This document shows positions 1 to 64,000 of a stretch of 64,000 nt of DNA, piece after piece. This DNA comes from Bdellovibrionales bacterium (GTDB lineage: Bacteria > Bdellovibrionota > Bdellovibrionia > Bdellovibrionales > Bdellovibrionaceae). A program made the translations under genes and the position numbers. Positions within the stretch are counted from its first letter, which is position 1; each line of letters opens with the position of its first letter. The stretch lies in the NCBI GenBank assembly GCA_018266295.1, contig JAFEAQ010000015.1, positions 1 to 64,000 on the forward strand. Direction: 5' to 3'. A model generated the notes under the pieces. It ran no database searches. It was given only the letters and a program-made list of their open reading frames with translations, and had not been told where the DNA came from.

Positions 1-3000
1 AATCAGCAATGCTTCCAACTATTAGTGCTGGCCAAGTTTGGGTTGGTAATGCAACAAATGGTGCTCAAGCATTTACGTTATCTGATGACGTAGCATCTGT
101 TTCTAACACAGGTGTTGTGACTTTAAGTTCTTCTGCGACGGGTTCTAATAAGTTACCACTTGCTGGTGGCACAATGAGTGGTGCTATCAATATGGGTGGA
201 AATAATATTTCTAACGCAGGGGATGTGAGCCTTGCTGCTGGTAAGTTCTTAGGTCTTGGTGTTGGTTCAACTGCAGGAACTGTCACAGGTCAGATGTGGT
301 ATGACTCAGGAGTTATTAAATACTTCGACGGCACGACGACTCAGTCTTTAGGTGTTGCCGGTGCTGGGATCACGTCACTTAATGGCTTAACTTCTGGTAC
401 GCAGTCTTTTGTTAACGGCACTTCTGGTACAGCTCCTGCGTTTAGCTCTGCGGGCTCAGCTCACACGTTAAATATCCCAATGGCTTCTAGCGCGTCTGTC
501 ACTGCCGGTCTTATTAGTAATGCGGATTACGCTTCAATGATGGCTAAGCAATCAAACTCATTGGCTGCTGGCCAAGTATGGGTGGGTAATGCTTCAGGTG
601 CTGCTCAGGCATTTAGTTTATCTGGAGACGTAGCATCTGTTTCTGATACCGGTCTAGTAACCGTTAATAAAACAATTTTAGGACTGTCTAATAAGCTTTT
701 GCAGCTTGATAACACAGGTATTGCGAACACTTATGGGGTTAGTATTTATGGCGCGACAAGCGGCCAGATTTACCTCTCAGCAATGCCAACCACAACGGTC
801 TATGGGTTGCGATTCCCAGCGACTGCGCCGGCCGATAATCAAATCCTAAAAGCAAACTCTTCTGGCGATCTTTCATGGGTCACTTACTTAGCAAATGTTT
901 CTGATTCAGCACCACTTACTAACGGCAAAATGTGGATCGGTAATGCTTCTGGTATTGCTTCTGAAGTAACGATGTCAGGGGATGCAACGATCACGAATGC
1001 AGGTCTTCTTTCACTTAAAAATACAGGCACTGCTGGTACATATACTAAAGTTATTACAGATGCACAAGGTCGCGTAACTTCGGGTTCTGCCCTTGCCGCT
1101 TCAGATATCACAACTGCACTTACATATACTCCAGTAAATAAAGCTGGCGATACTATGTCTGGTAGCTTGATGCTGGTTGCTGGTCAGTATTTGGGGCTGG
1201 GCTCAGGGTCAACTGCGGGTACAGTAGCCGGTCAGGTTTGGTACGATTCAGGAACTATTAAGTACTTCGATGGTACTACTGCGAAATCTCTTGGTGTTGC
1301 TGGTGCTGGTATTACTAGTATTAACGGTGCGACAGTGAGTTCTCAAACATTCCCAGTTCCTGGCACTTCGGGCACAGCTCCTGCTTGGTCTATCAATACA
1401 GGTGCCGGCTCACATACTCTGAATATCCCAATGGCTTCTGCCGCTTCAGTGACTGCGGGTCTTATCAGCAATACGGACTACGCCGCATTTAATGCGAAAA
1501 TGAGTAACTCATTAACTGGTGGTCAGATCTGGGTTGGTAACTCAGCTAACGTTGCTCAAGCAATGTCTTTGGGTGGTGACGTAGCCTCTGTATCTAACGC
1601 CGGTGTTGTAACTCTTAAATCAGTTGGCACAGTTGGTACTTACTGGAAAGTTGTGACGGATGCTCAAGGCCGTGTGACTTCCGGTGGCGCTCTTGCTTCT
1701 GGTGACGTAACGACGGCTCTTGGCTATACTCCAGCTTCGACAGGTTCATCTTATGTCAACGGCGGTAACTCATTTGCTGGTAACGCGACGATTGGTTTAA
1801 ATGATGCTTACACATTAGGATTCAAAACTGGCGGAACAACGCGCATGACTTTGGATGCCTCTGGCAATCTCGGTATCGGGACATCAGCGCCTGGTGCGGT
1901 ACTCGATGTACGCGGGCCTAGCGGTGGTGTGGGAGGAGATACCTTCCGGGTTTCTAATCCGTCTGGTCAGACTTATCTTTATGCCTTTTCGACAGCCGAT
2001 ACGTCGGCCTCGCTCGGAGCCTGGTCTTCATCAGGAAGCCAGAAACCTTTACTCATCAATGAAGGCGGCACCGCAAACGTCGGCATCGGTAACGTTGCCT
2101 CGCCTGGATCCCTTTTATCAGTGGCTGGCAACGTTGCTGTGGGGACTTATGCAAGCAGTGCTGCACCCACCAATGGATTGATCGTTTCTGGTAACGTCGG
2201 TATCGGGACGGCAAGCCCTGGCGTGGCTTTGGATGTAAGCTCTAAAACAGATGCGATCGGTTTACCAGTGGGTAATACTTCGCAACGTCCATCAAATGCT
2301 ACAGGGTTACTTCGCTACAATACAACGACAGGTGGCGTAGAATATAATAGCGGTTCTGCTTGGAACACTGTTGGCACAGCGCTCGGCTACACTCCAGTCA
2401 ATCGTGCTGGCGATACTATGTCTGGCAGTTTGATGCTTGCAGCTGGTCAGTATTTGGGTCTTGGCTCAGGATCCACTGCGGGAACAGTGGCCGGTCAAAT
2501 GTGGTATGACTCAGGCGTCATTAAATATTTTGATGGAACTACGGTAAAATCACTCGGTGTTGCGGGTGCTGGTATTACAAGCTTGAATGGCTTAACAGCG
2601 AATGTTCAATCCTTTGTAGTGGGTTCTGCAGGTAACGCTCCTGCGATTACGTCTGCAAGCTCAGCTCACACACTTGATATCCCAATGGCTTCGGCTTCTG
2701 GCTCTGTGACTGCGGGTCTTATTAGCAATACTGATTATGCAGCTTTCAATGCAAAAATGAGCAGTACATTAAACAGCACTCAAGTGTGGGTTGGTAATGG
2801 ATCAAATGCTGCCGAAGCACGTACTCTTTCTGGTGATATTTCAATTTCTAACGTAGGCCTTGTTACTGCTGATAAAACGACGATCGGCACTTCTTCAAAG
2901 CTCCAGCAATTGGATGCCTCAGGGGTCGCGAATGCTTTAGGTATTGGTTTAATCAATTCAGGCACTGTGCGCATTTTGCCAGCTACACCAACAACAGCTT

Positions 3001-5321
3001 CTTATGATTTGAGATTGCCTGCAGGATCTCCAGCGGCAAATCAGATCCTGCAATCAGATGCAACAGGGCAGATGTCCTGGGTCACTAACACAGCTTCAAG
3101 TGGTTATGTGAACGGTGGGAATACATTTGCTGGTAATGCGACCATCGGTTTGAATGATGCTTATACTCTGGGATTTAAAACGAACAACGCTACACGCATG
3201 ACTCTTGATGCGAGTGGAAATTTTGGTATTGGTACAGCGACTCCAACGGCGGCGTTGGATGTTAACGGTGCCATTAATATTTCTGGAACAAATGGTATTA
3301 GTTATCCAAGCACGGACTCAACGGCAGGATCAAGTATCGCAATTGGCGCCTCAGCTCTTGTGCAGCAGTATTCACTGGCTTCGGCCGCGTATAGAAATAC
3401 GGCGATCGGTTATCAGGCGATGAGCAACGCCGGTCTTACGACGGCAGCGACTAAAAATACGGCTGTGGGTTACAAGGCTGGGGCAAATAGTACAACGGGT
3501 TTTCAGAATACCTATATTGGTTACCAAGCGGGCTCAGCATCCGGCAGCGGTGCAACGCGCACTTCAACAGCTATTGGTGCTAATGCCACTGTGAATGCGG
3601 GCGGTTCCGGTTATGACGTGGTTCTTGTTGGTGCGAACTCTTCTTGCTGTACCGGTGGCACCGGTGGAGTTGTTGTCGGTGCTTCAGCAGCCGGAAGTGG
3701 TAATACAGGTATTGCTATAGGTAACTCAGCTTCTCAGGCGGGTGATAACTCTATCGCAATCGGTTATTCTTCTGCGACAGCTCAGGCGGGTGCGGTTGCT
3801 CTTGGTATTACTGCCAAAACTGCAAGTTACAACGGTGTCAGTATCGGTAGTGGTGCTGGTTCTACGAACGTCTCTGGGAATAACAACGTCCTCATTGGCG
3901 CCGGTGTTGGGAGTACAACTCTGACAACAGGCGCGCGCAATCTTTTAATTGGCGTGGATAGCTCAGTCGACTCAGTGGCGGCTTCGACAAGCAACTCTAT
4001 GAATATTGGTAACGCAATCTACGCAACCAATATGAAGAATGCAACGAACACGAGCGGCGTTGCAAAAATCGGTATTAATAATAATTCTCCTGCATCTATC
4101 TTTGATATCACAGATACTAGTACGACGACGAGCGCGCTCATCGTTCCGCGTGCAGCGACGTTTACCGGCACAACGGTGAATGGTATGATTCGTTATAATA
4201 CGACCTCCAGTCAGTTTGAGTTCTATCAAAATGGCGCGTGGGTGAATTACTCAACGGGCAGCGGTTCTAGCTTGGTGGTGGCTCCATCAACGGGTTCTCT
4301 CATTGGCGGCACCACGGCTGCGAGTTCTGTGACGACAGCGGGCTTAAATAACATCGCCTACGGTTACCAAACCTTGAATTCAAATACGACGGGAAGCGGA
4401 AATACAGCCATGGGGTATCAGGCGATCGCCTTAGATAATAGTGGCTATAACAACATCGCTATCGGTTATCAAGCAGCCTACAGTGGCGGCGGCAATGAAA
4501 ATACGACGGTCGGCTCTATGGCTTATTACAACTCAGACTCAGGAAATCAAAACGTCGCCATCGGTGGCTATGCATTGAATAGATCTCAAGGAGCCTCCGG
4601 CAATACAGCCGTAGGTTATGATGCTGGTGACATGCTCACCAGCGGTGCTGGTAACGTGATACTCGGCTGGGAAGCTGGGAATAATCTCACAACCGGCAGT
4701 AATAACATCGTTATCGGTTACAACATCGGTGCGCCAAGTGCGACGGGTAGTAATCAAATGACAATCGGTAATATGATTTACGGTACGGGCATCAATGGCA
4801 CAGGCACAACACCTTCAACCGGTAAGATCGGTATCGGGACAGCGTCGCCTTCTTACACCTTGTCAGTGAATGGGACTGCGAATGCAACCACATTCTTGAT
4901 GAATGGTTCGTCGAGTGCGCCAGCCGCGAAAGTCACCAATGCGGCTGAACCAGTTGCAGTCAGTGCGACAGCTGCGACAGGAACAGTGAATTTCTACTTA
5001 GCAAGCGGCGCAGTTCAATATTACACTTCGAATGCATCAGCAAACTGGACTCTTAATTGGGCCTGGTCGTCGGGCACGAGCTTGAATACGGCTCTTTCGA
5101 CAAATGACTCTGTCACGACAACATTCTTGGTCACTCAAGGTGCGACGGCGTACTATCCATCCGCGTTTACAATTGACGGAACAAGTGTGACGCCAAAATG
5201 GTTGGGTGGCTCTGCTCCAACGGCGGGAAATCCTTCCAGTATCGATGTCTATACATGCACTATTATTAAAACAGCGAGCGCAGTTTTCTCAGTGCTCTGC
5301 TCACAGGCACAATATAAGTGA
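1..5321 (+). CDS. Giant repetitive surface fibre protein (partial, 5' end outside window)
   Basis: The frame is open from the first bases and the first ATG (9) lies inside a repeat, so the true start is upstream; about 1770 residues are visible. Modules recur in order: a VWVGN...GDVASVS unit, a 'G.TMSG' unit and a 'WYDSG.IKYFDGTT' unit (near nt 180-640, 1140-1600 and 2400-2860), 'GIGT..P...LDV' linkers (near 1870, 2200, 3225, 4830), then two blocks of YadA-head-like 'NTAIGYQA' repeats (about nt 3390-4020 and 4340-4790). The last 120 residues form a different tip-like domain rich in aromatic residues, containing 'PKWLGGSAPT', as in phage fibre tips. No membrane anchor, S74 chaperone or autotransporter barrel is visible at the C-terminus. 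It resembles the mosaic trimeric fibres described in Bdellovibrio; a role in prey adhesion is inferred. A prophage origin is unlikely because no other phage genes are nearby. Confidence 0.8.
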   Translation, partial: SAMLPTISAGQVWVGNATNGAQAFTLSDDVASVSNTGVVTLSSSATGSNKLPLAGGTMSGAINMGGNNISNAGDVSLAAGKFLGLGVGSTAGTVTGQMWYDSGVIKYFDGTTTQSLGVAGAGITSLNGLTSGTQSFVNGTSGTAPAFSSAGSAHTLNIPMASSASVTAGLISNADYASMMAKQSNSLAAGQVWVGNASGAAQAFSLSGDVASVSDTGLVTVNKTILGLSNKLLQLDNTGIANTYGVSIYGATSGQIYLSAMPTTTVYGLRFPATAPADNQILKANSSGDLSWVTYLANVSDSAPLTNGKMWIGNASGIASEVTMSGDATITNAGLLSLKNTGTAGTYTKVITDAQGRVTSGSALAASDITTALTYTPVNKAGDTMSGSLMLVAGQYLGLGSGSTAGTVAGQVWYDSGTIKYFDGTTAKSLGVAGAGITSINGATVSSQTFPVPGTSGTAPAWSINTGAGSHTLNIPMASAASVTAGLISNTDYAAFNAKMSNSLTGGQIWVGNSANVAQAMSLGGDVASVSNAGVVTLKSVGTVGTYWKVVTDAQGRVTSGGALASGDVTTALGYTPASTGSSYVNGGNSFAGNATIGLNDAYTLGFKTGGTTRMTLDASGNLGIGTSAPGAVLDVRGPSGGVGGDTFRVSNPSGQTYLYAFSTADTSASLGAWSSSGSQKPLLINEGGTANVGIGNVASPGSLLSVAGNVAVGTYASSAAPTNGLIVSGNVGIGTASPGVALDVSSKTDAIGLPVGNTSQRPSNATGLLRYNTTTGGVEYNSGSAWNTVGTALGYTPVNRAGDTMSGSLMLAAGQYLGLGSGSTAGTVAGQMWYDSGVIKYFDGTTVKSLGVAGAGITSLNGLTANVQSFVVGSAGNAPAITSASSAHTLDIPMASASGSVTAGLISNTDYAAFNAKMSSTLNSTQVWVGNGSNAAEARTLSGDISISNVGLVTADKTTIGTSSKLQQLDASGVANALGIGLINSGTVRILPATPTTASYDLRLPAGSPAANQILQSDATGQMSWVTNTASSGYVNGGNTFAGNATIGLNDAYTLGFKTNNATRMTLDASGNFGIGTATPTAALDVNGAINISGTNGISYPSTDSTAGSSIAIGASALVQQYSLASAAYRNTAIGYQAMSNAGLTTAATKNTAVGYKAGANSTTGFQNTYIGYQAGSASGSGATRTSTAIGANATVNAGGSGYDVVLVGANSSCCTGGTGGVVVGASAAGSGNTGIAIGNSASQAGDNSIAIGYSSATAQAGAVALGITAKTASYNGVSIGSGAGSTNVSGNNNVLIGAGVGSTTLTTGARNLLIGVDSSVDSVAASTSNSMNIGNAIYATNMKNATNTSGVAKIGINNNSPASIFDITDTSTTTSALIVPRAATFTGTTVNGMIRYNTTSSQFEFYQNGAWVNYSTGSGSSLVVAPSTGSLIGGTTAASSVTTAGLNNIAYGYQTLNSNTTGSGNTAMGYQAIALDNSGYNNIAIGYQAAYSGGGNENTTVGSMAYYNSDSGNQNVAIGGYALNRSQGASGNTAVGYDAGDMLTSGAGNVILGWEAGNNLTTGSNNIVIGYNIGAPSATGSNQMTIGNMIYGTGINGTGTTPSTGKIGIGTASPSYTLSVNGTANATTFLMNGSSSAPAAKVTNAAEPVAVSATAATGTVNFYLASGAVQYYTSNASANWTLNWAWSSGTSLNTALSTNDSVTTTFLVTQGATAYYPSAFTIDGTSVTPKWLGGSAPTAGNPSSIDVYTCTIIKTASAVFSVLCSQAQYK

Positions 5322-5328
5322 TGATCTT

Positions 5329-7290
5329 ATGCTGCTAAACTGGAAATGTCTTTTCATCGCTGCAATTTTTGTGATCCCTTCGATCGCAATGCCGGGCAGT
5401 CTCGCAACCCGTGGCGCCTTTTCGGCTCAGGGTTTTTTAGTCGGCAGAGGGCAAGTCGTAGTGTATCTCACGAGCACAGGCACCACCACTTGGACTGTGC
5501 CGGCCAATTGGAATTCTTATAATAATAAAATCGAAGTGATTGGCGGCGGCGGTGGCGGAGGCGGCGGCAGCGGTGCGAATAACCAAGCTGGGGCCGGTGG
5601 TGGCGGAGCTTATGCTGTTGCGACCAACGTAACACTGACCCCCAATGCGACGGTCACAATTCAAGTGGGCACAGGAGGAGCCGGCGGAGCCCCCAATAAT
5701 GGTGCCGGTGGAAATGGTGGCGACACTTGGTTTAATGGTGCGAGTTGTGCTTCCTCTTCAGTTTGTGCAAAAGGCGGAAAAGGTGCCATTCCCGCAACAG
5801 ACTCCACAGGTGGTGCCGGTGGTTTAGCGAGCAGCTCAATCGGTGCGATAGCTTTTAACGGTGGCAACGGTGGTGGTGGAAGTAACATGTCCTACAGTGG
5901 TCTTGGTGGCGGCGGCAGCGGTGGTCCGTTGGGTCCCGGAGGAAATGGCGGCAGTGAAACCGTGGGCAGCCTCAGTCTGACAGGAGCCTCTGGTGGCGGA
6001 GCAAGCAGTGGTGGTGCTAATGCAGCAACGCTGACTTCGGTGACGACTCCAGGATTGGCTGGCGCGAATAATATCTCAGGCACGGGCGGCGGAGCTGGTG
6101 GCGCATCCGCGGGAGCTGCCGGAACCGCGGGAACTTTGGGCGGTGGTGGTGGCGGCGGCGGCGGTCGCACAAGCTCAACGGGAACTGCCGGAGTTGGCGG
6201 AGCTGGCAGTATGGGAAGTGATTGGGGATCTCTCTACGGAAGCGGTTCCGGTGGCGGAGGTGGTGGCGGCACCAATAGCGGTACTGCCAACGCAGCTGCC
6301 GGCGGCAATGGCGGGCTCTATGGTGGCGGCGGCGGAAGTGGCGGCTGCAGTGCCGGAGGAACCAATGGTGCCGGCGGAGCAGGAGCTCAAGGAATCATTG
6401 TCATAACTTATTACATACCTGTTGCCACAACTGTGGCGGTGGTTCTGACGAGTGGCACGTCGTGGACTGTTCCTGCAAACTGGAATAGCTCCAGCAACTC
6501 AATTGAATGTATTGGTGGGGGCGGTACTGGTGCGAGCGGCGGTGGCGGGAACTCTGGCACCGGAGGCGGCGGTGGTGCCTACGCGAAAATTACAAATCTT
6601 GCTTTAACGGGTGGAAACACAGTGACCTATCAGATTGGTGCGGGCGGAAGTTCGGGAACCTCTAATGCCACAGATTCTTGGTTTAACGGCACGTCATGTG
6701 CGGCCGCCTCGGTTTGTGCAAAAGGCGGAGTTTCCGGAGGCAATGGTGGCACTGGTGGCAGTTCTTCAAGTAGCGTTGGTGCGACAAAATATGCCGGAGG
6801 GGCGGGCGGTGTCGGTGGTGCTGGGACACAAGGTGGCGGCGGCGGCGGCGGTGCCGCTGGGCCCAATGGCATTGGTGGTGCCGGTGGCTCGGGAGCTTCC
6901 AGTACGAGTACCGGTGCTGGCGGCGGCGGCAGTGGCGGCGGATCCGCGGGCGGCGCTTCTTCTGGTTCAACAGCAGGTGCCGGCGGAAATAACAGCGCCG
7001 GCAGTGGCAGCGGGAGTGCTGGCGTCAACGGTAGCAATGGAATAAATGGTGGAGGCGGCGGTGGCGGCGGTTCGGGCAGTGTGACCGGTACCGGAGGTAA
7101 CGGCAGTATGAGCAGCGATATGACTGCGGGTTCTCTCGCAGTAGGCCCAGGTGGTGGTGGCGGCGGCGGTACAGGGAATGTTGCTGGCGGAACCGGCGGC
7201 GCCTTTGGCGGCGGTGGCGGCGGCGGTGGCCCCAACGGCTCGGGAGGCAAAGGAAAATCAGGTCTTTGCGTGATTAGGTATTCTCCGTAA
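5329..7290 (+). CDS. Secreted polyglycine-rich adhesin-like protein
   Basis: The protein has 653 residues from ATG 5329. A longer reading from 5206 would overlap the fibre gene and lose the signal peptide, which is residues 1-20 or so (MLLNWKCLFIAAIFVIPSIA). It has two homologous halves, each opening with 'TWTVPANWNS' and a strand before a run of glycines ('IEVIGGGG' and 'IECIGGGG'), then many GGGG blocks, and each ending in a hydrophobic strand ('IIVITYY', 'LCVIRYS'). Each half has a short Cys loop (SC...SVCAKGG). This matches the glycine-rich domain of phage tail tips, and polyglycine-II helices are known in the gp38 adhesin of T-even-like phages. It lies 7 nt after the fibre gene, as gene 38 follows gene 37. 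A role as tip adhesin for the fibre is an inference. Confidence 0.75.
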   Translation: MLLNWKCLFIAAIFVIPSIAMPGSLATRGAFSAQGFLVGRGQVVVYLTSTGTTTWTVPANWNSYNNKIEVIGGGGGGGGGSGANNQAGAGGGGAYAVATNVTLTPNATVTIQVGTGGAGGAPNNGAGGNGGDTWFNGASCASSSVCAKGGKGAIPATDSTGGAGGLASSSIGAIAFNGGNGGGGSNMSYSGLGGGGSGGPLGPGGNGGSETVGSLSLTGASGGGASSGGANAATLTSVTTPGLAGANNISGTGGGAGGASAGAAGTAGTLGGGGGGGGGRTSSTGTAGVGGAGSMGSDWGSLYGSGSGGGGGGGTNSGTANAAAGGNGGLYGGGGGSGGCSAGGTNGAGGAGAQGIIVITYYIPVATTVAVVLTSGTSWTVPANWNSSSNSIECIGGGGTGASGGGGNSGTGGGGGAYAKITNLALTGGNTVTYQIGAGGSSGTSNATDSWFNGTSCAAASVCAKGGVSGGNGGTGGSSSSSVGATKYAGGAGGVGGAGTQGGGGGGGAAGPNGIGGAGGSGASSTSTGAGGGGSGGGSAGGASSGSTAGAGGNNSAGSGSGSAGVNGSNGINGGGGGGGGSGSVTGTGGNGSMSSDMTAGSLAVGPGGGGGGGTGNVAGGTGGAFGGGGGGGGPNGSGGKGKSGLCVIRYSP

Positions 7291-7295
7291 ATAAA

Positions 7296-7322
7296 ACCTT
7301 CGGCCTCTGCGAAGCCGAAGGT
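7296..7322 (-). terminator. Hairpin terminator of metG
   Basis: A 9-bp perfect stem (7296-7304 with 7314-7322) and 9-nt loop. Read on the minus strand it is followed by TTTTATTT, so it suits the end of metG; the fibre operon ends just before it on the other strand. Confidence 0.6.
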
Positions 7323-7405
7323 GTATCAATCTATGGAACCGAAGGTGTATCAATCTACGGAACCGAAGGTGTATCAATCTACGGAACCGAAGGTGTAGCT
7401 TCGGC
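7311..7405. repeat. 24-bp tandem repeat across the metG 3' end
   Basis: Three full copies of a 24-bp unit (7311-7334, 7335-7358, 7359-7382) and a partial fourth (7383-7405), differing by only a few bases. The unit is 8 codons in the metG frame and each full copy carries the same TAG stop, so only the innermost copy is translated; it supplies the last residues TPSVP of MetG. Confidence 0.85.
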
Positions 7406-9322
7406 AACAGCAGGGAAGTAAACGCCTTTAGGATGGATCGCATGTCCTGCAGGGATTCCTGTGCCGAGCTCTTCAGCGCGGAACACCGACTCTGGCAAGT
7501 TCAATGTCTTACGAAGTTCATTCATAGTCTCAGGCACAAATGGCGCGAGCATAATCATCAAATTCTTTAAAACATAGAAGCATGTGAACAAAGCGTCTTT
7601 ACGTTCTGTTTCGTCACCACGATCGTCGTGCGGTTTATGCTGAGCAAAGAGCGAGTTGATTTGGCGCGCGTAATTTTCAACTTGGCCAAGCAAGATTGCG
7701 TAATCGCCTTTTTGCATCGAGCGCAAATACAATTGCACAAGCTTCAACGTCTCGGCCTCCGCTTTGCCGATGAGTTTTCCCTCTGGAACTTTGCCGCCGA
7801 ATTTGGAATGACATGCAGAGATTGGCTTTTCAAGCGCAGCATTCATAGGACCTGCGAGGAATTTATTTCTTTCTGCGAAAGTCTCAAAATCAAAGTTCGA
7901 CGCTTTTACTGGCAAGCTTAAAAGTGCCAAGAAATAACGAACCTGATCGGCAGAGTAGCCCATCTCAAGCAGTTGATCGCCGGTGTAGAAATTGCCTTTT
8001 GACTTACTCATCTTTTCGCCGTTCACCATCAAGTGATAGACGCTCAAAATTTCAGTCATTTGCAAATCACCTTTTTGTGGCAATTGCTGAGGATCAGCTT
8101 TGTGACCAAGCCACATTGAGCCCTGCATGATCACGTAGAAGAACACGTTATCTTGCCCAAGGAACTGCACAACGGTTGCCTCAGGATCACACCAAAATTC
8201 TTTGTACTGTTCACGGCTGCGGCCGGATTTTTCCAATGCCACTTGTGTGAATACGATTGGTGCGATCAAAGAATCAGGCCAAACGTAAAGCGTTTTGCCT
8301 TTCATATCCGGGTCCAATTCAGGTGGGACGGGAATTCCCCAAGACACGTCACGAGTGATCGGACGGTAGCCCCACTTATCCGTAATCACAGATGGAATAC
8401 CGGCTGCTTCCAAAACCTGCTGACCTTTAGCAAGATCGGCTTTTGAATCAAACAAGCACTCAACCTTTTTGCCCGGAACGTAGCGGGATTTATGTTTCGG
8501 CAGAGTTTCTTTAATCTCTTTGTATTTTTCTTCGTGAACATTTTCAAAGCGGCAGCCAATGAGGACCGTGTTGGTCACTTCTTGAACAACAGCAGTACGC
8601 CACGCTTTTTGCTTGGTCTCGATCCAAGTTTTCAAAGGATCTGCGACCTTCCACATATTCAGCCACCAGTGAGCGGTGTCTTTCAGCTCTGGCTTTGCAT
8701 CGCTGATCTCGCTGCGAGGATCTTTGAGCGTGCTCGGATCAAATTGAGTTCCGCAAGCATCGCACTCATCAGAGTAGGCGTCAGTACTGCCGCAGTTCGG
8801 GCAAGTGCCACGAACAAAGCGATCTTGCAGAAAGCGATTCATCTTCGGATCGAACCACTGTTTGGTGACTCGTTTTTCGAGCATGTCGTTTTTAAAGAGA
8901 CGACGCAAGAAATCCTGGGAGTAAGCCTCATGGAGTGGATAAGTTTCAGGACGAGAAGTCCCGGTGAAGATATCGGTCTTGACGTTGAATTTTTTAAGAG
9001 TCTCTTTTTGTTTTTCGTGAATGGTGTCGATGAACTCACGAATCGTCTTTCCGGCTTTGACCGCCGCGACTTCACTTGTGGAGCCGTGGTCGTCATTCCC
9101 GTTCACAAAAAGCACGTTTTCAGAGCCAATCAGCATTCTCATCCAGCGCGCATAGATATCCGCAGGAACGTGGGCCCCCGCAAGGTGACCCAAATGAAGG
9201 GGACCATTTGCGTATGGCATTCCGGCCGTAACGACGACTTTCTTCGGTTTCTTGTACTGATTTAAAGCCGATTTAACATCTGTGGGAGGTGAGAACTTAT
9301 TTTCTGGTTTTCCTGGCTGCAT
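7379..9322 (-). CDS. metG: Methionyl-tRNA synthetase
   Basis: Charges tRNA-Met with methionine in the cytoplasm. The 647-residue protein has the class I signature HLGH at residues 43-46, a zinc knuckle CPNC...CDAC near 172-190 and KMSKSKGN near 437, followed by an anticodon-binding helical domain. The start is supported by AGAGGG 5 nt upstream. An extra stretch of about 70 residues (VHEEKYKEIKE to VITDKWGYR) lies between zinc region and active-site half. The protein ends soon after the anticodon domain, so the C-terminal tRNA-binding dimer domain found in many bacterial MetRS is absent. The tail TPSVP comes from a 24-bp repeat. It is transcribed alone, divergently from the gene at 9576. Confidence 0.96.
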   Translation of the reverse strand: MQPGKPENKFSPPTDVKSALNQYKKPKKVVVTAGMPYANGPLHLGHLAGAHVPADIYARWMRMLIGSENVLFVNGNDDHGSTSEVAAVKAGKTIREFIDTIHEKQKETLKKFNVKTDIFTGTSRPETYPLHEAYSQDFLRRLFKNDMLEKRVTKQWFDPKMNRFLQDRFVRGTCPNCGSTDAYSDECDACGTQFDPSTLKDPRSEISDAKPELKDTAHWWLNMWKVADPLKTWIETKQKAWRTAVVQEVTNTVLIGCRFENVHEEKYKEIKETLPKHKSRYVPGKKVECLFDSKADLAKGQQVLEAAGIPSVITDKWGYRPITRDVSWGIPVPPELDPDMKGKTLYVWPDSLIAPIVFTQVALEKSGRSREQYKEFWCDPEATVVQFLGQDNVFFYVIMQGSMWLGHKADPQQLPQKGDLQMTEILSVYHLMVNGEKMSKSKGNFYTGDQLLEMGYSADQVRYFLALLSLPVKASNFDFETFAERNKFLAGPMNAALEKPISACHSKFGGKVPEGKLIGKAEAETLKLVQLYLRSMQKGDYAILLGQVENYARQINSLFAQHKPHDDRGDETERKDALFTCFYVLKNLMIMLAPFVPETMNELRKTLNLPESVFRAEELGTGIPAGHAIHPKGVYFPAVAEATPSVP

Positions 9323-9523
9323 GATGACCCTCTAAAAGATCTAATTTTAGCCAATATACCTAGGGGATGTCATCGTAATGACGCGGCTATCCGTGAAGAA
9401 GTAGGCATATTTCCTCTCGAAATTTCAACGCCTAAAAGTAAAAAGTGTTTTACCGCTAAAGACGCCTGAGGAACGGCTTTTGCTTTTGTAGTGCTTGTGA
9501 CCATTAACCAGCATTCATTGCCT

Positions 9524-9552
9524 CTTGAAGAGCCGAGAAGCGTCTCTTCAAG
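9524..9552 (+). other. Inverted repeat in the leader of the 9576 gene
   Basis: Perfect 9-bp arms (cttgaagag at 9524-9532, ctcttcaag at 9544-9552) with an 11-nt loop, ending about 5 nt before the Shine-Dalgarno sequence. It could be an operator or an RNA hairpin near the ribosome site. Confidence 0.4.
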
Positions 9553-9575
9553 TCAGGAGAGGAGCGATTTTTGTT

Positions 9576-10847
9576 ATGGGAAAAAGTTTAGTAAAAGCAT
9601 TTTTATTCCTGTTATTGGCTTCAAACTCTTTTGCTCTGACAGATGGAGCAAAAAAGCTCATCCAGTATGAAACTCAATCGAATGCCGTTTCTCAGAGGGA
9701 TTCGCGTCCTATTCAAATGCCTCATTTTGAGATTCCCTTAGACATGGTGGAACTGGATTTCGCCGACCGTTTTCCGCAGGCCCTCCGTGAGCATTTTATC
9801 TTTCAAAAAGACGGTAAGAAGTACGTCCGCTGGGTTTTAAACCCTGAAGATACGAAGTGGTTTGAGGAAGTTCAGCAGCACTTCCAAAATAAAGGCCTGA
9901 AGCTTGAGAAGAAGTACTACTTCACTGGCTATCAAACGGCCTCTCGTTCTTATATCGTTGAGGATCCGGGTAAAAAGATTCAGTTCTCAATCAAAAGCTC
10001 CACCAATAAGACCGGTGGCTGGTGGGCTGATAAAAAACAGCCTGTCGGAGAGGCCATTGACTCTCGCCTCAATGCCGATTTCTTGCACGACATCCAGGCG
10101 CGATTGCCGTTTAAGAACATCATCGTGATGGATGAACCTGCGATCTTTAAGCTTCCAGGCATCGATCAAGCGGTTGTGTTGCGGGATCTGGTCGATTTAA
10201 ATACCAAGGCGGACCGTATCTATGTTCCAGGCTTCTCAGTTCTTCATGACGAAACAGGCCGTATGATCGCGGCGAAAAACGGTTCGAATGATCCTTACGA
10301 GTTTTGGACTGAACACTATATTAAAGCCACAGGCCGTGCCTTGGGTGAGCTCGCCGCTCGCACGGGCATGCAGTTTGATTCTCCGCACTCTCAGAACTTC
10401 CTTGTGGAGCTGGATGCGAATTTAAAACCCACGGGCCGAATTGTGATCCGTGACTTGGCCGATCTTTATATCGACAAGACTATTATGAAAGAGCTCCATC
10501 CGCAGCAAGAGAAGTACTTTAAAGAGTTCTCTCAAAGAGGAAACATTTTAGGCAGTATCGCTGCTGGCTTTGGCCCGCTTCATGGGAACGAAGCACCATC
10601 ATGGGTGCGCGACTCTGGCTACTCTGCGTGGAAGAATGTGTTCTTTAAAGAGTTCGAAAGTACTTTTGAGAAGATCACTTCTTTGAAACCGAGCCAGTTT
10701 AAGAGCAGTGAAGGCCACATCAATGGCAAGTACTTCGGTAATACATACTCTGTTGCTAAAAATGAAGGTACAGAGGGCTTCTGGAAAAATATGAGTATCT
10801 ATAAAAACCCAGCTGGAGTAATGCTTTGCTCTCAGACGTTTAAATAA
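9576..10847 (+). CDS. Secreted protein of unknown function with a siderophore-synthetase-like motif
   Basis: The start at 9576 follows AGGAGAGGAG and gives a clear signal peptide (MGKSLVKAFLFLLLASNSFA), so the 423-residue protein is probably exported. The middle contains 'GWWADKKQPVGEAIDSRLNADF' split by loops, and near residues 265-300 a block 'DSPHSQNFLVEL' followed by 'GRIVIRDLADLYI'. An H-x-QN then RD pattern of this kind is typical of the C-terminal core of IucA/IucC-type NIS synthetases and related kinase-like folds. If the homology is real, an exported member would be odd, because ATP is absent outside the cytoplasm. No name can be given. The DMT transporter gene follows after 12 nt and is probably cotranscribed. 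Confidence 0.65.
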   Translation: MGKSLVKAFLFLLLASNSFALTDGAKKLIQYETQSNAVSQRDSRPIQMPHFEIPLDMVELDFADRFPQALREHFIFQKDGKKYVRWVLNPEDTKWFEEVQQHFQNKGLKLEKKYYFTGYQTASRSYIVEDPGKKIQFSIKSSTNKTGGWWADKKQPVGEAIDSRLNADFLHDIQARLPFKNIIVMDEPAIFKLPGIDQAVVLRDLVDLNTKADRIYVPGFSVLHDETGRMIAAKNGSNDPYEFWTEHYIKATGRALGELAARTGMQFDSPHSQNFLVELDANLKPTGRIVIRDLADLYIDKTIMKELHPQQEKYFKEFSQRGNILGSIAAGFGPLHGNEAPSWVRDSGYSAWKNVFFKEFESTFEKITSLKPSQFKSSEGHINGKYFGNTYSVAKNEGTEGFWKNMSIYKNPAGVMLCSQTFK

Positions 10848-10859
10848 TAAGGAACTCAT

Positions 10860-11726
10860 TTGGAAAAACGCCGGGCTATCCGCGATTTGATCATAGCAAC
10901 TCTCCTCTGGGGTTTTGGTTTCGTCGCCACAGTATGGGCGCTACGAGCTTACTCTCCTGTGGAGATCTTGATCTATCGCTTTGGTCTGGCCGCCATCTTT
11001 GGAGTTCTGATTCTGTTTGTTTTGACAAAAGGCCGCGTGCCATGGTCCGGGAGTGAAATGCGCCTGGCAGCTCCTGCAGGATTTCTCTTGGCAGTGATGC
11101 AGCTGACGCAAGCTCAAGGTCTGCTCACGACCACAGCGACAAAGAGCGGTTTTATCACCAGCTTGTATGTCGTCCTCATTCCACTCATCGAGATTTTATT
11201 TCTAAAGAAGCGAAGCTCGTTGCAGATCTATTTCTTTTCATTCTTGGCGCTCGCAGGAACATTCTTGCTGGCGGGCGGGCATTACGAAGCCTTGGCTATC
11301 GGTGACTTATGGACTTTTGCCTGCGCAGTTCTTGCAGCGATTCATATTATTTATATCGGTAAAGTGGCGCCAGGAATCGCTGACGCCTTCAGATTCAATG
11401 TTCTTCAATCGATCGTGGCAGCAGTTGCATTGCTGCCATTTTTACTGACCCAACCGAAGATCGCTCTTCCAACTTCTGACTTGCTACCAAATCTAGGAAT
11501 TTTAAGTCTGATCTTCGGTTCAAGCCTTCTCGCCTTCTTCCTGCAAGTGCGAGCACAGAGGCATTTGCCTAACAGCATGGCCTCTATGGTCTCGCTTTTG
11601 GAATCACCTTTCGCCGCAGGCTTCGGAATTCTTCTGCTAGCCGAGACGCTGGGTTCCGTGCAGATCTCTGGAGCCGTTCTCATTTTGCTCTCGTCCGCAA
11701 GCTCTATTGTTTTTGATAAAACATAA
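10860..11726 (+). CDS. EamA/DMT-family membrane transporter
   Basis: Predicted inner-membrane permease of the drug/metabolite transporter superfamily, 288 residues. About ten hydrophobic helices fall in two EamA repeats (residues 8-140 and 147-285), with the 'LLWGFGFVATVWAL' helix typical of the first repeat. It starts with TTG at 10860, supported by AAGGA 7 nt upstream, 12 nt after the preceding gene. The substrate cannot be read from sequence; family members export amino acids, nucleobases or other metabolites. Its stop lies 1 nt from the end of the convergent oxidoreductase gene, leaving no room for a separate terminator. Confidence 0.88.
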   Translation: MEKRRAIRDLIIATLLWGFGFVATVWALRAYSPVEILIYRFGLAAIFGVLILFVLTKGRVPWSGSEMRLAAPAGFLLAVMQLTQAQGLLTTTATKSGFITSLYVVLIPLIEILFLKKRSSLQIYFFSFLALAGTFLLAGGHYEALAIGDLWTFACAVLAAIHIIYIGKVAPGIADAFRFNVLQSIVAAVALLPFLLTQPKIALPTSDLLPNLGILSLIFGSSLLAFFLQVRAQRHLPNSMASMVSLLESPFAAGFGILLLAETLGSVQISGAVLILLSSASSIVFDKT

Positions 11727-11727
11727 T

Positions 11728-12642
11728 TTACATCATTCGCAGCAGAACTTTTCCGTGGGTGTGCCCCTTTTGGTTGAGATCCTGGGCTCTCTTCACGTCT
11801 GTTAGCGGGAGGATTTCACTCACGCGGGGCTTAAGAGTTTTATTAGCCACGAGGCTTGCCAGCTCTGCAAGATCCTTTGCGTTCGGAGTCATCACAAAGT
11901 TGACACCGTGGGCGCCGAACTTGCTCGCTTCAGAATCTTTGTAGCTGCCGACGGTCGATAGCGCAATTCCGCGTTTCTTCATCAGCTGATAGGAGCGCGA
12001 AAGTGTGTCGCCGCCGACGAGGTCGATAACGATGTCGATGTCCTTGGCGAACTCCTCGAAGCGTTTTGTTTTATAATCAATGATCTTTTTAACTCCCAAT
12101 TTTTGTAAATACGGGATGTCGTCGGCCGCCGCCGTTGCAATGACATTGGCTTTCTTCCAGATGGCGATTTGGCAGGCGAAAGAGCCCACGCCACCAGCAG
12201 CACCATGAATGAGCACGTTCTGATCGGCTTTCACGTGGCCTTCTTGGATCAGGAGCTGCCATGCAGTCAGTCCCGCCGTAGGAATCGAGGCCGCCGTTTC
12301 ATAGTCCAATGACTTTGGAATCAAGGCGATCTTTTCCGGTGTCGCTGTTGCAAACTCGGCGTAAGAGCCATGGGCAAAGCCAAAGACACGGTCGCCTTTT
12401 TTAAAGCCGCTGACTTTACCGCCGACGTCGATGACATCGCCTGAGAAGTCCTGGCCGAGAGTGAGTGGAAAGTGCGGAGTGGCCGGCTTCATGTAACCTT
12501 CGCGGATTTTCCAGTCGATGGGGTTGATACCGGCATCGTGAATTTTGACTAAGACTTCGTTCTTGCTGATTTGGGGTTGTTCTGAGTCCTCAATTTTAAT
12601 TTCGTCAGAACCGCCATAAGAGTAAATGCGTGCGACTTTCAT
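11728..12642 (-). CDS. NADP-dependent quinone-oxidoreductase-type enzyme
   Basis: Medium-chain dehydrogenase/reductase without the structural zinc site, 304 residues, related to quinone oxidoreductase (QOR) and zeta-crystallin. The N-terminal GroES-like fold contains 'HDAGINPIDWKIREG' and 'LGQDFSGDV'; the nucleotide-binding Rossmann motif is 'VLIHGAAGGVGSFACQIA' near residues 140-160. ATG 12642 is chosen because AGGAGGA lies 6 nt before it; an upstream extension to 12699 adds a stretch unlike the family. It probably reduces quinones or enones with NADPH in the cytoplasm. It stands alone, convergent with the DMT gene. Confidence 0.9.
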   Translation of the reverse strand: MKVARIYSYGGSDEIKIEDSEQPQISKNEVLVKIHDAGINPIDWKIREGYMKPATPHFPLTLGQDFSGDVIDVGGKVSGFKKGDRVFGFAHGSYAEFATATPEKIALIPKSLDYETAASIPTAGLTAWQLLIQEGHVKADQNVLIHGAAGGVGSFACQIAIWKKANVIATAAADDIPYLQKLGVKKIIDYKTKRFEEFAKDIDIVIDLVGGDTLSRSYQLMKKRGIALSTVGSYKDSEASKFGAHGVNFVMTPNAKDLAELASLVANKTLKPRVSEILPLTDVKRAQDLNQKGHTHGKVLLRMM

Positions 12643-12826
12643 AGATGTCCTCCTAAGAAAAATTATTTCAAAGGCTAGCACCACCATCGAAGTTAGCAAG
12701 CAAGCAGCAGATGTAATTCAGCAGACGCGAGAACACCAAAACGAAAAACGTTTTTAAGCTTGAGTGAAGAGAATCGATGAATCTTAAACTTTAGAAAATA
12801 CTTCAGCGAAGCGGAAGTGCAGAGAG

Positions 12827-12859
12827 CCAATTTTTTCAGCCAAAGGCTGATCAAAAAAT

Positions 12860-12862
<3 letters not shown>
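12827..12862. other. Long inverted repeat touching the tRNA 3' end
   Basis: 10-bp arms (12827-12836 and 12853-12862) enclose a second 5-bp stem (12837-12841/12845-12849) with a 3-nt loop and a 3-nt bulge. The outer arm includes the CCA of the tRNA gene. It lacks a T tract after the hairpin on the minus strand, so it is an atypical terminator or a processing signal. Confidence 0.5.
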
Positions 12863-12936
<74 letters not shown>

Positions 12937-12965
12937 ACAAAAAGGATGCGTTCGAATGAGCGGTC

Positions 12966-12994
12966 ACTATAGGCCCCGAAGTGGGGGACGTCAA
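12966..12994 (-). promoter_or_regulatory. Sigma-70 promoter of tRNA-fMet
   Basis: On the minus strand TTGACG (12994-12989) and TATAGT (12971-12966) are separated by exactly 17 bp, and the -10 lies about 30 bp before the tRNA 5' end. The spacer carries a CCCC-ACTTC-GGGG inverted repeat. Confidence 0.85.
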
Positions 12995-13096
12995 CCCCCA
13001 AACTCGGTTTATTTGTGCTATAAGTGCGCAAAAACTCCTCAAAATTTAAAATAATTGGTTCTAAGATGGAACTAATTCGTCGATTCGGGAGTTTTT

Positions 13097-14074
13097 ATGA
13101 AGAAAGCGCTCAAGGTTATAGCAATTATTTTCGGAGTCCTCGTCATCGGTTTTGTGATTGTAGGCGTGTTAATAATCAAAAAACTTCCTTCACCTTGGGA
13201 AGTCAAACAGGCGATCTCACCTAAAAAAGCTCAGAGTCCGGAGTTTGTTCAACAAACACCAGCAAAGCCCGGCGAGAAATCTCCATCGCCAAATCAGGCC
13301 AAAGAAGAAGCGCCGAAAAATCACGAAGAGAAAATCGATGATAGCAAAGCGCGCACTTTGCAAGTTCTCAAAGATGATTTTATGAACGAGCAAAAGCCGC
13401 TTTCAACCGTATGTAATTACCTAAACAACGCAGAGAAAAGTCAGTTTCTGCGTAAAGACGACAGCGGATCTGCCAACGAGTTTATGAAAAGCCTAGAAAG
13501 TAATCAGAAGGATCCGGTGGTGGAATCGGCGGCCTCACTCTTTCGTTACATCTTTCGTGTTGATGGGATGCGCGAGCTTTTTGATATGATTGAGAAAGCC
13601 GATGCAGAACATGATCAAGGTCTTTTCAAAAAAGCCGAGTTCTATACGAAGCTCGGCATTGCAGGACAAAATATCCGTTCTAATAAAGCCAATATCGATC
13701 GCATCTTGATGAAGAGCTACAACTTGTACACGCTTTCACGTGTTGTCGGTCGTCATCCAGAACTTGCGCGCGATCCAGCAACTTTGAGTTTCTGCGAGCA
13801 GATCGAAAAGAACATCAATCTGAATTTAGATTTCAATCCTGACGAGCAGGCCGCTGAATTACAAAAGTTTTTAGATTATGCCAAAGTCGACCCCAAAGAG
13901 GTCGACTTTGACCCGAACTATCGATCCAACGTGGATTTCAACTTCAAGAATAACAGCTTGCAGTTAACTCACACGTGGATCGAAAAGCTCTTTGCGAAAG
14001 ACATCGAGAAGGCGAAGCGGGAGATCAATAAGGAAGCTACCACTGCGGCTCCAGATTCGACGTCAAATTATTAA
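13097..14074 (+). CDS. Membrane-anchored protein of unknown function
   Basis: 325 residues. One N-terminal transmembrane helix (residues 5-27) is followed by a low-complexity linker rich in K, P, Q and E (about 30-80) and a mostly helical soluble domain. The orientation suggests the domain faces the periplasm. No recognisable family motif was seen. GGGAG upstream supports the ATG. Its last 38 nt overlap the end of the convergent Thr-Pro protein gene, so the two mRNAs share a complementary tail. Confidence 0.75.
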   Translation: MKKALKVIAIIFGVLVIGFVIVGVLIIKKLPSPWEVKQAISPKKAQSPEFVQQTPAKPGEKSPSPNQAKEEAPKNHEEKIDDSKARTLQVLKDDFMNEQKPLSTVCNYLNNAEKSQFLRKDDSGSANEFMKSLESNQKDPVVESAASLFRYIFRVDGMRELFDMIEKADAEHDQGLFKKAEFYTKLGIAGQNIRSNKANIDRILMKSYNLYTLSRVVGRHPELARDPATLSFCEQIEKNINLNLDFNPDEQAAELQKFLDYAKVDPKEVDFDPNYRSNVDFNFKNNSLQLTHTWIEKLFAKDIEKAKREINKEATTAAPDSTSNY

Positions 14075-16049
14075 ATGTTTCAATGCCGCCTAATCCTGGG
14101 TTCACAATCAAGCCCTGAATTTGCGAATGTCTCAGCCTTGGTTCAAAGGGATAAGATCCATTGCTGTTCGGGTTGTCCGTGAGTTCCCATTTATTCGCCG
14201 TGCGTGTGGTTCTCCAAGCTTTGTAGTACATGGAAATCTTAGCACCTTCGATCAAATAACTAATATCCGCACCGGGGCCTGCGAGTTCTAAGGCGGCTCT
14301 GAACGCAATGTGATTTTTGGTCATCGCTCTGCCAAAACGTCCATAGGCGGCGGCATAGGCTTTTGCGTCCTGATCCCGGAGGCTTGCCATCTCTTCGAGA
14401 TAGTGATGCATATCCCGGAGCGCCTCGTGGCTTTCAGAGAGGAGATGGTCCCAACAGATCGGCGTGGCAGGGCCTAAGCAATAATTATAAGTATCTCCAT
14501 GGGCGCGATAGTCGCTGTAGTAGCGGTCGCCGATGGTGAGGAAATAGTTTTCATTATTTTTTCGCGCGGCACTCATCAGTCTTTCCGTATTGTCGTCGTG
14601 CAGGGTGGTGTTAAACTCGATGCCGGCATACCCCAGGCGGTCTTCGTCGGGGATGGCTACGGCCAGGTCGTCGATACCCGTGTGTTGAATAAGGCTTGCC
14701 ACAGATTTTTGGATGCGCCGAGGAGTTGCGCCCTCATTGCGGTAGGCATAGGTGTATCGGCCAAATGTCCCATCGTCGTTTCCTTCGGGCGAGTCGATAA
14801 AATACTTGGCACCATAAAACATCAAATCTGTTTCTCGGTGGCGAGTCCATAGATGCAGGTTCTTAGTTTCTGAGTAAATGCCATAGTGAACGCGGGCCGT
14901 TTTGTTGTTGATGTGAAAATCTGTGCTTGTGTAGGAGTTTATATTGCCCTTGCTGTAACCTGAGTTCCAGAGGATTGGCAGCCCCAGACTGACTGAGACG
15001 AAGCGTCCGGTGTTTAAGCTGGTGAAAGTTGAAACCTTCAGGATTGGCGCCAATTCAACCAAATTGTGCGGATGCTTTTTAGAAATTTGGTCGGAGGCGA
15101 TGACGTTTCCATGGAGAATATCCTCATAGGCTTTTCGGCCGACTTCTGTATTCAGGTTGTAGAGATACGAAAACCCGTCATCAGAGTTTCTAAACGCCGT
15201 GGCAGAGACTTGCACAATGGCAGCTCCTGTCGACACCGAAAGACTCGAGAGTGTGCCTTTGGTGATTTTCACATACACACGCTCATTGTCGACTTTCTCG
15301 ATATAGGTCTCCCATGTTCCATGGGCGATAGCGATAGTACCGACCCCGACAACACTGAGGCCGGTGCCGGCAGCGAAAATGACTCCGCCGGTTGACAGGT
15401 AAGTGACTGAGTCGCCTTGACTGAGGCTCATGGCTCCGCTGGCAGTTCCAGGGACGGATTTATATCCCGGCGAGTTCTGAGCCTCTTCGTAAGAGCGGTA
15501 GTATCTGACGGAATTCATTTGGCGGCCGATCAGCGGTGCGAGTCCTACATAGCCCCACCACTCTTTGGCGACACCACTGGCGTTATCATACCACCATTTT
15601 ACGCGCGCACCGAGACCTCCTGAGAGGGCAATATAGCCGGTTTTTTGCACGCCGTCGCGGAAGTCATTGAGGACCATGCGGTCCTGAGCACTGTCCGGAG
15701 TGAGGGCTGCAGGGATGACTGGGTTGGCTTTATAGGGAGTGAGATTTGCTGTCCAGTTGCCCCAGTCAAAATTTAAGAAAAAGAAAGGCACGACTTTATG
15801 TTTGAGTTCTTTTTCTTCTTTTTCATTCTGTTGGGGAGTCGGAATCACATCCGTTGTCGGCGGAGTCACTTCAGGAGTGGGAGTAGGATCCGGCGGGGTC
15901 GGTTCAGGAGGGGGAGTCGGAGTTGGTTTTGGCGTAGGAGTCGGTGTCGAGGGAATTGGTGGCGGCGCTGGGTTCACCGATTTTGGTGCGGCAAGGCCGA
16001 TGACCGAATAGAAATACAGCAAAGCAAAAATCCCTTTGGCAAGGTTCAT
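14037..16049 (-). CDS. Secreted protein with Thr-Pro linker (copy A)
   Basis: 670 residues: signal peptide (1-20), a linker of about 55 residues made almost only of Pro, Thr and Glu, a charged stretch (NEKEEKELKHK), then a domain of about 580 residues with blocks such as 'FDWGNW', 'NDFRDGVQKTGY', 'GIYSETKN', 'HRETDLMFYGAKY' and 'RLRHSQIQGLIVNPG'. It is strongly similar over its whole length to the next gene upstream (16258-18477), so the pair arose by tandem duplication. Alternating aromatic and polar residues suggest beta structure, but no known fold was recognised. AGGAGA 6 nt upstream fixes the start. Function unknown; export to the periplasm or cell surface is likely. Confidence 0.8.
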   Translation of the reverse strand: MNLAKGIFALLYFYSVIGLAAPKSVNPAPPPIPSTPTPTPKPTPTPPPEPTPPDPTPTPEVTPPTTDVIPTPQQNEKEEKELKHKVVPFFFLNFDWGNWTANLTPYKANPVIPAALTPDSAQDRMVLNDFRDGVQKTGYIALSGGLGARVKWWYDNASGVAKEWWGYVGLAPLIGRQMNSVRYYRSYEEAQNSPGYKSVPGTASGAMSLSQGDSVTYLSTGGVIFAAGTGLSVVGVGTIAIAHGTWETYIEKVDNERVYVKITKGTLSSLSVSTGAAIVQVSATAFRNSDDGFSYLYNLNTEVGRKAYEDILHGNVIASDQISKKHPHNLVELAPILKVSTFTSLNTGRFVSVSLGLPILWNSGYSKGNINSYTSTDFHINNKTARVHYGIYSETKNLHLWTRHRETDLMFYGAKYFIDSPEGNDDGTFGRYTYAYRNEGATPRRIQKSVASLIQHTGIDDLAVAIPDEDRLGYAGIEFNTTLHDDNTERLMSAARKNNENYFLTIGDRYYSDYRAHGDTYNYCLGPATPICWDHLLSESHEALRDMHHYLEEMASLRDQDAKAYAAAYGRFGRAMTKNHIAFRAALELAGPGADISYLIEGAKISMYYKAWRTTRTANKWELTDNPNSNGSYPFEPRLRHSQIQGLIVNPGLGGIETFNNLTSNLEPQW

Positions 16050-16163
16050 TGAGAATCTCCTAAAACTTGAATTATAAAAATATATTGTTTAGGGGATGCT
16101 TCTCAAACCGCAGAGATAATTCAACCTGCTTTTTTCATGTTTCGGAAAAATCCAAACAGGAAG

Positions 16164-16195
16164 GGTCTGTTGTGAAGAGTTCTTCTCAACAGACC
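16164..16195. terminator. Hairpin between the Thr-Pro paralogues
   Basis: A 9-bp perfect stem (ggtctgttg 16164-16172 with 16187-16195) extended by imperfect pairs. It lies downstream of the 16258-18477 gene on the minus strand; T-rich sequence is moderate on that side and better on the plus side. Confidence 0.5.
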
Positions 16196-16206
16196 TTTGC
16201 TTTTTG

Positions 16207-16234
16207 AAAGATTTTGTTTAGATACAAAATCTTT
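16207..16234. other. AT-rich 11-bp perfect inverted repeat
   Basis: Arms 16207-16217 and 16224-16234, loop of 6 nt, immediately downstream of the second Thr-Pro paralogue. It has low GC and no clear T tract, so it may protect the mRNA end or bind a regulator rather than terminate. Confidence 0.45.
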
Positions 16235-16257
16235 CGATTTAGAAAACGGGCTTGTCA

Positions 16258-18477
16258 CTAAGGCGTGGCAACATCTGTCGAAAAACTCCACTCAGGCTCT
16301 AGCGTCGTCAAATTACTAAACGTTTCAATTCCGCCGAGTCCTGGGTTTACGATAAGACCCTGAATTTGCGAGTGACGAAGTCGCGGCTCAAAGGGATAGG
16401 CACCTTCTTTTGCATTCGGATCATCGGTCAGATCCCATTGATTTGGCTGACGAGTCGTACGCCATGCTTTGTAATACATCGAGATCTTCGCGCCTTCGAC
16501 AAGATAACTGATTTCGATGCCTGGACCTGCAATTTCAAGCGCGGCTCGATAGGTCATATGATTTTTCGTCATCGCTTCACCAAAGCGCCCGTAAGCCGCT
16601 GCATAGGCCTTCGGATCTTTAGCACGAAGGTCGATCATCGCGATCAGCTCTTTACGCATGTCCCGCATTGCCGCGTGGGTTTCATCCAAGATGTAATTCC
16701 AGCAGATCGGAGTCGCCGGGCCGAGGCAATTATTGTAGACGTCCCCTTTATGGCGATAGTCATTATAGTAACGGTCGGCGATGTTAATAAAGTAGCTGTC
16801 ACCATATTTTTGCGCGGCTGCCATCAAACGTTTGGTATTGTCTTCACTGAGTGTGGTGTTGAACTCAACGCCGGCATAACCAAGTTTGTCGTCGTCAGGT
16901 ACGTCGATCGACAGATCATCAATCCCTGTATGCTGAATAAGACCCGCAATGGATTTATTCAAGCGACGAGGAGTCGCATGTTCGTTGCGATAGGCGTAGC
17001 TGTAGCGTCCGAATGAACCATCTTCGTTTCCTTCAGGTGAATTGATGGTGTACTTCGCTCCATAGAACATCAAATCGGTTTCGCGGTGGCGATTCCAAAG
17101 TTGGAAATTCTTTGTCTCAGAGTAAATTCCATAGTGCACGCGAGCCGTCTTATTATTGATATGGAAGTCTGTCGTCGAATAGGAATTGATATTTCCTTTC
17201 GTGTAAGCTGAGTTCCATATAATTGGCAACCCCATGCTGACACCCAAGAAACGACCGGTATTTAAGTTTGTAAAGGTCGCAACTTTCAAGACCGGTGCCT
17301 TCTCTACGAGATTGCGAGGACGGGATTTTGAAATCTGATCTGAAGCAATCACATTTCCGCGAATCACATCTTCGTAAGCTTTGCGGCCCACCTCAGTTGA
17401 AAGATTATACAAGTATGAGAAGCCGTCATCGGAATTGCGGAAGGCCGTCTCGGACACTTGAACGATTGCAACCCCGGTTGAAACCGAGAAGCTCGTTAAT
17501 TTTCCTTTCGTGAGTTTCACGTAGACATGCTCGTTGTCGACCTTTTCGATATAAGTTTCCCAAGTTCCTTGGGCGATGGCGGTTGCTCCGACACCGACAA
17601 CATTAAGACCTGTGCCGGCCGAGAAGATGAGTCCTCCGGTTGAAAGATAAGTCACAGAGTCACCTTGTGACAGAACGCCGGCACTTTTTGCCGTGCTTGG
17701 AACCGATCTGTAACCAACGGCTTTGTCCGCTTCATCGTAGGTGCGATAATATCTGACGGAATTCATTTGACGGCCTATGAGGGGGGCAATGCCGACGTAG
17801 GCCCACCACTGCTTGGCAACGCCCGATGCATTGTCATACCACCAAGTCATCTTCGCTCCGAAGCCTCCAACTAGGAATCCGTAGCCGGTCTTTTGAACTC
17901 CATCGCGGAAGTTATTCACAACCATACGATCGCGGCCGTTTCCAAGAAGTGCTGCAGGCTCAACCGGAGCCGGTGGTAACGATTTATAAGGAGTCATATT
18001 CGCCATCCAGTTTCCCCAATCAAAATTGATGAAGAAATACGGCACAACTTTGTGTTTAAGCTCCTTGTCCTTTTTCTCGTCCTGCGGAGTGGGGGACGCA
18101 TCTGGAGTCGGAGTCGGTGTTGGTGTTGGCGAACTCGTCGGCGTCGAAGTTGGAGTAGGGGTCGGAGTCGGACTATCTGTCACCGGCGGAGTTGGAGTTG
18201 GAGTTGGAGTAGGTGGCGGTGGAGTTGGAGTAGGTGGTGGTGGAGTTGGAGTAGGTGGTGGTGGAGTTGGAGTAGGTGGTGGTGGAGTTGGAGTAGGACG
18301 CGGGGTTGGCGTCGGCGGCGGAGTTGGTGTTAGACATGGAGTTGGTTTTGGGGGCGGAGTGTGATGCGGGGGCGGCGTTGGTTTCGGGGTGGGCTTGGGG
18401 GTATGATTTCCACCTCCGGCAAATGTAACGGACGAAGCAAGGTACAGCAGAGCAAAGGTCACTTTGGCAAGGTTCAT
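16258..18477 (-). CDS. Secreted protein with long Thr-Pro linker (copy B)
   Basis: 739 residues from ATG 18477, which follows AGGAGA; a longer reading to 18555 would precede the signal peptide (MNLAKVTFALLYLASSVTFA). The linker, about residues 24-135, is built from Pro and Thr with a seven-residue TPTPPPP period encoded by a 21-bp tandem repeat. The remaining domain of about 580 residues closely matches copy A, including 'FDWGNW', the Cys pair in 'NCLGPATPICW' and 'RLRHSQIQGLIVNPG'. A single Cys also occurs in the linker. The rigid, extended linker would hold the domain away from a membrane or wall. Function unknown. Confidence 0.8.
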   Translation of the reverse strand: MNLAKVTFALLYLASSVTFAGGGNHTPKPTPKPTPPPHHTPPPKPTPCLTPTPPPTPTPRPTPTPPPPTPTPPPPTPTPPPPTPTPPPPTPTPTPTPPVTDSPTPTPTPTSTPTSSPTPTPTPTPDASPTPQDEKKDKELKHKVVPYFFINFDWGNWMANMTPYKSLPPAPVEPAALLGNGRDRMVVNNFRDGVQKTGYGFLVGGFGAKMTWWYDNASGVAKQWWAYVGIAPLIGRQMNSVRYYRTYDEADKAVGYRSVPSTAKSAGVLSQGDSVTYLSTGGLIFSAGTGLNVVGVGATAIAQGTWETYIEKVDNEHVYVKLTKGKLTSFSVSTGVAIVQVSETAFRNSDDGFSYLYNLSTEVGRKAYEDVIRGNVIASDQISKSRPRNLVEKAPVLKVATFTNLNTGRFLGVSMGLPIIWNSAYTKGNINSYSTTDFHINNKTARVHYGIYSETKNFQLWNRHRETDLMFYGAKYTINSPEGNEDGSFGRYSYAYRNEHATPRRLNKSIAGLIQHTGIDDLSIDVPDDDKLGYAGVEFNTTLSEDNTKRLMAAAQKYGDSYFINIADRYYNDYRHKGDVYNNCLGPATPICWNYILDETHAAMRDMRKELIAMIDLRAKDPKAYAAAYGRFGEAMTKNHMTYRAALEIAGPGIEISYLVEGAKISMYYKAWRTTRQPNQWDLTDDPNAKEGAYPFEPRLRHSQIQGLIVNPGLGGIETFSNLTTLEPEWSFSTDVATP
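18200..18297. repeat. 21-bp minisatellite in the Thr-Pro linker
   Basis: Four complete 21-bp units (18200-18220, 18221-18241, 18242-18262, 18263-18283) and a partial fifth; copies 2-4 are identical. The unit encodes seven residues (TPTPPPP on the minus strand), so copy-number change keeps the frame and alters linker length. Confidence 0.9.
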
Positions 18478-18678
18478 CGTGAGTCTCCTACAGTTTCTAG
18501 TTGAATTGTCGATTGTTTGTAGGAGAAGCGTTGTTGAGTTTAATGGGGACATCAACAGTCAATTATGGACATACATGAAATATCTAAGGGACGCCGCTCG
18601 TTGCGAAGAGCTTTTCACAGCGAGCAGATGGGATTTTCTGAATCATGTTTTGGAGCATGTTCTGGAGCGAAACAGGGA

Positions 18679-19722
18679 TCACTCAGTTTGGGAACGAGTT
18701 TGCGATTCGCCTTTGGCGTTGATCTCGACAACCTTGTTCTTAGAAACGCGAATGACAGGAAGCTCTTCGCGCGCAACACCTTTTGCACTCATCTTTTCTA
18801 CTTCAAAAGGCACAATCTGTTTTGTGCCTTTTTTGCCCGGATGAAGTTCATACTGGTAGGCGCAGTTCTTAGAGCAAGTGTCTTGTCTAAATTTAATGTG
18901 TGAGCACTCTTCGCAGATCAGCTCTGTGCTGTCGCAACGAGCGCAAGTGATTTTGACTTCACTCGGCTGACCACAGTGCGGGCAAAGACCATACTTAGTG
19001 CTTGGTTGCAGGTTTTGATCTAAAGCCACGCGATGATCGAAGACAAAGCATTCACCTTCAAACTGGTCATTGGGTTGTTCTTTGATGTAATTTAAAATTC
19101 CACCCTCAAGTTGGTAAACATTGTCATAGCCCTGCTTTTGCAACTCAAGAATTCCTTTTTCACAGCGGATACCGCCGGTGCAGAAGATCAGCATCTTCTT
19201 ATCTTTAGGAATGCCCTGAGCTTCAATATACTGAGGAAACTCCGTGAACTTTTCGATGTCCGGATTCAGAGCCCCTTTGAAAGTTCCAATTTTGTACTCA
19301 TACCAATTGCGGGTATCGATCATGACGAAGTCAGATTCCTCTTTTAAAACCTTGTTCCACTCTTCAGGAGTCAGATGGTGGTTCTTTCCCTCCGGAGGCA
19401 TCATCTCAGGAATGCCGGTCGTCACGATCTCTTCACGGATCTTAACTTTGAAACGGCGGAAGGGGGCTTTTGCAGAAACAGAATCCTTAAAAAATAGCTC
19501 AGGACTTTTGAAGTACTCGCGAATAAACTGTTTCCAAGCTTCAAAACTTTCAGCCGTGCTGGCCGCGCACGTGGAGTTAAACCCTTCGCGGCCAAGAATG
19601 ACGAGGCCTTTGATGTTGAGCTCCTCAGCCTTGGCTTCGAGATCTTTTTGAACTTGTTCAGGGTTTTCTAAAACGAGGAATTTGTAAAACGCAGCAACAA
19701 AGTAGCTTTGGGCTTCTGACAT
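18679..19722 (-). CDS. trhO: tRNA uridine(34) hydroxylase, rhodanese family
   Basis: Oxygen-dependent hydroxylation of U34 to 5-hydroxyuridine in tRNA is the known role of TrhO (YceA). The 347-residue length is normal for the family. An N-terminal ferredoxin-like domain ('LGREGFNSTCAAS') precedes a rhodanese domain with 'MIDTRNWYEY' and the active-site loop CTGGIRCEK near residue 182. The C-terminal part (about 245-290) carries many Cys, including CPHC, CARC and CEEC, a likely metal site. A GAGG lies 10 nt before the ATG. It is probably transcribed alone. Confidence 0.93.
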   Translation of the reverse strand: MSEAQSYFVAAFYKFLVLENPEQVQKDLEAKAEELNIKGLVILGREGFNSTCAASTAESFEAWKQFIREYFKSPELFFKDSVSAKAPFRRFKVKIREEIVTTGIPEMMPPEGKNHHLTPEEWNKVLKEESDFVMIDTRNWYEYKIGTFKGALNPDIEKFTEFPQYIEAQGIPKDKKMLIFCTGGIRCEKGILELQKQGYDNVYQLEGGILNYIKEQPNDQFEGECFVFDHRVALDQNLQPSTKYGLCPHCGQPSEVKITCARCDSTELICEECSHIKFRQDTCSKNCAYQYELHPGKKGTKQIVPFEVEKMSAKGVAREELPVIRVSKNKVVEINAKGESQTRSQTE

Positions 19723-19820
19723 GATAGGGGTACCTCAATTGTCCATCCTGGGCTCCAAACCCAGAGGAGTTGAAATTTATGAAGCTTTTATAGGCGAGTC
19801 CACGGCCCGCCGTCAACTCG

Positions 19821-20999
19821 TCATTCCTTTTGCTTGTACATTTTCCAGCCAAACTTAAACAAGACAACGAGGCTTAGATCCTCATTAAAACCTTCGCGCT
19901 TCTGGAGTTCAACGAGACCCTCATTACAAATCTTCAGAGCCTCATCCATGGCTTCCACAGGCCGATAGCGAGCACGGCCATTACTGAGCCCCGCGAGCAC
20001 AATGTTCGCAAGGTAATTTAGTTCTAAGAGCCGCTGAGCATGCGCCGCCGGATCTTTCACCAAGAGCTCCCGCAGCCACTGCCGGATCGGAAGACCTGAA
20101 GCTCCCGAACCTAAAAGCTTCGGTGCTTGGTCCTTGACGACCCCTTGAGCTTTCAGCAGGGCCAGAAGCTCTTGATTGCCGGTGCTCACGGGTTTCAGCG
20201 GAGTTCCTTTAAAACTCCGGAAGTACATCTTAGTGATATGGTCGGGCTCTTCGGTAAGGAGCTTATCCAGCGGCGTCTGTTCAATCAAACGGAGGAAGGC
20301 TTTTGCTGAAGAAGGCGCGACATACCCTTCTTGCTCGCGGCGCTCTTCACGATCACCGGAAGCATCACTCTCAAGCATGTCGCCTTCACTCAGAACTGTC
20401 ATGAGGCCGCCATTGTCATTAATCAAATCCATCGAAGCGTAGTAGCAGCGTTTGAGGATTCTCTCGAGGACAGCCGGGTGAAGATCATCCAGCGCTGTCA
20501 GTAAACTCATGACCGCGTCCCAGCCCTTGTTGCGGCGAGCGACAATCAAGTAAGAGTTCAGTTCTTGCGAAAGAGTCCCATCGAGAATCTTTTCGAAAAT
20601 TCCCAAAGAGTCCTCGTCTTCATGCCGGCGGGCTTCGTCGGCGATTTCATCATTATCAAGAACGAAAATAAGTTTTGAAAGGCCGAGTGAAACGAAGTCT
20701 TCATCCATTTCGGCCATTTTCTGTGCGGCGAACTTTGAGCCGACTTCCATCAGGACCTCAAGCCAGACTGAAAAACGTTCGTCGTTAAATTTCTCCTCCT
20801 CACCGGGGGCGAGGTTCTTCCAAAGATCTTCATCGAAGACCTCTTGCAGCTGAGTGGTGCTTGCAAGACTTACGAGATCGGCGGAATCTTCAAGACCCAC
20901 GTGTTGAATAATTTTACGAAAGGTTTTTCCGTCGAGAGTTTGCACCGCTTCGACTAAGTTTGGCTTTTCCAAAATCTGCACAAGAATTTTGTATTTCAT
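19821..20999 (-). CDS. DUF6178 family protein
   Basis: 392 residues from ATG 20999, chosen because AGGGGTGAGG directly precedes it. The N-terminal blocks 'LVEAVQTLDGKTFRKIIQHVGLED' (in part) and 'LVSLASTTQLQEVFDEDLW' match the pattern of DUF6178, an all-helical family found in Desulfobacterota and Bdellovibrionota and of unknown function. The protein is acidic, has no signal peptide and is likely cytoplasmic. It shares orientation with trhO and the small acidic gene upstream, but gaps of 98 and 208 nt argue against a tight operon. Confidence 0.7.
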   Translation of the reverse strand: MKYKILVQILEKPNLVEAVQTLDGKTFRKIIQHVGLEDSADLVSLASTTQLQEVFDEDLWKNLAPGEEEKFNDERFSVWLEVLMEVGSKFAAQKMAEMDEDFVSLGLSKLIFVLDNDEIADEARRHEDEDSLGIFEKILDGTLSQELNSYLIVARRNKGWDAVMSLLTALDDLHPAVLERILKRCYYASMDLINDNGGLMTVLSEGDMLESDASGDREERREQEGYVAPSSAKAFLRLIEQTPLDKLLTEEPDHITKMYFRSFKGTPLKPVSTGNQELLALLKAQGVVKDQAPKLLGSGASGLPIRQWLRELLVKDPAAHAQRLLELNYLANIVLAGLSNGRARYRPVEAMDEALKICNEGLVELQKREGFNEDLSLVVLFKFGWKMYKQKE

Positions 21000-21207
21000 C
21001 CTCACCCCTTTGATGTTTTGCCATTGTGAGGTGGGAGTAGCTTCGGCACCTAACACTTTTTTGAAAGTGAAAAATAAAGTGCCGAAAAATCGGGTTTTTT
21101 TTGACATTTCCAGAGAGAAAAGTTAGGGTATTGATATAGGCCGCAAGACACCCCGAAAACTCGCGATTTTCTTCTCAAAAAAACTTTCCAGTCAGCTTTA
21201 AAAATTC

Positions 21208-21696
21208 TCAGCGCTTTTCGCCGCGATGACCAGGGTGTTTGTGTGCAGGACGCTTGTGAGCCCGTGGCATATGATGGTGCAGAGCCAAATCCTGGTCTGT
21301 TTTCATTTCCACTTCTTCAATGCCACCCGGAGTGTTGCGGAAGGCCGCCCCCAGTTCACTGCGCGGACTGTCTTCATAACCCTGATTTTGCAATCCGCGG
21401 ATCGAGGCATCCATGGCATCCGCAGCGCGGTCCATTTGCTCTTTCACATCGATTTCGCCTTCAAGGAAATCATTGGGTTCATCATCTTCGAGCATATCTA
21501 ATGATTCTGATTTGGCACCCATGTTTTCATCATCAGCCTGACTCAGTTTTTCGGTCAGATCCTGGTCGGCCAAGATGTCGGCTTCATCACTTTCATTCTC
21601 GGAAGCACCGCCAGCGACAGGTGCGGTAAAGCCGGGCACAGTGACGCGTCCGCCTTCTTGCTCGGGGGCCAGTTTTAAGAATGGAATAAACAACAT
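21208..21696 (-). CDS. Small acidic protein with His-rich tail, unknown
   Basis: 162 residues; the start at 21696 follows GAGGAGG. Residues 30-100 are strongly acidic (many D and E), and the last 30 are basic and His-rich (HHHMPRAHKRPAHKHPGHRG), which could bind metal or nucleic acid. No signal peptide or membrane segment. No family recognised. Confidence 0.65.
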   Translation of the reverse strand: MLFIPFLKLAPEQEGGRVTVPGFTAPVAGGASENESDEADILADQDLTEKLSQADDENMGAKSESLDMLEDDEPNDFLEGEIDVKEQMDRAADAMDASIRGLQNQGYEDSPRSELGAAFRNTPGGIEEVEMKTDQDLALHHHMPRAHKRPAHKHPGHRGEKR

Positions 21697-21836
21697 AAAA
21701 CCTCCTCGGGAATAGAAAATCACTCTTCATTAACCCGCCAAGGAGAGGAGGAAGCCAGATGTATTTCACCATATAAGATCTGAGATTTTATGCGCCACAA
21801 CATTGAGTCGAAAAACCCCTCTGCAGGGTAATTCGC

Positions 21837-21865
21837 TTGTCCCAATAATTCCGATCATTTATAAC
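21837..21865 (+). promoter_or_regulatory. Probable prfC promoter
   Basis: TTGTCC (21837-21842) and TATAAC (21860-21865) are separated by 17 bp, 32 nt before the prfC ATG. Confidence 0.6.
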
Positions 21866-21897
21866 GGCTTTTTCGCTTTAAAATTTTAAGGATAAAC

Positions 21898-23502
21898 ATG
21901 CTCGCAACTCCCGTTGTTCAAAAAGAAATCCAAAGACGTCGCACTTTTGCGATCATCTCGCATCCCGATGCCGGAAAAACCACGCTGACTGAGAAGCTTC
22001 TCTATCACGGTGGCGTGATCCATGAAACGGGCGAGGTGAAAGGCAAGCAGGGCTCCAAAGCCGTGACGTCCGACTGGATGGAACTTGAAAGACAAAAAGG
22101 GATCTCGATCACATCATCTGTGATGACGTTTGATTACAATCAACTGCGCGTAAACCTTCTCGATACTCCGGGGCATAAAGATTTCTCTGAAGATACTTAC
22201 CGCGTTTTGATGGCCGTTGAGTCTGCCTGCATGCTGATTGACGTTGCCAAGGGCGTTGAGGAGCGAACTAAAAAACTTTACGAAGTTTGCCGCCTTCGCC
22301 ATATTCCGATTTTCACGTTCGTGAACAAACTTGATCGCGAGGGGAAAGATCCGCTCACGCTGATTGATGAAGTTGAAAAAACCCTCAACATGCAATGCTA
22401 CCCAGTGACTTGGCCACTCGGCATCGGTCAGCGCTTCCGTGGTATCTACAATCGCTTGACCAAAGAAATCTGGGTCTACGATCAGCGCCGTGAAGAAGTG
22501 GAAGATTACAAAATCATTCCTTTTGAGCCAGGTAAAGACGATGCGATCTTGTACGACTACCTCGATAAAGAATCCGCGGACCAAGTGATCGGAGAGCTCG
22601 AGCTTATCGAAGGGGCTCTTCCGCCGTTTGACGTTCAGGCCTTCCTGAGCGGCGAAATTTCGCCGGTGACGTTTGGGTCTGCAAAACAGAACTTCGGCGT
22701 GGATACGTTCCTTAATTTCTTTACTCAATACGCGCCGGGCCCGCAGCCGCGCAAAACCAAAGACGACAAAATGATGGATCCTTGCGATGCGAACTTCACA
22801 GGTTTCGTATTTAAGATCCAAGCCAACATGGACCGTCGTCACCGTGACCGTATTGCCTTTATCCGCATTTGCTCAGGAAAATTCGACCGCGGCATGAAAG
22901 TGCAGCACTCGCGTTTAGAACGTGAACTGCGTTTGTCTTACGCGAGCCAATTCGTTGCTGCTGACAAAGAAACCATCGAAGATGCCTACGCCGGGGATAT
23001 CGTCGGCGTTGGTGATACCGGCAATTTCGCCATCGGCGACTGCGTTTCAGCCAGTGGCAAGGTCCGCTTCGAAGACATTCCAAAATTCGCACCGGAGCTT
23101 TTCGGTAAGCTTTCCGTGCGCGACGCTTTAAAACGCCAGAAGATGCAAGAGGCCCTCAAACACTTGTCAGAAGAAGGTGCGATCCAGCTCTTCTACGATC
23201 CGGTGTTCGGTCCGCAGGATCCTATCGTGGGTGCGGTCGGTGAACTCCAGTTTGAAGTTCTGATCCATCGCCTGCAAGACGAATACAACCTTGAAGTGAA
23301 ATTGAACCGCTTGCCGTTCACGGTGGCTCGTTGGCCGCGTGTCGACGGAAAGTCCGTGGATCAACTGAATGGTGGATTTACAATCTATCGCGACATGATC
23401 GAGCAACCGGTGATTTTGCTGAATCAAGAGTGGGATCTAAACTGGGCTCAACGTGAAAATCCAAAAGTAGAATTTGCAACCTCTATCAGCCGAGCACGCT
23501 AA
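21898..23502 (+). CDS. prfC: Peptide chain release factor 3
   Basis: A translational GTPase that removes RF1/RF2 from the ribosome after peptide release. The 534 residues match the usual RF3 size. G1 is SHPDAGKT at residues 21-28, the 'GSKAVTSDWMELERQKGISI' switch region follows, G3 is DTPGHKDFSED near 84-94, and G4 is 'NKLDREGKDP' near 141. The C-terminal half carries the RF3-type 'VGAVGELQFEVL' motif. AAGGAT precedes the ATG. The ABC-2 ATPase gene starts 2 nt after its stop, which suggests cotranscription. Confidence 0.97.
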   Translation: MLATPVVQKEIQRRRTFAIISHPDAGKTTLTEKLLYHGGVIHETGEVKGKQGSKAVTSDWMELERQKGISITSSVMTFDYNQLRVNLLDTPGHKDFSEDTYRVLMAVESACMLIDVAKGVEERTKKLYEVCRLRHIPIFTFVNKLDREGKDPLTLIDEVEKTLNMQCYPVTWPLGIGQRFRGIYNRLTKEIWVYDQRREEVEDYKIIPFEPGKDDAILYDYLDKESADQVIGELELIEGALPPFDVQAFLSGEISPVTFGSAKQNFGVDTFLNFFTQYAPGPQPRKTKDDKMMDPCDANFTGFVFKIQANMDRRHRDRIAFIRICSGKFDRGMKVQHSRLERELRLSYASQFVAADKETIEDAYAGDIVGVGDTGNFAIGDCVSASGKVRFEDIPKFAPELFGKLSVRDALKRQKMQEALKHLSEEGAIQLFYDPVFGPQDPIVGAVGELQFEVLIHRLQDEYNLEVKLNRLPFTVARWPRVDGKSVDQLNGGFTIYRDMIEQPVILLNQEWDLNWAQRENPKVEFATSISRAR

Positions 23503-23504
23503 TT

Positions 23505-24443
23505 ATGTCAAACCCACTGGAAATACAAAACCTCAAGAAATCCTATGGAACCGGAAGTTTCGCAGTGGAAGCTGTCCGCGACGTCAGCTTCGAAGTTCGG
23601 CCCTCAGAAATTTTCGGATTGCTCGGTCCCAATGGCGCCGGCAAGACGACGATTATTTCAATTGTCACAACACTCGAGAAACCGACTTCGGGATCTGCCA
23701 AGGTCTTCGGTGAAGACGTTGGTGAAAATCCGATGTTCACAAAACGCCAAATCGGTGTTGTTCATCAAGAAGTGATCAATTCCGGATACTTTGATGTTGA
23801 AGAGATTCTCGAATTTCAATCGGGTTACTACGGCTTTCATAAAAACACCGAGCGTATTCATTTCTTATTGCACAAATTAAATCTCTTTGAACATCGCCGT
23901 AAAAAAGTAAAGCAACTCTCAGGCGGTATGAAGCGCCGATTGATGATTGCAAAGGCCCTTGTGCATAATCCAAAATTATTACTTTTGGACGAACCGACGG
24001 CCGGCGTAGATATCAGCCTCCGTGAAACATTGTGGGATTTTGTTCGTGAACTTAAAAAAGAAGGAATGAGCATTTTACTCACGACTCACTATCTAGAAGA
24101 AGCTGAAATGCTTTGCGATCGCGTGGGTATTATCAACCGTGGTAAAGTCGAAACGATGGGACCAACGAAAGGAATCATCAAAGACTTCACTCAGCGTGAA
24201 ATGATCCTGACTCTCAATCGCGACATCACTGTGCCAAAAGAAATGCTCCTTGAGAAAAATGAGAACACTTACAGACTTTTGGTGCCGTCAGGGTCGAACG
24301 TCGGCAAAGTGCTCACGGACCTCCATGTGGAAAGCTCTATGATCAGCGATATCGAAATCAAAGAGGGCAGTCTTGAGCAGGCCTTCCTGCGTGTTCTTAA
24401 AACGCCGGAAAAAAGTGTTAAGCCCAAGGAGGTTCACTCATGA
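23505..24443 (+). CDS. ABC-2 type exporter, ATP-binding subunit
   Basis: 312 residues. Walker A is GPNGAGKTT near residues 45-53, the signature LSGGMKRRLMIAKAL near 138-152 and Walker B LLLLDEPTAGVD near 157-168, followed by the H-loop 'LTTHYLEEAE'. The subgroup is that of YadG/DrrA/NodI ATPases, which pair with an ABC-2 permease to export lipids, polysaccharides or drugs. It has a poor ribosome site and sits 2 nt after prfC, so translational coupling is likely. The permease gene overlaps its end by 4 nt. Confidence 0.93.
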   Translation: MSNPLEIQNLKKSYGTGSFAVEAVRDVSFEVRPSEIFGLLGPNGAGKTTIISIVTTLEKPTSGSAKVFGEDVGENPMFTKRQIGVVHQEVINSGYFDVEEILEFQSGYYGFHKNTERIHFLLHKLNLFEHRRKKVKQLSGGMKRRLMIAKALVHNPKLLLLDEPTAGVDISLRETLWDFVRELKKEGMSILLTTHYLEEAEMLCDRVGIINRGKVETMGPTKGIIKDFTQREMILTLNRDITVPKEMLLEKNENTYRLLVPSGSNVGKVLTDLHVESSMISDIEIKEGSLEQAFLRVLKTPEKSVKPKEVHS

Positions 24444-25219
24444 TGGCCACAGGTTTTATCACTCTTTTCACGCGCGAAATTAAGCGCTTTATGAAAGTCG
24501 TCGTACAAACGGTTGTGACTCCTTTTGTGAGCTCCTTCTTGTACTTGCTTGTGTTTGGCGTGTCCTTGGGGTCTCAGGTTCAGGTTCATGGCGGTGTTCC
24601 GTATCTGGCGTTTTTGATTCCAGGTCTTATGATGATGGGTCTGATGAACAATGCTTTTCAAAATTCGTCGTCATCAATCGTCTCCTCAAAATTCTCAGGC
24701 GATCTTGAGGATATTCGCGTAGCTCCGATCACCAACCAACAAATCATCTGGGCGATGAGTCTGGGTGGGGTTGTTCGTGGCGGTCTCGTGGCGCTTGTGA
24801 CGTATTTGGTGGGAGCGGTGTTTTACTACTTCCAGCAGCATGAGGTTCTCACTATTCTTCATCCGTTGGCGTTGATTTATTTCGTCATCATAGGTGGCTT
24901 GATTTTTGGAATGATTGGGATCGCCGTGGCTTTCTGGGCCAACAGCTTTGACCAATTAAGTGCATTCAGTGCTTTTGTGCTTTTACCATTAACCTATTTG
25001 GGTGGGGTTTTTATCTCTGTCGAGAGCCTCCATCCATTTTGGCAAGTGGTTGCGAAACTCAATCCGCTTTTATACCTCATTAACGGCCTTCGTTACGGCG
25101 TTCTTGGGGTGAGTGACGTGGATATCACCCTCTCGGTGATATTGAGTCTCATTGGCTTTGTGGTGTTTTACGGAGTTTCTTTATTGGCACTTCGTAAAGG
25201 CTCCTTCCAAAGATGGTAA
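24440..25219 (+). CDS. ABC-2 type exporter, permease subunit
   Basis: 259 residues with about six transmembrane helices and the ABC-2 signature region 'LTYLGGVFISVESLHPFWQ' followed by 'NPLLYLINGLRYG'. This is the pattern of YadH-type permeases. It overlaps the ATPase gene by 4 nt (ATGA), so the two form one transporter. The substrate is unknown. Confidence 0.93.
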   Translation: MMATGFITLFTREIKRFMKVVVQTVVTPFVSSFLYLLVFGVSLGSQVQVHGGVPYLAFLIPGLMMMGLMNNAFQNSSSSIVSSKFSGDLEDIRVAPITNQQIIWAMSLGGVVRGGLVALVTYLVGAVFYYFQQHEVLTILHPLALIYFVIIGGLIFGMIGIAVAFWANSFDQLSAFSAFVLLPLTYLGGVFISVESLHPFWQVVAKLNPLLYLINGLRYGVLGVSDVDITLSVILSLIGFVVFYGVSLLALRKGSFQRW

Positions 25220-25262
25220 TATAAATTTGATGAATAGGGATGAGTCCTAACTAGAGGAAAAA

Positions 25263-26597
25263 ATGTTCGAGAATCTGTCAGATAAAATTATGACGAGCCT
25301 GAAAAAGGTCCGCGGCCAAAATAAAATCTCCGAGAGCAACATCGAAGAGGCGATCAAAGAAATCCGCCTGAGCTTGCTTGAGGCCGACGTGAACTTCAAA
25401 GTGGTGAAGTCCTTTATTGATAAAGTAAAAGCCAAAGCCCTCGGCCAGGAGGTTCTCACAAATGTGAATCCTGGACAGCAGTTTGTTAAAATTGTTCACG
25501 ACGAACTCGTCAATGTTCTTGGCGGTGGCGCCGTGGACGTGAATGTCCGTGAAAATCCAAGTGTGATCTTCCTCGTCGGTCTTCAAGGGGCCGGTAAAAC
25601 GACGACCTCTGCAAAATTAAGCCTCTACGTGCGCCAGAAGCTCGGCAAAAAGCCGGGTCTTGTGCCAGCGGACATCTATCGTCCGGCGGCGATTGAGCAA
25701 TTGCAGACGCTCGCGAAAGCGAACAATATTCCCTGTTTCCCGACTCAGGCTGGTCAAAAGCCGGAAGAAATTCTCGAGCAGTCTAAAAAATGGGCGCGCG
25801 ATAATATGGTCGACGTGGTGATTGTGGATACGGCCGGTCGTTTGCAAATCGACGATCAATTAATGACGGAGTTGCAGAACTTAAAAAGCATCTGGTCTCC
25901 GCAAGAAGTCTTGCTCGTGGCCGATGCGATGCTCGGGCAACAGTCAGTCAATGTGGCCGAAGGTTTCCATCAACGCTTGGGGCTGACAGGTCTTGTTCTC
26001 ACGAAAGTGGACGGGGATGCCCGTGGGGGGGCGGCTCTCAGTATTCGTGAAGTCACCGGGATTCCGATTAAATTCCTCGGTGTGGGTGAAAAAGTGGCAG
26101 CACTCGAAGTGTTCCATCCAGATCGTTTGGCTTCGAGAATTTTGGACATGGGTGACGTTTTGTCCCTGGTCGAAAAAGCACAGGAAGTGATCGATGAAAA
26201 GTCCGCGCGTGAAAGCGCTCGCAAAATGGCGAAGAACGAATTCGATCTCGAAGATTTCCTCGCGCAGATTCAGCAATTGAAAAAGCTCGGTGGTATGGAG
26301 AGCTTGCTGAAATTTTTACCGGGCATGGGCGAGCTTTCGAAGCAGCTTAAGAACATGACTCCACCAGATCAGGAAATTAAAAAACTTGAGGCCATCATTC
26401 GTTCGATGACCCCTCAAGAGCGAAAAAACCACAAGATATTAAATGCTTCGCGTCGCCAACGAATTGCGAGCGGTAGCGGAACGCAAGTTCAAGACGTCAA
26501 TAAGCTGATTAAGCAGTTTGAAGACGCAAAGAAAATGATGAGCGGGCTCATGAAAATGGGAATGGGTCGAGGCGGAGGAATGAAGTTCCCATTTTAA
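25263..26597 (+). CDS. ffh: Signal recognition particle protein Ffh
   Basis: The SRP GTPase that binds signal sequences of nascent membrane proteins with 4.5S RNA. The 444 residues show an N domain (1-95), the G domain with GLQGAGKTT near 105, DTAGRL near 190 and TKVDGDARGG near 247, and a Met-rich M domain (about 300-440) ending in 'MGMGRGGGMKFPF'. AGAGGAAAAA precedes the ATG. It heads the usual ffh-rpsP-khpA-rimM-trmD block. Confidence 0.98.
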   Translation: MFENLSDKIMTSLKKVRGQNKISESNIEEAIKEIRLSLLEADVNFKVVKSFIDKVKAKALGQEVLTNVNPGQQFVKIVHDELVNVLGGGAVDVNVRENPSVIFLVGLQGAGKTTTSAKLSLYVRQKLGKKPGLVPADIYRPAAIEQLQTLAKANNIPCFPTQAGQKPEEILEQSKKWARDNMVDVVIVDTAGRLQIDDQLMTELQNLKSIWSPQEVLLVADAMLGQQSVNVAEGFHQRLGLTGLVLTKVDGDARGGAALSIREVTGIPIKFLGVGEKVAALEVFHPDRLASRILDMGDVLSLVEKAQEVIDEKSARESARKMAKNEFDLEDFLAQIQQLKKLGGMESLLKFLPGMGELSKQLKNMTPPDQEIKKLEAIIRSMTPQERKNHKILNASRRQRIASGSGTQVQDVNKLIKQFEDAKKMMSGLMKMGMGRGGGMKFPF

Positions 26598-26643
26598 GGC
26601 TTGATCTCTTTTTATAAAAAAGGTAGACCAGTCGACTTGTTAA

Positions 26644-26672
26644 TTGTTTTTTTTATAAATGTTTGCTAAATA
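26644..26672 (+). promoter_or_regulatory. Possible rpsP promoter
   Basis: TTGTTT (26644-26649) and TAAATA (26667-26672) with a 17-bp spacer, in a very AT-rich 110-bp gap before rpsP. The -10 sits in the palindrome gctaaatatttagc. Confidence 0.45.
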
Positions 26673-26708
26673 TTTAGCTGTTTAAAAAAAGTTGATAAAG
26701 AGGATTAC

Positions 26709-26960
26709 ATGGCAGTTGTTATTCGTTTGGCTCGTACTGGTGCAAAACACACCCCTAAATACCGTATCACAGTGGCAGATTCTCGCCGTTATGTGACTGG
26801 TAAGCACCTCGAAGTTATCGGTACTTACATCCCAACACCACAAGGTGCTGACCAAAAAGTCAAAATCGACATGGAAAAGTACAATGAGTGGGTTAAAAAA
26901 GGCGCTCAGCCTTCAGACCGCGTAAAACACGTGGTTAAGCTTGCTCAAACAGCAAAGTAA
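26709..26960 (+). CDS. rpsP: 30S ribosomal protein S16
   Basis: 83 residues with the S16 opening 'MAVVIRLARTGAKHTPKYRI' and 'DSRRYVTGKHLEVIGTY'. Assembly protein of the small ribosomal subunit. AAAGAGGA precedes the ATG. It lies between ffh and khpA as in many bacteria. Confidence 0.98.
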   Translation: MAVVIRLARTGAKHTPKYRITVADSRRYVTGKHLEVIGTYIPTPQGADQKVKIDMEKYNEWVKKGAQPSDRVKHVVKLAQTAK

Positions 26961-27031
26961 TTTAAAAAAATAACCAGGTCCTATTATGGGGCCTTGGAAT
27001 GTTATTGCGGACACATGATGTGGAGGAACTC

Positions 27032-27271
27032 ATGGAAAATCTTAAAGACCTCGTTGAATTTATGGCGAAATCTTTGGTTGATAAACCAGAGCACGTAGAA
27101 GTCGACGAGATCCCTGGACAACAAACAACTTTATTGGCTTTGAAAGTTGATAAAGAAGATCTGGGTAAAGTTATCGGTAAGCAAGGTAAGACTGCAGCTG
27201 CAATGAGAACAATCATTCGCGCAGCGGGCACTAAGCTGAACAAACGTTACCACCTTGATATCGTTGAGTAG
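27032..27271 (+). CDS. khpA: KH-domain RNA-binding protein KhpA
   Basis: 79 residues from ATG 27032, supported by GGAGG; the longer reading from 26999 is not conserved in form. The KH-motif loop is GKVIGKQG at residues 45-52. KhpA binds RNA, often with KhpB, and influences cell division and translation in other bacteria. Its place between rpsP and rimM is conserved. Confidence 0.95.
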   Translation: MENLKDLVEFMAKSLVDKPEHVEVDEIPGQQTTLLALKVDKEDLGKVIGKQGKTAAAMRTIIRAAGTKLNKRYHLDIVE

Positions 27272-27302
27272 CATCTAGTTTCTGCAACAAGGTTTCAAAG
27301 TT

Positions 27303-27330
27303 AAAAAGGGGCTTAAGGCCCCTTTTTTAT
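27303..27330 (+). terminator. Rho-independent terminator after khpA
   Basis: 10-bp stem (27303-27312 with 27318-27327), 5-nt loop, followed by T residues. It splits the translation cluster between khpA and rimM. Confidence 0.85.
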
Positions 27331-27350
27331 TTTAAAAAGATTTCGAAAAT

Positions 27351-27373
27351 TGTGCTCACAGATTGCGAGCACA
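27351..27373 (+). promoter_or_regulatory. Inverted repeat before rimM
   Basis: tgtgctc (27351-27357) and gagcaca (27367-27373) form a perfect 7-bp inverted repeat with a 9-nt centre, about 40 nt before the rimM start. It could be an operator or a leader hairpin. Confidence 0.35.
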
Positions 27374-27414
27374 CCGGCTACGTGGCATACGCTCTTTATA
27401 CATTGGATTCGCTT

Positions 27415-27936
27415 ATGGAAATGAAATTAGTTGGAAAAGTAAAAGATGCGCATGGACTCAGAGGTGAACTCTACGTCCTTATTTTCTCTGGCGAAGTGCC
27501 TTGGGCAAAAAAGCTTAAGACCTTCGAACTGCGTTCACCAAAAACCGGTGAGGCTGTCACTTTCGATGTTGAGAAAATGAAGCCATTTAAGCAAGGCCTC
27601 ATTCTAAAGCCGGCAACGATGGCCGATAGAAATGCGGCTGAAGCTGTCAAGGGACACGAGTTCTATATCCCAGCTGATATTTTCGTCTCTAAACCGGGCG
27701 AGACGATCTTCCTCAATGAGATCATGGATTTCATGGTGAAAAACGTGGCTCAGGAAAACATCGGCCCTATCAAAGGCTTCTCTTCAAACGGCGCTCAGGA
27801 TTTGCTTGTAGTTGAAACTGCAAAAGGTAAGGCCGAGGTTCCATTTGTAGAAGCGTTCATTAAAAAAATTGATTTCAAACATAAAACCGTGGTGATGGAT
27901 TTGCCTGAAGGCCTTTTAGATATCGAGAACATCTAA
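27415..27936 (+). CDS. rimM: 16S rRNA processing factor RimM
   Basis: Assists maturation of the 30S head. 173 residues from ATG 27415: the N-terminal RimM domain opens '[17 protein letters not shown]' and the C-terminal PRC-barrel ends '[11 protein letters not shown]'. The open frame extends upstream to 27352, but that part overlaps the leader hairpin and lacks homology. The trmD start overlaps its stop by 1 nt. Confidence 0.95.
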
Positions 27937-28730
27937 TGGCTTTTCGGTTTCAGGTCATCACAGTCTTTCCCGAAATGATCTCCGCTGCGATGTCAGTGGG
28001 GGTTTTCTCGCAAGCAGTGAAGACCTCGTTGCTCTCTCTCTCATGTATCAATCCACGTGATTTTACCACGGACCTTCATCGCACCGTGGACGATCGTCCT
28101 TTCGGTGGCGGCGACGGCATGATTATGCTGCCAGAGCCTCTGGAAAAGTCTATTGCTGCCGCCAAAGCTCAGCAGCCTGAAGCGAAGGTCGTCTACTTAT
28201 CGCCTCAAGGAAAGCCTCTGACACACGATAAGGCTCAAGAGCTTTCACAGGGCCAGGGATTGATCCTTCTCTGTGGCCGCTATGGCGGTATTGATCAACG
28301 TGTGATTAATAAATTCGTCGACGAAGAAATCTCAACCGGTGATTATGTCATTTCCGGCGGAGAGCTGGCTGCATGTGTGCTGATGGACGCGGTTTCGCGT
28401 TTTGTACCAGGGGTGCTTGGTCACAAAGATTCAGCCGACAAGGACAGCTTTGCTGAAGGTCTTTTAGAACATCCAAATTTCACCCGTCCCCGCGAGTATC
28501 AAGGGCAAGGCGTGCCGGAGGTTCTTGTTGGCGGAAATCATAAGAAAATCAATGAGTGGAAAGAGCTGGTTTCCTTTTTGGTGACTTTGCAAAAACGCCC
28601 GGATCTGATTGATAAAGCTGAAGATCAAAAGCAGCTCACGGCGGCCTTTCGCCTTTGGAACTCCATGAGTGTGGAAGAGCGCGAGCTATTAGGGCTCCAT
28701 AAGCTGAGCGAAGGGGATTTCCATGGCTGA
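27936..28730 (+). CDS. trmD: tRNA (guanine(37)-N1)-methyltransferase
   Basis: SPOUT-fold enzyme that makes m1G37 and prevents frameshifting. 264 residues with 'ITVFPEMI', the '[16 protein letters not shown]' block, the knot motif '[13 protein letters not shown]' and '[14 protein letters not shown]'. The start overlaps the rimM stop by one base and its end overlaps the next SPOUT gene by 8 nt, so these three genes are translationally coupled. Confidence 0.98.
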
Positions 28731-29304
28731 GAAACCATATGTGCCGAGGCTGGCAATTGGCCTTGTTCACTATCCAATTGAAGATAAAGAAAAGAAAATC
28801 GTTGCGACCAATATCACAAATTTTGATATTCATGACATTGCGCGTGCTGCGCGTATGTATCAGGTAGAAAATTATTACCTGATACATCCGATGCAGGAAC
28901 AGCTGATGTTTGTCGAGCGGGTGTTAGATCACTGGAGAACCGGTCAGGGAGCGAAGTTCAACCCATCTCGCAAGCGTGCCTTGGAGCGAGTAAAAACTGC
29001 CGAAAGCTTCGAAAAAGCCTTCCTCGATTGGGGGGTTCCTGAGGCCATGACTGTGGCCACCCACGCGCGCCCTATTGAGGGGGTTGAGACCTTGAGTTTC
29101 CGGGGGATACGCGAGCGGATGCATGACGAAAAAAGGCCGTGTTTTCTGCTATTTGGGACCGGTTATGGGCTCACCGAAGAGTTCATGAAAGGCTGCTCGG
29201 CGATCCTCGAGCCGATCAAAGGGGCTCCGCCGGATGATTTTCGTCACTTATCAGTTCGATCTGCCGTAAGTATCTGTCTTGACCGCATCATGGGGTCATG
29301 GTAA
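28723..29304 (+). CDS. Second SPOUT-type RNA methyltransferase (Methyltrn_RNA_4-like)
   Basis: 193 residues with '[18 protein letters not shown]', '[15 protein letters not shown]' and the terminal '[15 protein letters not shown]', which fits the trefoil-knot RNA methyltransferase family often encoded next to trmD in Aquificae and deltaproteobacterial lineages. The target RNA is not known. It overlaps trmD by 8 nt. Confidence 0.85.
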
Positions 29305-29339
29305 CAACTTCCTTTACTTTTATATCCATGGGGAAAAAA

Positions 29340-29756
29340 ATGGCTAAAGCTGCAAAAAAAACCACTGCTAAAAAAGACGTTAAAGAGACGAACCTCGTTC
29401 GCCGCGTAACTCAACGTGCTGCTAACAAAAACATCAACACGTTCAAATCTGGCGATACAGTTAACGTGTATGTAAAAGTAAAAGAAGGGGAAAAAGAACG
29501 CGTTCAGCTCTACAAAGGCATCGTTACTAAAATTCAAGGTAACGGCGTTGCTAAATCATTCACAGTTCGCAAAATTTCTGCGGGTGTGGGCGTTGAGAGA
29601 ACTTTCCCGTTCGTTAGCCCTGCTATCGATCGCGTTGAGACTGTTGCTCACGGTCAAGTACGTCGCTCTAAGTTGTACTACCTCCGTGACCTTGACGGTA
29701 AAGCGGCTAAGATCACTTCTGAAATTGCAACTAAAGAGTCAGTTGCTGCTGAGTAG
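29340..29756 (+). CDS. rplS: 50S ribosomal protein L19
   Basis: 138 residues from ATG 29340, preceded by GGGG and seven A residues. An ATG at 29328 overlaps that ribosome site and would add four residues. The L19 core spans about residues 17-125 ('[22 protein letters not shown]' in part, '[13 protein letters not shown]', '[11 protein letters not shown]'), with a Lys/Ala-rich N-terminal extension and a short C-terminal one. L19 lies at the 30S-50S interface. Confidence 0.97.
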
Positions 29757-29759
29757 TTG

Positions 29760-30383
29760 ATGAAATCATTCGAGCCAATTGATTGGCGAAGCTTCTGTAC
29801 GGACGACTCCGATTTCAAAATCATCGGAGTCGATGAAGTCGGCAGAGGTTGTTTGGCGGGCCCGGTTTACGCGTCCGCCGTTTCTTTTAATTCAGATTAT
29901 CTTTCTGATTTAGTGACTGATTCGAAACTCTTGTCCGAAAAACGTCGGACAGAACTCTCTATCGAAATTCAAAAGCATCACCATGTCGGTATCGGCTTTG
30001 CAACGGTTGAGGAAATTGATGAGCTCAATATTCTTCAAGCTTCGTTGCTGGCGATGAAGCGGGCTGTGGAAGCGCTTGGCTTTGCGAAGGGACATCTCTT
30101 GATTGATGGCAATCAAAAGATCCCGAATATGGCGAAAGCGTTTCAGCAAACAACCGTCGTGAAAGGCGATTTGCGTGTGGCGCTGATTTCAGCGGCTTCC
30201 ATCGTTGCGAAAGTGACGCGGGATGAATTGATGAAGAACTTGGGCACAACATTCCCACAATATGGATTTGAAGCGCACAAAGGCTATTCAACGGCCGTTC
30301 ACAAAAAATCAATCGCCGAGCACGGTCCCTGCAAATGGCACCGCAAATCCTTCTCAGGCGTTAAAGAGCACCTCTCTTTGTAA
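29760..30383 (+). CDS. rnhB: Ribonuclease HII
   Basis: Removes RNA from DNA-RNA hybrids and single ribonucleotides from DNA. 207 residues; the catalytic DE pair is in '[16 protein letters not shown]' (D25, E26), a third acid is in 'LLIDGN', and '[15 protein letters not shown]' carries the fourth. An in-frame TTG lies just before the ATG. It starts 3 nt after rplS ends, as in many rplS-rnhB operons. Confidence 0.96.
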
Positions 30384-30705
30384 AGCTCACGCGCGCGGTC
30401 TTCGGGCGGAAGAGCGCGTGATTCAGTTTCTTCGAAGTAAAAATCTAAAAATTTTGAAAACTCGCTGGCGCACGACCTATGCGGAAATTGATATTCTTGC
30501 TGAAAGCCCGCGCGGAGAAGTTTGGATCTTTGAAGTTAAAAGCCTCAGTCATTTTGATTTTCTCGACGTGCGTGTTTCGCGCCGGCAGAAAGAGCGCCTT
30601 AAGCGGGCATTCTTGTTTGTCCAAAGTAAAACCAGAAAACCCGTGCAAATCGCGCTGGCATTCGTCGATAAAACCGGTGAAGTTTTAATAATTGAAAACT
30701 TCTAG
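30262..30705 (+). CDS. yraN: YraN/UPF0102 family nuclease-like protein
   Basis: The conserved part, from '[16 protein letters not shown]' to the end, has the restriction-endonuclease-like pattern E-x-D...E-x-K ('YAEIDILAE', 'WIFEVKSL'). The only ATG in frame is 30262, which gives 147 residues and a 122-nt overlap with rnhB; the first 45 residues look unlike the family, so a non-ATG start nearer 30380 is possible. The molecular role of YraN is unsettled; DNA processing is the usual inference. Its end overlaps the convergent lptD by 4 nt. Confidence 0.85.
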
Positions 30706-33161
30706 AAGCCGTATCTGTCGAGTTCTTCCGGAGGAAGAGCTGGTTTCGGAGTTCCGTCGAAGTTGAAGGCAAAGTCGACGTAAAGTTTCGTATTGCCATC
30801 AGTTGGTAAGTATTGGGTGAAGTTAATGGACCAACAATCACCTGGTGGCTTTAACTGTGCGACATAGGCCCATGCGGTGATTTTCTTTTCATTCGCAGTA
30901 TTGGCCCAGTTAGCATTGTAAACAATTTTTCCCATCAAGTTTAAGTACCCCGATTGGAAGCCAGCGCCGAAAGTATAATCTTCGACACGGGATTTTTCGA
31001 GATCGACCACTTGGCCCTGTTGCGGGCGCTGGTAGGTTTTAATCCACTGAACTTGGAAGAACTGGCCGAATTCATTCGTCAGGCGCACACGCGAGTTGAT
31101 GTTCGTAACAGAAAGATCTTGCAGGTAAGTGAGTGTTGTATACGTTTGGAACTGTTTAAAACGCATATCCAAAATTGCATTCAGATCAGACCACGGAGTG
31201 CGAGTGGGATTTCTTAAATTTGCCTGATAGGTATCGTACGATTGATAAATTTTTAAATTGGCGAGCTGCAAATATTGAGGTGAATCGCCAAACCAAGTTT
31301 TCTGTACGAGTTTATTACTCAGTGCAAACGTCACAAGCCCACGATCATAAACGCGGTCATTATAGTCGAATTGCACTCCGTGAGTGCCACTCACGTCATT
31401 GTCAGAAAGATAGTCCGTGTAATAGTAAGTTGGATCTGGATCCGAATCTGTTCCGAAGAAAGGGTGGCTTGGATGGTAGAGCCAAGGAATGGCCGTAGCT
31501 ACCACCTCAGGAATAATTTCGTGTTTGTATTTGTCGGACTTGGGTCCTTCACCTGTTGTAAAGACGCGGTTGATGGAGGTCTTTACTCCTAAACTTGCGC
31601 GAACATAGCGGCGCACGTTGCTGCGATCCTCGCCGGCGTTAAATTGATAATCGGTCTCGCGATAAGAAAGTGAAGGTAAGACATCCAAGTAGTCGCCAAT
31701 CAAGATGGGGCGGCTAATCGTGCCCGTTAAATCCCAACGCTGGCCCGTACGCAAAAGATCTGTTGCCGGATCAAATGCACCGTCGGCAATAGGGTTACAG
31801 GCCGGGTCCGTGTCATAGCGTTTTGGATCGTTGCAAGTATTTGTCGCATAGCGGACTCCGTTGTTCAGAGTCATATTGTCGAAGCCCTGTCCAGCGCGTG
31901 CAAAATTCGTGTAGTCGATATTATAAGAATACAAAAACTGTGAGTTTGCGATTTTTTGCTGTGTTTGAGCAAAACGGATTTCAGGCATGCGATGAACGGC
32001 ATTGGCGTTTGAGGCCAGCGGATCTGATTGCAGCATGTTTACGTAATATGAAGCATCAACGCTGAGATGGTTCGCAAATGTGTTTTTTGTGAGCGATACC
32101 CGGTTGTCCATCGCGGGGTTGCCAAACGTCGCCGTGCTTTGCTCAGGAAAGTCTTTACCTGGAAAACCAAAATCGCCGGTTTCCTCGGGAAAGTCTTTTG
32201 GATACTGCAGGTCACTGGCGAGATTGATTTGCGCGCGCTGAATATATCCGCCCGGCATGTCGTAATAGTGTTCGTACTTTGTATACCAGCGCGGAATGTC
32301 TTTACCTTTAGAGCCTTCAGGTTCGAAGGCTAAAACGCGTGGATCATTTCTAAAAACGCGATCGACGAGGCCCGCCAGCTTAAGCTGACCATAGGAGTTT
32401 TCGTTCAGCATGTAGCGATACTCTCCGGCGACTTGGAGTCCGCGTTTTTCGTAGTTCGTCAGAGCAAGTGTAGCGTCTCTATCGCGCGACAGAGCCCAGA
32501 AATAGCTTTCTGAGAAAGCGAAACCGCCGGCATCGTCCTTTAAGAAACGGGGAGTAAGAAGACCCGACTGACGGTCACTTTTCAGTGGCACGATCAGGTA
32601 CGGGAGCCACAGTACTGGGACGGAATAGATTTTCAGAATCGAGTTTTTAATATAGGCGTAGCCGCCAAGTTCTGCGCGGATGTTGCTGCCGGAAAAACCC
32701 CAGGTCGGTGGGCAGTTCGTACATGTGGTGTAGTCTGCGTTTGAAACATAATACTCGTCTTCGTTGACCTTCTGCAAAATGGAGCCTGAGAAAACCACGG
32801 GGCCTGATTGTACGAAGCCGTCGTAAACGATGCCGGTGTTGTTTTCGTAATCGAGAGTGGCCGCACTTCCGCCGACAGTTGTTTTGGTCGATGCAATCTC
32901 AACATGACCATTGAGCTGCGCTTGGCGCGTGCGAAAATTTACTTTGGCTTTGTCGGCCTTGATGTGTTGATTTTGGAAAACGATTTGCACATTGCCTTCG
33001 AGCTCCATGGTTTCGTTTTCGCTGTCACGAAACATGCTTTCGGCATTCAAAAGCACGCCCTGAACTTTTGCGGAGGCCTGTGCACGCACGACGCCCGGGA
33101 CAAGAATCCCTAAGAGCAAAAGAAGCCCGAAATACCATTGTGCCGTCGTCGTTGTTCGCAC
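30702..33161 (-). CDS. lptD: LPS-assembly outer membrane protein LptD
   Basis: Inserts lipopolysaccharide into the outer leaflet together with LptE. A signal peptide (WYFGLLLLLGILVPGVVRAQA) leads to an OstA/LptA-like domain ('ELEGNVQIVFQNQHIKADKAK' in part) and a large beta-barrel rich in alternating aromatics. The Cys pattern CTNCP near the N-domain and GDCWSINF near the C-terminus matches the disulfide scheme of LptD. The start is uncertain: GTG 33161 gives 819 residues and places the signal peptide first, while a TTG at 33242 adds 27 residues; neither has a good ribosome site. Confidence 0.94.
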   Translation of the reverse strand: MRTTTTAQWYFGLLLLLGILVPGVVRAQASAKVQGVLLNAESMFRDSENETMELEGNVQIVFQNQHIKADKAKVNFRTRQAQLNGHVEIASTKTTVGGSAATLDYENNTGIVYDGFVQSGPVVFSGSILQKVNEDEYYVSNADYTTCTNCPPTWGFSGSNIRAELGGYAYIKNSILKIYSVPVLWLPYLIVPLKSDRQSGLLTPRFLKDDAGGFAFSESYFWALSRDRDATLALTNYEKRGLQVAGEYRYMLNENSYGQLKLAGLVDRVFRNDPRVLAFEPEGSKGKDIPRWYTKYEHYYDMPGGYIQRAQINLASDLQYPKDFPEETGDFGFPGKDFPEQSTATFGNPAMDNRVSLTKNTFANHLSVDASYYVNMLQSDPLASNANAVHRMPEIRFAQTQQKIANSQFLYSYNIDYTNFARAGQGFDNMTLNNGVRYATNTCNDPKRYDTDPACNPIADGAFDPATDLLRTGQRWDLTGTISRPILIGDYLDVLPSLSYRETDYQFNAGEDRSNVRRYVRASLGVKTSINRVFTTGEGPKSDKYKHEIIPEVVATAIPWLYHPSHPFFGTDSDPDPTYYYTDYLSDNDVSGTHGVQFDYNDRVYDRGLVTFALSNKLVQKTWFGDSPQYLQLANLKIYQSYDTYQANLRNPTRTPWSDLNAILDMRFKQFQTYTTLTYLQDLSVTNINSRVRLTNEFGQFFQVQWIKTYQRPQQGQVVDLEKSRVEDYTFGAGFQSGYLNLMGKIVYNANWANTANEKKITAWAYVAQLKPPGDCWSINFTQYLPTDGNTKLYVDFAFNFDGTPKPALPPEELDRYGF

Positions 33162-33358
33162 TTTGTTGTCTGCCAAATCCGTTTTAGCTAGCTGTTTATT
33201 TCTAAGGACGTGTCCTGGAGTCCTGCCAGGCTCTAAGTCCAAGCCAAATGATAGGGGGCAAAAGGACGCTTGTCGAGGTTATTTCTAGTCTATCGCCCTC
33301 TATAACAAATGCGAAAATGCGCCGAAAAATAAGCACATTGCTCTCGAAGGGATCTTTC

Positions 33359-33712
33359 ATGGAAGCGAAGTTCTATCAAGAAGGCGACGTCACCGTCGTT
33401 GCACTCAGTGGTCGTTTGAATATCGAAAAAACACCTGCATTCAGAACTGCATGTTTACAAAGTCTAAAAGGTAAAAAAGTGGTTTTCTGTATGAGGGATT
33501 TGAATTTCGTTGGCTCGACGGGGATTCAAAGTTTTTTTCAAGTCATCCGTGAATTCAATCAGAGCAAGCATTTCACGGCGAAGGTTTCAGATTTGAAGCC
33601 GGATTTTCATCGCCTTCTGTCGTTTGGCGGAGTGAATGATTTGGATATCTGTGAAAATATGGCAGGAGCTCTACTGAGCTTTCAAGCTCCTGCGTCTTTA
33701 ACTATTGCCTAA
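33359..33712 (+). CDS. STAS-domain protein (anti-sigma-factor antagonist type)
   Basis: 117 residues from ATG 33359, preceded by AAGGGATC; the open frame upstream lacks the STAS pattern. The fold runs 'FYQEGDVTVVALSGRLNIEKTPAF', 'VVFCMRDLNFVGSTGIQSF' in segments, with the Ser/Thr of 'VGSTG' at the position phosphorylated in SpoIIAA-like proteins. No partner kinase or sigma factor is encoded nearby. It ends in a 4-nt overlap with the convergent coiled-coil gene. Confidence 0.88.
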   Translation: MEAKFYQEGDVTVVALSGRLNIEKTPAFRTACLQSLKGKKVVFCMRDLNFVGSTGIQSFFQVIREFNQSKHFTAKVSDLKPDFHRLLSFGGVNDLDICENMAGALLSFQAPASLTIA

Positions 33713-34860
33713 GAATTGTTCTGCTGAGATCTCAGCTCATTAACTTTCTGACTCAAATCAACATTCAGTCTCTCAAGGGACTGAATGGCTGTTTTGAGTT
33801 TTTCTGTTTCTTCAACTTTTGCATTCCACATATAGCGCAGGCTGTCCAATTGCTCGGTCAGATCTTGCTTTTCTTTTTGCAAAGTCTTGATTTGCGTCTC
33901 GTTGCTCAAGGCCAGTTCTTGCAGGTCGCCGTGCTCAATTTCTAGGCGCTTATTGCTGCGATGAAGTTCGTTAGACTTATCTTGCAGGCGAAGCACTTCT
34001 TGCTCAAGACGTGCTTTCATTTCTTCTTTAGAGCGCAGGAGCTCAACGACCTGGTTTTCAAGCTCATCTTGCTTCTCAAGGGCTTTATTGAGCTTTACAG
34101 CTTTGATTTCAAGCTCTTGGTTCATGAGTTCCAAGTTTTGAAGTTCATTTTTCTGGCTTTCGATTTGAGCCTCGTAGAAATGAACCATCTCTTGGGATTT
34201 TTTCTCGTGGATCTCGATTTGTTGACGAGACATCTTTGTCACTTCCATGATCTGAAAGCGCAAATCGCTCAATTGAGCCTCTTGGCGGGTGCGCTCTTGA
34301 GAAAGAGATTGGTTCTTATTCTCGAGATCGCGAGAGTATTCCTTCAGCTGATGAATGTAAGGTTTCACCTGAGTTTTGATGCGGTCGTGATACTTGTGAT
34401 AGCGGTCGCACTCGGCAGAAAGTTTCTCCACGCGAGCGTGAAGCGCAAGGGCCTTCTCGGTTTGCACTTCTTTTTGTTTTTCGGCCTGTTGAAGTTTTTG
34501 CTTCCACATGTTGTCTTTTTCTTTATAGATCAACACTTGGTCGGCCACCGCTGTTTGGGACAGGCGGGCGCGCTGAGCCTCATCGCTCAGTTTCTGGTTT
34601 TCATTTTCAAGCAAAGCTAAGCGGCGTAGAGCCACCTTGAGGCGAGTCGCAAGATCTTCATTCTGCGAGATCAGGCTTTCAACACTGGAAGATTTGAGGA
34701 TTTCCTTGGGTAAGTGAGCGTAGTTGAAAGTGGCCGGCATTTCATCGGGGAGTGGGATATTTTCCACGCCACGCTGAACGGCAACTGGTTTTGAATTTAC
34801 GGCCTCTTCCTCGAAACCTAAATTCTGTAACTTAATATTTTGAAAAGACTCAAAGTCCAT
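33709..34860 (-). CDS. Coiled-coil protein of unknown function
   Basis: 383 residues, almost entirely heptad coiled coil from about residue 60 to the end, rich in E, K, Q and L. The first 50 residues are non-helical and contain 'FQNIKLQNLGFEEEAV' and 'NIPLPDEMPATFNYAHLP'. No signal peptide or membrane helix, so it is probably a cytoplasmic structural or scaffolding protein. GGAGGAG fixes the start. Confidence 0.75.
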   Translation of the reverse strand: MDFESFQNIKLQNLGFEEEAVNSKPVAVQRGVENIPLPDEMPATFNYAHLPKEILKSSSVESLISQNEDLATRLKVALRRLALLENENQKLSDEAQRARLSQTAVADQVLIYKEKDNMWKQKLQQAEKQKEVQTEKALALHARVEKLSAECDRYHKYHDRIKTQVKPYIHQLKEYSRDLENKNQSLSQERTRQEAQLSDLRFQIMEVTKMSRQQIEIHEKKSQEMVHFYEAQIESQKNELQNLELMNQELEIKAVKLNKALEKQDELENQVVELLRSKEEMKARLEQEVLRLQDKSNELHRSNKRLEIEHGDLQELALSNETQIKTLQKEKQDLTEQLDSLRYMWNAKVEETEKLKTAIQSLERLNVDLSQKVNELRSQQNNS

Positions 34861-35030
34861 AGAAACTCCTCCATGAGATCCAGGCGGTCCTTAGTTTAGT
34901 TTCTCAAAATCGCGAAGAAACTGTCAAAACTTTAGGCTGGTCGCAGGCTTTAACTGGACTCAGATCTAGCAATTCTCAGGACTTTAGAAGGGGTGCTTAA
35001 GGTCTTGAAAAACCTGCCGAAAAGTAGGAC

Positions 35031-35600
35031 ATGGCAATTGTACTGCACGAAGATAAGCAAAAAGAAGAAGCAAAGCTGTTTAGTGATACGGGGATTGGTA
35101 GCACCGATTTAGGTGAGCCCGATTCGCTTCGCTATCGTGTGCTGACAATGGTTCTGGATGAGCGATACGATGGCGCGATCGAAGAGCTTAAAGAGTTCAT
35201 TGATCAACCCTCAGACTACCCCGACTTCCGAAGTCGTATTCAGAGATTCGTAAATCATAGCGTCGACTTGATCTATGCTATTAAAGCAAAACGCAGTTTT
35301 CCGGGGATCTCTTCTTTAACTCGAGCAAAGCAGCAAGAGCTTCGTGAAAAGTTTAAAGAACACTTAAGAGAACTGCAGTATTCGCTTAAAAAGATTGAGA
35401 AAAATCAAACAGACCTTCGCGTAGCTGACGCGCGCTCAACAATCTATGTTGTCCGAGCGACATGGTATGCAGTCGTTTCGGTGGCTGCTTTGGGTTTCTT
35501 TTTGGAAATCTCAAATGGACTTGCGAAAACAAGCTTCATCGTTATCGACGATGCGGTCACGAAAGCAACGGAGTGGTTGCTTCATTTTGTAAACCTTTAA
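35031..35600 (+). CDS. Single-pass membrane protein, unknown
   Basis: 189 residues: a charged helical domain (1-140) and one C-terminal hydrophobic segment (about 145-165, 'WYAVVSVAALGFFLEI'), giving a tail-anchored layout with the domain in the cytoplasm. No family recognised. It is divergent from the coiled-coil gene and ends in a strong hairpin. Confidence 0.7.
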   Translation: MAIVLHEDKQKEEAKLFSDTGIGSTDLGEPDSLRYRVLTMVLDERYDGAIEELKEFIDQPSDYPDFRSRIQRFVNHSVDLIYAIKAKRSFPGISSLTRAKQQELREKFKEHLRELQYSLKKIEKNQTDLRVADARSTIYVVRATWYAVVSVAALGFFLEISNGLAKTSFIVIDDAVTKATEWLLHFVNL

Positions 35601-35633
35601 AGCTCCGCTTAAAGTGCTGAGCCTTAAAGGTTT
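35591..35633. terminator. Terminator shared by convergent genes
   Basis: 15-bp stem with one mismatch (35591-35605 with 35619-35633), followed by TATTTAA on the plus strand. The 5' arm includes the stop codon of the 35031 gene. Confidence 0.7.
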
Positions 35634-35643
35634 TATTTAAGAA

Positions 35644-36840
35644 TTACTTTTCAATAGTTCTGTAAGTGTTCTCAAGAACTGCTGGAAATTGTCCGCCAGG
35701 CAAGTTTTTGCCATTGAGGAAAATCGAAGGTGTTCCGCTAATCTGAGCTTTTTCGCCCTCAGATGCCATCTTTTTCACGGCTTCATGAACTTCTTCAGAA
35801 TTCATGCAGGTCTTAACCTGTTCGCAGTCAGCCCCCGTCGCTTTGCAGATATCTGCGGTCACGTCAGCCATTGGCTTTGAGAAAATACTTTCTTGATTAT
35901 CAAAGATATAGTGATGAGCATCCCAACCCTTGTTGTTGAGCTTTTCAATGCAGAGAGTCGCGTAGGCCAATTCGCAACGTTTGCCGTCGCCTTTGTGTTG
36001 AACGGCCGTGTTGCAGACGCCATCAAGGGGGAAGTTTTTAAATACCAACTTCACATCTGGATGTGTTTTGGTGAAGTTATGCAAAGCCGGGTAAGCCGCT
36101 TTACAGTGAGAGCACAAGAAATCTGCAAACTCGACGATGGTTACTTTTGCGTTGTCGTTGCCAATTTGGAAAGTAAGACCGTTTTGATCAAAGCTTTGCT
36201 CAGGAGCGCTTTGCCATGTTGTTAAGCTGGACTCGCTGACACGCTTAATCTCTTGGTAGCCATAGCTGTCCAATGTCATGTTATTTACAATCAAAGATAG
36301 AACTGGAACCGCAATCGCAAGACCCAAGACCCATTTTTCAGTTGTGAATAAATCGCGCACATCATCCGGAAGGCGGCTCATGTCGGGGCGATATGCCACA
36401 AAGAGGACAATCCAGTTCAAAATTGAAAGTACATAGGTTGCTATACAGAATGGGCAGCCTACGTGAACGATAAAGAATGAAATCCCGCCCATGATAACAG
36501 AAACAAGAAAAATAAAGCTCGAGATATAGAAAGTGTAACGTTCTGTGCGGTCTGAGTTCGAGGTGAGGTTGTAGCGGCTCAAAAGAATAAAGATCAGCAG
36601 GAGGCCATTTGTAAATGCTCCGAGCATTGCCATCGGGATTCCGAAAAGTTCAGCAAAGGGACTTGAGGCGGCAGCATCACAGTTGAGTTTTTCATTCACA
36701 TTACAAACGCTGTCAGCGCTAGCGATCCCGAGTTTGAGGTCAATGTGGTGCTTATTCAGATAAAGGTGAACACCGATAGCGGTGACTGTAAAGAGAAGTG
36801 CAAGAAGAACCAGAATCTTTTTTTGAGCTGTATTTTTCAT
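35644..36840 (-). CDS. VKOR-DsbA fusion, disulfide-forming enzyme
   Basis: 398 residues. The N-terminal half is a vitamin K epoxide reductase homologue with five or so membrane helices, the loop Cys pair C46 and C54 (CNVNEKLNC) and the quinone-site CPFC (C129, C132). The C-terminal half is a DsbA-like thioredoxin domain in the periplasm with active site CSHC (C243, C246) and the cis-Pro loop 'GTPSIFLNG'. Such a protein can oxidise periplasmic proteins and pass electrons to quinone in one chain, replacing separate DsbA and DsbB. ATG 36840 is preferred; a TTG at 36861 is possible. It stands alone. Confidence 0.93.
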   Translation of the reverse strand: MKNTAQKKILVLLALLFTVTAIGVHLYLNKHHIDLKLGIASADSVCNVNEKLNCDAAASSPFAELFGIPMAMLGAFTNGLLLIFILLSRYNLTSNSDRTERYTFYISSFIFLVSVIMGGISFFIVHVGCPFCIATYVLSILNWIVLFVAYRPDMSRLPDDVRDLFTTEKWVLGLAIAVPVLSLIVNNMTLDSYGYQEIKRVSESSLTTWQSAPEQSFDQNGLTFQIGNDNAKVTIVEFADFLCSHCKAAYPALHNFTKTHPDVKLVFKNFPLDGVCNTAVQHKGDGKRCELAYATLCIEKLNNKGWDAHHYIFDNQESIFSKPMADVTADICKATGADCEQVKTCMNSEEVHEAVKKMASEGEKAQISGTPSIFLNGKNLPGGQFPAVLENTYRTIEK

Positions 36841-36916
36841 GTTTTCGATTAGACCCCACAATCCTGCTTGAAATCAATGGCTTTTATGCAAAAATAAACT
36901 CACGCGTTGGAGAGTC

Positions 36917-38566
36917 ATGTTGACAGGGACGTCAGTAGGGTTGCGAAAAAAAGTAGATTTGCAAAAATGGATACACATCCGCAAGGAGCTGTATCGTCAA
37001 ATGGAGGCGCAGGTTCAAATCCGCCTCGGCGGCGAAGACAAAGAGCTCACCAACTATCGTAAAGACTACAATAAAGAATTTAACCGTCAATGGCGAAGTT
37101 CTACCCGGGATGAACTGTATCGCCGGCTTCAGCTTTCTCGTTTGGTTCTCATGGGCGACTTCCACGCTCTTTCTCAATCGCAAAAAACCCATTGGCGCGT
37201 GCTCAAGAATTTTTTGACCGCGCGGCCGATCGTTCTTTGTCTGGAGTGTTTTGAAGCGGAGGATCAGCCTCTGATCGATAAATATATGGCCGGGAAAATG
37301 TCGGAACGAGAATTCCTGAAGGCCATCGAGTGGGCAAAGAAATGGGGCTTTCCCTGGGATCATTATCGCTCCATGATTCGCTGGGCGCAGGTGAAGAAGA
37401 TCCCGGTGTACGGCCTGAATCGCAGCGTGAAAAAGCGAACAGCGGCGAGCCTGAAATCGCGCGATGTCTTTGCGGCTCAAAAACTTCATGGCATTTTAAA
37501 AAAACATCCGGAAGCCATCGTCTTTGCGATTTATGGCGATTTGCATCTTGCGAAAGATCATTTGCCGAAAGAAGTTTTGAAACTCGAAGGCCCGGCTTTT
37601 AAGAAAAAAATCTTCCGCTTGTTCCAGAACGCGGAAAAAATCTATTTCCAAATTCTCGAGAAGGAGCTTGAAAGCAGTGTCGATATTGTCGAGCTTTCGC
37701 ACGATGCTTTTTGCCTTCTCAATGTTCCCCCGTGGGTGAAGTGGCAGAACTATCTGATGTACCTGGAACACACTTACGATCCGGGGCTTGAAGATGAAGA
37801 AGAGAGTGTTGATTACACGGACCATGTCGGCAATTACGTAAAAATTATTTCCGAGGAGCTCGGTGAAGAAGTTTCGTGTGATGATCTGTCGGTCTATACC
37901 GCTCAGGATCATCAGCTTTGGGACCGGTTGCAAGAAAAGTTCGGGCCGCGAGATCTTAAATGGATTGAAACTTTGATCGAAGATGGAAATTCATTTTACC
38001 TTCCGGGCTTGGGTGTCGGTTACCTTGCGCGTCCGACGGTGAATCACGCAGCCACTCTTGCCGCGAAATATGTTCATGCGAAGATCAGTCATACGAGCGA
38101 AAGCTTTTTTGAAATGCCGAAGGATTTTTTAAGGCTTATTTGGATTGAGGGGCTTGCATACTTTGGCTCTAAAATCATCAATCATAAGCGCAAAACGGAT
38201 ACGGTGATGGATCTAAGAACGGCCGTTGCTTCGCGAAGCGCCACGGGAACCGAAAAAGAGCCGTTGATGCTGGCCCTGTCGCAAAAGATGCATGAGCTGA
38301 TGGTGATTTCTGGAAGACCTCAGGCACGGAGTGTGGTGCAGCCGAAGAAAAAACGCAGTTATCAAGTGGCGGCGAGTCTTTTGGGCGGCATGATCGGCGA
38401 GCGACTTTATGGAGCGTATCGCAAGGGCTTGTTGTCGAGGCAGACAGTTATGGCGTTTTTGAAAAAGTCGATGAAACAAGAGAACTTTAATGTGGCCTAC
38501 TATGAGATGATGGAAATCGTGGAATCCTTGCCGGCCCCGTTCCGCAGCAAAAAGGAGAAGATGTGA
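36917..38566 (+). CDS. ChaN/Tiki-like haem-binding-fold protein
   Basis: 549 residues. The N-terminal 240 residues carry the ChaN pattern: 'LVLMGDFHALSQSQ' (G80-D-F-H), 'LCLECFEAEDQ' and 'AIYGDLHLAKDHLP' near 205. The rest (250-549) is unrelated to short ChaN proteins and ends in a basic helical part. ChaN is normally an outer-membrane lipoprotein, but here no signal peptide or lipobox is seen, so this form is probably cytoplasmic. GGAGAG precedes the ATG. The GYF gene overlaps its end by 4 nt. Confidence 0.8.
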   Translation: MLTGTSVGLRKKVDLQKWIHIRKELYRQMEAQVQIRLGGEDKELTNYRKDYNKEFNRQWRSSTRDELYRRLQLSRLVLMGDFHALSQSQKTHWRVLKNFLTARPIVLCLECFEAEDQPLIDKYMAGKMSEREFLKAIEWAKKWGFPWDHYRSMIRWAQVKKIPVYGLNRSVKKRTAASLKSRDVFAAQKLHGILKKHPEAIVFAIYGDLHLAKDHLPKEVLKLEGPAFKKKIFRLFQNAEKIYFQILEKELESSVDIVELSHDAFCLLNVPPWVKWQNYLMYLEHTYDPGLEDEEESVDYTDHVGNYVKIISEELGEEVSCDDLSVYTAQDHQLWDRLQEKFGPRDLKWIETLIEDGNSFYLPGLGVGYLARPTVNHAATLAAKYVHAKISHTSESFFEMPKDFLRLIWIEGLAYFGSKIINHKRKTDTVMDLRTAVASRSATGTEKEPLMLALSQKMHELMVISGRPQARSVVQPKKKRSYQVAASLLGGMIGERLYGAYRKGLLSRQTVMAFLKKSMKQENFNVAYYEMMEIVESLPAPFRSKKEKM

Positions 38567-38985
38567 GTTCTTGGTATTACAATAAAAATCTCAAGCCACA
38601 GGGTCCGCTCAATTTTGAAGAGATGAAGAAGAAAATCATGCGTGGGGAGATCGGCCCTGGGGATTTGATTTGCAAAGATGGTGAGATGCAATGGCAGATG
38701 GCTGTCGAGTGGCGTGATTTTCCGCGGGATCTTTTTCCGGCGTTTCAAAAGAACTATTTCAAATCGGCGAATCCTGAAGAAAAAGAGTGGATTCTATTGA
38801 TGTTCAACCAAGAAAATCCTGACGGAATTCAGCAGGGACCTTACTCCATTGTTCAGGTGAATGAGATGCTGCAAGCGGGAACTGTCAGTATCGAGGACTA
38901 CGTTTGGCGCAGCGGTCTTTCAGGCTGGGTGCACATTAAAGACCGCGCGGAGTTTGCAGCGAAACCTACTTCACTTGATCTTTAA
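38563..38985 (+). CDS. Protein with two GYF_2-type domains
   Basis: 140 residues, starting with GTG (AAGGAGAAGAT precedes). Two copies of the GYF_2 pattern are visible: 'WYYNKNLKPQGPLNFEEM' at 4-21 with 'GDLICKDG', and 'NPDGIQQGPYSIVQVNEM' near 85 with 'DYVWRSGLSGW'. These small domains bind proline-rich peptides in other proteins. It is coupled to the ChaN-like gene by overlap, which suggests a shared task. Its last 20 nt overlap the convergent HU gene. Confidence 0.85.
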   Translation: MSSWYYNKNLKPQGPLNFEEMKKKIMRGEIGPGDLICKDGEMQWQMAVEWRDFPRDLFPAFQKNYFKSANPEEKEWILLMFNQENPDGIQQGPYSIVQVNEMLQAGTVSIEDYVWRSGLSGWVHIKDRAEFAAKPTSLDL

Positions 38986-39238
38986 ATTCTTTACCTGGCT
39001 TGAAGCGTGGCACGCGGCCGCCGGGAATTTGCACGGAAGCGCCGGTCTTTGGATTACGTCCTGAACGGGCTTTGCGAGTCGTGCGTGAAAAGCTGCCAAA
39101 ACCAACGAGTTTCACCTCGTCACCTTTTGAAACCGCTTTTTGGATTACTTCCAGTGTGGCATCGAGAATCTGCTCAGATTGCTGTTTGGTGGTGTGGGTC
39201 AGTTCCGCTACTTTTTCTACGAGTTGTGCCTTATTCAT
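38966..39238 (-). CDS. hup: HU-family DNA-binding protein
   Basis: 90 residues, the normal HU length: 'MNKAQLVEKVAELT', 'VKLVGFGSFSRTTRKARSGRNP' in segments, and the DNA-binding arm 'GRNPKTGASVQIPGGRVPRFKPG'. A nucleoid protein that bends DNA as a dimer. It is divergent from argS. Confidence 0.96.
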   Translation of the reverse strand: MNKAQLVEKVAELTHTTKQQSEQILDATLEVIQKAVSKGDEVKLVGFGSFSRTTRKARSGRNPKTGASVQIPGGRVPRFKPGKEFKDQVK

Positions 39239-39321
39239 AGGGGCTCATAGATACTCAAAATACCGATTCATGTCACCGGATTTACATTGGAATTGACGCG
39301 GAATTTTGGTAGTTTTTTGGC

Positions 39322-41034
39322 ATGATTCAAACCGCTAAAACCCAGATCGCAAACCTATTAAGCCCCTTGACGCAACTTCCGGTGGAAGACCTGCAAAAAA
39401 CACTTGAAAAGCCGAAGCAATTTGAGCACGGCCATATTGCTTTTCCTGTATTTGCACTGGCGAAAACACTTCGTGTCGCGCCTCCACAGATCGCAAATGA
39501 TTTAGCGGCGAAAATTCAAGAGAAGATTCAAGGTGGAAATGTTCCTTTTTTGGAAAAAGTCCAGGCGGTGGGCGGTTTCCTCAATTTTACTTTTAAAAAT
39601 TCTTATTTGCAGGAAGTTCTTTTTACAAGCCTTTCGCAGACTCACGTTGGCTATTCGGACAACGGCAAAAACAAAACCGTGGTCATCGACTATGCTTCGC
39701 CGAATGTGGCAAAGCCAATGCATGTGGGGCACTTGCGTGCCGCGATGGTTGGGCAAGCGATTCGCAATCTCGCTGAATCACAAGGCTACAAAGTCATCGG
39801 TGTCAATCACTTGGGCGATTGGGGCAGTCAGTTTGGAAAGCTCGCGTGGGCTTACCAAAAATGGGGCAAAGAATACACCTTCGCAAATCCCATGGACGAC
39901 ATGGTGAAAATGTACGTGCGTTTCCACGATGAGGCTGAGAAGAATCCAGGCCTGGAGGCGGAAGCGGCGGCGACCTTTAAGCGTCTTGAGGGCGGCGATG
40001 CCGAAATTAAAAAGATTTGGCAGATGATCGTAGAGTTTTCACTCAAAGATTATGATCGTCTTTTAAATGGCATGCTGAAGGTGAAGCATGATGCTGTCTT
40101 GGGTGAGTCCTTCTACACTGACAAGATGGATAATGTGGTCCATCTTCTAAAACAAAAAGGCCTATTGAAAGAAAGTGAAGGCGCGCAGGTTGTATTCTTT
40201 GATGAAAAAGAGAACATGCCTCCTTGTATTATTAAAAAGAGCGACGGGGCTTCTATTTATGCCACCCGTGATCTTGCAACGGCGATTTACCGTCATGATG
40301 TGCAGAAGGCTGATGAGTTGCTTTATGTTGTGGGTCAGGATCAGACGCTGCACTTCCGCCAAGTTTTCAAAGTGCTTGAGATGATGGGGTTTGAATGGGC
40401 GAAGACTTGTCACCATATCTCTTTCGGTCTTTATCGTTTTAAAGAAGGTAAGATGTCGACTCGAGCGGGCCGCGTGGTGCTTTTTGAAGACGTTATCACA
40501 CAGGCTATTGAACTTGTGCAAAAAATGATCGAAGAGAAGAATCCGACTTTAGAAAATAAAGAGACCGTCGCGAGACAAGTGGCTTTGGGTGCTGTGATCT
40601 TTAATGACTTAGTGAATGACCGCGTGAAAAACGTTGAATTCGACTGGGATCGTATTTTGAGTGTTGAAGGTGATAGCGGTCCTTACGTGCAGTATACGGT
40701 GGTTCGTTGTAAGAGTATTTTGCGCAAATACGGAAAAGCGGCGCCAAAAGTATCAAGCATGGAGCTAGCTCAAGAAGAAGAGCGCAAGCTCGTGTTCCAG
40801 CTTTTGCAGTTTGAAGATATTCTTACGGGCGCTTACAAACAGTATCGACCGAATATTCTTGCGCAGTATTTGCTGGAAGTGTGCGGTAGCTTCAGTCACT
40901 TCTATCACAAGTGCCGTATCATCGGTGAGGCGCCGGAAGTGGAGTCCTCACGTATTGCTTTGGTTGCGGCGACGGAAAGAATTTTAATTCAAGGTTTGAA
41001 GATTTTAAATATCGAAGCGCCAGAGGCGATGTAA
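39322..41034 (+). CDS. argS: Arginyl-tRNA synthetase
   Basis: 570 residues, class I synthetase. The HIGH-type motif is HVGH within 'PMHVGHLRAAMVGQAIRN' near residue 133, the KMSKS site is replaced by GKMSTRAG, a common ArgRS variant, and the C-terminal DALR anticodon domain ends 'LKILNIEAPEAM'. The ribosome site is weak. The next gene starts on the last base of the stop (TAATG), so they are coupled. Confidence 0.97.
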   Translation: MIQTAKTQIANLLSPLTQLPVEDLQKTLEKPKQFEHGHIAFPVFALAKTLRVAPPQIANDLAAKIQEKIQGGNVPFLEKVQAVGGFLNFTFKNSYLQEVLFTSLSQTHVGYSDNGKNKTVVIDYASPNVAKPMHVGHLRAAMVGQAIRNLAESQGYKVIGVNHLGDWGSQFGKLAWAYQKWGKEYTFANPMDDMVKMYVRFHDEAEKNPGLEAEAAATFKRLEGGDAEIKKIWQMIVEFSLKDYDRLLNGMLKVKHDAVLGESFYTDKMDNVVHLLKQKGLLKESEGAQVVFFDEKENMPPCIIKKSDGASIYATRDLATAIYRHDVQKADELLYVVGQDQTLHFRQVFKVLEMMGFEWAKTCHHISFGLYRFKEGKMSTRAGRVVLFEDVITQAIELVQKMIEEKNPTLENKETVARQVALGAVIFNDLVNDRVKNVEFDWDRILSVEGDSGPYVQYTVVRCKSILRKYGKAAPKVSSMELAQEEERKLVFQLLQFEDILTGAYKQYRPNILAQYLLEVCGSFSHFYHKCRIIGEAPEVESSRIALVAATERILIQGLKILNIEAPEAM

Positions 41035-41738
41035 TGAAGTTTTTAGCCCTGCTTATGACATTTGTCGTTTGTGTGAGCTTTGCGCGTGCAGAAACCGTCA
41101 CTGGTGAGGGCTATGAACAGAAAACCAACTTTGGGAAAAAGCTGTTTGATCTTGATATTAAAGTCGATAGGGCCGAGGGTCTGACTAAAACCACGGCCAT
41201 TTATAAAGACCTGAAAGGTCAGCCGACGGTTGAAGAAAAAGGTGTCGTCAAAGGGGATGAGCTGATTTCATTTGATGTTGATCAAAGGCAGATCAGGGAA
41301 AAGGGGCATATCGAAGTTCAGGGCGACAGGGTGTTTTTTACCTATGAAAAAGACGGCAAGAAAAAGACTGCCGAAGAAAAATTAAAGAAACCTTTTTTGA
41401 CTCCGGCAAATTTCAATCTTTACGTTTCAAATCATTGGGCTGATTTTGCCGGTGGTAAAGAGGTTGAAGTGCGCTTTGCCGTTTGGTTTCGTCTTGAGAC
41501 CGTGGGTTTTAAAATCTTTAAAGTGGGCGAAACTCTGAAGGGCTCACAGAAGCTGATTCAGCTTCGTATGAAGCCAAGCAGTTTTGTTATCGCGGCTTTG
41601 GTGGATCCGTTAAATCTTTGGTACACCGAAGACGGGCAGAAGCTGATGGAGCTTTCAGGACGTGTATCGACGATGCTTCCTCAAGGGGATGATTTCAAAG
41701 ATCTCGACGCCGACGTCCGCTATATTCATCATAATTAA
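41034..41738 (+). CDS. Secreted protein of unknown function
   Basis: 234 residues with a signal peptide (MKFLALLMTFVVCVSFARA). The rest alternates charged and hydrophobic residues in a beta-rich pattern without Cys and contains 'KTTAIYKDLKGQPTVEEKG' and 'VRFAVWFRLETVGFKIFKVGE'. No family was recognised. It is translationally coupled to argS. Confidence 0.75.
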   Translation: MKFLALLMTFVVCVSFARAETVTGEGYEQKTNFGKKLFDLDIKVDRAEGLTKTTAIYKDLKGQPTVEEKGVVKGDELISFDVDQRQIREKGHIEVQGDRVFFTYEKDGKKKTAEEKLKKPFLTPANFNLYVSNHWADFAGGKEVEVRFAVWFRLETVGFKIFKVGETLKGSQKLIQLRMKPSSFVIAALVDPLNLWYTEDGQKLMELSGRVSTMLPQGDDFKDLDADVRYIHHN

Positions 41739-41896
41739 ACAGAAACAGCTATTCTCAGGCTGAGACGTGTTCAGGGCATTTGTCCTCGTCTCTCGTTGTC
41801 TCAACTCTCGTAGATGTCATAGACGTGTTCAAAGATATAGACAGCTGCATCAGCCTTAACCATGTGAAAACACGTTCTACAGAGGTGGACCCGCAT

Positions 41897-41912
41897 TTGC
41901 ATTGATATGCAA
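41897..41912 (+). other. Small inverted repeat before the VWA gene
   Basis: ttgcat and atgcaa with a 4-nt centre, 15 nt before the start. The 190-bp gap upstream also has several gagac/gtctc words but no clear promoter was seen. Confidence 0.3.
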
Positions 41913-41927
41913 GTATCGGGGGACGTC

Positions 41928-42905
41928 ATGTTGAAAAGATCATCTTTATTGTTCGTTGGTGCTTGTTTGATCGTCATGTTTCAAAACTGCGCACAAAACG
42001 TAGCTTTCAAACCAGAAGATACATTAAGCATGAGTTCTAGTAACGGGGACCCAAGTGCGGTGAGCCCGGATTCTACATCCAGTGGCAACGATGCGTCTCA
42101 GCCGGGTGCGCCTGTGGTTTCTGATAAAGAAAACAATGAGACTTTTAAAGTGATGTTTAACAGCGAAGCGGCTCCGCTGGATATGATCTGGGTGATTGAT
42201 AACTCAGGCTCAATGAATGAAGAAGCGGCACTCGTTCGTAAGAACTTTGATGCCTTCCTGACTGCGCTTAATAAAAGCACGAATTTCCGTTTGTTATTAG
42301 TAAGCCAGCAAGGCAACTCAGGGACTTCCGTTTCTATTCCTAGTAGTTTTGATTCTGCAACTCACAAGCAGATCAATCAGCGCGTAGAATCTAAAGACGG
42401 ACCTCAGGTTTTGCTTAACCAGTTAAAAGTTCTTCCGGCGGGTTTCTTGCGTGATGATTCTAAAAAGATCGTCGTATTTGTGACTGACGACAATTCAAGT
42501 TTGGCATCATCTTCATTCATGAGCTCTTTAGTGGCTCAGCAGAAATGGTCAGCGAAGGACGTGAGTGTTTCTTCGTTCATTGGTCTTGATAAAGCAAGTA
42601 GTCCTTGTATGGATAAAGAAGGTGTCGTCTATAAAGAGCTGGCGACAGCGACCGGTGGCCGCAACTACAATATCTGCCTGCAGGACTGGAGCGGACATTT
42701 TAGTGATTTAATCAATGCGTCTGTGTCTAAAGCGATTCGTCGTTTTACCTTGGGAGTGGATGCTGTGAAATCCATTTCTGCTGTTAAGGTCAACGGCATG
42801 GCTTTGGATAAGAGCGCTTACTCGGTTTCCGGTAAAGTGGTGACTTTGGCTGATGGAGTGAATCTGCCTGAGAACTCGATGGTGTCCGTCGATTATAAGT
42901 ATTAA
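41928..42905 (+). CDS. VWA-domain lipoprotein
   Basis: 325 residues from ATG 41928 with GGGGGA upstream. The lipobox places the lipidated Cys at residue 21 (MFQNC), followed by a Ser/Pro/Asp linker. The von Willebrand A domain (about 80-260) has an intact metal site DNSGS ('WVIDNSGSMNEE'), then 'VVFVTDDNSS' and a pair of Cys ('SSPCMDKEG', 'NICLQDWSG'). The C-terminus is a small beta domain. VWA lipoproteins bind protein ligands at the envelope; the ligand is unknown. A perfect terminator follows. Confidence 0.85.
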   Translation: MLKRSSLLFVGACLIVMFQNCAQNVAFKPEDTLSMSSSNGDPSAVSPDSTSSGNDASQPGAPVVSDKENNETFKVMFNSEAAPLDMIWVIDNSGSMNEEAALVRKNFDAFLTALNKSTNFRLLLVSQQGNSGTSVSIPSSFDSATHKQINQRVESKDGPQVLLNQLKVLPAGFLRDDSKKIVVFVTDDNSSLASSSFMSSLVAQQKWSAKDVSVSSFIGLDKASSPCMDKEGVVYKELATATGGRNYNICLQDWSGHFSDLINASVSKAIRRFTLGVDAVKSISAVKVNGMALDKSAYSVSGKVVTLADGVNLPENSMVSVDYKY

Positions 42906-42975
42906 TGAGGTTTTAATAACTAGGCTTAGTTTGGAGAAATCCTTGCGCCCCAATCTATGGTCTAGGTTTTTTTAA

Positions 42976-43010
42976 GAGACAGTCTCAAGTTGAGACTGTC
43001 TCAATTTTTT
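42976..43010 (+). terminator. Strong terminator after the VWA gene
   Basis: 12-bp perfect stem (42976-42987 with 42991-43002), 3-nt loop, then AATTTTTT. Confidence 0.92.
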
Positions 43011-43034
43011 CGAGGGATTGCCGATAAGCACCCT

Positions 43035-43727
43035 ATGAAAAGAGTCTCAAATTCTTTATTTGTCATAGTTTGTTTAAGCATCACGGTGGGCCTGTTATGG
43101 GGCTACAACGAGTTTACAAACTACTTCAATCAAGGGAAAGAGTATCAAGTTCAAGTTCATCAACTGCGTAAGCAAGTTGAAAGGGAAGAATTTAAGAATG
43201 CTCTTTTGCAAAATCAGCTGACAGATTTCAAACAGAGTGTTGCTGCGGTTTTGCCGCCGAATTCCGAAATCAAAAACGACATTGCTAGCTATGAAATGAA
43301 GAACTTTGCAAGCGCCCTGCGGGTGCCTGCGAGCGAGGCGCAGATCGATCTTTCCGGTGTGATCTTTGAAAAGGGTAAAAAGCTTTTCAAGGAGCAGAAG
43401 TATGAAAAAGCCATCAAAGAATTCCGTAAAGTCTTGGACGAGTATCCGCTCTCTCGCTACAAAGTAGAGAGTCACTTTTTCATGGCTGAAGGTTACTTTT
43501 TGCAAAAGGACTACAAGAACAGCTTGGATTTGATTGACCAGATGCTACAGCAGTATCCGGACAATGATCTCACGGGATTTGTGATGCTTCGTATGGGGCA
43601 AATCAGTGAGCTCAATAACCGTCTCGAAGAAGCTTCTGAAGTTTATAAAACCGTTCAGACACACTTTAAAAATGATCAATTGCGTGCTCAGGCTCGCAAG
43701 CTGTCTGAAGGTATTCAGGTCGAGTAA
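43035..43727 (+). CDS. Membrane-anchored TPR protein (YbgF/CpoB-like)
   Basis: 230 residues. One N-terminal membrane helix (8-25), a coiled-coil segment (about 35-65) and two or more tetratricopeptide repeats ('GKKLFKEQKYEKAIKEFRKV', 'FLQKDYKNSLDLIDQML', 'NNRLEEASEVYKTV'). The layout matches CpoB/YbgF of the Tol-Pal system, but no tol or pal gene is near. ATG 43035 is used; the longer reading begins with TTG inside the terminator. It overlaps the next gene by 1 nt. Confidence 0.75.
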   Translation: MKRVSNSLFVIVCLSITVGLLWGYNEFTNYFNQGKEYQVQVHQLRKQVEREEFKNALLQNQLTDFKQSVAAVLPPNSEIKNDIASYEMKNFASALRVPASEAQIDLSGVIFEKGKKLFKEQKYEKAIKEFRKVLDEYPLSRYKVESHFFMAEGYFLQKDYKNSLDLIDQMLQQYPDNDLTGFVMLRMGQISELNNRLEEASEVYKTVQTHFKNDQLRAQARKLSEGIQVE

Positions 43728-44473
43728 TGAAGAAATTTGCGCACGTTTTACTTTTTATTGCCGCTTTTCAAATGGAAGTCCGCGTGCGCGCTTCTGAGCC
43801 GGCAATGACATATCCTGAAAATTGCTTGGGTCGAGCTGTTCCTTGTTCTTTCAAGGTGACGGAAGGCAAATGGTCTTTTGAGTCTGGCAATGTGAAGCTG
43901 AGTGCCGGTAGCAATACCATTCTGACGGCTGAGGATCTTAAATCTAAAGACTGGAAACTTGTTTCTGGAACTCTTTGGGTGCAAAACGGTCCTTCCGTGA
44001 AAATTAGAACAGTTTCTGCGCAGGCCGAAGGCAGCAGCGGTCAATACTGGATTTTTGCGCAAAAAGACGGGCGTATCGTTTTCCGTAACATTACTTCAAA
44101 ACTCATTGTCACTTTTAAAGATCAAACCAAATTGGAAATCCCACGCGGGTTTGAAGTTTGGGTGGGTAATGTGAACTCTCAAGCGAAAACTGAACACGGA
44201 ATGATTGAACCAATCAACCTCAAGGAACACTTAAAGGCCTGGTACGAGCTCTATCCAGGAAAGCGTGAACAATTTGTGTCTGAGGTTCAGGATTTAAAAG
44301 ACCAATGGTCCGACCTTGTCGAGCAAAGCGGTGATATCTACAAAAAAGTGGCCGAGCGCGAGCTCGCGGCATTGGATGATAAGAAGCGCGCGCAGCTTGA
44401 AATTCAGCGTAAAAAAGAGGAAGAACGCCTTCGCATTCGTGCCGAGTTTCATAAGCGCGTTTTTGATCAATAA
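43727..44473 (+). CDS. Secreted protein, possibly FecR-like
   Basis: 248 residues with an N-terminal signal peptide of about 22 residues. The middle has 'WTLWVQNGPSVKIRTVSAQAEG'-type strands in segments and 'LEIPRGFEVWVGNV', reminiscent of the FecR sugar-barrel fold; the final 60 residues form a charged helix or coiled coil. The FecR link is tentative. It starts on the stop of the TPR gene, so the two are coupled and probably work together in the envelope. Confidence 0.65.
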   Translation: MKKFAHVLLFIAAFQMEVRVRASEPAMTYPENCLGRAVPCSFKVTEGKWSFESGNVKLSAGSNTILTAEDLKSKDWKLVSGTLWVQNGPSVKIRTVSAQAEGSSGQYWIFAQKDGRIVFRNITSKLIVTFKDQTKLEIPRGFEVWVGNVNSQAKTEHGMIEPINLKEHLKAWYELYPGKREQFVSEVQDLKDQWSDLVEQSGDIYKKVAERELAALDDKKRAQLEIQRKKEEERLRIRAEFHKRVFDQ

Positions 44474-44600
44474 ATCCCGACCTTTTGCGAGTTACCAAAG
44501 TCCTGTTTTCCCCTTTAAAAAGAGCCCTTAGTCCTCTCAAAATCCGCTTTGTGATAGTCTAAAAGCAGGATTTTGTAGATATTTTCCGAGGAGGACAAGG

Positions 44601-46277
44601 ATGTCCAGTATCAGCTCTTCAGAACGTAAACGTCAGGATGATCGCGTTCGTCAAACCCGTGAGGATTACGAAGCTCGCGAAACCGAGAATCAAAAACGTC
44701 AAAAAGCGGAAATGGAAAGCCTTAATCAAAAGCACTACGCAGAAATCAATCGTCTGAACGAAGAGTTCGGTAAAGAGATGGAGGCGTTAAAGAATCACTA
44801 TCGCGAAAATCTGAGCGAGCGCGATCAGGAAAACATGCGTAAAGTGGACGAAGTCCGCAATCTATACAAAGGCCAGCTTCGGAAGAAAAGCGAAGAGAAC
44901 GAATCAGATCGCCGTCAGATGAGAAATGCCTCGGAAGGCGCTCTGAGTAAGCAAAAATCGATCACCAAATTGCAGCAGGACAATCTTATCGAGCGTCACC
45001 GTGACGAGATGGCTGAGCAAAGTGACAAGTTTGAGGAAATGAGCCGTCGTAATCAGACAGAAATGAAAGAAACTCTGAATAGTCACGATGAGAAACTGAA
45101 GGGCGCTCATGAGAAGGAAATGAATGCAACGGTGAAAGACCGTGATTTGCAGCTTGCAAACAAAGACCGCGATAACAAAGAAATGCGTAAGGCTTACGAG
45201 GGAAAACTCAATGCGGAGCGCCGCCAGCGCGAATCCGAGGTTTCTCGTTGGAACCAGAAATACCGCGATACCGTTGATAACTACGAAGAGCAGAATGCCG
45301 ATAATATGAAGACCCAAGGCATGGTTCTTCGTGGGGAGTTGAATGAGCTCAATCGTAAGTATAATAACGCCATTGATAAAAAATACCAGCAACTCGATGA
45401 TTCGAACCAAGAGCTGCGTGATTCGGTCAATGACCGTTTGAATGGTCAAGTACGCTCAAAGCAAAGCCAAGTGGATCGTCTGAGTAGTAAATTGAATCAT
45501 GAAATGATTAACAACGAGCGTTTGCGAAATATTGAGCGTCGTGATCTTGAGAATAGATTTGCCGAGCAAACAAAGATACTAGAGAACCAAAAAGAAGGTG
45601 CTCTGGAAAATATGAAGGATGTTAATAAAAAACGTATCGGTCAAATGGTGGATCAGACCAGTAAAACTTTGCGCGAATCGAATCGTGAACATCGTGGTGA
45701 AATGGATATGCTCACCCAGAGAAATCGTCAGGATCGCGAATTTCTTATGCAGCAGCACAAAGACAGTGTGAACCTGATCACTGACAATGCAGAGGATCGT
45801 GTAAAGAAAATCACGAAAGTGGCAAGAGACAATCAAGAGGCCTATAGCAACTATTTCGATAACTCTCTGGATCAGATGAAGGATAATTTTGCAGGCCGTC
45901 TCGAGGGGCAAAGAGAGAAGAATACCGATGACATGGTTCGCTTAAATAAAGCCATGGGTGATCGCTTCCGTGGAATGGAGAGAGGTTTTAACCAGAAAAT
46001 GGAAACCCTGACTTCGAACTATGAGAATAAAATCAACCAGATGAAAGAAAACCATGAGAAAGAACTCAAACGTATTGAGAACTACTATGCTCAGCGTTTA
46101 GACAATAAAGAAAAAGAACAGAAGCAATCTGTGAGCTCTATCGAGATGAAGTATGAAGCAAAATTGGCGCAAAACAATGAAGCTCACCAGGAACAACTCG
46201 ATAGAATGAATAGACGCCATCAGGAAGATATGCAAAACTTGTCTACGAGAATGAGTAACTACAGCAAGAAGGCATAA
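44601..46277 (+). CDS. Long coiled-coil protein of unknown function
   Basis: 558 residues, nearly all coiled coil, unusually rich in N, R, M, Q and D ('RNQTEMKETLNSHDEKLKGA'). It has no signal peptide, membrane helix or Cys. GAGGAGGAC precedes the ATG. A filament or scaffold role is plausible for a protein of this type, but nothing specific can be said. pyk starts 5 nt after its stop, so they share an mRNA. Confidence 0.75.
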   Translation: MSSISSSERKRQDDRVRQTREDYEARETENQKRQKAEMESLNQKHYAEINRLNEEFGKEMEALKNHYRENLSERDQENMRKVDEVRNLYKGQLRKKSEENESDRRQMRNASEGALSKQKSITKLQQDNLIERHRDEMAEQSDKFEEMSRRNQTEMKETLNSHDEKLKGAHEKEMNATVKDRDLQLANKDRDNKEMRKAYEGKLNAERRQRESEVSRWNQKYRDTVDNYEEQNADNMKTQGMVLRGELNELNRKYNNAIDKKYQQLDDSNQELRDSVNDRLNGQVRSKQSQVDRLSSKLNHEMINNERLRNIERRDLENRFAEQTKILENQKEGALENMKDVNKKRIGQMVDQTSKTLRESNREHRGEMDMLTQRNRQDREFLMQQHKDSVNLITDNAEDRVKKITKVARDNQEAYSNYFDNSLDQMKDNFAGRLEGQREKNTDDMVRLNKAMGDRFRGMERGFNQKMETLTSNYENKINQMKENHEKELKRIENYYAQRLDNKEKEQKQSVSSIEMKYEAKLAQNNEAHQEQLDRMNRRHQEDMQNLSTRMSNYSKKA

Positions 46278-46282
46278 GTTTC

Positions 46283-47770
46283 ATGTTAGCAGATCGCAGA
46301 GCCAAGATCGTCGCAACTATCGGCCCATCCACTCGTGATGAGGCTTCCCTTGAAAAAGCAATCAAAGCCGGGCTCAATGTTGCCCGGCTTAATTTTAGCC
46401 ATGGCAATCATGAGGATCACCTGAAAGTGATCCACACTGTTCGCAAACTTTCCCGCGAACTCCGTGCGCCCGTAACAATTCTTCAAGACTTGCAAGGTCC
46501 AAAAATTCGGGTCGGTAAGTTTGAGAAGGGCTCTATTCCTCTTAAAAAGGGCGATAAGCTTGTAGTTACGACAGATAATGTTGTGGGGCGTGAGGGACTT
46601 ATTCCAAGTGATTTTAAAGAGCTCCCTCAGTCTGTACAGCCAGGCACGAAAATTCTTTTGGATGACGGATTGCTTGAGTTGAAGGTTTTGCAAGTCCGCG
46701 GCAATGAAGTGGATGTGGAAGTGGTCTTTGGCGGTATTTTGAAAGACCGCAAAGGGATGAATCTTCCGGGGGCGAACCTTCCGGTGGATTGCATGACGAC
46801 AAAAGATTTGGAAGATCTCGAGTTCGGTCTTGCGAACGGTGTTGACTACGTTGCTTTGAGTTTTGTTCGTCATCCGCGTGATATTCGCAAGCTGCGTGAA
46901 ATTATTGAAAGTAAGAAATCTCCGGCAAGAATTTGCGCGAAGATTGAAATGGTTGAAGCCCTCGATAATCTTGAAGAGATTGCTCGTCTCAGTGATGCGA
47001 TTATGGTTGCGCGTGGAGATTTGGCTGTTGAAGTTGGTCAAACCCTGTTGCCGGGTATTCAAAAGAAGATCATTACTCTTTGTAATCAGCTCAGAAAGCC
47101 TGTTATTACGGCGACTCAAATGCTCGATAGCATGGTTGAAAATCCTCGTCCGACGAGAGCTGAGATCACAGACGTTGCGAATGCTGTCCTTGATGGCTCG
47201 GACGCTTTGATGCTTTCTGCAGAGTCGGCAAGTGGTAAGCATCCTTTCCTTGCGATCCGCACTATGCATGACATTATCGTTGAGGTCGAGCGGACCGAAG
47301 AGAAGTACTATAAGATCTCTCTTGAAAACGAATTCTTAAGTCCTCCGGCGGCGATCGCAGCGAGCGCGAGTTTGTCTGCGTTGAAGCTGAATGCGCAAGC
47401 GATTGTGTGTCTGACAACGACAGGGAAGACGGCAAATATTATTGCCAGCTATCGCCCTAAGGCACGCATTATCGCAGTCACAGACCGTATGGATGTGTTG
47501 AATACTCTGGAGCTGACTTGGGGTATTCAAACGCTGACGTTGAAGCCTTACAAGACAATGGAAGACATCCTTGATCAGGTGGATAACCTTCTTGTCAGAA
47601 ATGGTTTGGCGAAGACAGGAGATCGCGTGATCTTTACTCTCGGTCAGCCGATTTCAGACGGCGCAAAGACGAATGCGCTCTTCTTGCATATCGTGGGCGC
47701 TGAAAACCAAGTGCGCGCGAAGGATGACGAGCTTCCGCTGCGATGTCAGGCAGATCCTAATATTCAATAA
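46283..47770 (+). CDS. pyk: Pyruvate kinase
   Basis: Converts PEP and ADP to pyruvate and ATP. 495 residues with 'KIVATIGPSTRDEASLEKAI', 'ARLNFSHGNHEDH', the B domain (about 70-170), the signature 'ICAKIEMVEALDNLEEI' and 'TATQMLDSMVENPRPTRAE'. The C-terminal domain is complete. A perfect terminator follows the stop. Confidence 0.98.
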   Translation: MLADRRAKIVATIGPSTRDEASLEKAIKAGLNVARLNFSHGNHEDHLKVIHTVRKLSRELRAPVTILQDLQGPKIRVGKFEKGSIPLKKGDKLVVTTDNVVGREGLIPSDFKELPQSVQPGTKILLDDGLLELKVLQVRGNEVDVEVVFGGILKDRKGMNLPGANLPVDCMTTKDLEDLEFGLANGVDYVALSFVRHPRDIRKLREIIESKKSPARICAKIEMVEALDNLEEIARLSDAIMVARGDLAVEVGQTLLPGIQKKIITLCNQLRKPVITATQMLDSMVENPRPTRAEITDVANAVLDGSDALMLSAESASGKHPFLAIRTMHDIIVEVERTEEKYYKISLENEFLSPPAAIAASASLSALKLNAQAIVCLTTTGKTANIIASYRPKARIIAVTDRMDVLNTLELTWGIQTLTLKPYKTMEDILDQVDNLLVRNGLAKTGDRVIFTLGQPISDGAKTNALFLHIVGAENQVRAKDDELPLRCQADPNIQ

Positions 47771-47798
47771 AAAAAGCCACCGCAAGGTGGCTTTTTTG
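47771..47798 (+). terminator. Rho-independent terminator after pyk
   Basis: 11-bp stem (47771-47781 with 47786-47796) with a GCAA tetraloop and a T run. Confidence 0.93.
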
Positions 47799-47823
47799 TT
47801 TCTGTCAGGTCAGGTGCTAAATC

Positions 47824-48804
47824 CTAGCGAAGATGTTTTTTCAGATTATTAATGAGGCCCCAGTTTTTCACCATTTTTGAAACTTCCGCCGGGTTCACGC
47901 TAATAAAAATGCCGGACTCTTCCATGATTTTTTCTGATACGAGTTTCTTTTCGATGGCCGGATTGAGTTCTTCAACACGGATCAAGCGGCCAAGATCCTT
48001 CATGGATTCATTTTGAATATCGTTTACATTCACTTTGTGAAAGCCTTTGGCATCCGGCTGAACTTTTGCGGCAAAGTGAAGGATGCCATCCATGATTTTG
48101 CACTCGTCATCTCTGAGGGAAATCTTCTCTTTGTCAGAGCTAAAGAGCCATTCTGTGTACCAGTCAACGAACTCAAACAAGTAATCCGGCTGAAGATTGA
48201 TCATCTTCTGGCGGCCTTCGCCGAGATCTTCAATCGTCATATAGCCGAGAGTTTTCAAAGCCGCTGTCATGCTGTTCATTTTGTTCGTAGCTTCTTGGAA
48301 AACCTGAATCGTATATCGGCGCAACACACCCGCTGGAACCGAAACGCCGCCTTCTTCGGGTTTGCCATATTTGTGTCCAACAAGATTGATCAGAGACAAA
48401 AGCTTCGTCACTGTGTGAGGCGGGAAGCGGTCTTCTTCTTGGCCCGCGGGGTTCTCAAGCATTTTGATTTTCTTATTGGCCTCGCGCAGGTTTTCGTTCA
48501 TGGTTCTCATGATCGCTTTGACCCAAACTGGCAGTGAATCCATTTGGGAGTTGAGGCCTTCGTAAGGAAGAGAAATAACTTCAGAGTCCTTCATCGCTTT
48601 GACATTCGCGCTGCGAGGTTTTTTGTCAAAGATCGCCATTTCTCCAACCATGGAGCCCGGGCCGATTTCGGCAAGAACGACTTCAGAGGTTCCCTTGGTT
48701 TTTGTGACGGCTAACATCCCGGATTTTACGATATACATCGCATCCGGCGCATCTCCTTCGCGGAATAAGTAAGTATCTTTTGCGACTTTTTTGCCGTCAG
48801 CCAC
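47824..48804 (-). CDS. Cyclic-nucleotide-binding-domain protein
   Basis: 326 residues, starting with GTG (GAGGGGAAG upstream). The CNB domain spans 1-115 and its phosphate-binding cassette reads 'GEMAIFDKKPRSANV' at 54-68, keeping the Glu, Arg and Ser that hold cAMP in CRP. A helix follows, then about 200 residues that do not contain a recognisable CRP helix-turn-helix; they include 'YTIQVFQEATNKMNSMTAALK' in part. It is therefore either a divergent regulator or a cyclic-nucleotide sensor without DNA binding. It is convergent with pyk. Confidence 0.82.
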   Translation of the reverse strand: MADGKKVAKDTYLFREGDAPDAMYIVKSGMLAVTKTKGTSEVVLAEIGPGSMVGEMAIFDKKPRSANVKAMKDSEVISLPYEGLNSQMDSLPVWVKAIMRTMNENLREANKKIKMLENPAGQEEDRFPPHTVTKLLSLINLVGHKYGKPEEGGVSVPAGVLRRYTIQVFQEATNKMNSMTAALKTLGYMTIEDLGEGRQKMINLQPDYLFEFVDWYTEWLFSSDKEKISLRDDECKIMDGILHFAAKVQPDAKGFHKVNVNDIQNESMKDLGRLIRVEELNPAIEKKLVSEKIMEESGIFISVNPAEVSKMVKNWGLINNLKKHLR

Positions 48805-49003
48805 GATCTTCCCCTCGCTAAAACTCTTTCCATAAGTATGACTTTAATCAGAGCGGGCGGCAAATAGACCTCGACCGAGGGCGAGCTGTTTCGAACGCTA
48901 ACGAAAGCAAGAGCAACAGTAAAATACTCTTGTGCTTAATTTTGCAATACTCCGTCATAGACCGCGCAACAACCTTTACTATGTTGAGTTGCGGAGGCTT
49001 CCC

Positions 49004-49234
49004 ATGAAAACATTTATGGCTATTTCGTTACTCTCGATCCTAGGTCTTTGGAGTTTTGTTGCCGGGGCAGAACAGCATCCGATGGTAGCTCCTGCGGCAG
49101 GGGTTGCAATTGTTGCCGACAATGCCGGCCAGTGTCCTTATGGCTATAAAGAGGTGCCGACTTATAAGTGGAGTAAGTCAGAGCATCGCTGGGTGTACGT
49201 CGGTTACACTTGCTATCCATCGGGCGGTTACTAG
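49004..49234 (+). CDS. Small secreted protein with a Cys pair
   Basis: 76 residues from ATG 49004 with GGAGG upstream. A signal peptide (1-22) precedes a mature part of about 54 residues with two Cys (QCPYGYKE and YTCYPSGGY) and Tyr/Gly-rich sequence. The CPYGY motif recurs in the lipoprotein at 59191. Function unknown. Confidence 0.7.
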   Translation: MKTFMAISLLSILGLWSFVAGAEQHPMVAPAAGVAIVADNAGQCPYGYKEVPTYKWSKSEHRWVYVGYTCYPSGGY

Positions 49235-49288
49235 ACCGCTGGCATCCTTGTTGCTTCATTGGTCCTTGTCTTTAAAAAGGGGGACACA

Positions 49289-49852
49289 ATGAAACCACTT
49301 CTAATGATCGCTCTCATTTTATCAGCGACGACTGCTTTTGCGGATTCTTTTAAATTAACTCGCGACGGCCAGGAGTATCTTTGTACGGCGACGGCGCCGA
49401 CAACACCTGGAGGTGCTGTCGATTGCGTGAATAAGGCTTATTCGGGCCCATTTAGTAGGGATGAGTCCATGAGACTTTGCTCAGGGGCGAGATCAACAGC
49501 TCCTGCAGAGTGTGCCATGAAAGCCTACGCAGGTCCTCTTTCTAAAGAAGAGTCTATTAATCTTTGCATTCATGCTCGCTCAACCGGTCCTGTGGACTGT
49601 GTTTCAAAAGCTTATGCCGGTCCATTTTCAAAGGCGGAGTCCTTGGATCTTTGCAGTGGCGATACAAGCGTTGCAACGGCGGATTGCGCGATTAAAGCCT
49701 ATGCAGGTCCCTACTCAAAAGCCGAATCGATTCGCCTCTGTAAAGGCGAACCTCAGTTGATGATGCGTTCTCTGAAACTCATGGAAAAATCTCAAGAGAT
49801 CCAGCAAAAAGTGATGCAGATGAAAGTCACTTATCCGGTATTGCGGCAGTAG
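49289..49852 (+). CDS. Secreted protein with four Cys-paired KAYAGP repeats
   Basis: 187 residues from ATG 49289 (AAGGGGGA upstream), signal peptide about 1-18. Four repeats of about 27 residues follow (about 40-150), each 'C..KAYAGP.SK.ES..LC', so every unit has two Cys set 19 residues apart. The C-terminus is a Met/Gln-rich helix. No known family is recognised; the regular Cys spacing suggests disulfide-stapled helical hairpins in the periplasm. Confidence 0.75.
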   Translation: MKPLLMIALILSATTAFADSFKLTRDGQEYLCTATAPTTPGGAVDCVNKAYSGPFSRDESMRLCSGARSTAPAECAMKAYAGPLSKEESINLCIHARSTGPVDCVSKAYAGPFSKAESLDLCSGDTSVATADCAIKAYAGPYSKAESIRLCKGEPQLMMRSLKLMEKSQEIQQKVMQMKVTYPVLRQ

Positions 49853-49944
49853 TTTTGGTTAAATTTCTGCAAGGGTCTTATTCAACTTTTCGGTGATTAT
49901 CGCTTCCAGGCTGGAAATGTTCCCAGGTGATGTAGACAATAAAA

Positions 49945-49967
49945 AAACCCGCTTTATCAGCGGGTTT
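49945..49967 (-). terminator. Terminator of the scoAB operon
   Basis: 9-bp stem (49945-49953 with 49959-49967), loop of 5; on the minus strand followed by a T run (TTTTTTTATT including the last stem bases). Confidence 0.85.
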
Positions 49968-49993
49968 GAAATTCCTACTTTGTAAATTCAGAA

Positions 49994-50650
49994 TTAGAAC
50001 TTCATCGGTTTGCAGTCCGGAGCGACTGTCATCTTGCCTTCAGTGGCAGCGACAACTTTCTCTGGAGTCAAATCCGGTGCGTACTCACGAAGAACGAAAC
50101 CGTTCGGAGTGACATCAATCACGCCGAAATCAGAAACGATTTTCTTAATACAGTTCACACCCGTCAGAGGTAATGTGCACTTCGTGCGAAGTTTTGAATT
50201 ACCTTCTTTGTCCGTGTGTTGCATTGCCACAATCACGTTTTTAGCACCGGCGACGAGATCCATCGCGCCGCCCATGCCTTTGATCATTTTACCTGGAACC
50301 ATCCAGTTGGCGATGCTGCCGTTTTGATCCACTTCCATCGCCCCCAAAACAGTGAGATCGACATGGCCTCCGCGAATCATCGCAAAGCTATCCGCAGAAC
50401 TAAAGAAGCTTGCGCCCTTCAGTGCTGTCACAGTTTGTTTGCCGGCGTTGATAAGATCTGGATCGATGTCTTTCTCGAGCGGGAAGGGACCCATGCCGAG
50501 AAGACCGTTTTCGCTCTGTAACATAACGGATTTTGTTGGCGGAATAAAGTTCGCTACCAATGTCGGGATGCCGATACCCAAATTGACGGTATAGCCGTCT
50601 TCAACTTCTTGTGCGATTCGCTGAGCGATTTGATCACGATTTAAAGGCAT
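49994..50650 (-). CDS. scoB: 3-oxoacid CoA-transferase, subunit B
   Basis: Moves CoA between succinyl-CoA and acetoacetate. 218 residues with 'NLGIGIPTLVANF' and the active-site Glu in 'QSENGLLGMG' (E47), then 'DLTVLGAMEVDQNGSIANW'. It follows scoA with a 3-nt gap, and both lie downstream of a thiolase gene on the minus strand, so the operon links acetoacetate to acetyl-CoA. Confidence 0.95.
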   Translation of the reverse strand: MPLNRDQIAQRIAQEVEDGYTVNLGIGIPTLVANFIPPTKSVMLQSENGLLGMGPFPLEKDIDPDLINAGKQTVTALKGASFFSSADSFAMIRGGHVDLTVLGAMEVDQNGSIANWMVPGKMIKGMGGAMDLVAGAKNVIVAMQHTDKEGNSKLRTKCTLPLTGVNCIKKIVSDFGVIDVTPNGFVLREYAPDLTPEKVVAATEGKMTVAPDCKPMKF

Positions 50651-50653
50651 GAC

Positions 50654-51355
50654 TTAACCCTTTCTCACAGTCTTTTGTTCTATGCGTTTTTCATAACCTT
50701 TTCCTTGGAAAATGCGCTGAACGTAAACGCCTGGAGTGTGAACTTGATCTGGATCGAGTTCACCCACTTCAACAAGTTCTTCAACTTCAGCGACTGTGAT
50801 TTTGCCTGCGGTCGCCGCCATCGGGTTAAAGTTACGAGCGGTTTTTCTGAAAACTAAGTTTCCGAATTTATCACCCTTCCAGGCTTTGACTAGAGCAAAG
50901 TCGCCCACGATTCCGCGCTCAAGCACATAATCGCGGCCATCAAAGTTTTTAATCTCTTTGCCTTCAGCAACCAAAGTGCCCACTCCCGTTGGAGTGTAGA
51001 AGCCGGCAATACCGGCGCCACCGGCGCGCATGCGCTCAGCCAGTGTGCCTTGGGGGCAGAATTCAAGTTCCAACTCGCCGTTCATGAATTGTTTTTCAAA
51101 CGTCGCGTTTTCACCGACGTAAGAAGAAATCATTTTCTTGATTTGGTGAGAGTGAAGCAAGATGCCCAAACCGAAATCATCCACACCGGCGTTGTTAGAA
51201 ACGCAAGTGAGGCCTTTAACTCCAAGCTCTTTTAAGGCTTGGATGCTGTTCTCAGGAATACCGCAAAGACCAAAACCCCCAACGATGAGGGTCATGCCGT
51301 CTTTGATGCCTTCAAGGGCTGACTTGGCGTCAGCGTAAACTTTACTCTTAGACAT
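50654..51355 (-). CDS. scoA: 3-oxoacid CoA-transferase, subunit A
   Basis: 233 residues with '[17 protein letters not shown]', '[16 protein letters not shown]' and '[20 protein letters not shown]', the standard subunit A pattern. Together with ScoB it forms the SCOT-type enzyme. It starts 3 nt after the thiolase stop. Operon order is thiolase, scoA, scoB. Confidence 0.95.
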
Positions 51356-51358
51356 GAT

Positions 51359-52534
51359 TTACACTTTCTCAACGATCACAGCGACTGCTTCACCGCCGCC
51401 GATGCACAAAGTAGCAAGACCGTAGCGTTTGTTTTTAGAGTGAAGAGCGTGAATCAACGTTGTCATGATACGAGCGCCGCTGGCGCCGATCGGGTGACCG
51501 ATGGCAACTGCGCCACCGTAAACGTTGACCTTCTCAGCTGGGATTTCAAGTTCTTTCATTGCAACTTGCGTAACCACAGCGAATGCTTCGTTGATCTCCC
51601 AAAGATCGATGTCCGCGATTTTCAAGTTTGCATTTTGCAATGCTTTTTTGATCGCGCCGACAGGGGCTGTTGTGAAGTACTTAGGATCTTGAGCGAAAGT
51701 CGCTTGGGCAACGATTTTTGCCAAAGGTTTTGCGCCACGGGCTTTTGCTGTGCTTTCAGTCATCAAAACCATTGCGGCAGCACCGTCGTTGATTTTAGAC
51801 GCGTTCGCCGCTGTGATCGTACCGTCTTTTTCAAAAGCCGGGCGAAGACCAGGGATTTTGTCGAAATTCGTGTTAAACGGTTCTTCGTCTTTATCAACAG
51901 TGACAGCACCTTTTTTAGATTCGATCGTTACTGGCGCGATTTCGTTTTTGAAAGCACCAGAGTTGATTGCCGCTTGGGCTTTTTTGTAAGAATCAATTGC
52001 AAAAGCATCTTGTTGCTCACGGGTGAAGTGATTTTCTTTTACGCAGATTTCAGCTGCAGAGCCCATATGGAAGTTGTTGTATGGATCCCAGAGACCATCT
52101 TTGATCATAGAATCAACAATCGTTGCTGGACCCATGCGGTAGCCTGCACGAGAATTTTCAAGCAAGTGCGGAGCCATCGACATGTTTTCTTGGCCGCCGG
52201 CAACCGCAATTTTTGTGTGACCGAGTTGCAAAGAGTCCGCTGCAAGCATCAGAGCTTTAAGGCCAGAGCCGCAAACTTTATTGATTGTCATGCAGGGAGT
52301 AGAATTTTTAAGACCTGCAAATAGAGCTGCTTGGCGAGCCGGAGCTTGACCAACACCTGCAGTCAGAACTTCACCCATGATGCACTCATCGATTTCGTCT
52401 GGAGAAACTTGAGCGCGGTTCAATGCTTCCTTGATGGCAGTTGCGCCCAATTTTGGGGCAGGTAGAGAGCTCAAAGCTCCTTGAAAAGAGGCCACCGGTG
52501 TACGCACGGCGCTAACAATCACAACGTTTTCCAT
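51359..52534 (-). CDS. atoB: Acetyl-CoA C-acetyltransferase (thiolase)
   Basis: Condenses or cleaves acetoacetyl-CoA. 391 residues with the nucleophile C88 in 'NKVCGSGLKALM', 'GHPIGASGARI' near residue 347 (His) and 'CIGGGEAVAVI' near 377 (Cys). AAGGAGAA precedes the ATG. As first gene of the thiolase-scoA-scoB operon it supports use of acetoacetate or related acids, which fits a predator living on host lipids and polyhydroxybutyrate; that last point is inference. Confidence 0.95.
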   Translation of the reverse strand: MENVVIVSAVRTPVASFQGALSSLPAPKLGATAIKEALNRAQVSPDEIDECIMGEVLTAGVGQAPARQAALFAGLKNSTPCMTINKVCGSGLKALMLAADSLQLGHTKIAVAGGQENMSMAPHLLENSRAGYRMGPATIVDSMIKDGLWDPYNNFHMGSAAEICVKENHFTREQQDAFAIDSYKKAQAAINSGAFKNEIAPVTIESKKGAVTVDKDEEPFNTNFDKIPGLRPAFEKDGTITAANASKINDGAAAMVLMTESTAKARGAKPLAKIVAQATFAQDPKYFTTAPVGAIKKALQNANLKIADIDLWEINEAFAVVTQVAMKELEIPAEKVNVYGGAVAIGHPIGASGARIMTTLIHALHSKNKRYGLATLCIGGGEAVAVIVEKV

Positions 52535-52638
52535 AAATTCTCCTTTAATTGAAAGAAACTCTAGCTAGAACCCGACCAATCTTTTATATTTTCAGGAGAG
52601 AGTCAAATAGACGCTTTTAGATTAAACGGAGTGACACA

Positions 52639-53679
52639 ATGAAGTGTAACGACACGCAATTCAGTAAACCTGCGAGATGGAATTTTTCTGCCCTAGGTTT
52701 TGCTTTATTTTCCCTGCTAGTTTTTGCTCGTGGCGAGCAAGCGCAAGCCGCCCTGGCTTTTGAAGTCGCTCCACAAGATGTTGATCGTATCATTGTTGTT
52801 GGTTTAGAGGCCCATGTTCAGTTAAACGCGCAACCGAACGCTCCGAAACTGCGTGTTTCCGGCATCGACGAAACCAGTGATCCAGGTAATTTTGCTCTCG
52901 AGAAAAAAGACCGCATCCTGTTTATCAAAATGCAGGAATACTCCGACAAAAAGGAATGGAAAGAAGCTCTGACTCGCGCGCCGAAGCGTAAGACGTTGGA
53001 GTTCACGGGGGCGTCAGTTCCAGTGGAAATTCAGCTCCGTGAAGGTCAAGTGACCAGCCAAAAGTGGACGAAAGAACTTAAAGTATCACTTGTAAAAGGA
53101 CGTGTGACTGCCTCGGGTGGTTCGGCTTCTTTGACGATCCAAATTCAAAACGGGGATGCGACGGTTCAAGATCAGAGCTCGAAAGTGGCTGCGGATGTTT
53201 ATAAAGGCAATCTGACTGTCCGCAACCTGCAAGGGGACCTTGAGGGCAGTGTTTACGCAGGCACGATGACGGTGGAAAAATCCAAAGGTGTTTTGACTCT
53301 GAATACGACTCAGTCCACAGCTAAAATCTTGCAAAGCTCCGGCACGTTGCAGTTTGAAAACGTGAAGGGAAGCATTGTCACTCAGCAGTTTGCCGGTCGT
53401 GTGGACGGGCAGACGGGAGAAGGGGCGGTGAGTCTCGGAATTCTTCCTGACACAGACGTCCATGTGAAGGCGACCTCTGGCCGCGTCTCTGTGCAGACGG
53501 TGGCGGGCAGTGGAGCGTTCCTAAATTTGCTCAGCACGGACGGGGAGATCACGGTCCCTGGCGAACTTAAGGTCAATCGTTCGGCGACGGAAAAGACCGT
53601 GCGCGGACGCCTCAAGGGTGGTGAACAAAAAGGCAGTATCGTAGTTCGCTCTCAAGAGGGAAATATTGTTGTTAAATAA
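52639..53679 (+). CDS. Secreted beta-helix protein (DUF4097-like adhesin fold)
   Basis: 346 residues with a long signal peptide ending near residue 37 (AQA). From about 130 onward, short repeated strands with Gly/Asp/Ser turns ('GDATVQDQSSKVAADVYKG', 'GNLTVRNLQGDLEGSVYAG', 'GTMTVEKSKGVLTLNTTQS') are typical of the DUF4097 putative adhesin fold. Predicted to be periplasmic or surface exposed. GGAG precedes the ATG. It is followed in the same direction by the histone-like gene. Confidence 0.78.
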   Translation: MKCNDTQFSKPARWNFSALGFALFSLLVFARGEQAQAALAFEVAPQDVDRIIVVGLEAHVQLNAQPNAPKLRVSGIDETSDPGNFALEKKDRILFIKMQEYSDKKEWKEALTRAPKRKTLEFTGASVPVEIQLREGQVTSQKWTKELKVSLVKGRVTASGGSASLTIQIQNGDATVQDQSSKVAADVYKGNLTVRNLQGDLEGSVYAGTMTVEKSKGVLTLNTTQSTAKILQSSGTLQFENVKGSIVTQQFAGRVDGQTGEGAVSLGILPDTDVHVKATSGRVSVQTVAGSGAFLNLLSTDGEITVPGELKVNRSATEKTVRGRLKGGEQKGSIVVRSQEGNIVVK

Positions 53680-53720
53680 TCAGTTGACAGGGCCTTTGTA
53701 ATCATTCAAGGCTCTTTTCT

Positions 53721-54671
53721 ATGGCAAAGACAAAAAAGAAACCAGTTCCCGCAAAGAGTGCTCCTAAAAAAACAGTCGCGGCAAAAACCACCGCAAAACC
53801 AGCAGCTAAACATGCTGCGGCAAAAAAGCCCGTAGCGAAGCCTGCGGCTAAACCTGCCGCAAGTGATGCGAAGCACAAAAAGCCTGTTGCTGGCAAAGCG
53901 GCGAAAGCTCCGGAAAAACCGGCTGCTAAAAAAGCAGCGGCAGCTCCGCCAGCAAAAGCCAAGGCGGCCGCTCCGGCTCCTGTGAAGAAAGCCGCAGCAG
54001 CGACTCCTGCAAAGCCTGAAAAAAAGGCTGCAGAAAAAGAAACGAAAAAGGTCACTCCGGAACCAGCAGCAGCAAAAGCAGCGGCTCCGAAAAAGGGTGT
54101 GGCTCCGAAAAAAGCGGGGAAGCCTAAAAAAGAAGAAGCAGATGCGGACGATGATTTCGTCAGCGATGATGACTTTGCCGGCGCCGATGAAATCGGCGAA
54201 TACGAAGAGGAACTCAAAGCCGTTGAAGAATTGGACGAAGAATCCGTTGACGACGAAGCTTGGGCTGCTGAGAGCAAAGATAAAGGCGACGAAGAAGTCA
54301 TCCTCACGGATGCTGAAGGACGTCGTTATTGCCGTTCTCGTGATTGCGACCAAATCGGGATTGTTGATGGCTATTGCCGTTACCACTACTTGCTCTTCTG
54401 GAAGAAAATCCAAGTTCGTAAGAAAATTTTGGCCGATGGAAAACTCGAGAGATATGTTGAGGAGCTCACTGCGAGATATCCTGACAAGTTCCTTGAGATG
54501 ATCCGTCGCGACCTTCGTACGGAGAAAGACTTCTTGGCAGCCATTCAAGAACTCGAAATTGACGAGAGTGCTGGTGAGAATGAGTTTGAAGAGGATACGA
54601 ACGCCTACATCGAAGAAGTTCGTGGCATGGGCGAAGGTGGCTCTACCGGAGTTGACGAAGAAGAGTTCTAA
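53721..54671 (+). CDS. Histone-H1-like protein with acidic and zinc-finger domains
   Basis: 316 residues in three parts. Residues 1-140 are a Lys/Ala/Pro tail ('AAKTTAKPAAKHAAAKKPVA' style) like histone H1. Residues 141-195 are strongly acidic. From about 197 a compact domain holds 'YCRSRDC...GYCRYHY' (C-x4-C-x9-C-x2-H), a small zinc-site pattern seen next to some HNH and DNA-binding proteins, followed by helices. The likely role is binding to DNA or RNA, with the acidic part tuning it; this is inference. No signal peptide. A terminator follows. Confidence 0.75.
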   Translation: MAKTKKKPVPAKSAPKKTVAAKTTAKPAAKHAAAKKPVAKPAAKPAASDAKHKKPVAGKAAKAPEKPAAKKAAAAPPAKAKAAAPAPVKKAAAATPAKPEKKAAEKETKKVTPEPAAAKAAAPKKGVAPKKAGKPKKEEADADDDFVSDDDFAGADEIGEYEEELKAVEELDEESVDDEAWAAESKDKGDEEVILTDAEGRRYCRSRDCDQIGIVDGYCRYHYLLFWKKIQVRKKILADGKLERYVEELTARYPDKFLEMIRRDLRTEKDFLAAIQELEIDESAGENEFEEDTNAYIEEVRGMGEGGSTGVDEEEF

Positions 54672-54728
54672 AGGGCCCTTCGTTGGATTATGGAGGCAGC
54701 TCCATATTTACGAGTCAAAAGTTAATAG

Positions 54729-54760
54729 AATGGGACCCAAAAGGTCCCATTTTTCTTTTT
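54729..54760 (+). terminator. Terminator after the histone-like gene
   Basis: 9-bp stem (54729-54737 with 54743-54751), 5-nt loop, then TTTCTTTTTT. Confidence 0.9.
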
Positions 54761-54811
54761 TGCTTCCGCGCTTCCACACTTCCTCTTACAATTTCATGAG
54801 AGGATGTTTTT

Positions 54812-56053
54812 ATGATCACGTATTTTGGCACCCCTCTCTTAGTCTTGAGTCTTTTTGCATCTTCAGTTTTTGGCGCTGACAAGAGCCTCTCTTGGTCTGA
54901 GCTCGTCACCAAAACCAAAGAAAACAATGAAGAGCTGCTCTCTTCGCAGAGAAGTTTGCAATCGTCTGAGTATTCTGTGAAGGGTTCTTACTATAATTAC
55001 ATGCCACAAGTGAGTGCTTCGGCTTCTGCAAGCCGAGGTAGCACTGCCGATGATTACGGTGTTGCACTGACAGCAACACAAAACGTATTCTCGGGATTTT
55101 CTGATGCCGGTAAAGTGGCTCAGAATAAGGCGAACTATGATCTTGCCAGAGCGTCGCTGCAGACGACCCAAGCAAAGGTCAGCTATGACCTTAAATCGGC
55201 CGTTGCCGACCTCGTCTATGCGCAAAACTATGTGAAACTCGCAAAAGGCATTATTGATCGCCGCGAACTGAATCTCAAAATGGTACAGCTTCGTTTCGAC
55301 GGCGGACGGGAAAACAAAGGCTCATTGCTTCTTTCAAAAGCCTATTTGGAAGACGCGCGCTTGGATTATCTGCAAGCCACTCAGGATCTTTCCGTGGCGC
55401 AGTCTCGGATTGCGAAGATTCTCGGCGAAGAGGACATGAACAATTATATTCTTAATGGCAAGGTGCCGGTGACAGTGCCGCCTGAGACAAATCCTGATTT
55501 TCAAAAGCTTGTTTTGGACACGCCAGTGTATAAATCCGCGATGGCTCAAGAGGATATTTCAAAGGCCAGCGTGACTCAGTCAGAGGCCGGCTTTTATCCT
55601 TCTTTGAACTTGTCGGCGACGACGGGTAAGTCGGGGACAAGCTGGTATCCGGATCAAGATCGTTGGTCAGTGGGAGCGTCTATCAGTATGCCGATCTTTA
55701 ACGGCGGCCGAGATTATTTTTCGACCCGGAGTTCGCTCGAGTCTTTAAAGGCCAGCACGCTGACAAGAAGTAGCACTCTCAAAGATCAGCTCGTGAAGTT
55801 GAAAGACACGTATGTGTCATATGTTCAGGCTGTGCAAAAGCTCAAAGTAGATGGAGCCTACGTTGAAGCTGCGGAAGCACGCGAAAAAATTTCGCGTCAG
55901 AAGTACAATAACGGTCTTTCTACTTTTGATGACTGGGATTTGATCGAGAGCGATCTGATTAAGCGCCAGAAGAGCTTGCTGCAGAGCGAGCGCGATCGCA
56001 TAGTTTCTGAAGCCGCATGGGAGCAAGTTCAGGGTAAGGGAGTTTTGCAATGA
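54812..56053 (+). CDS. tolC: TolC-family outer membrane channel
   Basis: 413 residues with a signal peptide ending near residue 21 and two repeats of the OEP pattern: 'YNYMPQVSASASASRGS' with 'GVALTATQNVFSGF', and 'GFYPSLNLSATTGKSG' with 'GASISMPIFNGGRD'. It provides the outer-membrane duct for an export system. The last gene bases overlap macA by 4 nt (ATGA), so the three genes are one operon. GAGAGGATG precedes the ATG. Confidence 0.92.
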   Translation: MITYFGTPLLVLSLFASSVFGADKSLSWSELVTKTKENNEELLSSQRSLQSSEYSVKGSYYNYMPQVSASASASRGSTADDYGVALTATQNVFSGFSDAGKVAQNKANYDLARASLQTTQAKVSYDLKSAVADLVYAQNYVKLAKGIIDRRELNLKMVQLRFDGGRENKGSLLLSKAYLEDARLDYLQATQDLSVAQSRIAKILGEEDMNNYILNGKVPVTVPPETNPDFQKLVLDTPVYKSAMAQEDISKASVTQSEAGFYPSLNLSATTGKSGTSWYPDQDRWSVGASISMPIFNGGRDYFSTRSSLESLKASTLTRSSTLKDQLVKLKDTYVSYVQAVQKLKVDGAYVEAAEAREKISRQKYNNGLSTFDDWDLIESDLIKRQKSLLQSERDRIVSEAAWEQVQGKGVLQ

Positions 56054-57048
56054 GCACCGTGACTAATACTGCGAAAAAATCTAAAAAGAAACTCCTCTGG
56101 GGAATTTTGATTCTCGTGTTGGCTGGCGGCGGCTGGGGCTACTACGCTTACAACAAAAAGAAGAACGAAGCTGTGACTTACAAGTATTTACCGGTGAAGC
56201 GCGGCGACTTAGAAGTCACCATTCTTGCAACAGGAACCGTTCAACCGGAAAACCGTCTTGAAATTAAGGCTCCGGTTGCTGGCCGCATGGATAATATTTA
56301 TGTCCGTGAAGGCGAGAAGGTTCGTAAGGGTCAGATCATTGCTTCGATGAGCTCAACAGAGCGTGCGGCGATGCTGGATGCCGCTCGTGCCAAAGGGGCT
56401 GAAGAATATAAAACTTGGTCTGAGCTTTATTTACCGACGCCGATCATGGCACCGATCTCGGGCACCATCATCCTTCGCAACGTCGAGCCCGGTCAGACAT
56501 TCACAACAACGGATGCGATTTTCACGATGTCCGACCGCCTGACTGTGAAAGCGCAGGTCGATGAAACGGATATTTCAAAAGTGAAATTGAAACAAGAAGC
56601 ACAAATCGTACTTGATGCTTATCCTGATAAGAAAATCAAAGCACAAGCTGATCAGATTGCGTTTGACTCAAAAACTGTGAATAGTGTGACAACTTATATC
56701 GTCGATGTGTTGCCGTCTGAAACTCCGGAATATATGCGCAGCGGGATGACGGCCAATGTAACCTTCTTTGTAGAGTCGAAGAAGAACATCCTGTTGGTTC
56801 CCAATGAAGCTCTTAAGGTCGAGCGTGGACAAACCGTGGTGATGGTGAAGAGTCCTGAGGGGCAGCCCCAAACCCGCGATGTGCAAATTGGCACCTCCGA
56901 TGGAAAGCATAGCGAAGTCCTGGATGGTCTTGATGAAGGCGATGTCGCGATGGTTCCTGAGGTGAAACTCAGCCGCGAGAAAAAAGGCACTAATCCGTTT
57001 TCGCCGATGGGTGGAGCTCGTCCTCCGGGATCGCGCGGGGGTCGATAG
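56050..57048 (+). CDS. macA: MacA-type periplasmic adaptor protein
   Basis: 332 residues with an N-terminal membrane helix (13-31). The lipoyl halves are 'RLEIKAPVAGRMDNIYVREG' and 'PIMAPISGTIILRNVEPGQT', separated by only about 55 residues, of which some 30 could form the alpha-hairpin. Canonical MacA has a much longer hairpin that meets TolC, so this adaptor looks shortened. The beta-barrel and membrane-proximal domains follow. The C-terminus is Gly/Arg/Pro-rich. It links TolC to MacB. Confidence 0.9.
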   Translation: MSTVTNTAKKSKKKLLWGILILVLAGGGWGYYAYNKKKNEAVTYKYLPVKRGDLEVTILATGTVQPENRLEIKAPVAGRMDNIYVREGEKVRKGQIIASMSSTERAAMLDAARAKGAEEYKTWSELYLPTPIMAPISGTIILRNVEPGQTFTTTDAIFTMSDRLTVKAQVDETDISKVKLKQEAQIVLDAYPDKKIKAQADQIAFDSKTVNSVTTYIVDVLPSETPEYMRSGMTANVTFFVESKKNILLVPNEALKVERGQTVVMVKSPEGQPQTRDVQIGTSDGKHSEVLDGLDEGDVAMVPEVKLSREKKGTNPFSPMGGARPPGSRGGR

Positions 57049-57057
57049 GAAAATCGT

Positions 57058-59007
57058 ATGATTGAAATCCGCAATGTCACTAAGTCATACCAAATGGGTG
57101 AGACCCGTGTAGACGCCTTAAAAGGCGTCAGTCTCACGATTGAAGATGGTGATTTTGTGGCGATCATGGGGCCTTCGGGTTCCGGTAAATCAACCCTCAT
57201 GCATATTCTCGGTCTTTTAGACGTGCCGAGCGAAGGCAGTTATCAGCTGCATGGTCGTGAGGTTTCAAAACTCACAGAAGATGAACTGGCGATTCTTCGT
57301 CGTGATGAAATTGGTTTTATCTTTCAGCAGTTTAACTTATTGCCAAGAATGCCGGCGTGGCAAAACGTTTCGTTGCCATTATTGTATTCGGAAAAAAGTT
57401 TTAATTTTGAAAAAGCTCAGGTCTTACTTGAAAAAGTGGGCTTAGGAACTCGTAGCGATCACAAGCCGAACGAGCTTTCCGGCGGTCAACAACAGCGTGT
57501 CGCTATCGCCAGATCTCTCATTAATGCGCCCAAAATTATTTTTGCCGATGAACCGACCGGGAATCTTGATTCAAAAAGCGAAAAAGAGATCATGGAGATT
57601 TTGAAAGCACTGAACGCGCAGGGAATCACCGTGGTTGTCGTGACCCACGAAGAAGAAATCGGTGAGCAAGCAAAACGCCTCATTCGTATGCGCGATGGCG
57701 TTGTGCAATCGGATGAACGTAAAGAACCACTTCCGCAAAGCGGGCTGAAGCATGAGTCGAAACAAATTCTTTCAACGCGTCTTCGCTTAGGCGAAATTGT
57801 TGAGCATTTCCATCAAGGTTATAAAACCTTGGCCGCCAACAAAATCCGTTCAGGCTTATCCATGCTGGGGATTTTGATTGGTGTTGCAGCGGTTGTGACG
57901 ATGCTGGCTCTCGGGCATGGAGCCCAGCAGGCGATTGAAAACCAACTTGCCTCAATGGGATCGAACTTGCTGATTCTCCGTGCAGGGAATGTGCGTGTCG
58001 CCGGTGTTGCGCAAGAATCGGGTGTTCGGATTCGCATCACCACTGACGACGTCGCCGCCCTTAAAAACGAAGTCTCGGGCATCAAAGATGTTGTGCCGAC
58101 GGTGCAGGGGCGTGGCCAGGTTACTTACTTGAATAAAAACTGGAATACGACACTGATGGGTGTTTCAAACTCCTTTGAGCATGTGCGCTCATCGACTCCG
58201 GTGGTGGGACGTTTCTTTTCCGAGTCTGAAAATCAAAGACGTGCCCTTGTTGCCTTGATTGGGCAAACTGTCGCGCGGGAACTTTTTGGCGAAAAGTCCC
58301 CCGTGGGCGAGACGATTAAAATTAATAAAATCAATTTCAATATTATTGGTTTGCTTCCTGAAAAGGGGGCAGCAGGTCCGCAGGATCAGGATGATCGCAT
58401 TGTGATTCCTGTACAGACGGCGATGTACCGTATGTTTGGCCGCGACTATGTAGACTCTGTGGATATTGAAGTGACCGGAGCAGATCAGTTGGATGAAGCT
58501 CAAGACTCGATTAAAGAAGTTCTGAATAAACGCCATCGCGTGCCGATCTCGGCTCAAGACGACGCTTTTCAAATTTTCAATATGGCGGATCTTCAGGCAG
58601 CATTGTCTGCAAGCAGTAAGACCATGGCGATGTTGCTATCTTCGATTGCGGCGATTTCACTCCTTGTCGGCGGTATCGGAATCATGAATATCATGCTTGT
58701 GTCAGTGACCGAACGGACCCGGGAAATCGGCCTGCGTAAAGCGATTGGCGGGCGCAAGATTGATATTCTGATGCAATTCCTGGCGGAATCAGTGGTTGTC
58801 AGCGCCATTGGCGGTGGCATCGGGATTTTGCTTGCATGGGGAGTCACTGTTGCGCTGACTCACACGATTGGCTGGACGATGAGCATTTCTCTTGATTCCA
58901 TCCTTCTTTCATTCTTTTTCTCTGCATTCATTGGCATTGTCTTCGGTCTGTATCCAGCGAAGAAAGCCTCTGAGTTGCATCCTATCGAAGCTCTTCGCTA
59001 CGAATAG
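57058..59007 (+). CDS. macB: MacB-type ABC transporter (ATPase-permease fusion)
   Basis: 649 residues, the usual MacB length. The N-terminal ATPase has GPSGSGKST (38-46), 'LSGGQQQRVAIARSL' and 'IIFADEPTGNLDS'. After a linker comes the first membrane helix (about 265-285, 'GLSMLGILIGVAAVVTMLAL'), a large periplasmic domain and three C-terminal helices ('GGIGIMNIMLVSVTERTREIG' in part). MacB drives export of peptides, lipopeptides or macrolides by mechanotransmission through MacA and TolC. AGGAAAA precedes the ATG. Confidence 0.95.
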   Translation: MIEIRNVTKSYQMGETRVDALKGVSLTIEDGDFVAIMGPSGSGKSTLMHILGLLDVPSEGSYQLHGREVSKLTEDELAILRRDEIGFIFQQFNLLPRMPAWQNVSLPLLYSEKSFNFEKAQVLLEKVGLGTRSDHKPNELSGGQQQRVAIARSLINAPKIIFADEPTGNLDSKSEKEIMEILKALNAQGITVVVVTHEEEIGEQAKRLIRMRDGVVQSDERKEPLPQSGLKHESKQILSTRLRLGEIVEHFHQGYKTLAANKIRSGLSMLGILIGVAAVVTMLALGHGAQQAIENQLASMGSNLLILRAGNVRVAGVAQESGVRIRITTDDVAALKNEVSGIKDVVPTVQGRGQVTYLNKNWNTTLMGVSNSFEHVRSSTPVVGRFFSESENQRRALVALIGQTVARELFGEKSPVGETIKINKINFNIIGLLPEKGAAGPQDQDDRIVIPVQTAMYRMFGRDYVDSVDIEVTGADQLDEAQDSIKEVLNKRHRVPISAQDDAFQIFNMADLQAALSASSKTMAMLLSSIAAISLLVGGIGIMNIMLVSVTERTREIGLRKAIGGRKIDILMQFLAESVVVSAIGGGIGILLAWGVTVALTHTIGWTMSISLDSILLSFFFSAFIGIVFGLYPAKKASELHPIEALRYE

Positions 59008-59190
59008 TCTCGGTCTCACTCTGAGACGATCCACAAACAGTACATATTGGCACGACTGTTAGCGATAAACGGCACTGTCTCACTCTGGAGCGTGCCAGAT
59101 GTTACCTATTCGTTACGACTGTGCCAAGGGCGGCGTGGTTCTTGTAATAACTCAAAGTATAGAGATTTTAAAATTAACAAAGAGGTTAAT

Positions 59191-59700
59191 ATGAAGAACA
59201 AAATATTCACACTTATGCTGATCGTATGCTCTTCGTTATTCTTAGTGAACTGTGCGAAAAACAATAGCAGTGGAACGAACAACAACGGAGTCACTGCCTA
59301 CGGAACTTGTTCAACGGCAGGTTACGTATATACGTCTCAAGGTTGTTTGCCGCAGGGGTCGTGCCCGGTCAATTATGGCTATATTAATGGTCAATGTCTT
59401 CCGGCAACAACAACAACTGGAGTTTACGGCAGCTCTTGCCAAGCTGGTTATGTCATGACTCAATACGGTTGTGGTCAGCAAACGACGATGTGTGGTGCTA
59501 ACTATATGTCTTACGGCTATGTAAATGGCCAGTGCTACCCAGTTACATACACAGGCACAACAGGTCAGACTTGCCAAGCAGGTTATGTAGGAACAGTGAT
59601 GGGTTGTTTGCCACAGGGTTCTTGCCCATCTGGCTACGGTTACTACTACGGTACATACAACGGTCAAACGGGCGGTTGGTGTTACCAACGTACTTACTAA
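59191..59700 (+). CDS. Lipoprotein with three Cys-rich repeats
   Basis: 169 residues from ATG 59191 (AGAGG upstream). Lipobox Cys at residue 21 (FLVNC). After a Asn/Ser/Gly linker there are three repeats, each with four Cys: 'C..GYV....GC.PQGSCP..YGY.NGQC', rich in Tyr and Gly. The pattern suggests small disulfide-linked knots on the outer surface. The upstream 180 bp holds only a small gtctca/tgagac inverted repeat (59013-59027). Function unknown. Confidence 0.75.
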   Translation: MKNKIFTLMLIVCSSLFLVNCAKNNSSGTNNNGVTAYGTCSTAGYVYTSQGCLPQGSCPVNYGYINGQCLPATTTTGVYGSSCQAGYVMTQYGCGQQTTMCGANYMSYGYVNGQCYPVTYTGTTGQTCQAGYVGTVMGCLPQGSCPSGYGYYYGTYNGQTGGWCYQRTY

Positions 59701-59749
59701 GAGTGAAGTACGAACGGTCACGGGATGTGACTGATTAAGAGGAAATTAA

Positions 59750-59778
59750 AAAGGCCCAGCTTTATCAGCTGGGCCTTT
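59750..59778. terminator. Bidirectional terminator
   Basis: 12-bp perfect stem (59750-59761 with 59767-59778), 5-nt loop, with T-rich tails on both strands, between convergent genes. Confidence 0.93.
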
Positions 59779-59783
59779 CGTTT

Positions 59784-60059
59784 TTATTGAACGCCTTGGG
59801 ATTCTGGAGGTCGGGGAGGACGGCCGCCGAAATCTTGGGGAGGGGTGAGCCCTTTGGATTTCAAGCACGCGTCCAATTTGCTTTTCATAGTCTCGTCAGG
59901 CCGTTGTGGTTTTTGGCCTGCTTCGGGTTTGGGTAAACCGACCTGATCGGCACACTCCTTAAATATCTTGCGTCGTTCCTCTTGGGTTGTTTCTGCATGT
60001 GCTGACAAAGCCGAGGCTTGAATGAACACGAGCAGGATCAGAGACATTGTGAGTTTCAT
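59784..60059 (-). CDS. Small secreted protein, unknown
   Basis: 91 residues: signal peptide (1-22), then a short helical part with two Cys ('FKECADQVGLP' and 'LDACLKSKGLT') and a Pro/Gly tail. AAGGAGA precedes the ATG. No family recognised. Confidence 0.7.
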   Translation of the reverse strand: MKLTMSLILLVFIQASALSAHAETTQEERRKIFKECADQVGLPKPEAGQKPQRPDETMKSKLDACLKSKGLTPPQDFGGRPPRPPESQGVQ

Positions 60060-60133
60060 GGAATTCTCCTTCGTAAGGTTGCATTGGTTACGCTTCCTTA
60101 TTTTAGGAAAACTCTATGGAGTTACGATGGACG

Positions 60134-60152
60134 GCGTCCCACTTCGGGACGC
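60134..60152. other. 7-bp palindrome with ACTTC loop
   Basis: gcgtccc (60134-60140) and gggacgc (60146-60152), downstream of the 60162 gene on the minus strand but without a T run, so not a normal terminator. A related hairpin, cgcac-gaa-gtgcg, is at 60755-60767. Confidence 0.4.
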
Positions 60153-60161
60153 GCTCTAGTT

Positions 60162-60662
60162 TTATGGTGTTCCCGCCGTGAAACTTTCAAGCACGGAATC
60201 CACAGTCACTCCATCAGTGCGGTTCAAGAGCCACTTCGAATATCCGAATGGGACTTTCGAAACCCAGACAGTCCCGGAGCCCTGACTATTGGTGATGGGA
60301 ACAGCACAAGCGGGGAAGGTGCCTGCGGGCGCATTCACAGTTTCAGATTTCCCGCCGCGGGCGGCGCAGTTGGCGATGACGCTGTCGATGGTGGCATCAT
60401 CGAGGAGGTCCGAGGTTGCGACGGTGTCTGTTTGAGTTTGTTTTTGGCCGTTGAAGTCGGTGGTGGATGTTTGAACCCAAGAGTCGGTACTCTTGTCGTA
60501 GCTAGTAAGTTCGAAGATCACTTTGCCATTGAGGGACTGATTACCTTTAGATAGTTTGACACTGAAGACCGATCGATCTCCGAGAGCGGGTGTGGCTTCT
60601 GCAAAGACCGCTGCGAGCGTCACCGACAAAATAACAAGACAACTTTTGGCTAGAAAGTTCAT
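60162..60662 (-). CDS. Secreted protein of unknown function
   Basis: 166 residues from ATG 60662 with GGAGGGAT upstream. Signal peptide about 1-21, mature part beta-rich with two Cys ('IANCAARGG' and 'FPACAVPIT'). It contains 'SVFSVKLSKGNQSLNGKVIF'. No family recognised. Confidence 0.7.
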   Translation of the reverse strand: MNFLAKSCLVILSVTLAAVFAEATPALGDRSVFSVKLSKGNQSLNGKVIFELTSYDKSTDSWVQTSTTDFNGQKQTQTDTVATSDLLDDATIDSVIANCAARGGKSETVNAPAGTFPACAVPITNSQGSGTVWVSKVPFGYSKWLLNRTDGVTVDSVLESFTAGTP

Positions 60663-60783
60663 ACATCCCTCCATTTTGGATATGAAACAAAATTCTTTGG
60701 GAGATCGCAGATCGGGTCAATTCGCTTTCGGTGCCGAGAGTTGGAAGATTTAGTCGCACGAAGTGCGGAGGATGCCGATGAAG

Positions 60784-61359
60784 TTATCTGGGAGCTTGTC
60801 GAAGATTTAGGATCCACTCATTAAACTTCGCAAGATATTCTTCTCTCGCGCGCTCACCTTTGGCGGCTTGGATGCGATTCGCTTTGAAGTAGCCACGGAG
60901 CTGGAGTTCTTCGAGTTTCGTCTGAATTACGCGGGTGAAGGCGAGACCTTGCCAGAACTTACCGGCAGCATGCCCACGTCGGGCGTTGGTGATCTTTCTT
61001 GCGATGAGTGCTGTTACGGATCTTAGGAAGTTCTGAAAGCCCTCGCGGTATTTAAATTTAAGCTTGATGTGAAGGTGATTCCCGACGTTGATGACTTCTG
61101 CGATCTGTACGCCCCATTTTTTTGATTTGGATTTGAGGATTTCGCGGATGATTTGTTGGTTTTTGGGAGTGAGGAAGCTCCATGGGCCTTTTGCTTTAGA
61201 AGATTTTAGGGTGAGATGGATCCATTTCTTTTCTGAAAGTGGACGGTATTCTTTACGGCGACCTTTTGATTCTATTCCCCCATGAGTGGTTCTTCCGTAC
61301 TTACGTTTTGTAGCACCAGAGTCATGATAATCAAAAAGTGGGGAAGTGGATTTCTTCAT
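60784..61359 (-). CDS. REP-associated tyrosine transposase-like protein (RAYT)
   Basis: 191 residues of the Y1/HUH superfamily. The metal-binding HxH is in 'VGNHLHIKLKF' (H95, H97) and the probable catalytic Tyr is Y157 in 'LRGYFKANRIQ'. The N-terminal 40 residues are basic. Length and motifs match RAYTs, which are chromosomal proteins that act on palindromic REP sequences rather than moving themselves. No terminal repeats or target duplication were seen, and palindromes lie on both sides. Confidence 0.8.
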   Translation of the reverse strand: MKKSTSPLFDYHDSGATKRKYGRTTHGGIESKGRRKEYRPLSEKKWIHLTLKSSKAKGPWSFLTPKNQQIIREILKSKSKKWGVQIAEVINVGNHLHIKLKFKYREGFQNFLRSVTALIARKITNARRGHAAGKFWQGLAFTRVIQTKLEELQLRGYFKANRIQAAKGERAREEYLAKFNEWILNLRQAPR

Positions 61360-61825
61360 TCTTGGGCAATATAATAATTTGTTGATATGAGGTCAATGGA
61401 TTTAGTGCTAAGTAAATGATTTATAAGAAGATTTAAGATTTCTGCCTCTCTCTCTTCTTTCTTCTCTCTACATAACTATTTGAATTCATAAACTCTTTAA
61501 GAGACCTGGTGAGAGTTTCAGTTTTTCCGTGATGTGCGATGAGAATTACGCGCTCGCCCAGTCGCTTACTTCGCGTGGGCCATCCGTCCGTGAGAACGGG
61601 GCTGTCCGACCATCGTGGTCGGCCAGGCGAGGTATGTGGGGGGCGATTTAGACATTTTTTGGAGGGGAGAGAATCAGGTTATTGAAAAGGTACCAGGTCG
61701 CTTTTCCGGATCAGATCTTATTGGTTTGATGTGAGGTTGGGTAGGAATTATACTGATGGCCTAGGTGGAGGAGTCCTGTTTTGTGTTGGTGGCTGGGGCA
61801 TGGTATACCAATAGGAGAGGTGTCT
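61360..61825. other. 466-bp gap with a structured GC-rich core (candidate ncRNA or REP element)
   Basis: The core (about 61545-61635) is GC-rich in AT-rich surroundings. Arms ctcgcc (61553-61558) and ggcgag (61626-61631) could close a multibranch structure holding a perfect ccgacca-TCG-tggtcgg hairpin (61606-61622) and weaker ones (61556-61560/61576-61580; 61584-61587/61596-61599). A 48-codon frame (about 61540-61686) crosses it without a ribosome site. Nothing else is supported in the gap. Confidence 0.5.
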
Positions 61826-62575
61826 ATGTCGATTCAGACTGAGAAGGATTTTGAAGCTTTGAAAATTGTTGGCCGTGTTGTGGCGAACTGTCTTCAGTAT
61901 ATGGGTTCTAAGCTTGAGCCCGGCATCACGACGCGTGAACTTGATGAACTCGGTGCTGCCTTTCTTGAACTTCATGGCGCGCGTTCGGCTCCTCAATTGG
62001 TTTATAACTTTCCCGGTGCTACTTGCATCAGTGTGAATGAAGAAGCGGCTCACGGTATTCCTGGCGATCGCGTGATTCAAGCTGGTGATCTTGTGAATAT
62101 CGATGTGTCTGCGGAGCTTGGTGGATACTTTGCTGATACTGGTGGTTCTTTTGTCGTCCCGCCTGAGACTCAGTTGCAGAAGAACCTATGTGCCGCTACT
62201 AAGCGTGCGCTTCAAAATGCGATGAATGTTGCTAAAGCGGGTGCGCGTATTAATCAGATCGGTCGCGCGATCGAGACTGAGGCTCAACGTAGCGGCTTTT
62301 CGATTATTGAGAATCTTGGTAGTCATGGTGTTGGTCGTGGTCTACATGAAGAGCCCGAATTTATTGCTGGCTATTATGATTCACGCGATAAACGTCTTCT
62401 TCAAGAGAATCAAGTCATCACGATTGAGCCGTTTCTTTCAACGGGTGCTTCCGAAGTCATCGATAAAGGTGATGGCTGGACTCTTGTTACAGATAAGAAA
62501 TTTATGTCTGCTCAGTACGAACACACGATGGTGATCACCAAATCAAAACCGATTATTCTGACTTTGCCCGCTTAA
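61826..62575 (+). CDS. map: Methionine aminopeptidase, type I
   Basis: Removes initiator Met from nascent proteins. 249 residues from ATG 61826 (GGAGAGG upstream). Metal ligands of the pita-bread fold are present: 'VNIDVSAELGGYFADTGGSF' gives two Asp, 'GSHGVGRGLHEEP' the His, 'TIEPF' and 'YEHTM' the two Glu. No N-terminal SH3 or zinc extension. Confidence 0.95.
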   Translation: MSIQTEKDFEALKIVGRVVANCLQYMGSKLEPGITTRELDELGAAFLELHGARSAPQLVYNFPGATCISVNEEAAHGIPGDRVIQAGDLVNIDVSAELGGYFADTGGSFVVPPETQLQKNLCAATKRALQNAMNVAKAGARINQIGRAIETEAQRSGFSIIENLGSHGVGRGLHEEPEFIAGYYDSRDKRLLQENQVITIEPFLSTGASEVIDKGDGWTLVTDKKFMSAQYEHTMVITKSKPIILTLPA

Positions 62576-62599
62576 ATAGCTGGGATTGAGAAAGCGTAT

Positions 62600-63109
62600 T
62601 TAAATGCGCTTTTCGAAAATCTTCTCAAAAATCCAAGAGTCGTAGGTTTTGCCTTCGAAGTGGGTTTCGCCGATGATCTTGTAGCCGCGGCGCTGGTAGC
62701 GCTCCACGAGATGCGTGGCAGGCTTTGCAGTGTCGAGCTGGATCGACTCGTAACCCTCAGCGGCGGCGATGTCTTCTGCGTAGTTCATCAAAAGATGACC
62801 CAGGCCTGTGCCCTTTAAATCTGGGCGTACTGCGAATTTTCCTAAGTAGAAAGATCTAAGGCCGCTGAACCAGTTTTCGTCGCGGCCGTTGATGGTGCCG
62901 ATGAGATCGTCACCTTGAAGTAAAACGAATACACGGTAATTTAGAATTTGCTCGAGAGTGTCTGCTTCGTCTTGGTAAGTGGCGGTGTAGTTCAGTCCTA
63001 GATCCGCGAGCTCTTTGTAAGCGGCGTTGAGTAACAGGCGCAGCTTCGGAGCGTCGCTCGGGACTGCAGACCTCAAATGATATCTGTGAGCCCCGTGCCG
63101 AATCTCCAT
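62600..63109 (-). CDS. GNAT-family N-acetyltransferase
   Basis: 169 residues. The acetyl-CoA site is 'VRPDLKGTGLGHLLM' near 93-107, and 'VERYQRRGYKIIG' is the usual C-terminal GNAT strand-helix. The substrate is unknown. Its start shares a base with the stop of the upstream gene, so it is coupled to the acidic-tail protein. Confidence 0.88.
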   Translation of the reverse strand: MEIRHGAHRYHLRSAVPSDAPKLRLLLNAAYKELADLGLNYTATYQDEADTLEQILNYRVFVLLQGDDLIGTINGRDENWFSGLRSFYLGKFAVRPDLKGTGLGHLLMNYAEDIAAAEGYESIQLDTAKPATHLVERYQRRGYKIIGETHFEGKTYDSWIFEKIFEKRI

Positions 63110-63735
63110 TAGTGCATGTCGCCTTTTTTCTTTTTGCCGCCGCCGAACATGCGAGGGCCTGAATCGTCCTCATCCTCTTCGTCGTCTTCCTCAGTTTCAT
63201 CTTCTGGGAAGTCTTCTTCGTCTTGATCGTGCGAAAGAGTTTCGTCGACTTCAGAGCGATCGAGAGCGTCTTCGTTCTCTTGCTCTTCGAGCACGAGAGA
63301 ATCGTCGTCTTCACCAAGAAGTGCATTTGCTTGAGCTTCGAGGTCGGTGTTTTCGGTGGTGAATTGCAGGTAAACTTTCACGCCGTTAAACGGGAATTCC
63401 TGCCACGTGCGCGGGAACTCAGACTCGCCGTCGGATTCAAAGTAGTCCATCATCATCGAAGCCGTGGCATCGATGCAGTTATGGATGCGGTCGACAGCGT
63501 CCTTTTTTTGAGGATCGTAATCCATCGATGCTTCAAAGTTGGCTTGGCTAATACGGCCTGGTTGCGCAAGGCCGACGCGGAGCATTACTTCAGCCGGGTA
63601 AATGCGGCCTTCAATCACAAGCTTGTTGGAACCTAGCAGATCAGAAAAATTTTCTTGGAAAACGGACTCGATTTGCTCGGTGTATTCCTTAGGAAATGCC
63701 GTCCATTTTTTTGAGGTTTTAAGACGTGGTTGCAT
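63109..63735 (-). CDS. Protein with acidic C-terminal tail, unknown
   Basis: 208 residues. The N-terminal 140 residues form a globular domain ('FPKEYTEQIESVFQENFSDLL', in part, 'EGRIYPAEVMLRVGL', 'GVKVYLQFTTENTDLE'). Residues 145-195 are almost only D and E, followed by a basic KKKK end. CAGGAGAAAAG precedes the ATG. No signal peptide. A nucleic-acid or chaperone role cannot be excluded. Coupled to the GNAT gene. Confidence 0.72.
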   Translation of the reverse strand: MQPRLKTSKKWTAFPKEYTEQIESVFQENFSDLLGSNKLVIEGRIYPAEVMLRVGLAQPGRISQANFEASMDYDPQKKDAVDRIHNCIDATASMMMDYFESDGESEFPRTWQEFPFNGVKVYLQFTTENTDLEAQANALLGEDDDSLVLEEQENEDALDRSEVDETLSHDQDEEDFPEDETEEDDEEDEDDSGPRMFGGGKKKKGDMH

Positions 63736-63817
63736 TGCTTTTCTCCTGGCGATCCTCTATAACTCAAAAGCTTTTGTGACACAATGTGAAATTGGACCCG
63801 AGTAAAGGACCCTCCGA

Positions 63818-64000
63818 ATGGAACATACTTCAACACAAGCAACAGGCGCTGACACAGGCGTTGTTGCGAATTCTATTTCTCAAGACCAAAACCAGGATAT
63901 CGGCCAGGGGCGCGGAGTCTACATCTCCACTTATGGCTGCCAGATGAACGTGAACGACACTGAGCGTATGTACAGCTTGCTCGAGATGTCGAACTTCACG
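63818..64000 (+). CDS. miaB: MiaB/methylthiotransferase-type enzyme (partial, 3' end outside window)
   Basis: The first 61 codons run to the window end. After a variable N-terminus, 'GVYISTYGCQMNVNDTERMY' matches the N-terminal UPF0004 domain, where the Cys of 'TYGCQMN' is a cluster ligand. This pattern fits MiaB, which adds the methylthio group to i6A37 in tRNA; RimO and MtaB are less likely because of QMN. AAAGGA precedes the ATG. Confidence 0.88.
   Translation, partial: MEHTSTQATGADTGVVANSISQDQNQDIGQGRGVYISTYGCQMNVNDTERMYSLLEMSNFT

Follow-up and report, generated by a model that had tools for sequence, protein, structure and literature searches.

MAT (mosaic adhesive trimer) fibres form a family of surface adhesins of Bdellovibrio, in which a signal peptide and a conserved N-terminal domain are combined with varied C-terminal tips (PMC10769870). 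MAT fibres, with single-chain tips, have been proposed as the answer to the open question of how predatory bacteria recognise their varied prey. The fibre we investigated resembles the MAT fibres of Bdellovibrio bacteriovorus in having a signal peptide, an N-terminal domain, a repetitive shaft and a swappable tip; however, the described MAT tips belong to the same chain, whereas our fibre ends in a socket-like tip of phage type, and its ligand-binding part is apparently a second protein, the cap. The text of the MAT paper mentions neither glycine nor gp38 nor an operon (PMC10769870).

Salmonella phage S16 and other T-even phages also place a gene for a glycine-rich capping protein behind the fibre gene. 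The gp38 protein of S16 attaches through a helical domain bearing three tryptophans and carries a polyglycine sandwich on a beta-helix (PMC6851490), whereas the cap studied here comprises a putative 18-residue plug and two TNF-like/glycine-rich domains. The fold predicted for these domains is shared with gp24 of cyanophage Pam3 and with ALK/LTK. Pam3 gp24, whose glycine-rich end was proposed to bind the host receptor, includes a shaft of its own and attaches to the baseplate (PMC9608196), whereas the domain in our locus occurs twice, on a separate secreted protein. Two named phages, Podoviridae ctXG6705 (MW202481) and Roseobacter phage CRP-3, encode a tip about 60% identical to ours that is followed by a glycine-rich protein with a GAKGFG/SARGF-like motif at its N-terminus. 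This protein begins about 8 nt after the tip in ctXG6705, where it is annotated as "phage tail fiber adhesin gp38"; in CRP-3 about 200 nt separate the two, as against 7 nt here. Phage caps, with the clear exception of phage contig L043, have no signal peptide, and their tip belongs to a phage fibre, whereas the cap studied here carries a signal peptide. We consider it likely that the fibre and the cap together serve a Bdellovibrionaceae bacterium as a surface adhesin in two parts, with the cap docked on the phage-type tip. With such a device, a bacterium would clearly have adopted a means of attachment from phages, and a cap with its own gene, docked through a short peptide, would add a second, easily exchanged layer of specificity.

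The window, the whole stretch of 64,000 nucleotides that was analysed, starts with base 1 of contig C15, and the fibre frame is open from its TGA at 5319-5321 back to this edge (Table 1). The fibre is thus incomplete in the window. The preliminary description had placed a fibre gene here; the open reading frame and the gene order hold, and the missing N-terminus lies on contig C8. Read on the minus strand, the beginning of C8 shares 25 identical bases with the beginning of C15, and the frame continues across this overlap. From this overlap we infer a join of the two contigs that gives a fibre of 2236 aa with no internal stops. The other fibre-bearing contig ends tested (the start of C4 and the end of C8) have no comparable overlap with C15. 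The terminator-like stem listed behind the cap gene comes from a scan that overall performed at chance level (3 found, 2.2 expected).

Table 1. Features of the fibre and cap genes. Positions are those of the window, except for the part on contig C8.
Feature	Position	Strand	Basis
Fibre N-terminal part, about 464 aa	C8:1-1415	minus	Exact in-frame overlap with C15
MAT-type fibre, C-terminal 1772 aa	3-5321	+	Open reading frame to window edge and C8 overlap
Fibre shaft stretch related to Bd3182 MAT region	3147-3443	+	phmmer against PDB 8ojn
Phage-derived tip, putative socket domain, 139 aa	4902-5318	+	70% identity to L043; AF2 pLDDT 87
7-nt intergenic spacer	5322-5328	+	Sequence; phage pairs -1 to +13 nt, commonest 9
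Secreted glycine-rich cap protein, 653 aa	5329-7290	+	Open reading frame from ATG at 5329; Gly_rich_2 E 2e-7
Predicted Sec signal peptide MLLNWKCLFIAAIFVIPSIA	5329-5388	+	Putative cleavage after SIA
Docking-peptide candidate MPGSLATRGAFSAQGFLVG	5389-5445	+	20.5 bits against phage cap profile
TNF-like/glycine-rich domain 1	5452-6423	+	AF2 model against Pam3 gp24 fibre
TNF-like/glycine-rich domain 2	6424-7287	+	Nearest are glycine-rich paralogues of the same genome
Terminator-like stem between cap gene and convergent metG	7296-7322		12-pair stem, T tail on minus strand

Judged by its sequence, the joined fibre is a MAT fibre: a protein ending in Bd2734 has a homologous N-terminal domain, and the shaft of our fibre matches Bd3182. 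The part encoded on C8 consists of a signal peptide followed by the conserved beta-rich domain of about 130 aa that characterises MAT fibres. Homologues of this domain occur in 55 of the 66 genomes of the family, with up to 29 copies per genome, and in one of these proteins, from genome G004, the C-terminus is Bd2734 (PDB 8okw, E 2.6e-100), a MAT of solved structure. The fibre sequence is repetitive; its residues 1049-1147 match the solved Bd3182 region (phmmer, PDB 8ojn, E 4e-7), and the shaft also aligns with bd2133 (E 0.0096). The flanking genes are of housekeeping, chromosomal character (ubiE/aroF-like genes upstream on C8, metG downstream), and none of them is a further phage gene. That the pair might be a decaying prophage remnant without cellular function is suggested by the phage derivation of the tip and the docking peptide; however, the fibre carries a signal peptide and the MAT N-terminal domain, the two genes keep open frames over about 8.7 kb, and the surroundings are those of an ordinary chromosome. 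We regard a prophage remnant as highly improbable and reject it on account of the flanking genes and the MAT N-terminus, which agrees with the earlier suggestion that the pair is used by the bacterium.

The phage contribution to the fibre is found at its end. The last approximately 138 residues match phrog_5906 (E 1e-24), and this match, together with the repeats, bears out the preliminary description of a repetitive, phage-like fibre with a tip-like C-terminus. In IMG/VR the tip has at least 591 matches, the best of them in phage contig L043, and it is homologous over its full length to the tips of 80 viral loci (58-70% identity). Among bacteria, the domain is absent from the 368 other genomes of the phylum (369 were searched, this one included), and a profile made from 40 tips and searched across the order matched this genome alone. 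A match in genome G043 turned out to be spurious on reading, as it sits in a barrel-like protein. A scan of genome contigs returned one phage-like MAG contig. The folds nearest to the tip model are phage spike and adaptor domains, namely the Pa223 spike (Z 7.6), the N-terminal part of CBA120 TSP4 (Z 6.0) and, lower, T4 gp10 and gp9 (Z 4.8); these Z values are modest and suggestive only of an adaptor-type domain. A phage origin of both the tip and the N-terminal peptide of the cap is well supported. As L043 is the closest relative of the tip and encodes signal peptides on both its fibre and its cap, the donor may have resembled a phage of the L043 type.

We defined the tip-cap module from the viral loci. 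At the 80 loci the tip is almost always followed, between -1 and +13 nt from it and mostly at 9, by a cap gene that opens with MPxxxTRGAASARGFG or a variant. With a docking-peptide profile from 36 phage cap N-termini and a threshold of 17 bits, 66 starts were found directly behind a tip at these loci and 2 elsewhere among 1500 open reading frames; the profile was built from these same cap genes, so that the position counts for more than the number. The bodies that follow the peptide vary: 41 of 74 are glycine-rich, and the others have laminin-G, weak propeller repeats or matches to DUF7483. In 59 non-redundant phage pairs the peptide covaries with the tip (Mantel r 0.31, p 0.0002), whereas the cap body does not (Mantel r 0.07, p 0.09), and the partial correlations with the tip are 0.30 for the peptide and 0.004 for the body. 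Even between caps with unrelated bodies the peptide is still 44% shared. The simplest interpretation is a plug formed by the peptide and a socket formed by the tip; part of the covariation could also stem from close linkage or from recombination at the gene junction. This socket-and-plug module, present in many phages, is apparently undescribed, and a literature search with the sequence strings of the docking peptide found no paper. A module defined by its peptide would make receptor-binding proteins easier to spot in phage genomes. The near-universal occurrence of the same two-gene order behind the phage tip also indicates that the phage-style two-part adhesin proposed in the preliminary description is probably right.

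The cap gene of our locus starts with a signal peptide of the Sec type (crude hydropathy score 3.3, basic n-region, AxA-like site), and right behind it the protein reads TRGAFSAQGF, within MPGSLATRGAFSAQGFLVG. The signal peptide is placed exactly where a phage cap protein would begin, an arrangement also present in L043. The score of the candidate peptide, 20.5 bits, falls in the range from 17 to 39.5 spanned by 34 of the 36 phage representatives. Among 99,486 windows taken from the other open frames of the genome the highest score is 12.1, and only one in 200,000 shuffled sequences is on a par with the candidate. Compared with the phage consensus, the peptide has one extra residue, and L replaces the conserved G after GF. 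The peptide region is of low confidence in the monomer model of the cap.

The body of the cap matches Gly_rich_2 (PF21722; 31.7 bits, cut-off 24.3, E 2e-7) and consists of two repeats that are 53% identical in alignment and also align with phage glycine-rich caps. The secreted, two-domain glycine-rich protein noted earlier at a spacing of 7 nt is thereby recovered in each of its parts: signal peptide, repeats and domain match. The AF2 model of domain 1 (pLDDT 70 overall and about 90 in the beta core, low in the glycine runs and the plug) superimposes on Pam3 gp24 with a VIA Z of 20.6 (3.2 A over 209 residues), followed by the Bxb1 tail tip (Z 15.2) and the glycine-rich domains of ALK/LTK (Z about 7-9). 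In domain 2, cap residues 371-441 match Pam3 gp24 (E 0.005), and about 100 residues are 45-60% identical to paralogues of the same genome. As domain 2 is closest to these paralogues, the cap may combine a plug from phages with a body of local origin. A viral tblastn search with the whole cap protein as query gave no match, probably as a result of low-complexity filtering, and a scan of viral sequences with domain 1 returned one locus (L124).

The kinship with T-even gp38 that had been suggested for this protein does not hold. The first 30 residues of the mature protein contain no tryptophan, no helix is predicted for its N-terminus, no gp38 model is among the Pfam matches listed for the cap at E 1 or better, and the body is modelled as TNF-like/glycine-rich domains, with low confidence in the glycine-rich parts. 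S16 gp38 (PDB 6f45) is not among the fold matches of the cap, which by itself excludes nothing. We reject the kinship because the tryptophan-bearing helical attachment domain is missing. The best PHROG match of the cap is phrog_863 (E 1e-10), which bears the name "tail fiber assembly"; T4 gp38 serves in assembly (PMC6851490). One could therefore assume that the cap, as T4 gp38 or Tfa proteins do, helps the tip to fold or assemble and stays outside the mature fibre. However, the cap is large, has its own signal peptide and contains two domains of a receptor-binding fold; in phages this peptide precedes bodies of the laminin-G, propeller or glycine-rich type, as adhesins would have; and in relatives the Gly_rich_2 domain is covalently fused to fibres. 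A mere assembly role is quite improbable.

These fusions are found in at least six proteins within the order, in which Gly_rich_2 forms the C-terminal part of MAT-like fibres. In other cases a separate Gly_rich_2 gene lies directly behind the fibre gene (L139/L190, L127 and L144/L197), with a spacing of 12 nt in genome G016, 29 nt in G022, where two such genes stand in tandem, and an overlap in G073. Conserved adjacency in relatives, which the preliminary description had named as a check, was thus found as pairs and fusions of fibres with glycine-rich proteins and is conserved in phages, whereas the tip itself occurs in no bacterial relative among the 369 genomes. Two-gene fibres are a minority among the MAT genes sampled: a directly adjacent secreted gene accompanies 1 of 20 sampled in relatives. 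The own genome has a second MAT gene (on contig C19), which is followed by a gene for a secreted RCC1 protein. No paper that links MAT proteins to a glycine-rich partner turned up in a search of the literature.

When the own genome was searched at the DNA level with the glycine-rich region, most hits were short runs of glycine codons, yet the search revealed the paralogues. A dozen or so of these glycine-rich proteins stand alone, and most are not beside a fibre gene. This distribution, and the fact that domain 2 is most like those stand-alone paralogues, would fit an independent secreted or surface glycine-rich adhesin or matrix protein, for which the place behind the fibre gene provides co-expression only. 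However, among the paralogues read this cap is the only one that carries the phage peptide instead of the leader PFxFWK and the only one located behind a phage-type tip, and the coincidence of both at one junction makes an independent cap unlikely.

Under the favoured reading of a cap docked on the fibre, the MAT fibre would be exported and held at the cell through its conserved N-terminal domain, with the phage-derived tip at its end. The tip would work as a socket and not as the receptor-binding end. The cap would be exported separately by Sec, and after cleavage of the signal peptide its N-terminus, MPGSLATRGAFSAQGF, would fit into the tip as a plug of the phage type. Behind it, the two TNF-like/glycine-rich domains in tandem would face outward to bind a ligand, which most likely sits on the surface of prey. 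We infer the physical docking, its stoichiometry, the surface display and the prey ligand from these comparisons; by analogy with the MAT family, prey contact is a plausible role for this adhesin.

The PFxFWK leader may point to a wider use of such peptides. Searched as a DNA pattern, it gives 17 matches in the own genome, none in the reversed control and 0-3 in other genomes. The proteins read are secreted, and their bodies are glycine-rich, RCC1, kelch, laminin-G, lectin-like or repetitive, a repertoire that resembles that of the phage caps. Plug and socket could be a general system of phages, and of predatory bacteria that copied it, in which fibres ending in a socket are paired with exchangeable caps that have a short N-terminal plug in common; PFxFWK would then be a second plug, and caps would be exchanged in trans; we offer this tentatively and would not bet on it. 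If PFxFWK were a second plug, many caps could be mounted on the same fibres, which would allow a combinatorial recognition of prey. In the pair from genome G016, the cap gene has a leader related to PFxFWK (LIPFAMM).

The PFxFWK leader, a motif behind the signal peptide, is common to about 17 secreted proteins of the bacterium's own genome, whose diverse, adhesin-like bodies are glycine-rich, RCC1, kelch, laminin-G or lectin-like; some of the RCC1-type proteins carry Tat-like RRQFL signals. The glycine-rich PFxFWK genes often have two kinds of neighbour, a small gene resembling HTH regulators (SLRAFARD...) and one for a secreted GNGG-type protein, which suggests a recurrent gene set.

Further mosaic adhesive trimer (MAT) fibres, whose tips are of another type, precede a secreted RCC1-repeat gene on contig C19 and a secreted gene in genome G033, and these possibly represent additional fibre-cap pairs. 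Sec signal peptides on fibre and cap, or on several successive genes, occur on phage contigs. In genome G064, a type IV pilin-like N-terminus (ISLVEVLVASGVAIVALLAF) is fused to a Gly_rich_2 domain.

Loci and coordinates of the features described
Feature	Locus and positions
PFxFWK proteins, own genome	L015, L016, L018-L022, L180-L189
Example PFxFWK genes, own genome	L181:2199-3371; L186:1772-2536; L188:931-3711
Glycine-rich PFxFWK loci with HTH regulator-like and GNGG-type neighbours	L016:7631-10099; L018:3083-6259; L021:5132-8061; L022:7030-9532; L183:1775-4221
MAT fibre, RCC1-repeat gene (C19)	L035:1-8842
MAT fibre, secreted gene (G033)	L230:3-1571
Sec signal peptides, phage contigs	L043:1550-5403; L124:1202-5017
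Pilin-like N-terminus with Gly_rich_2 (G064)	L131:919-2133
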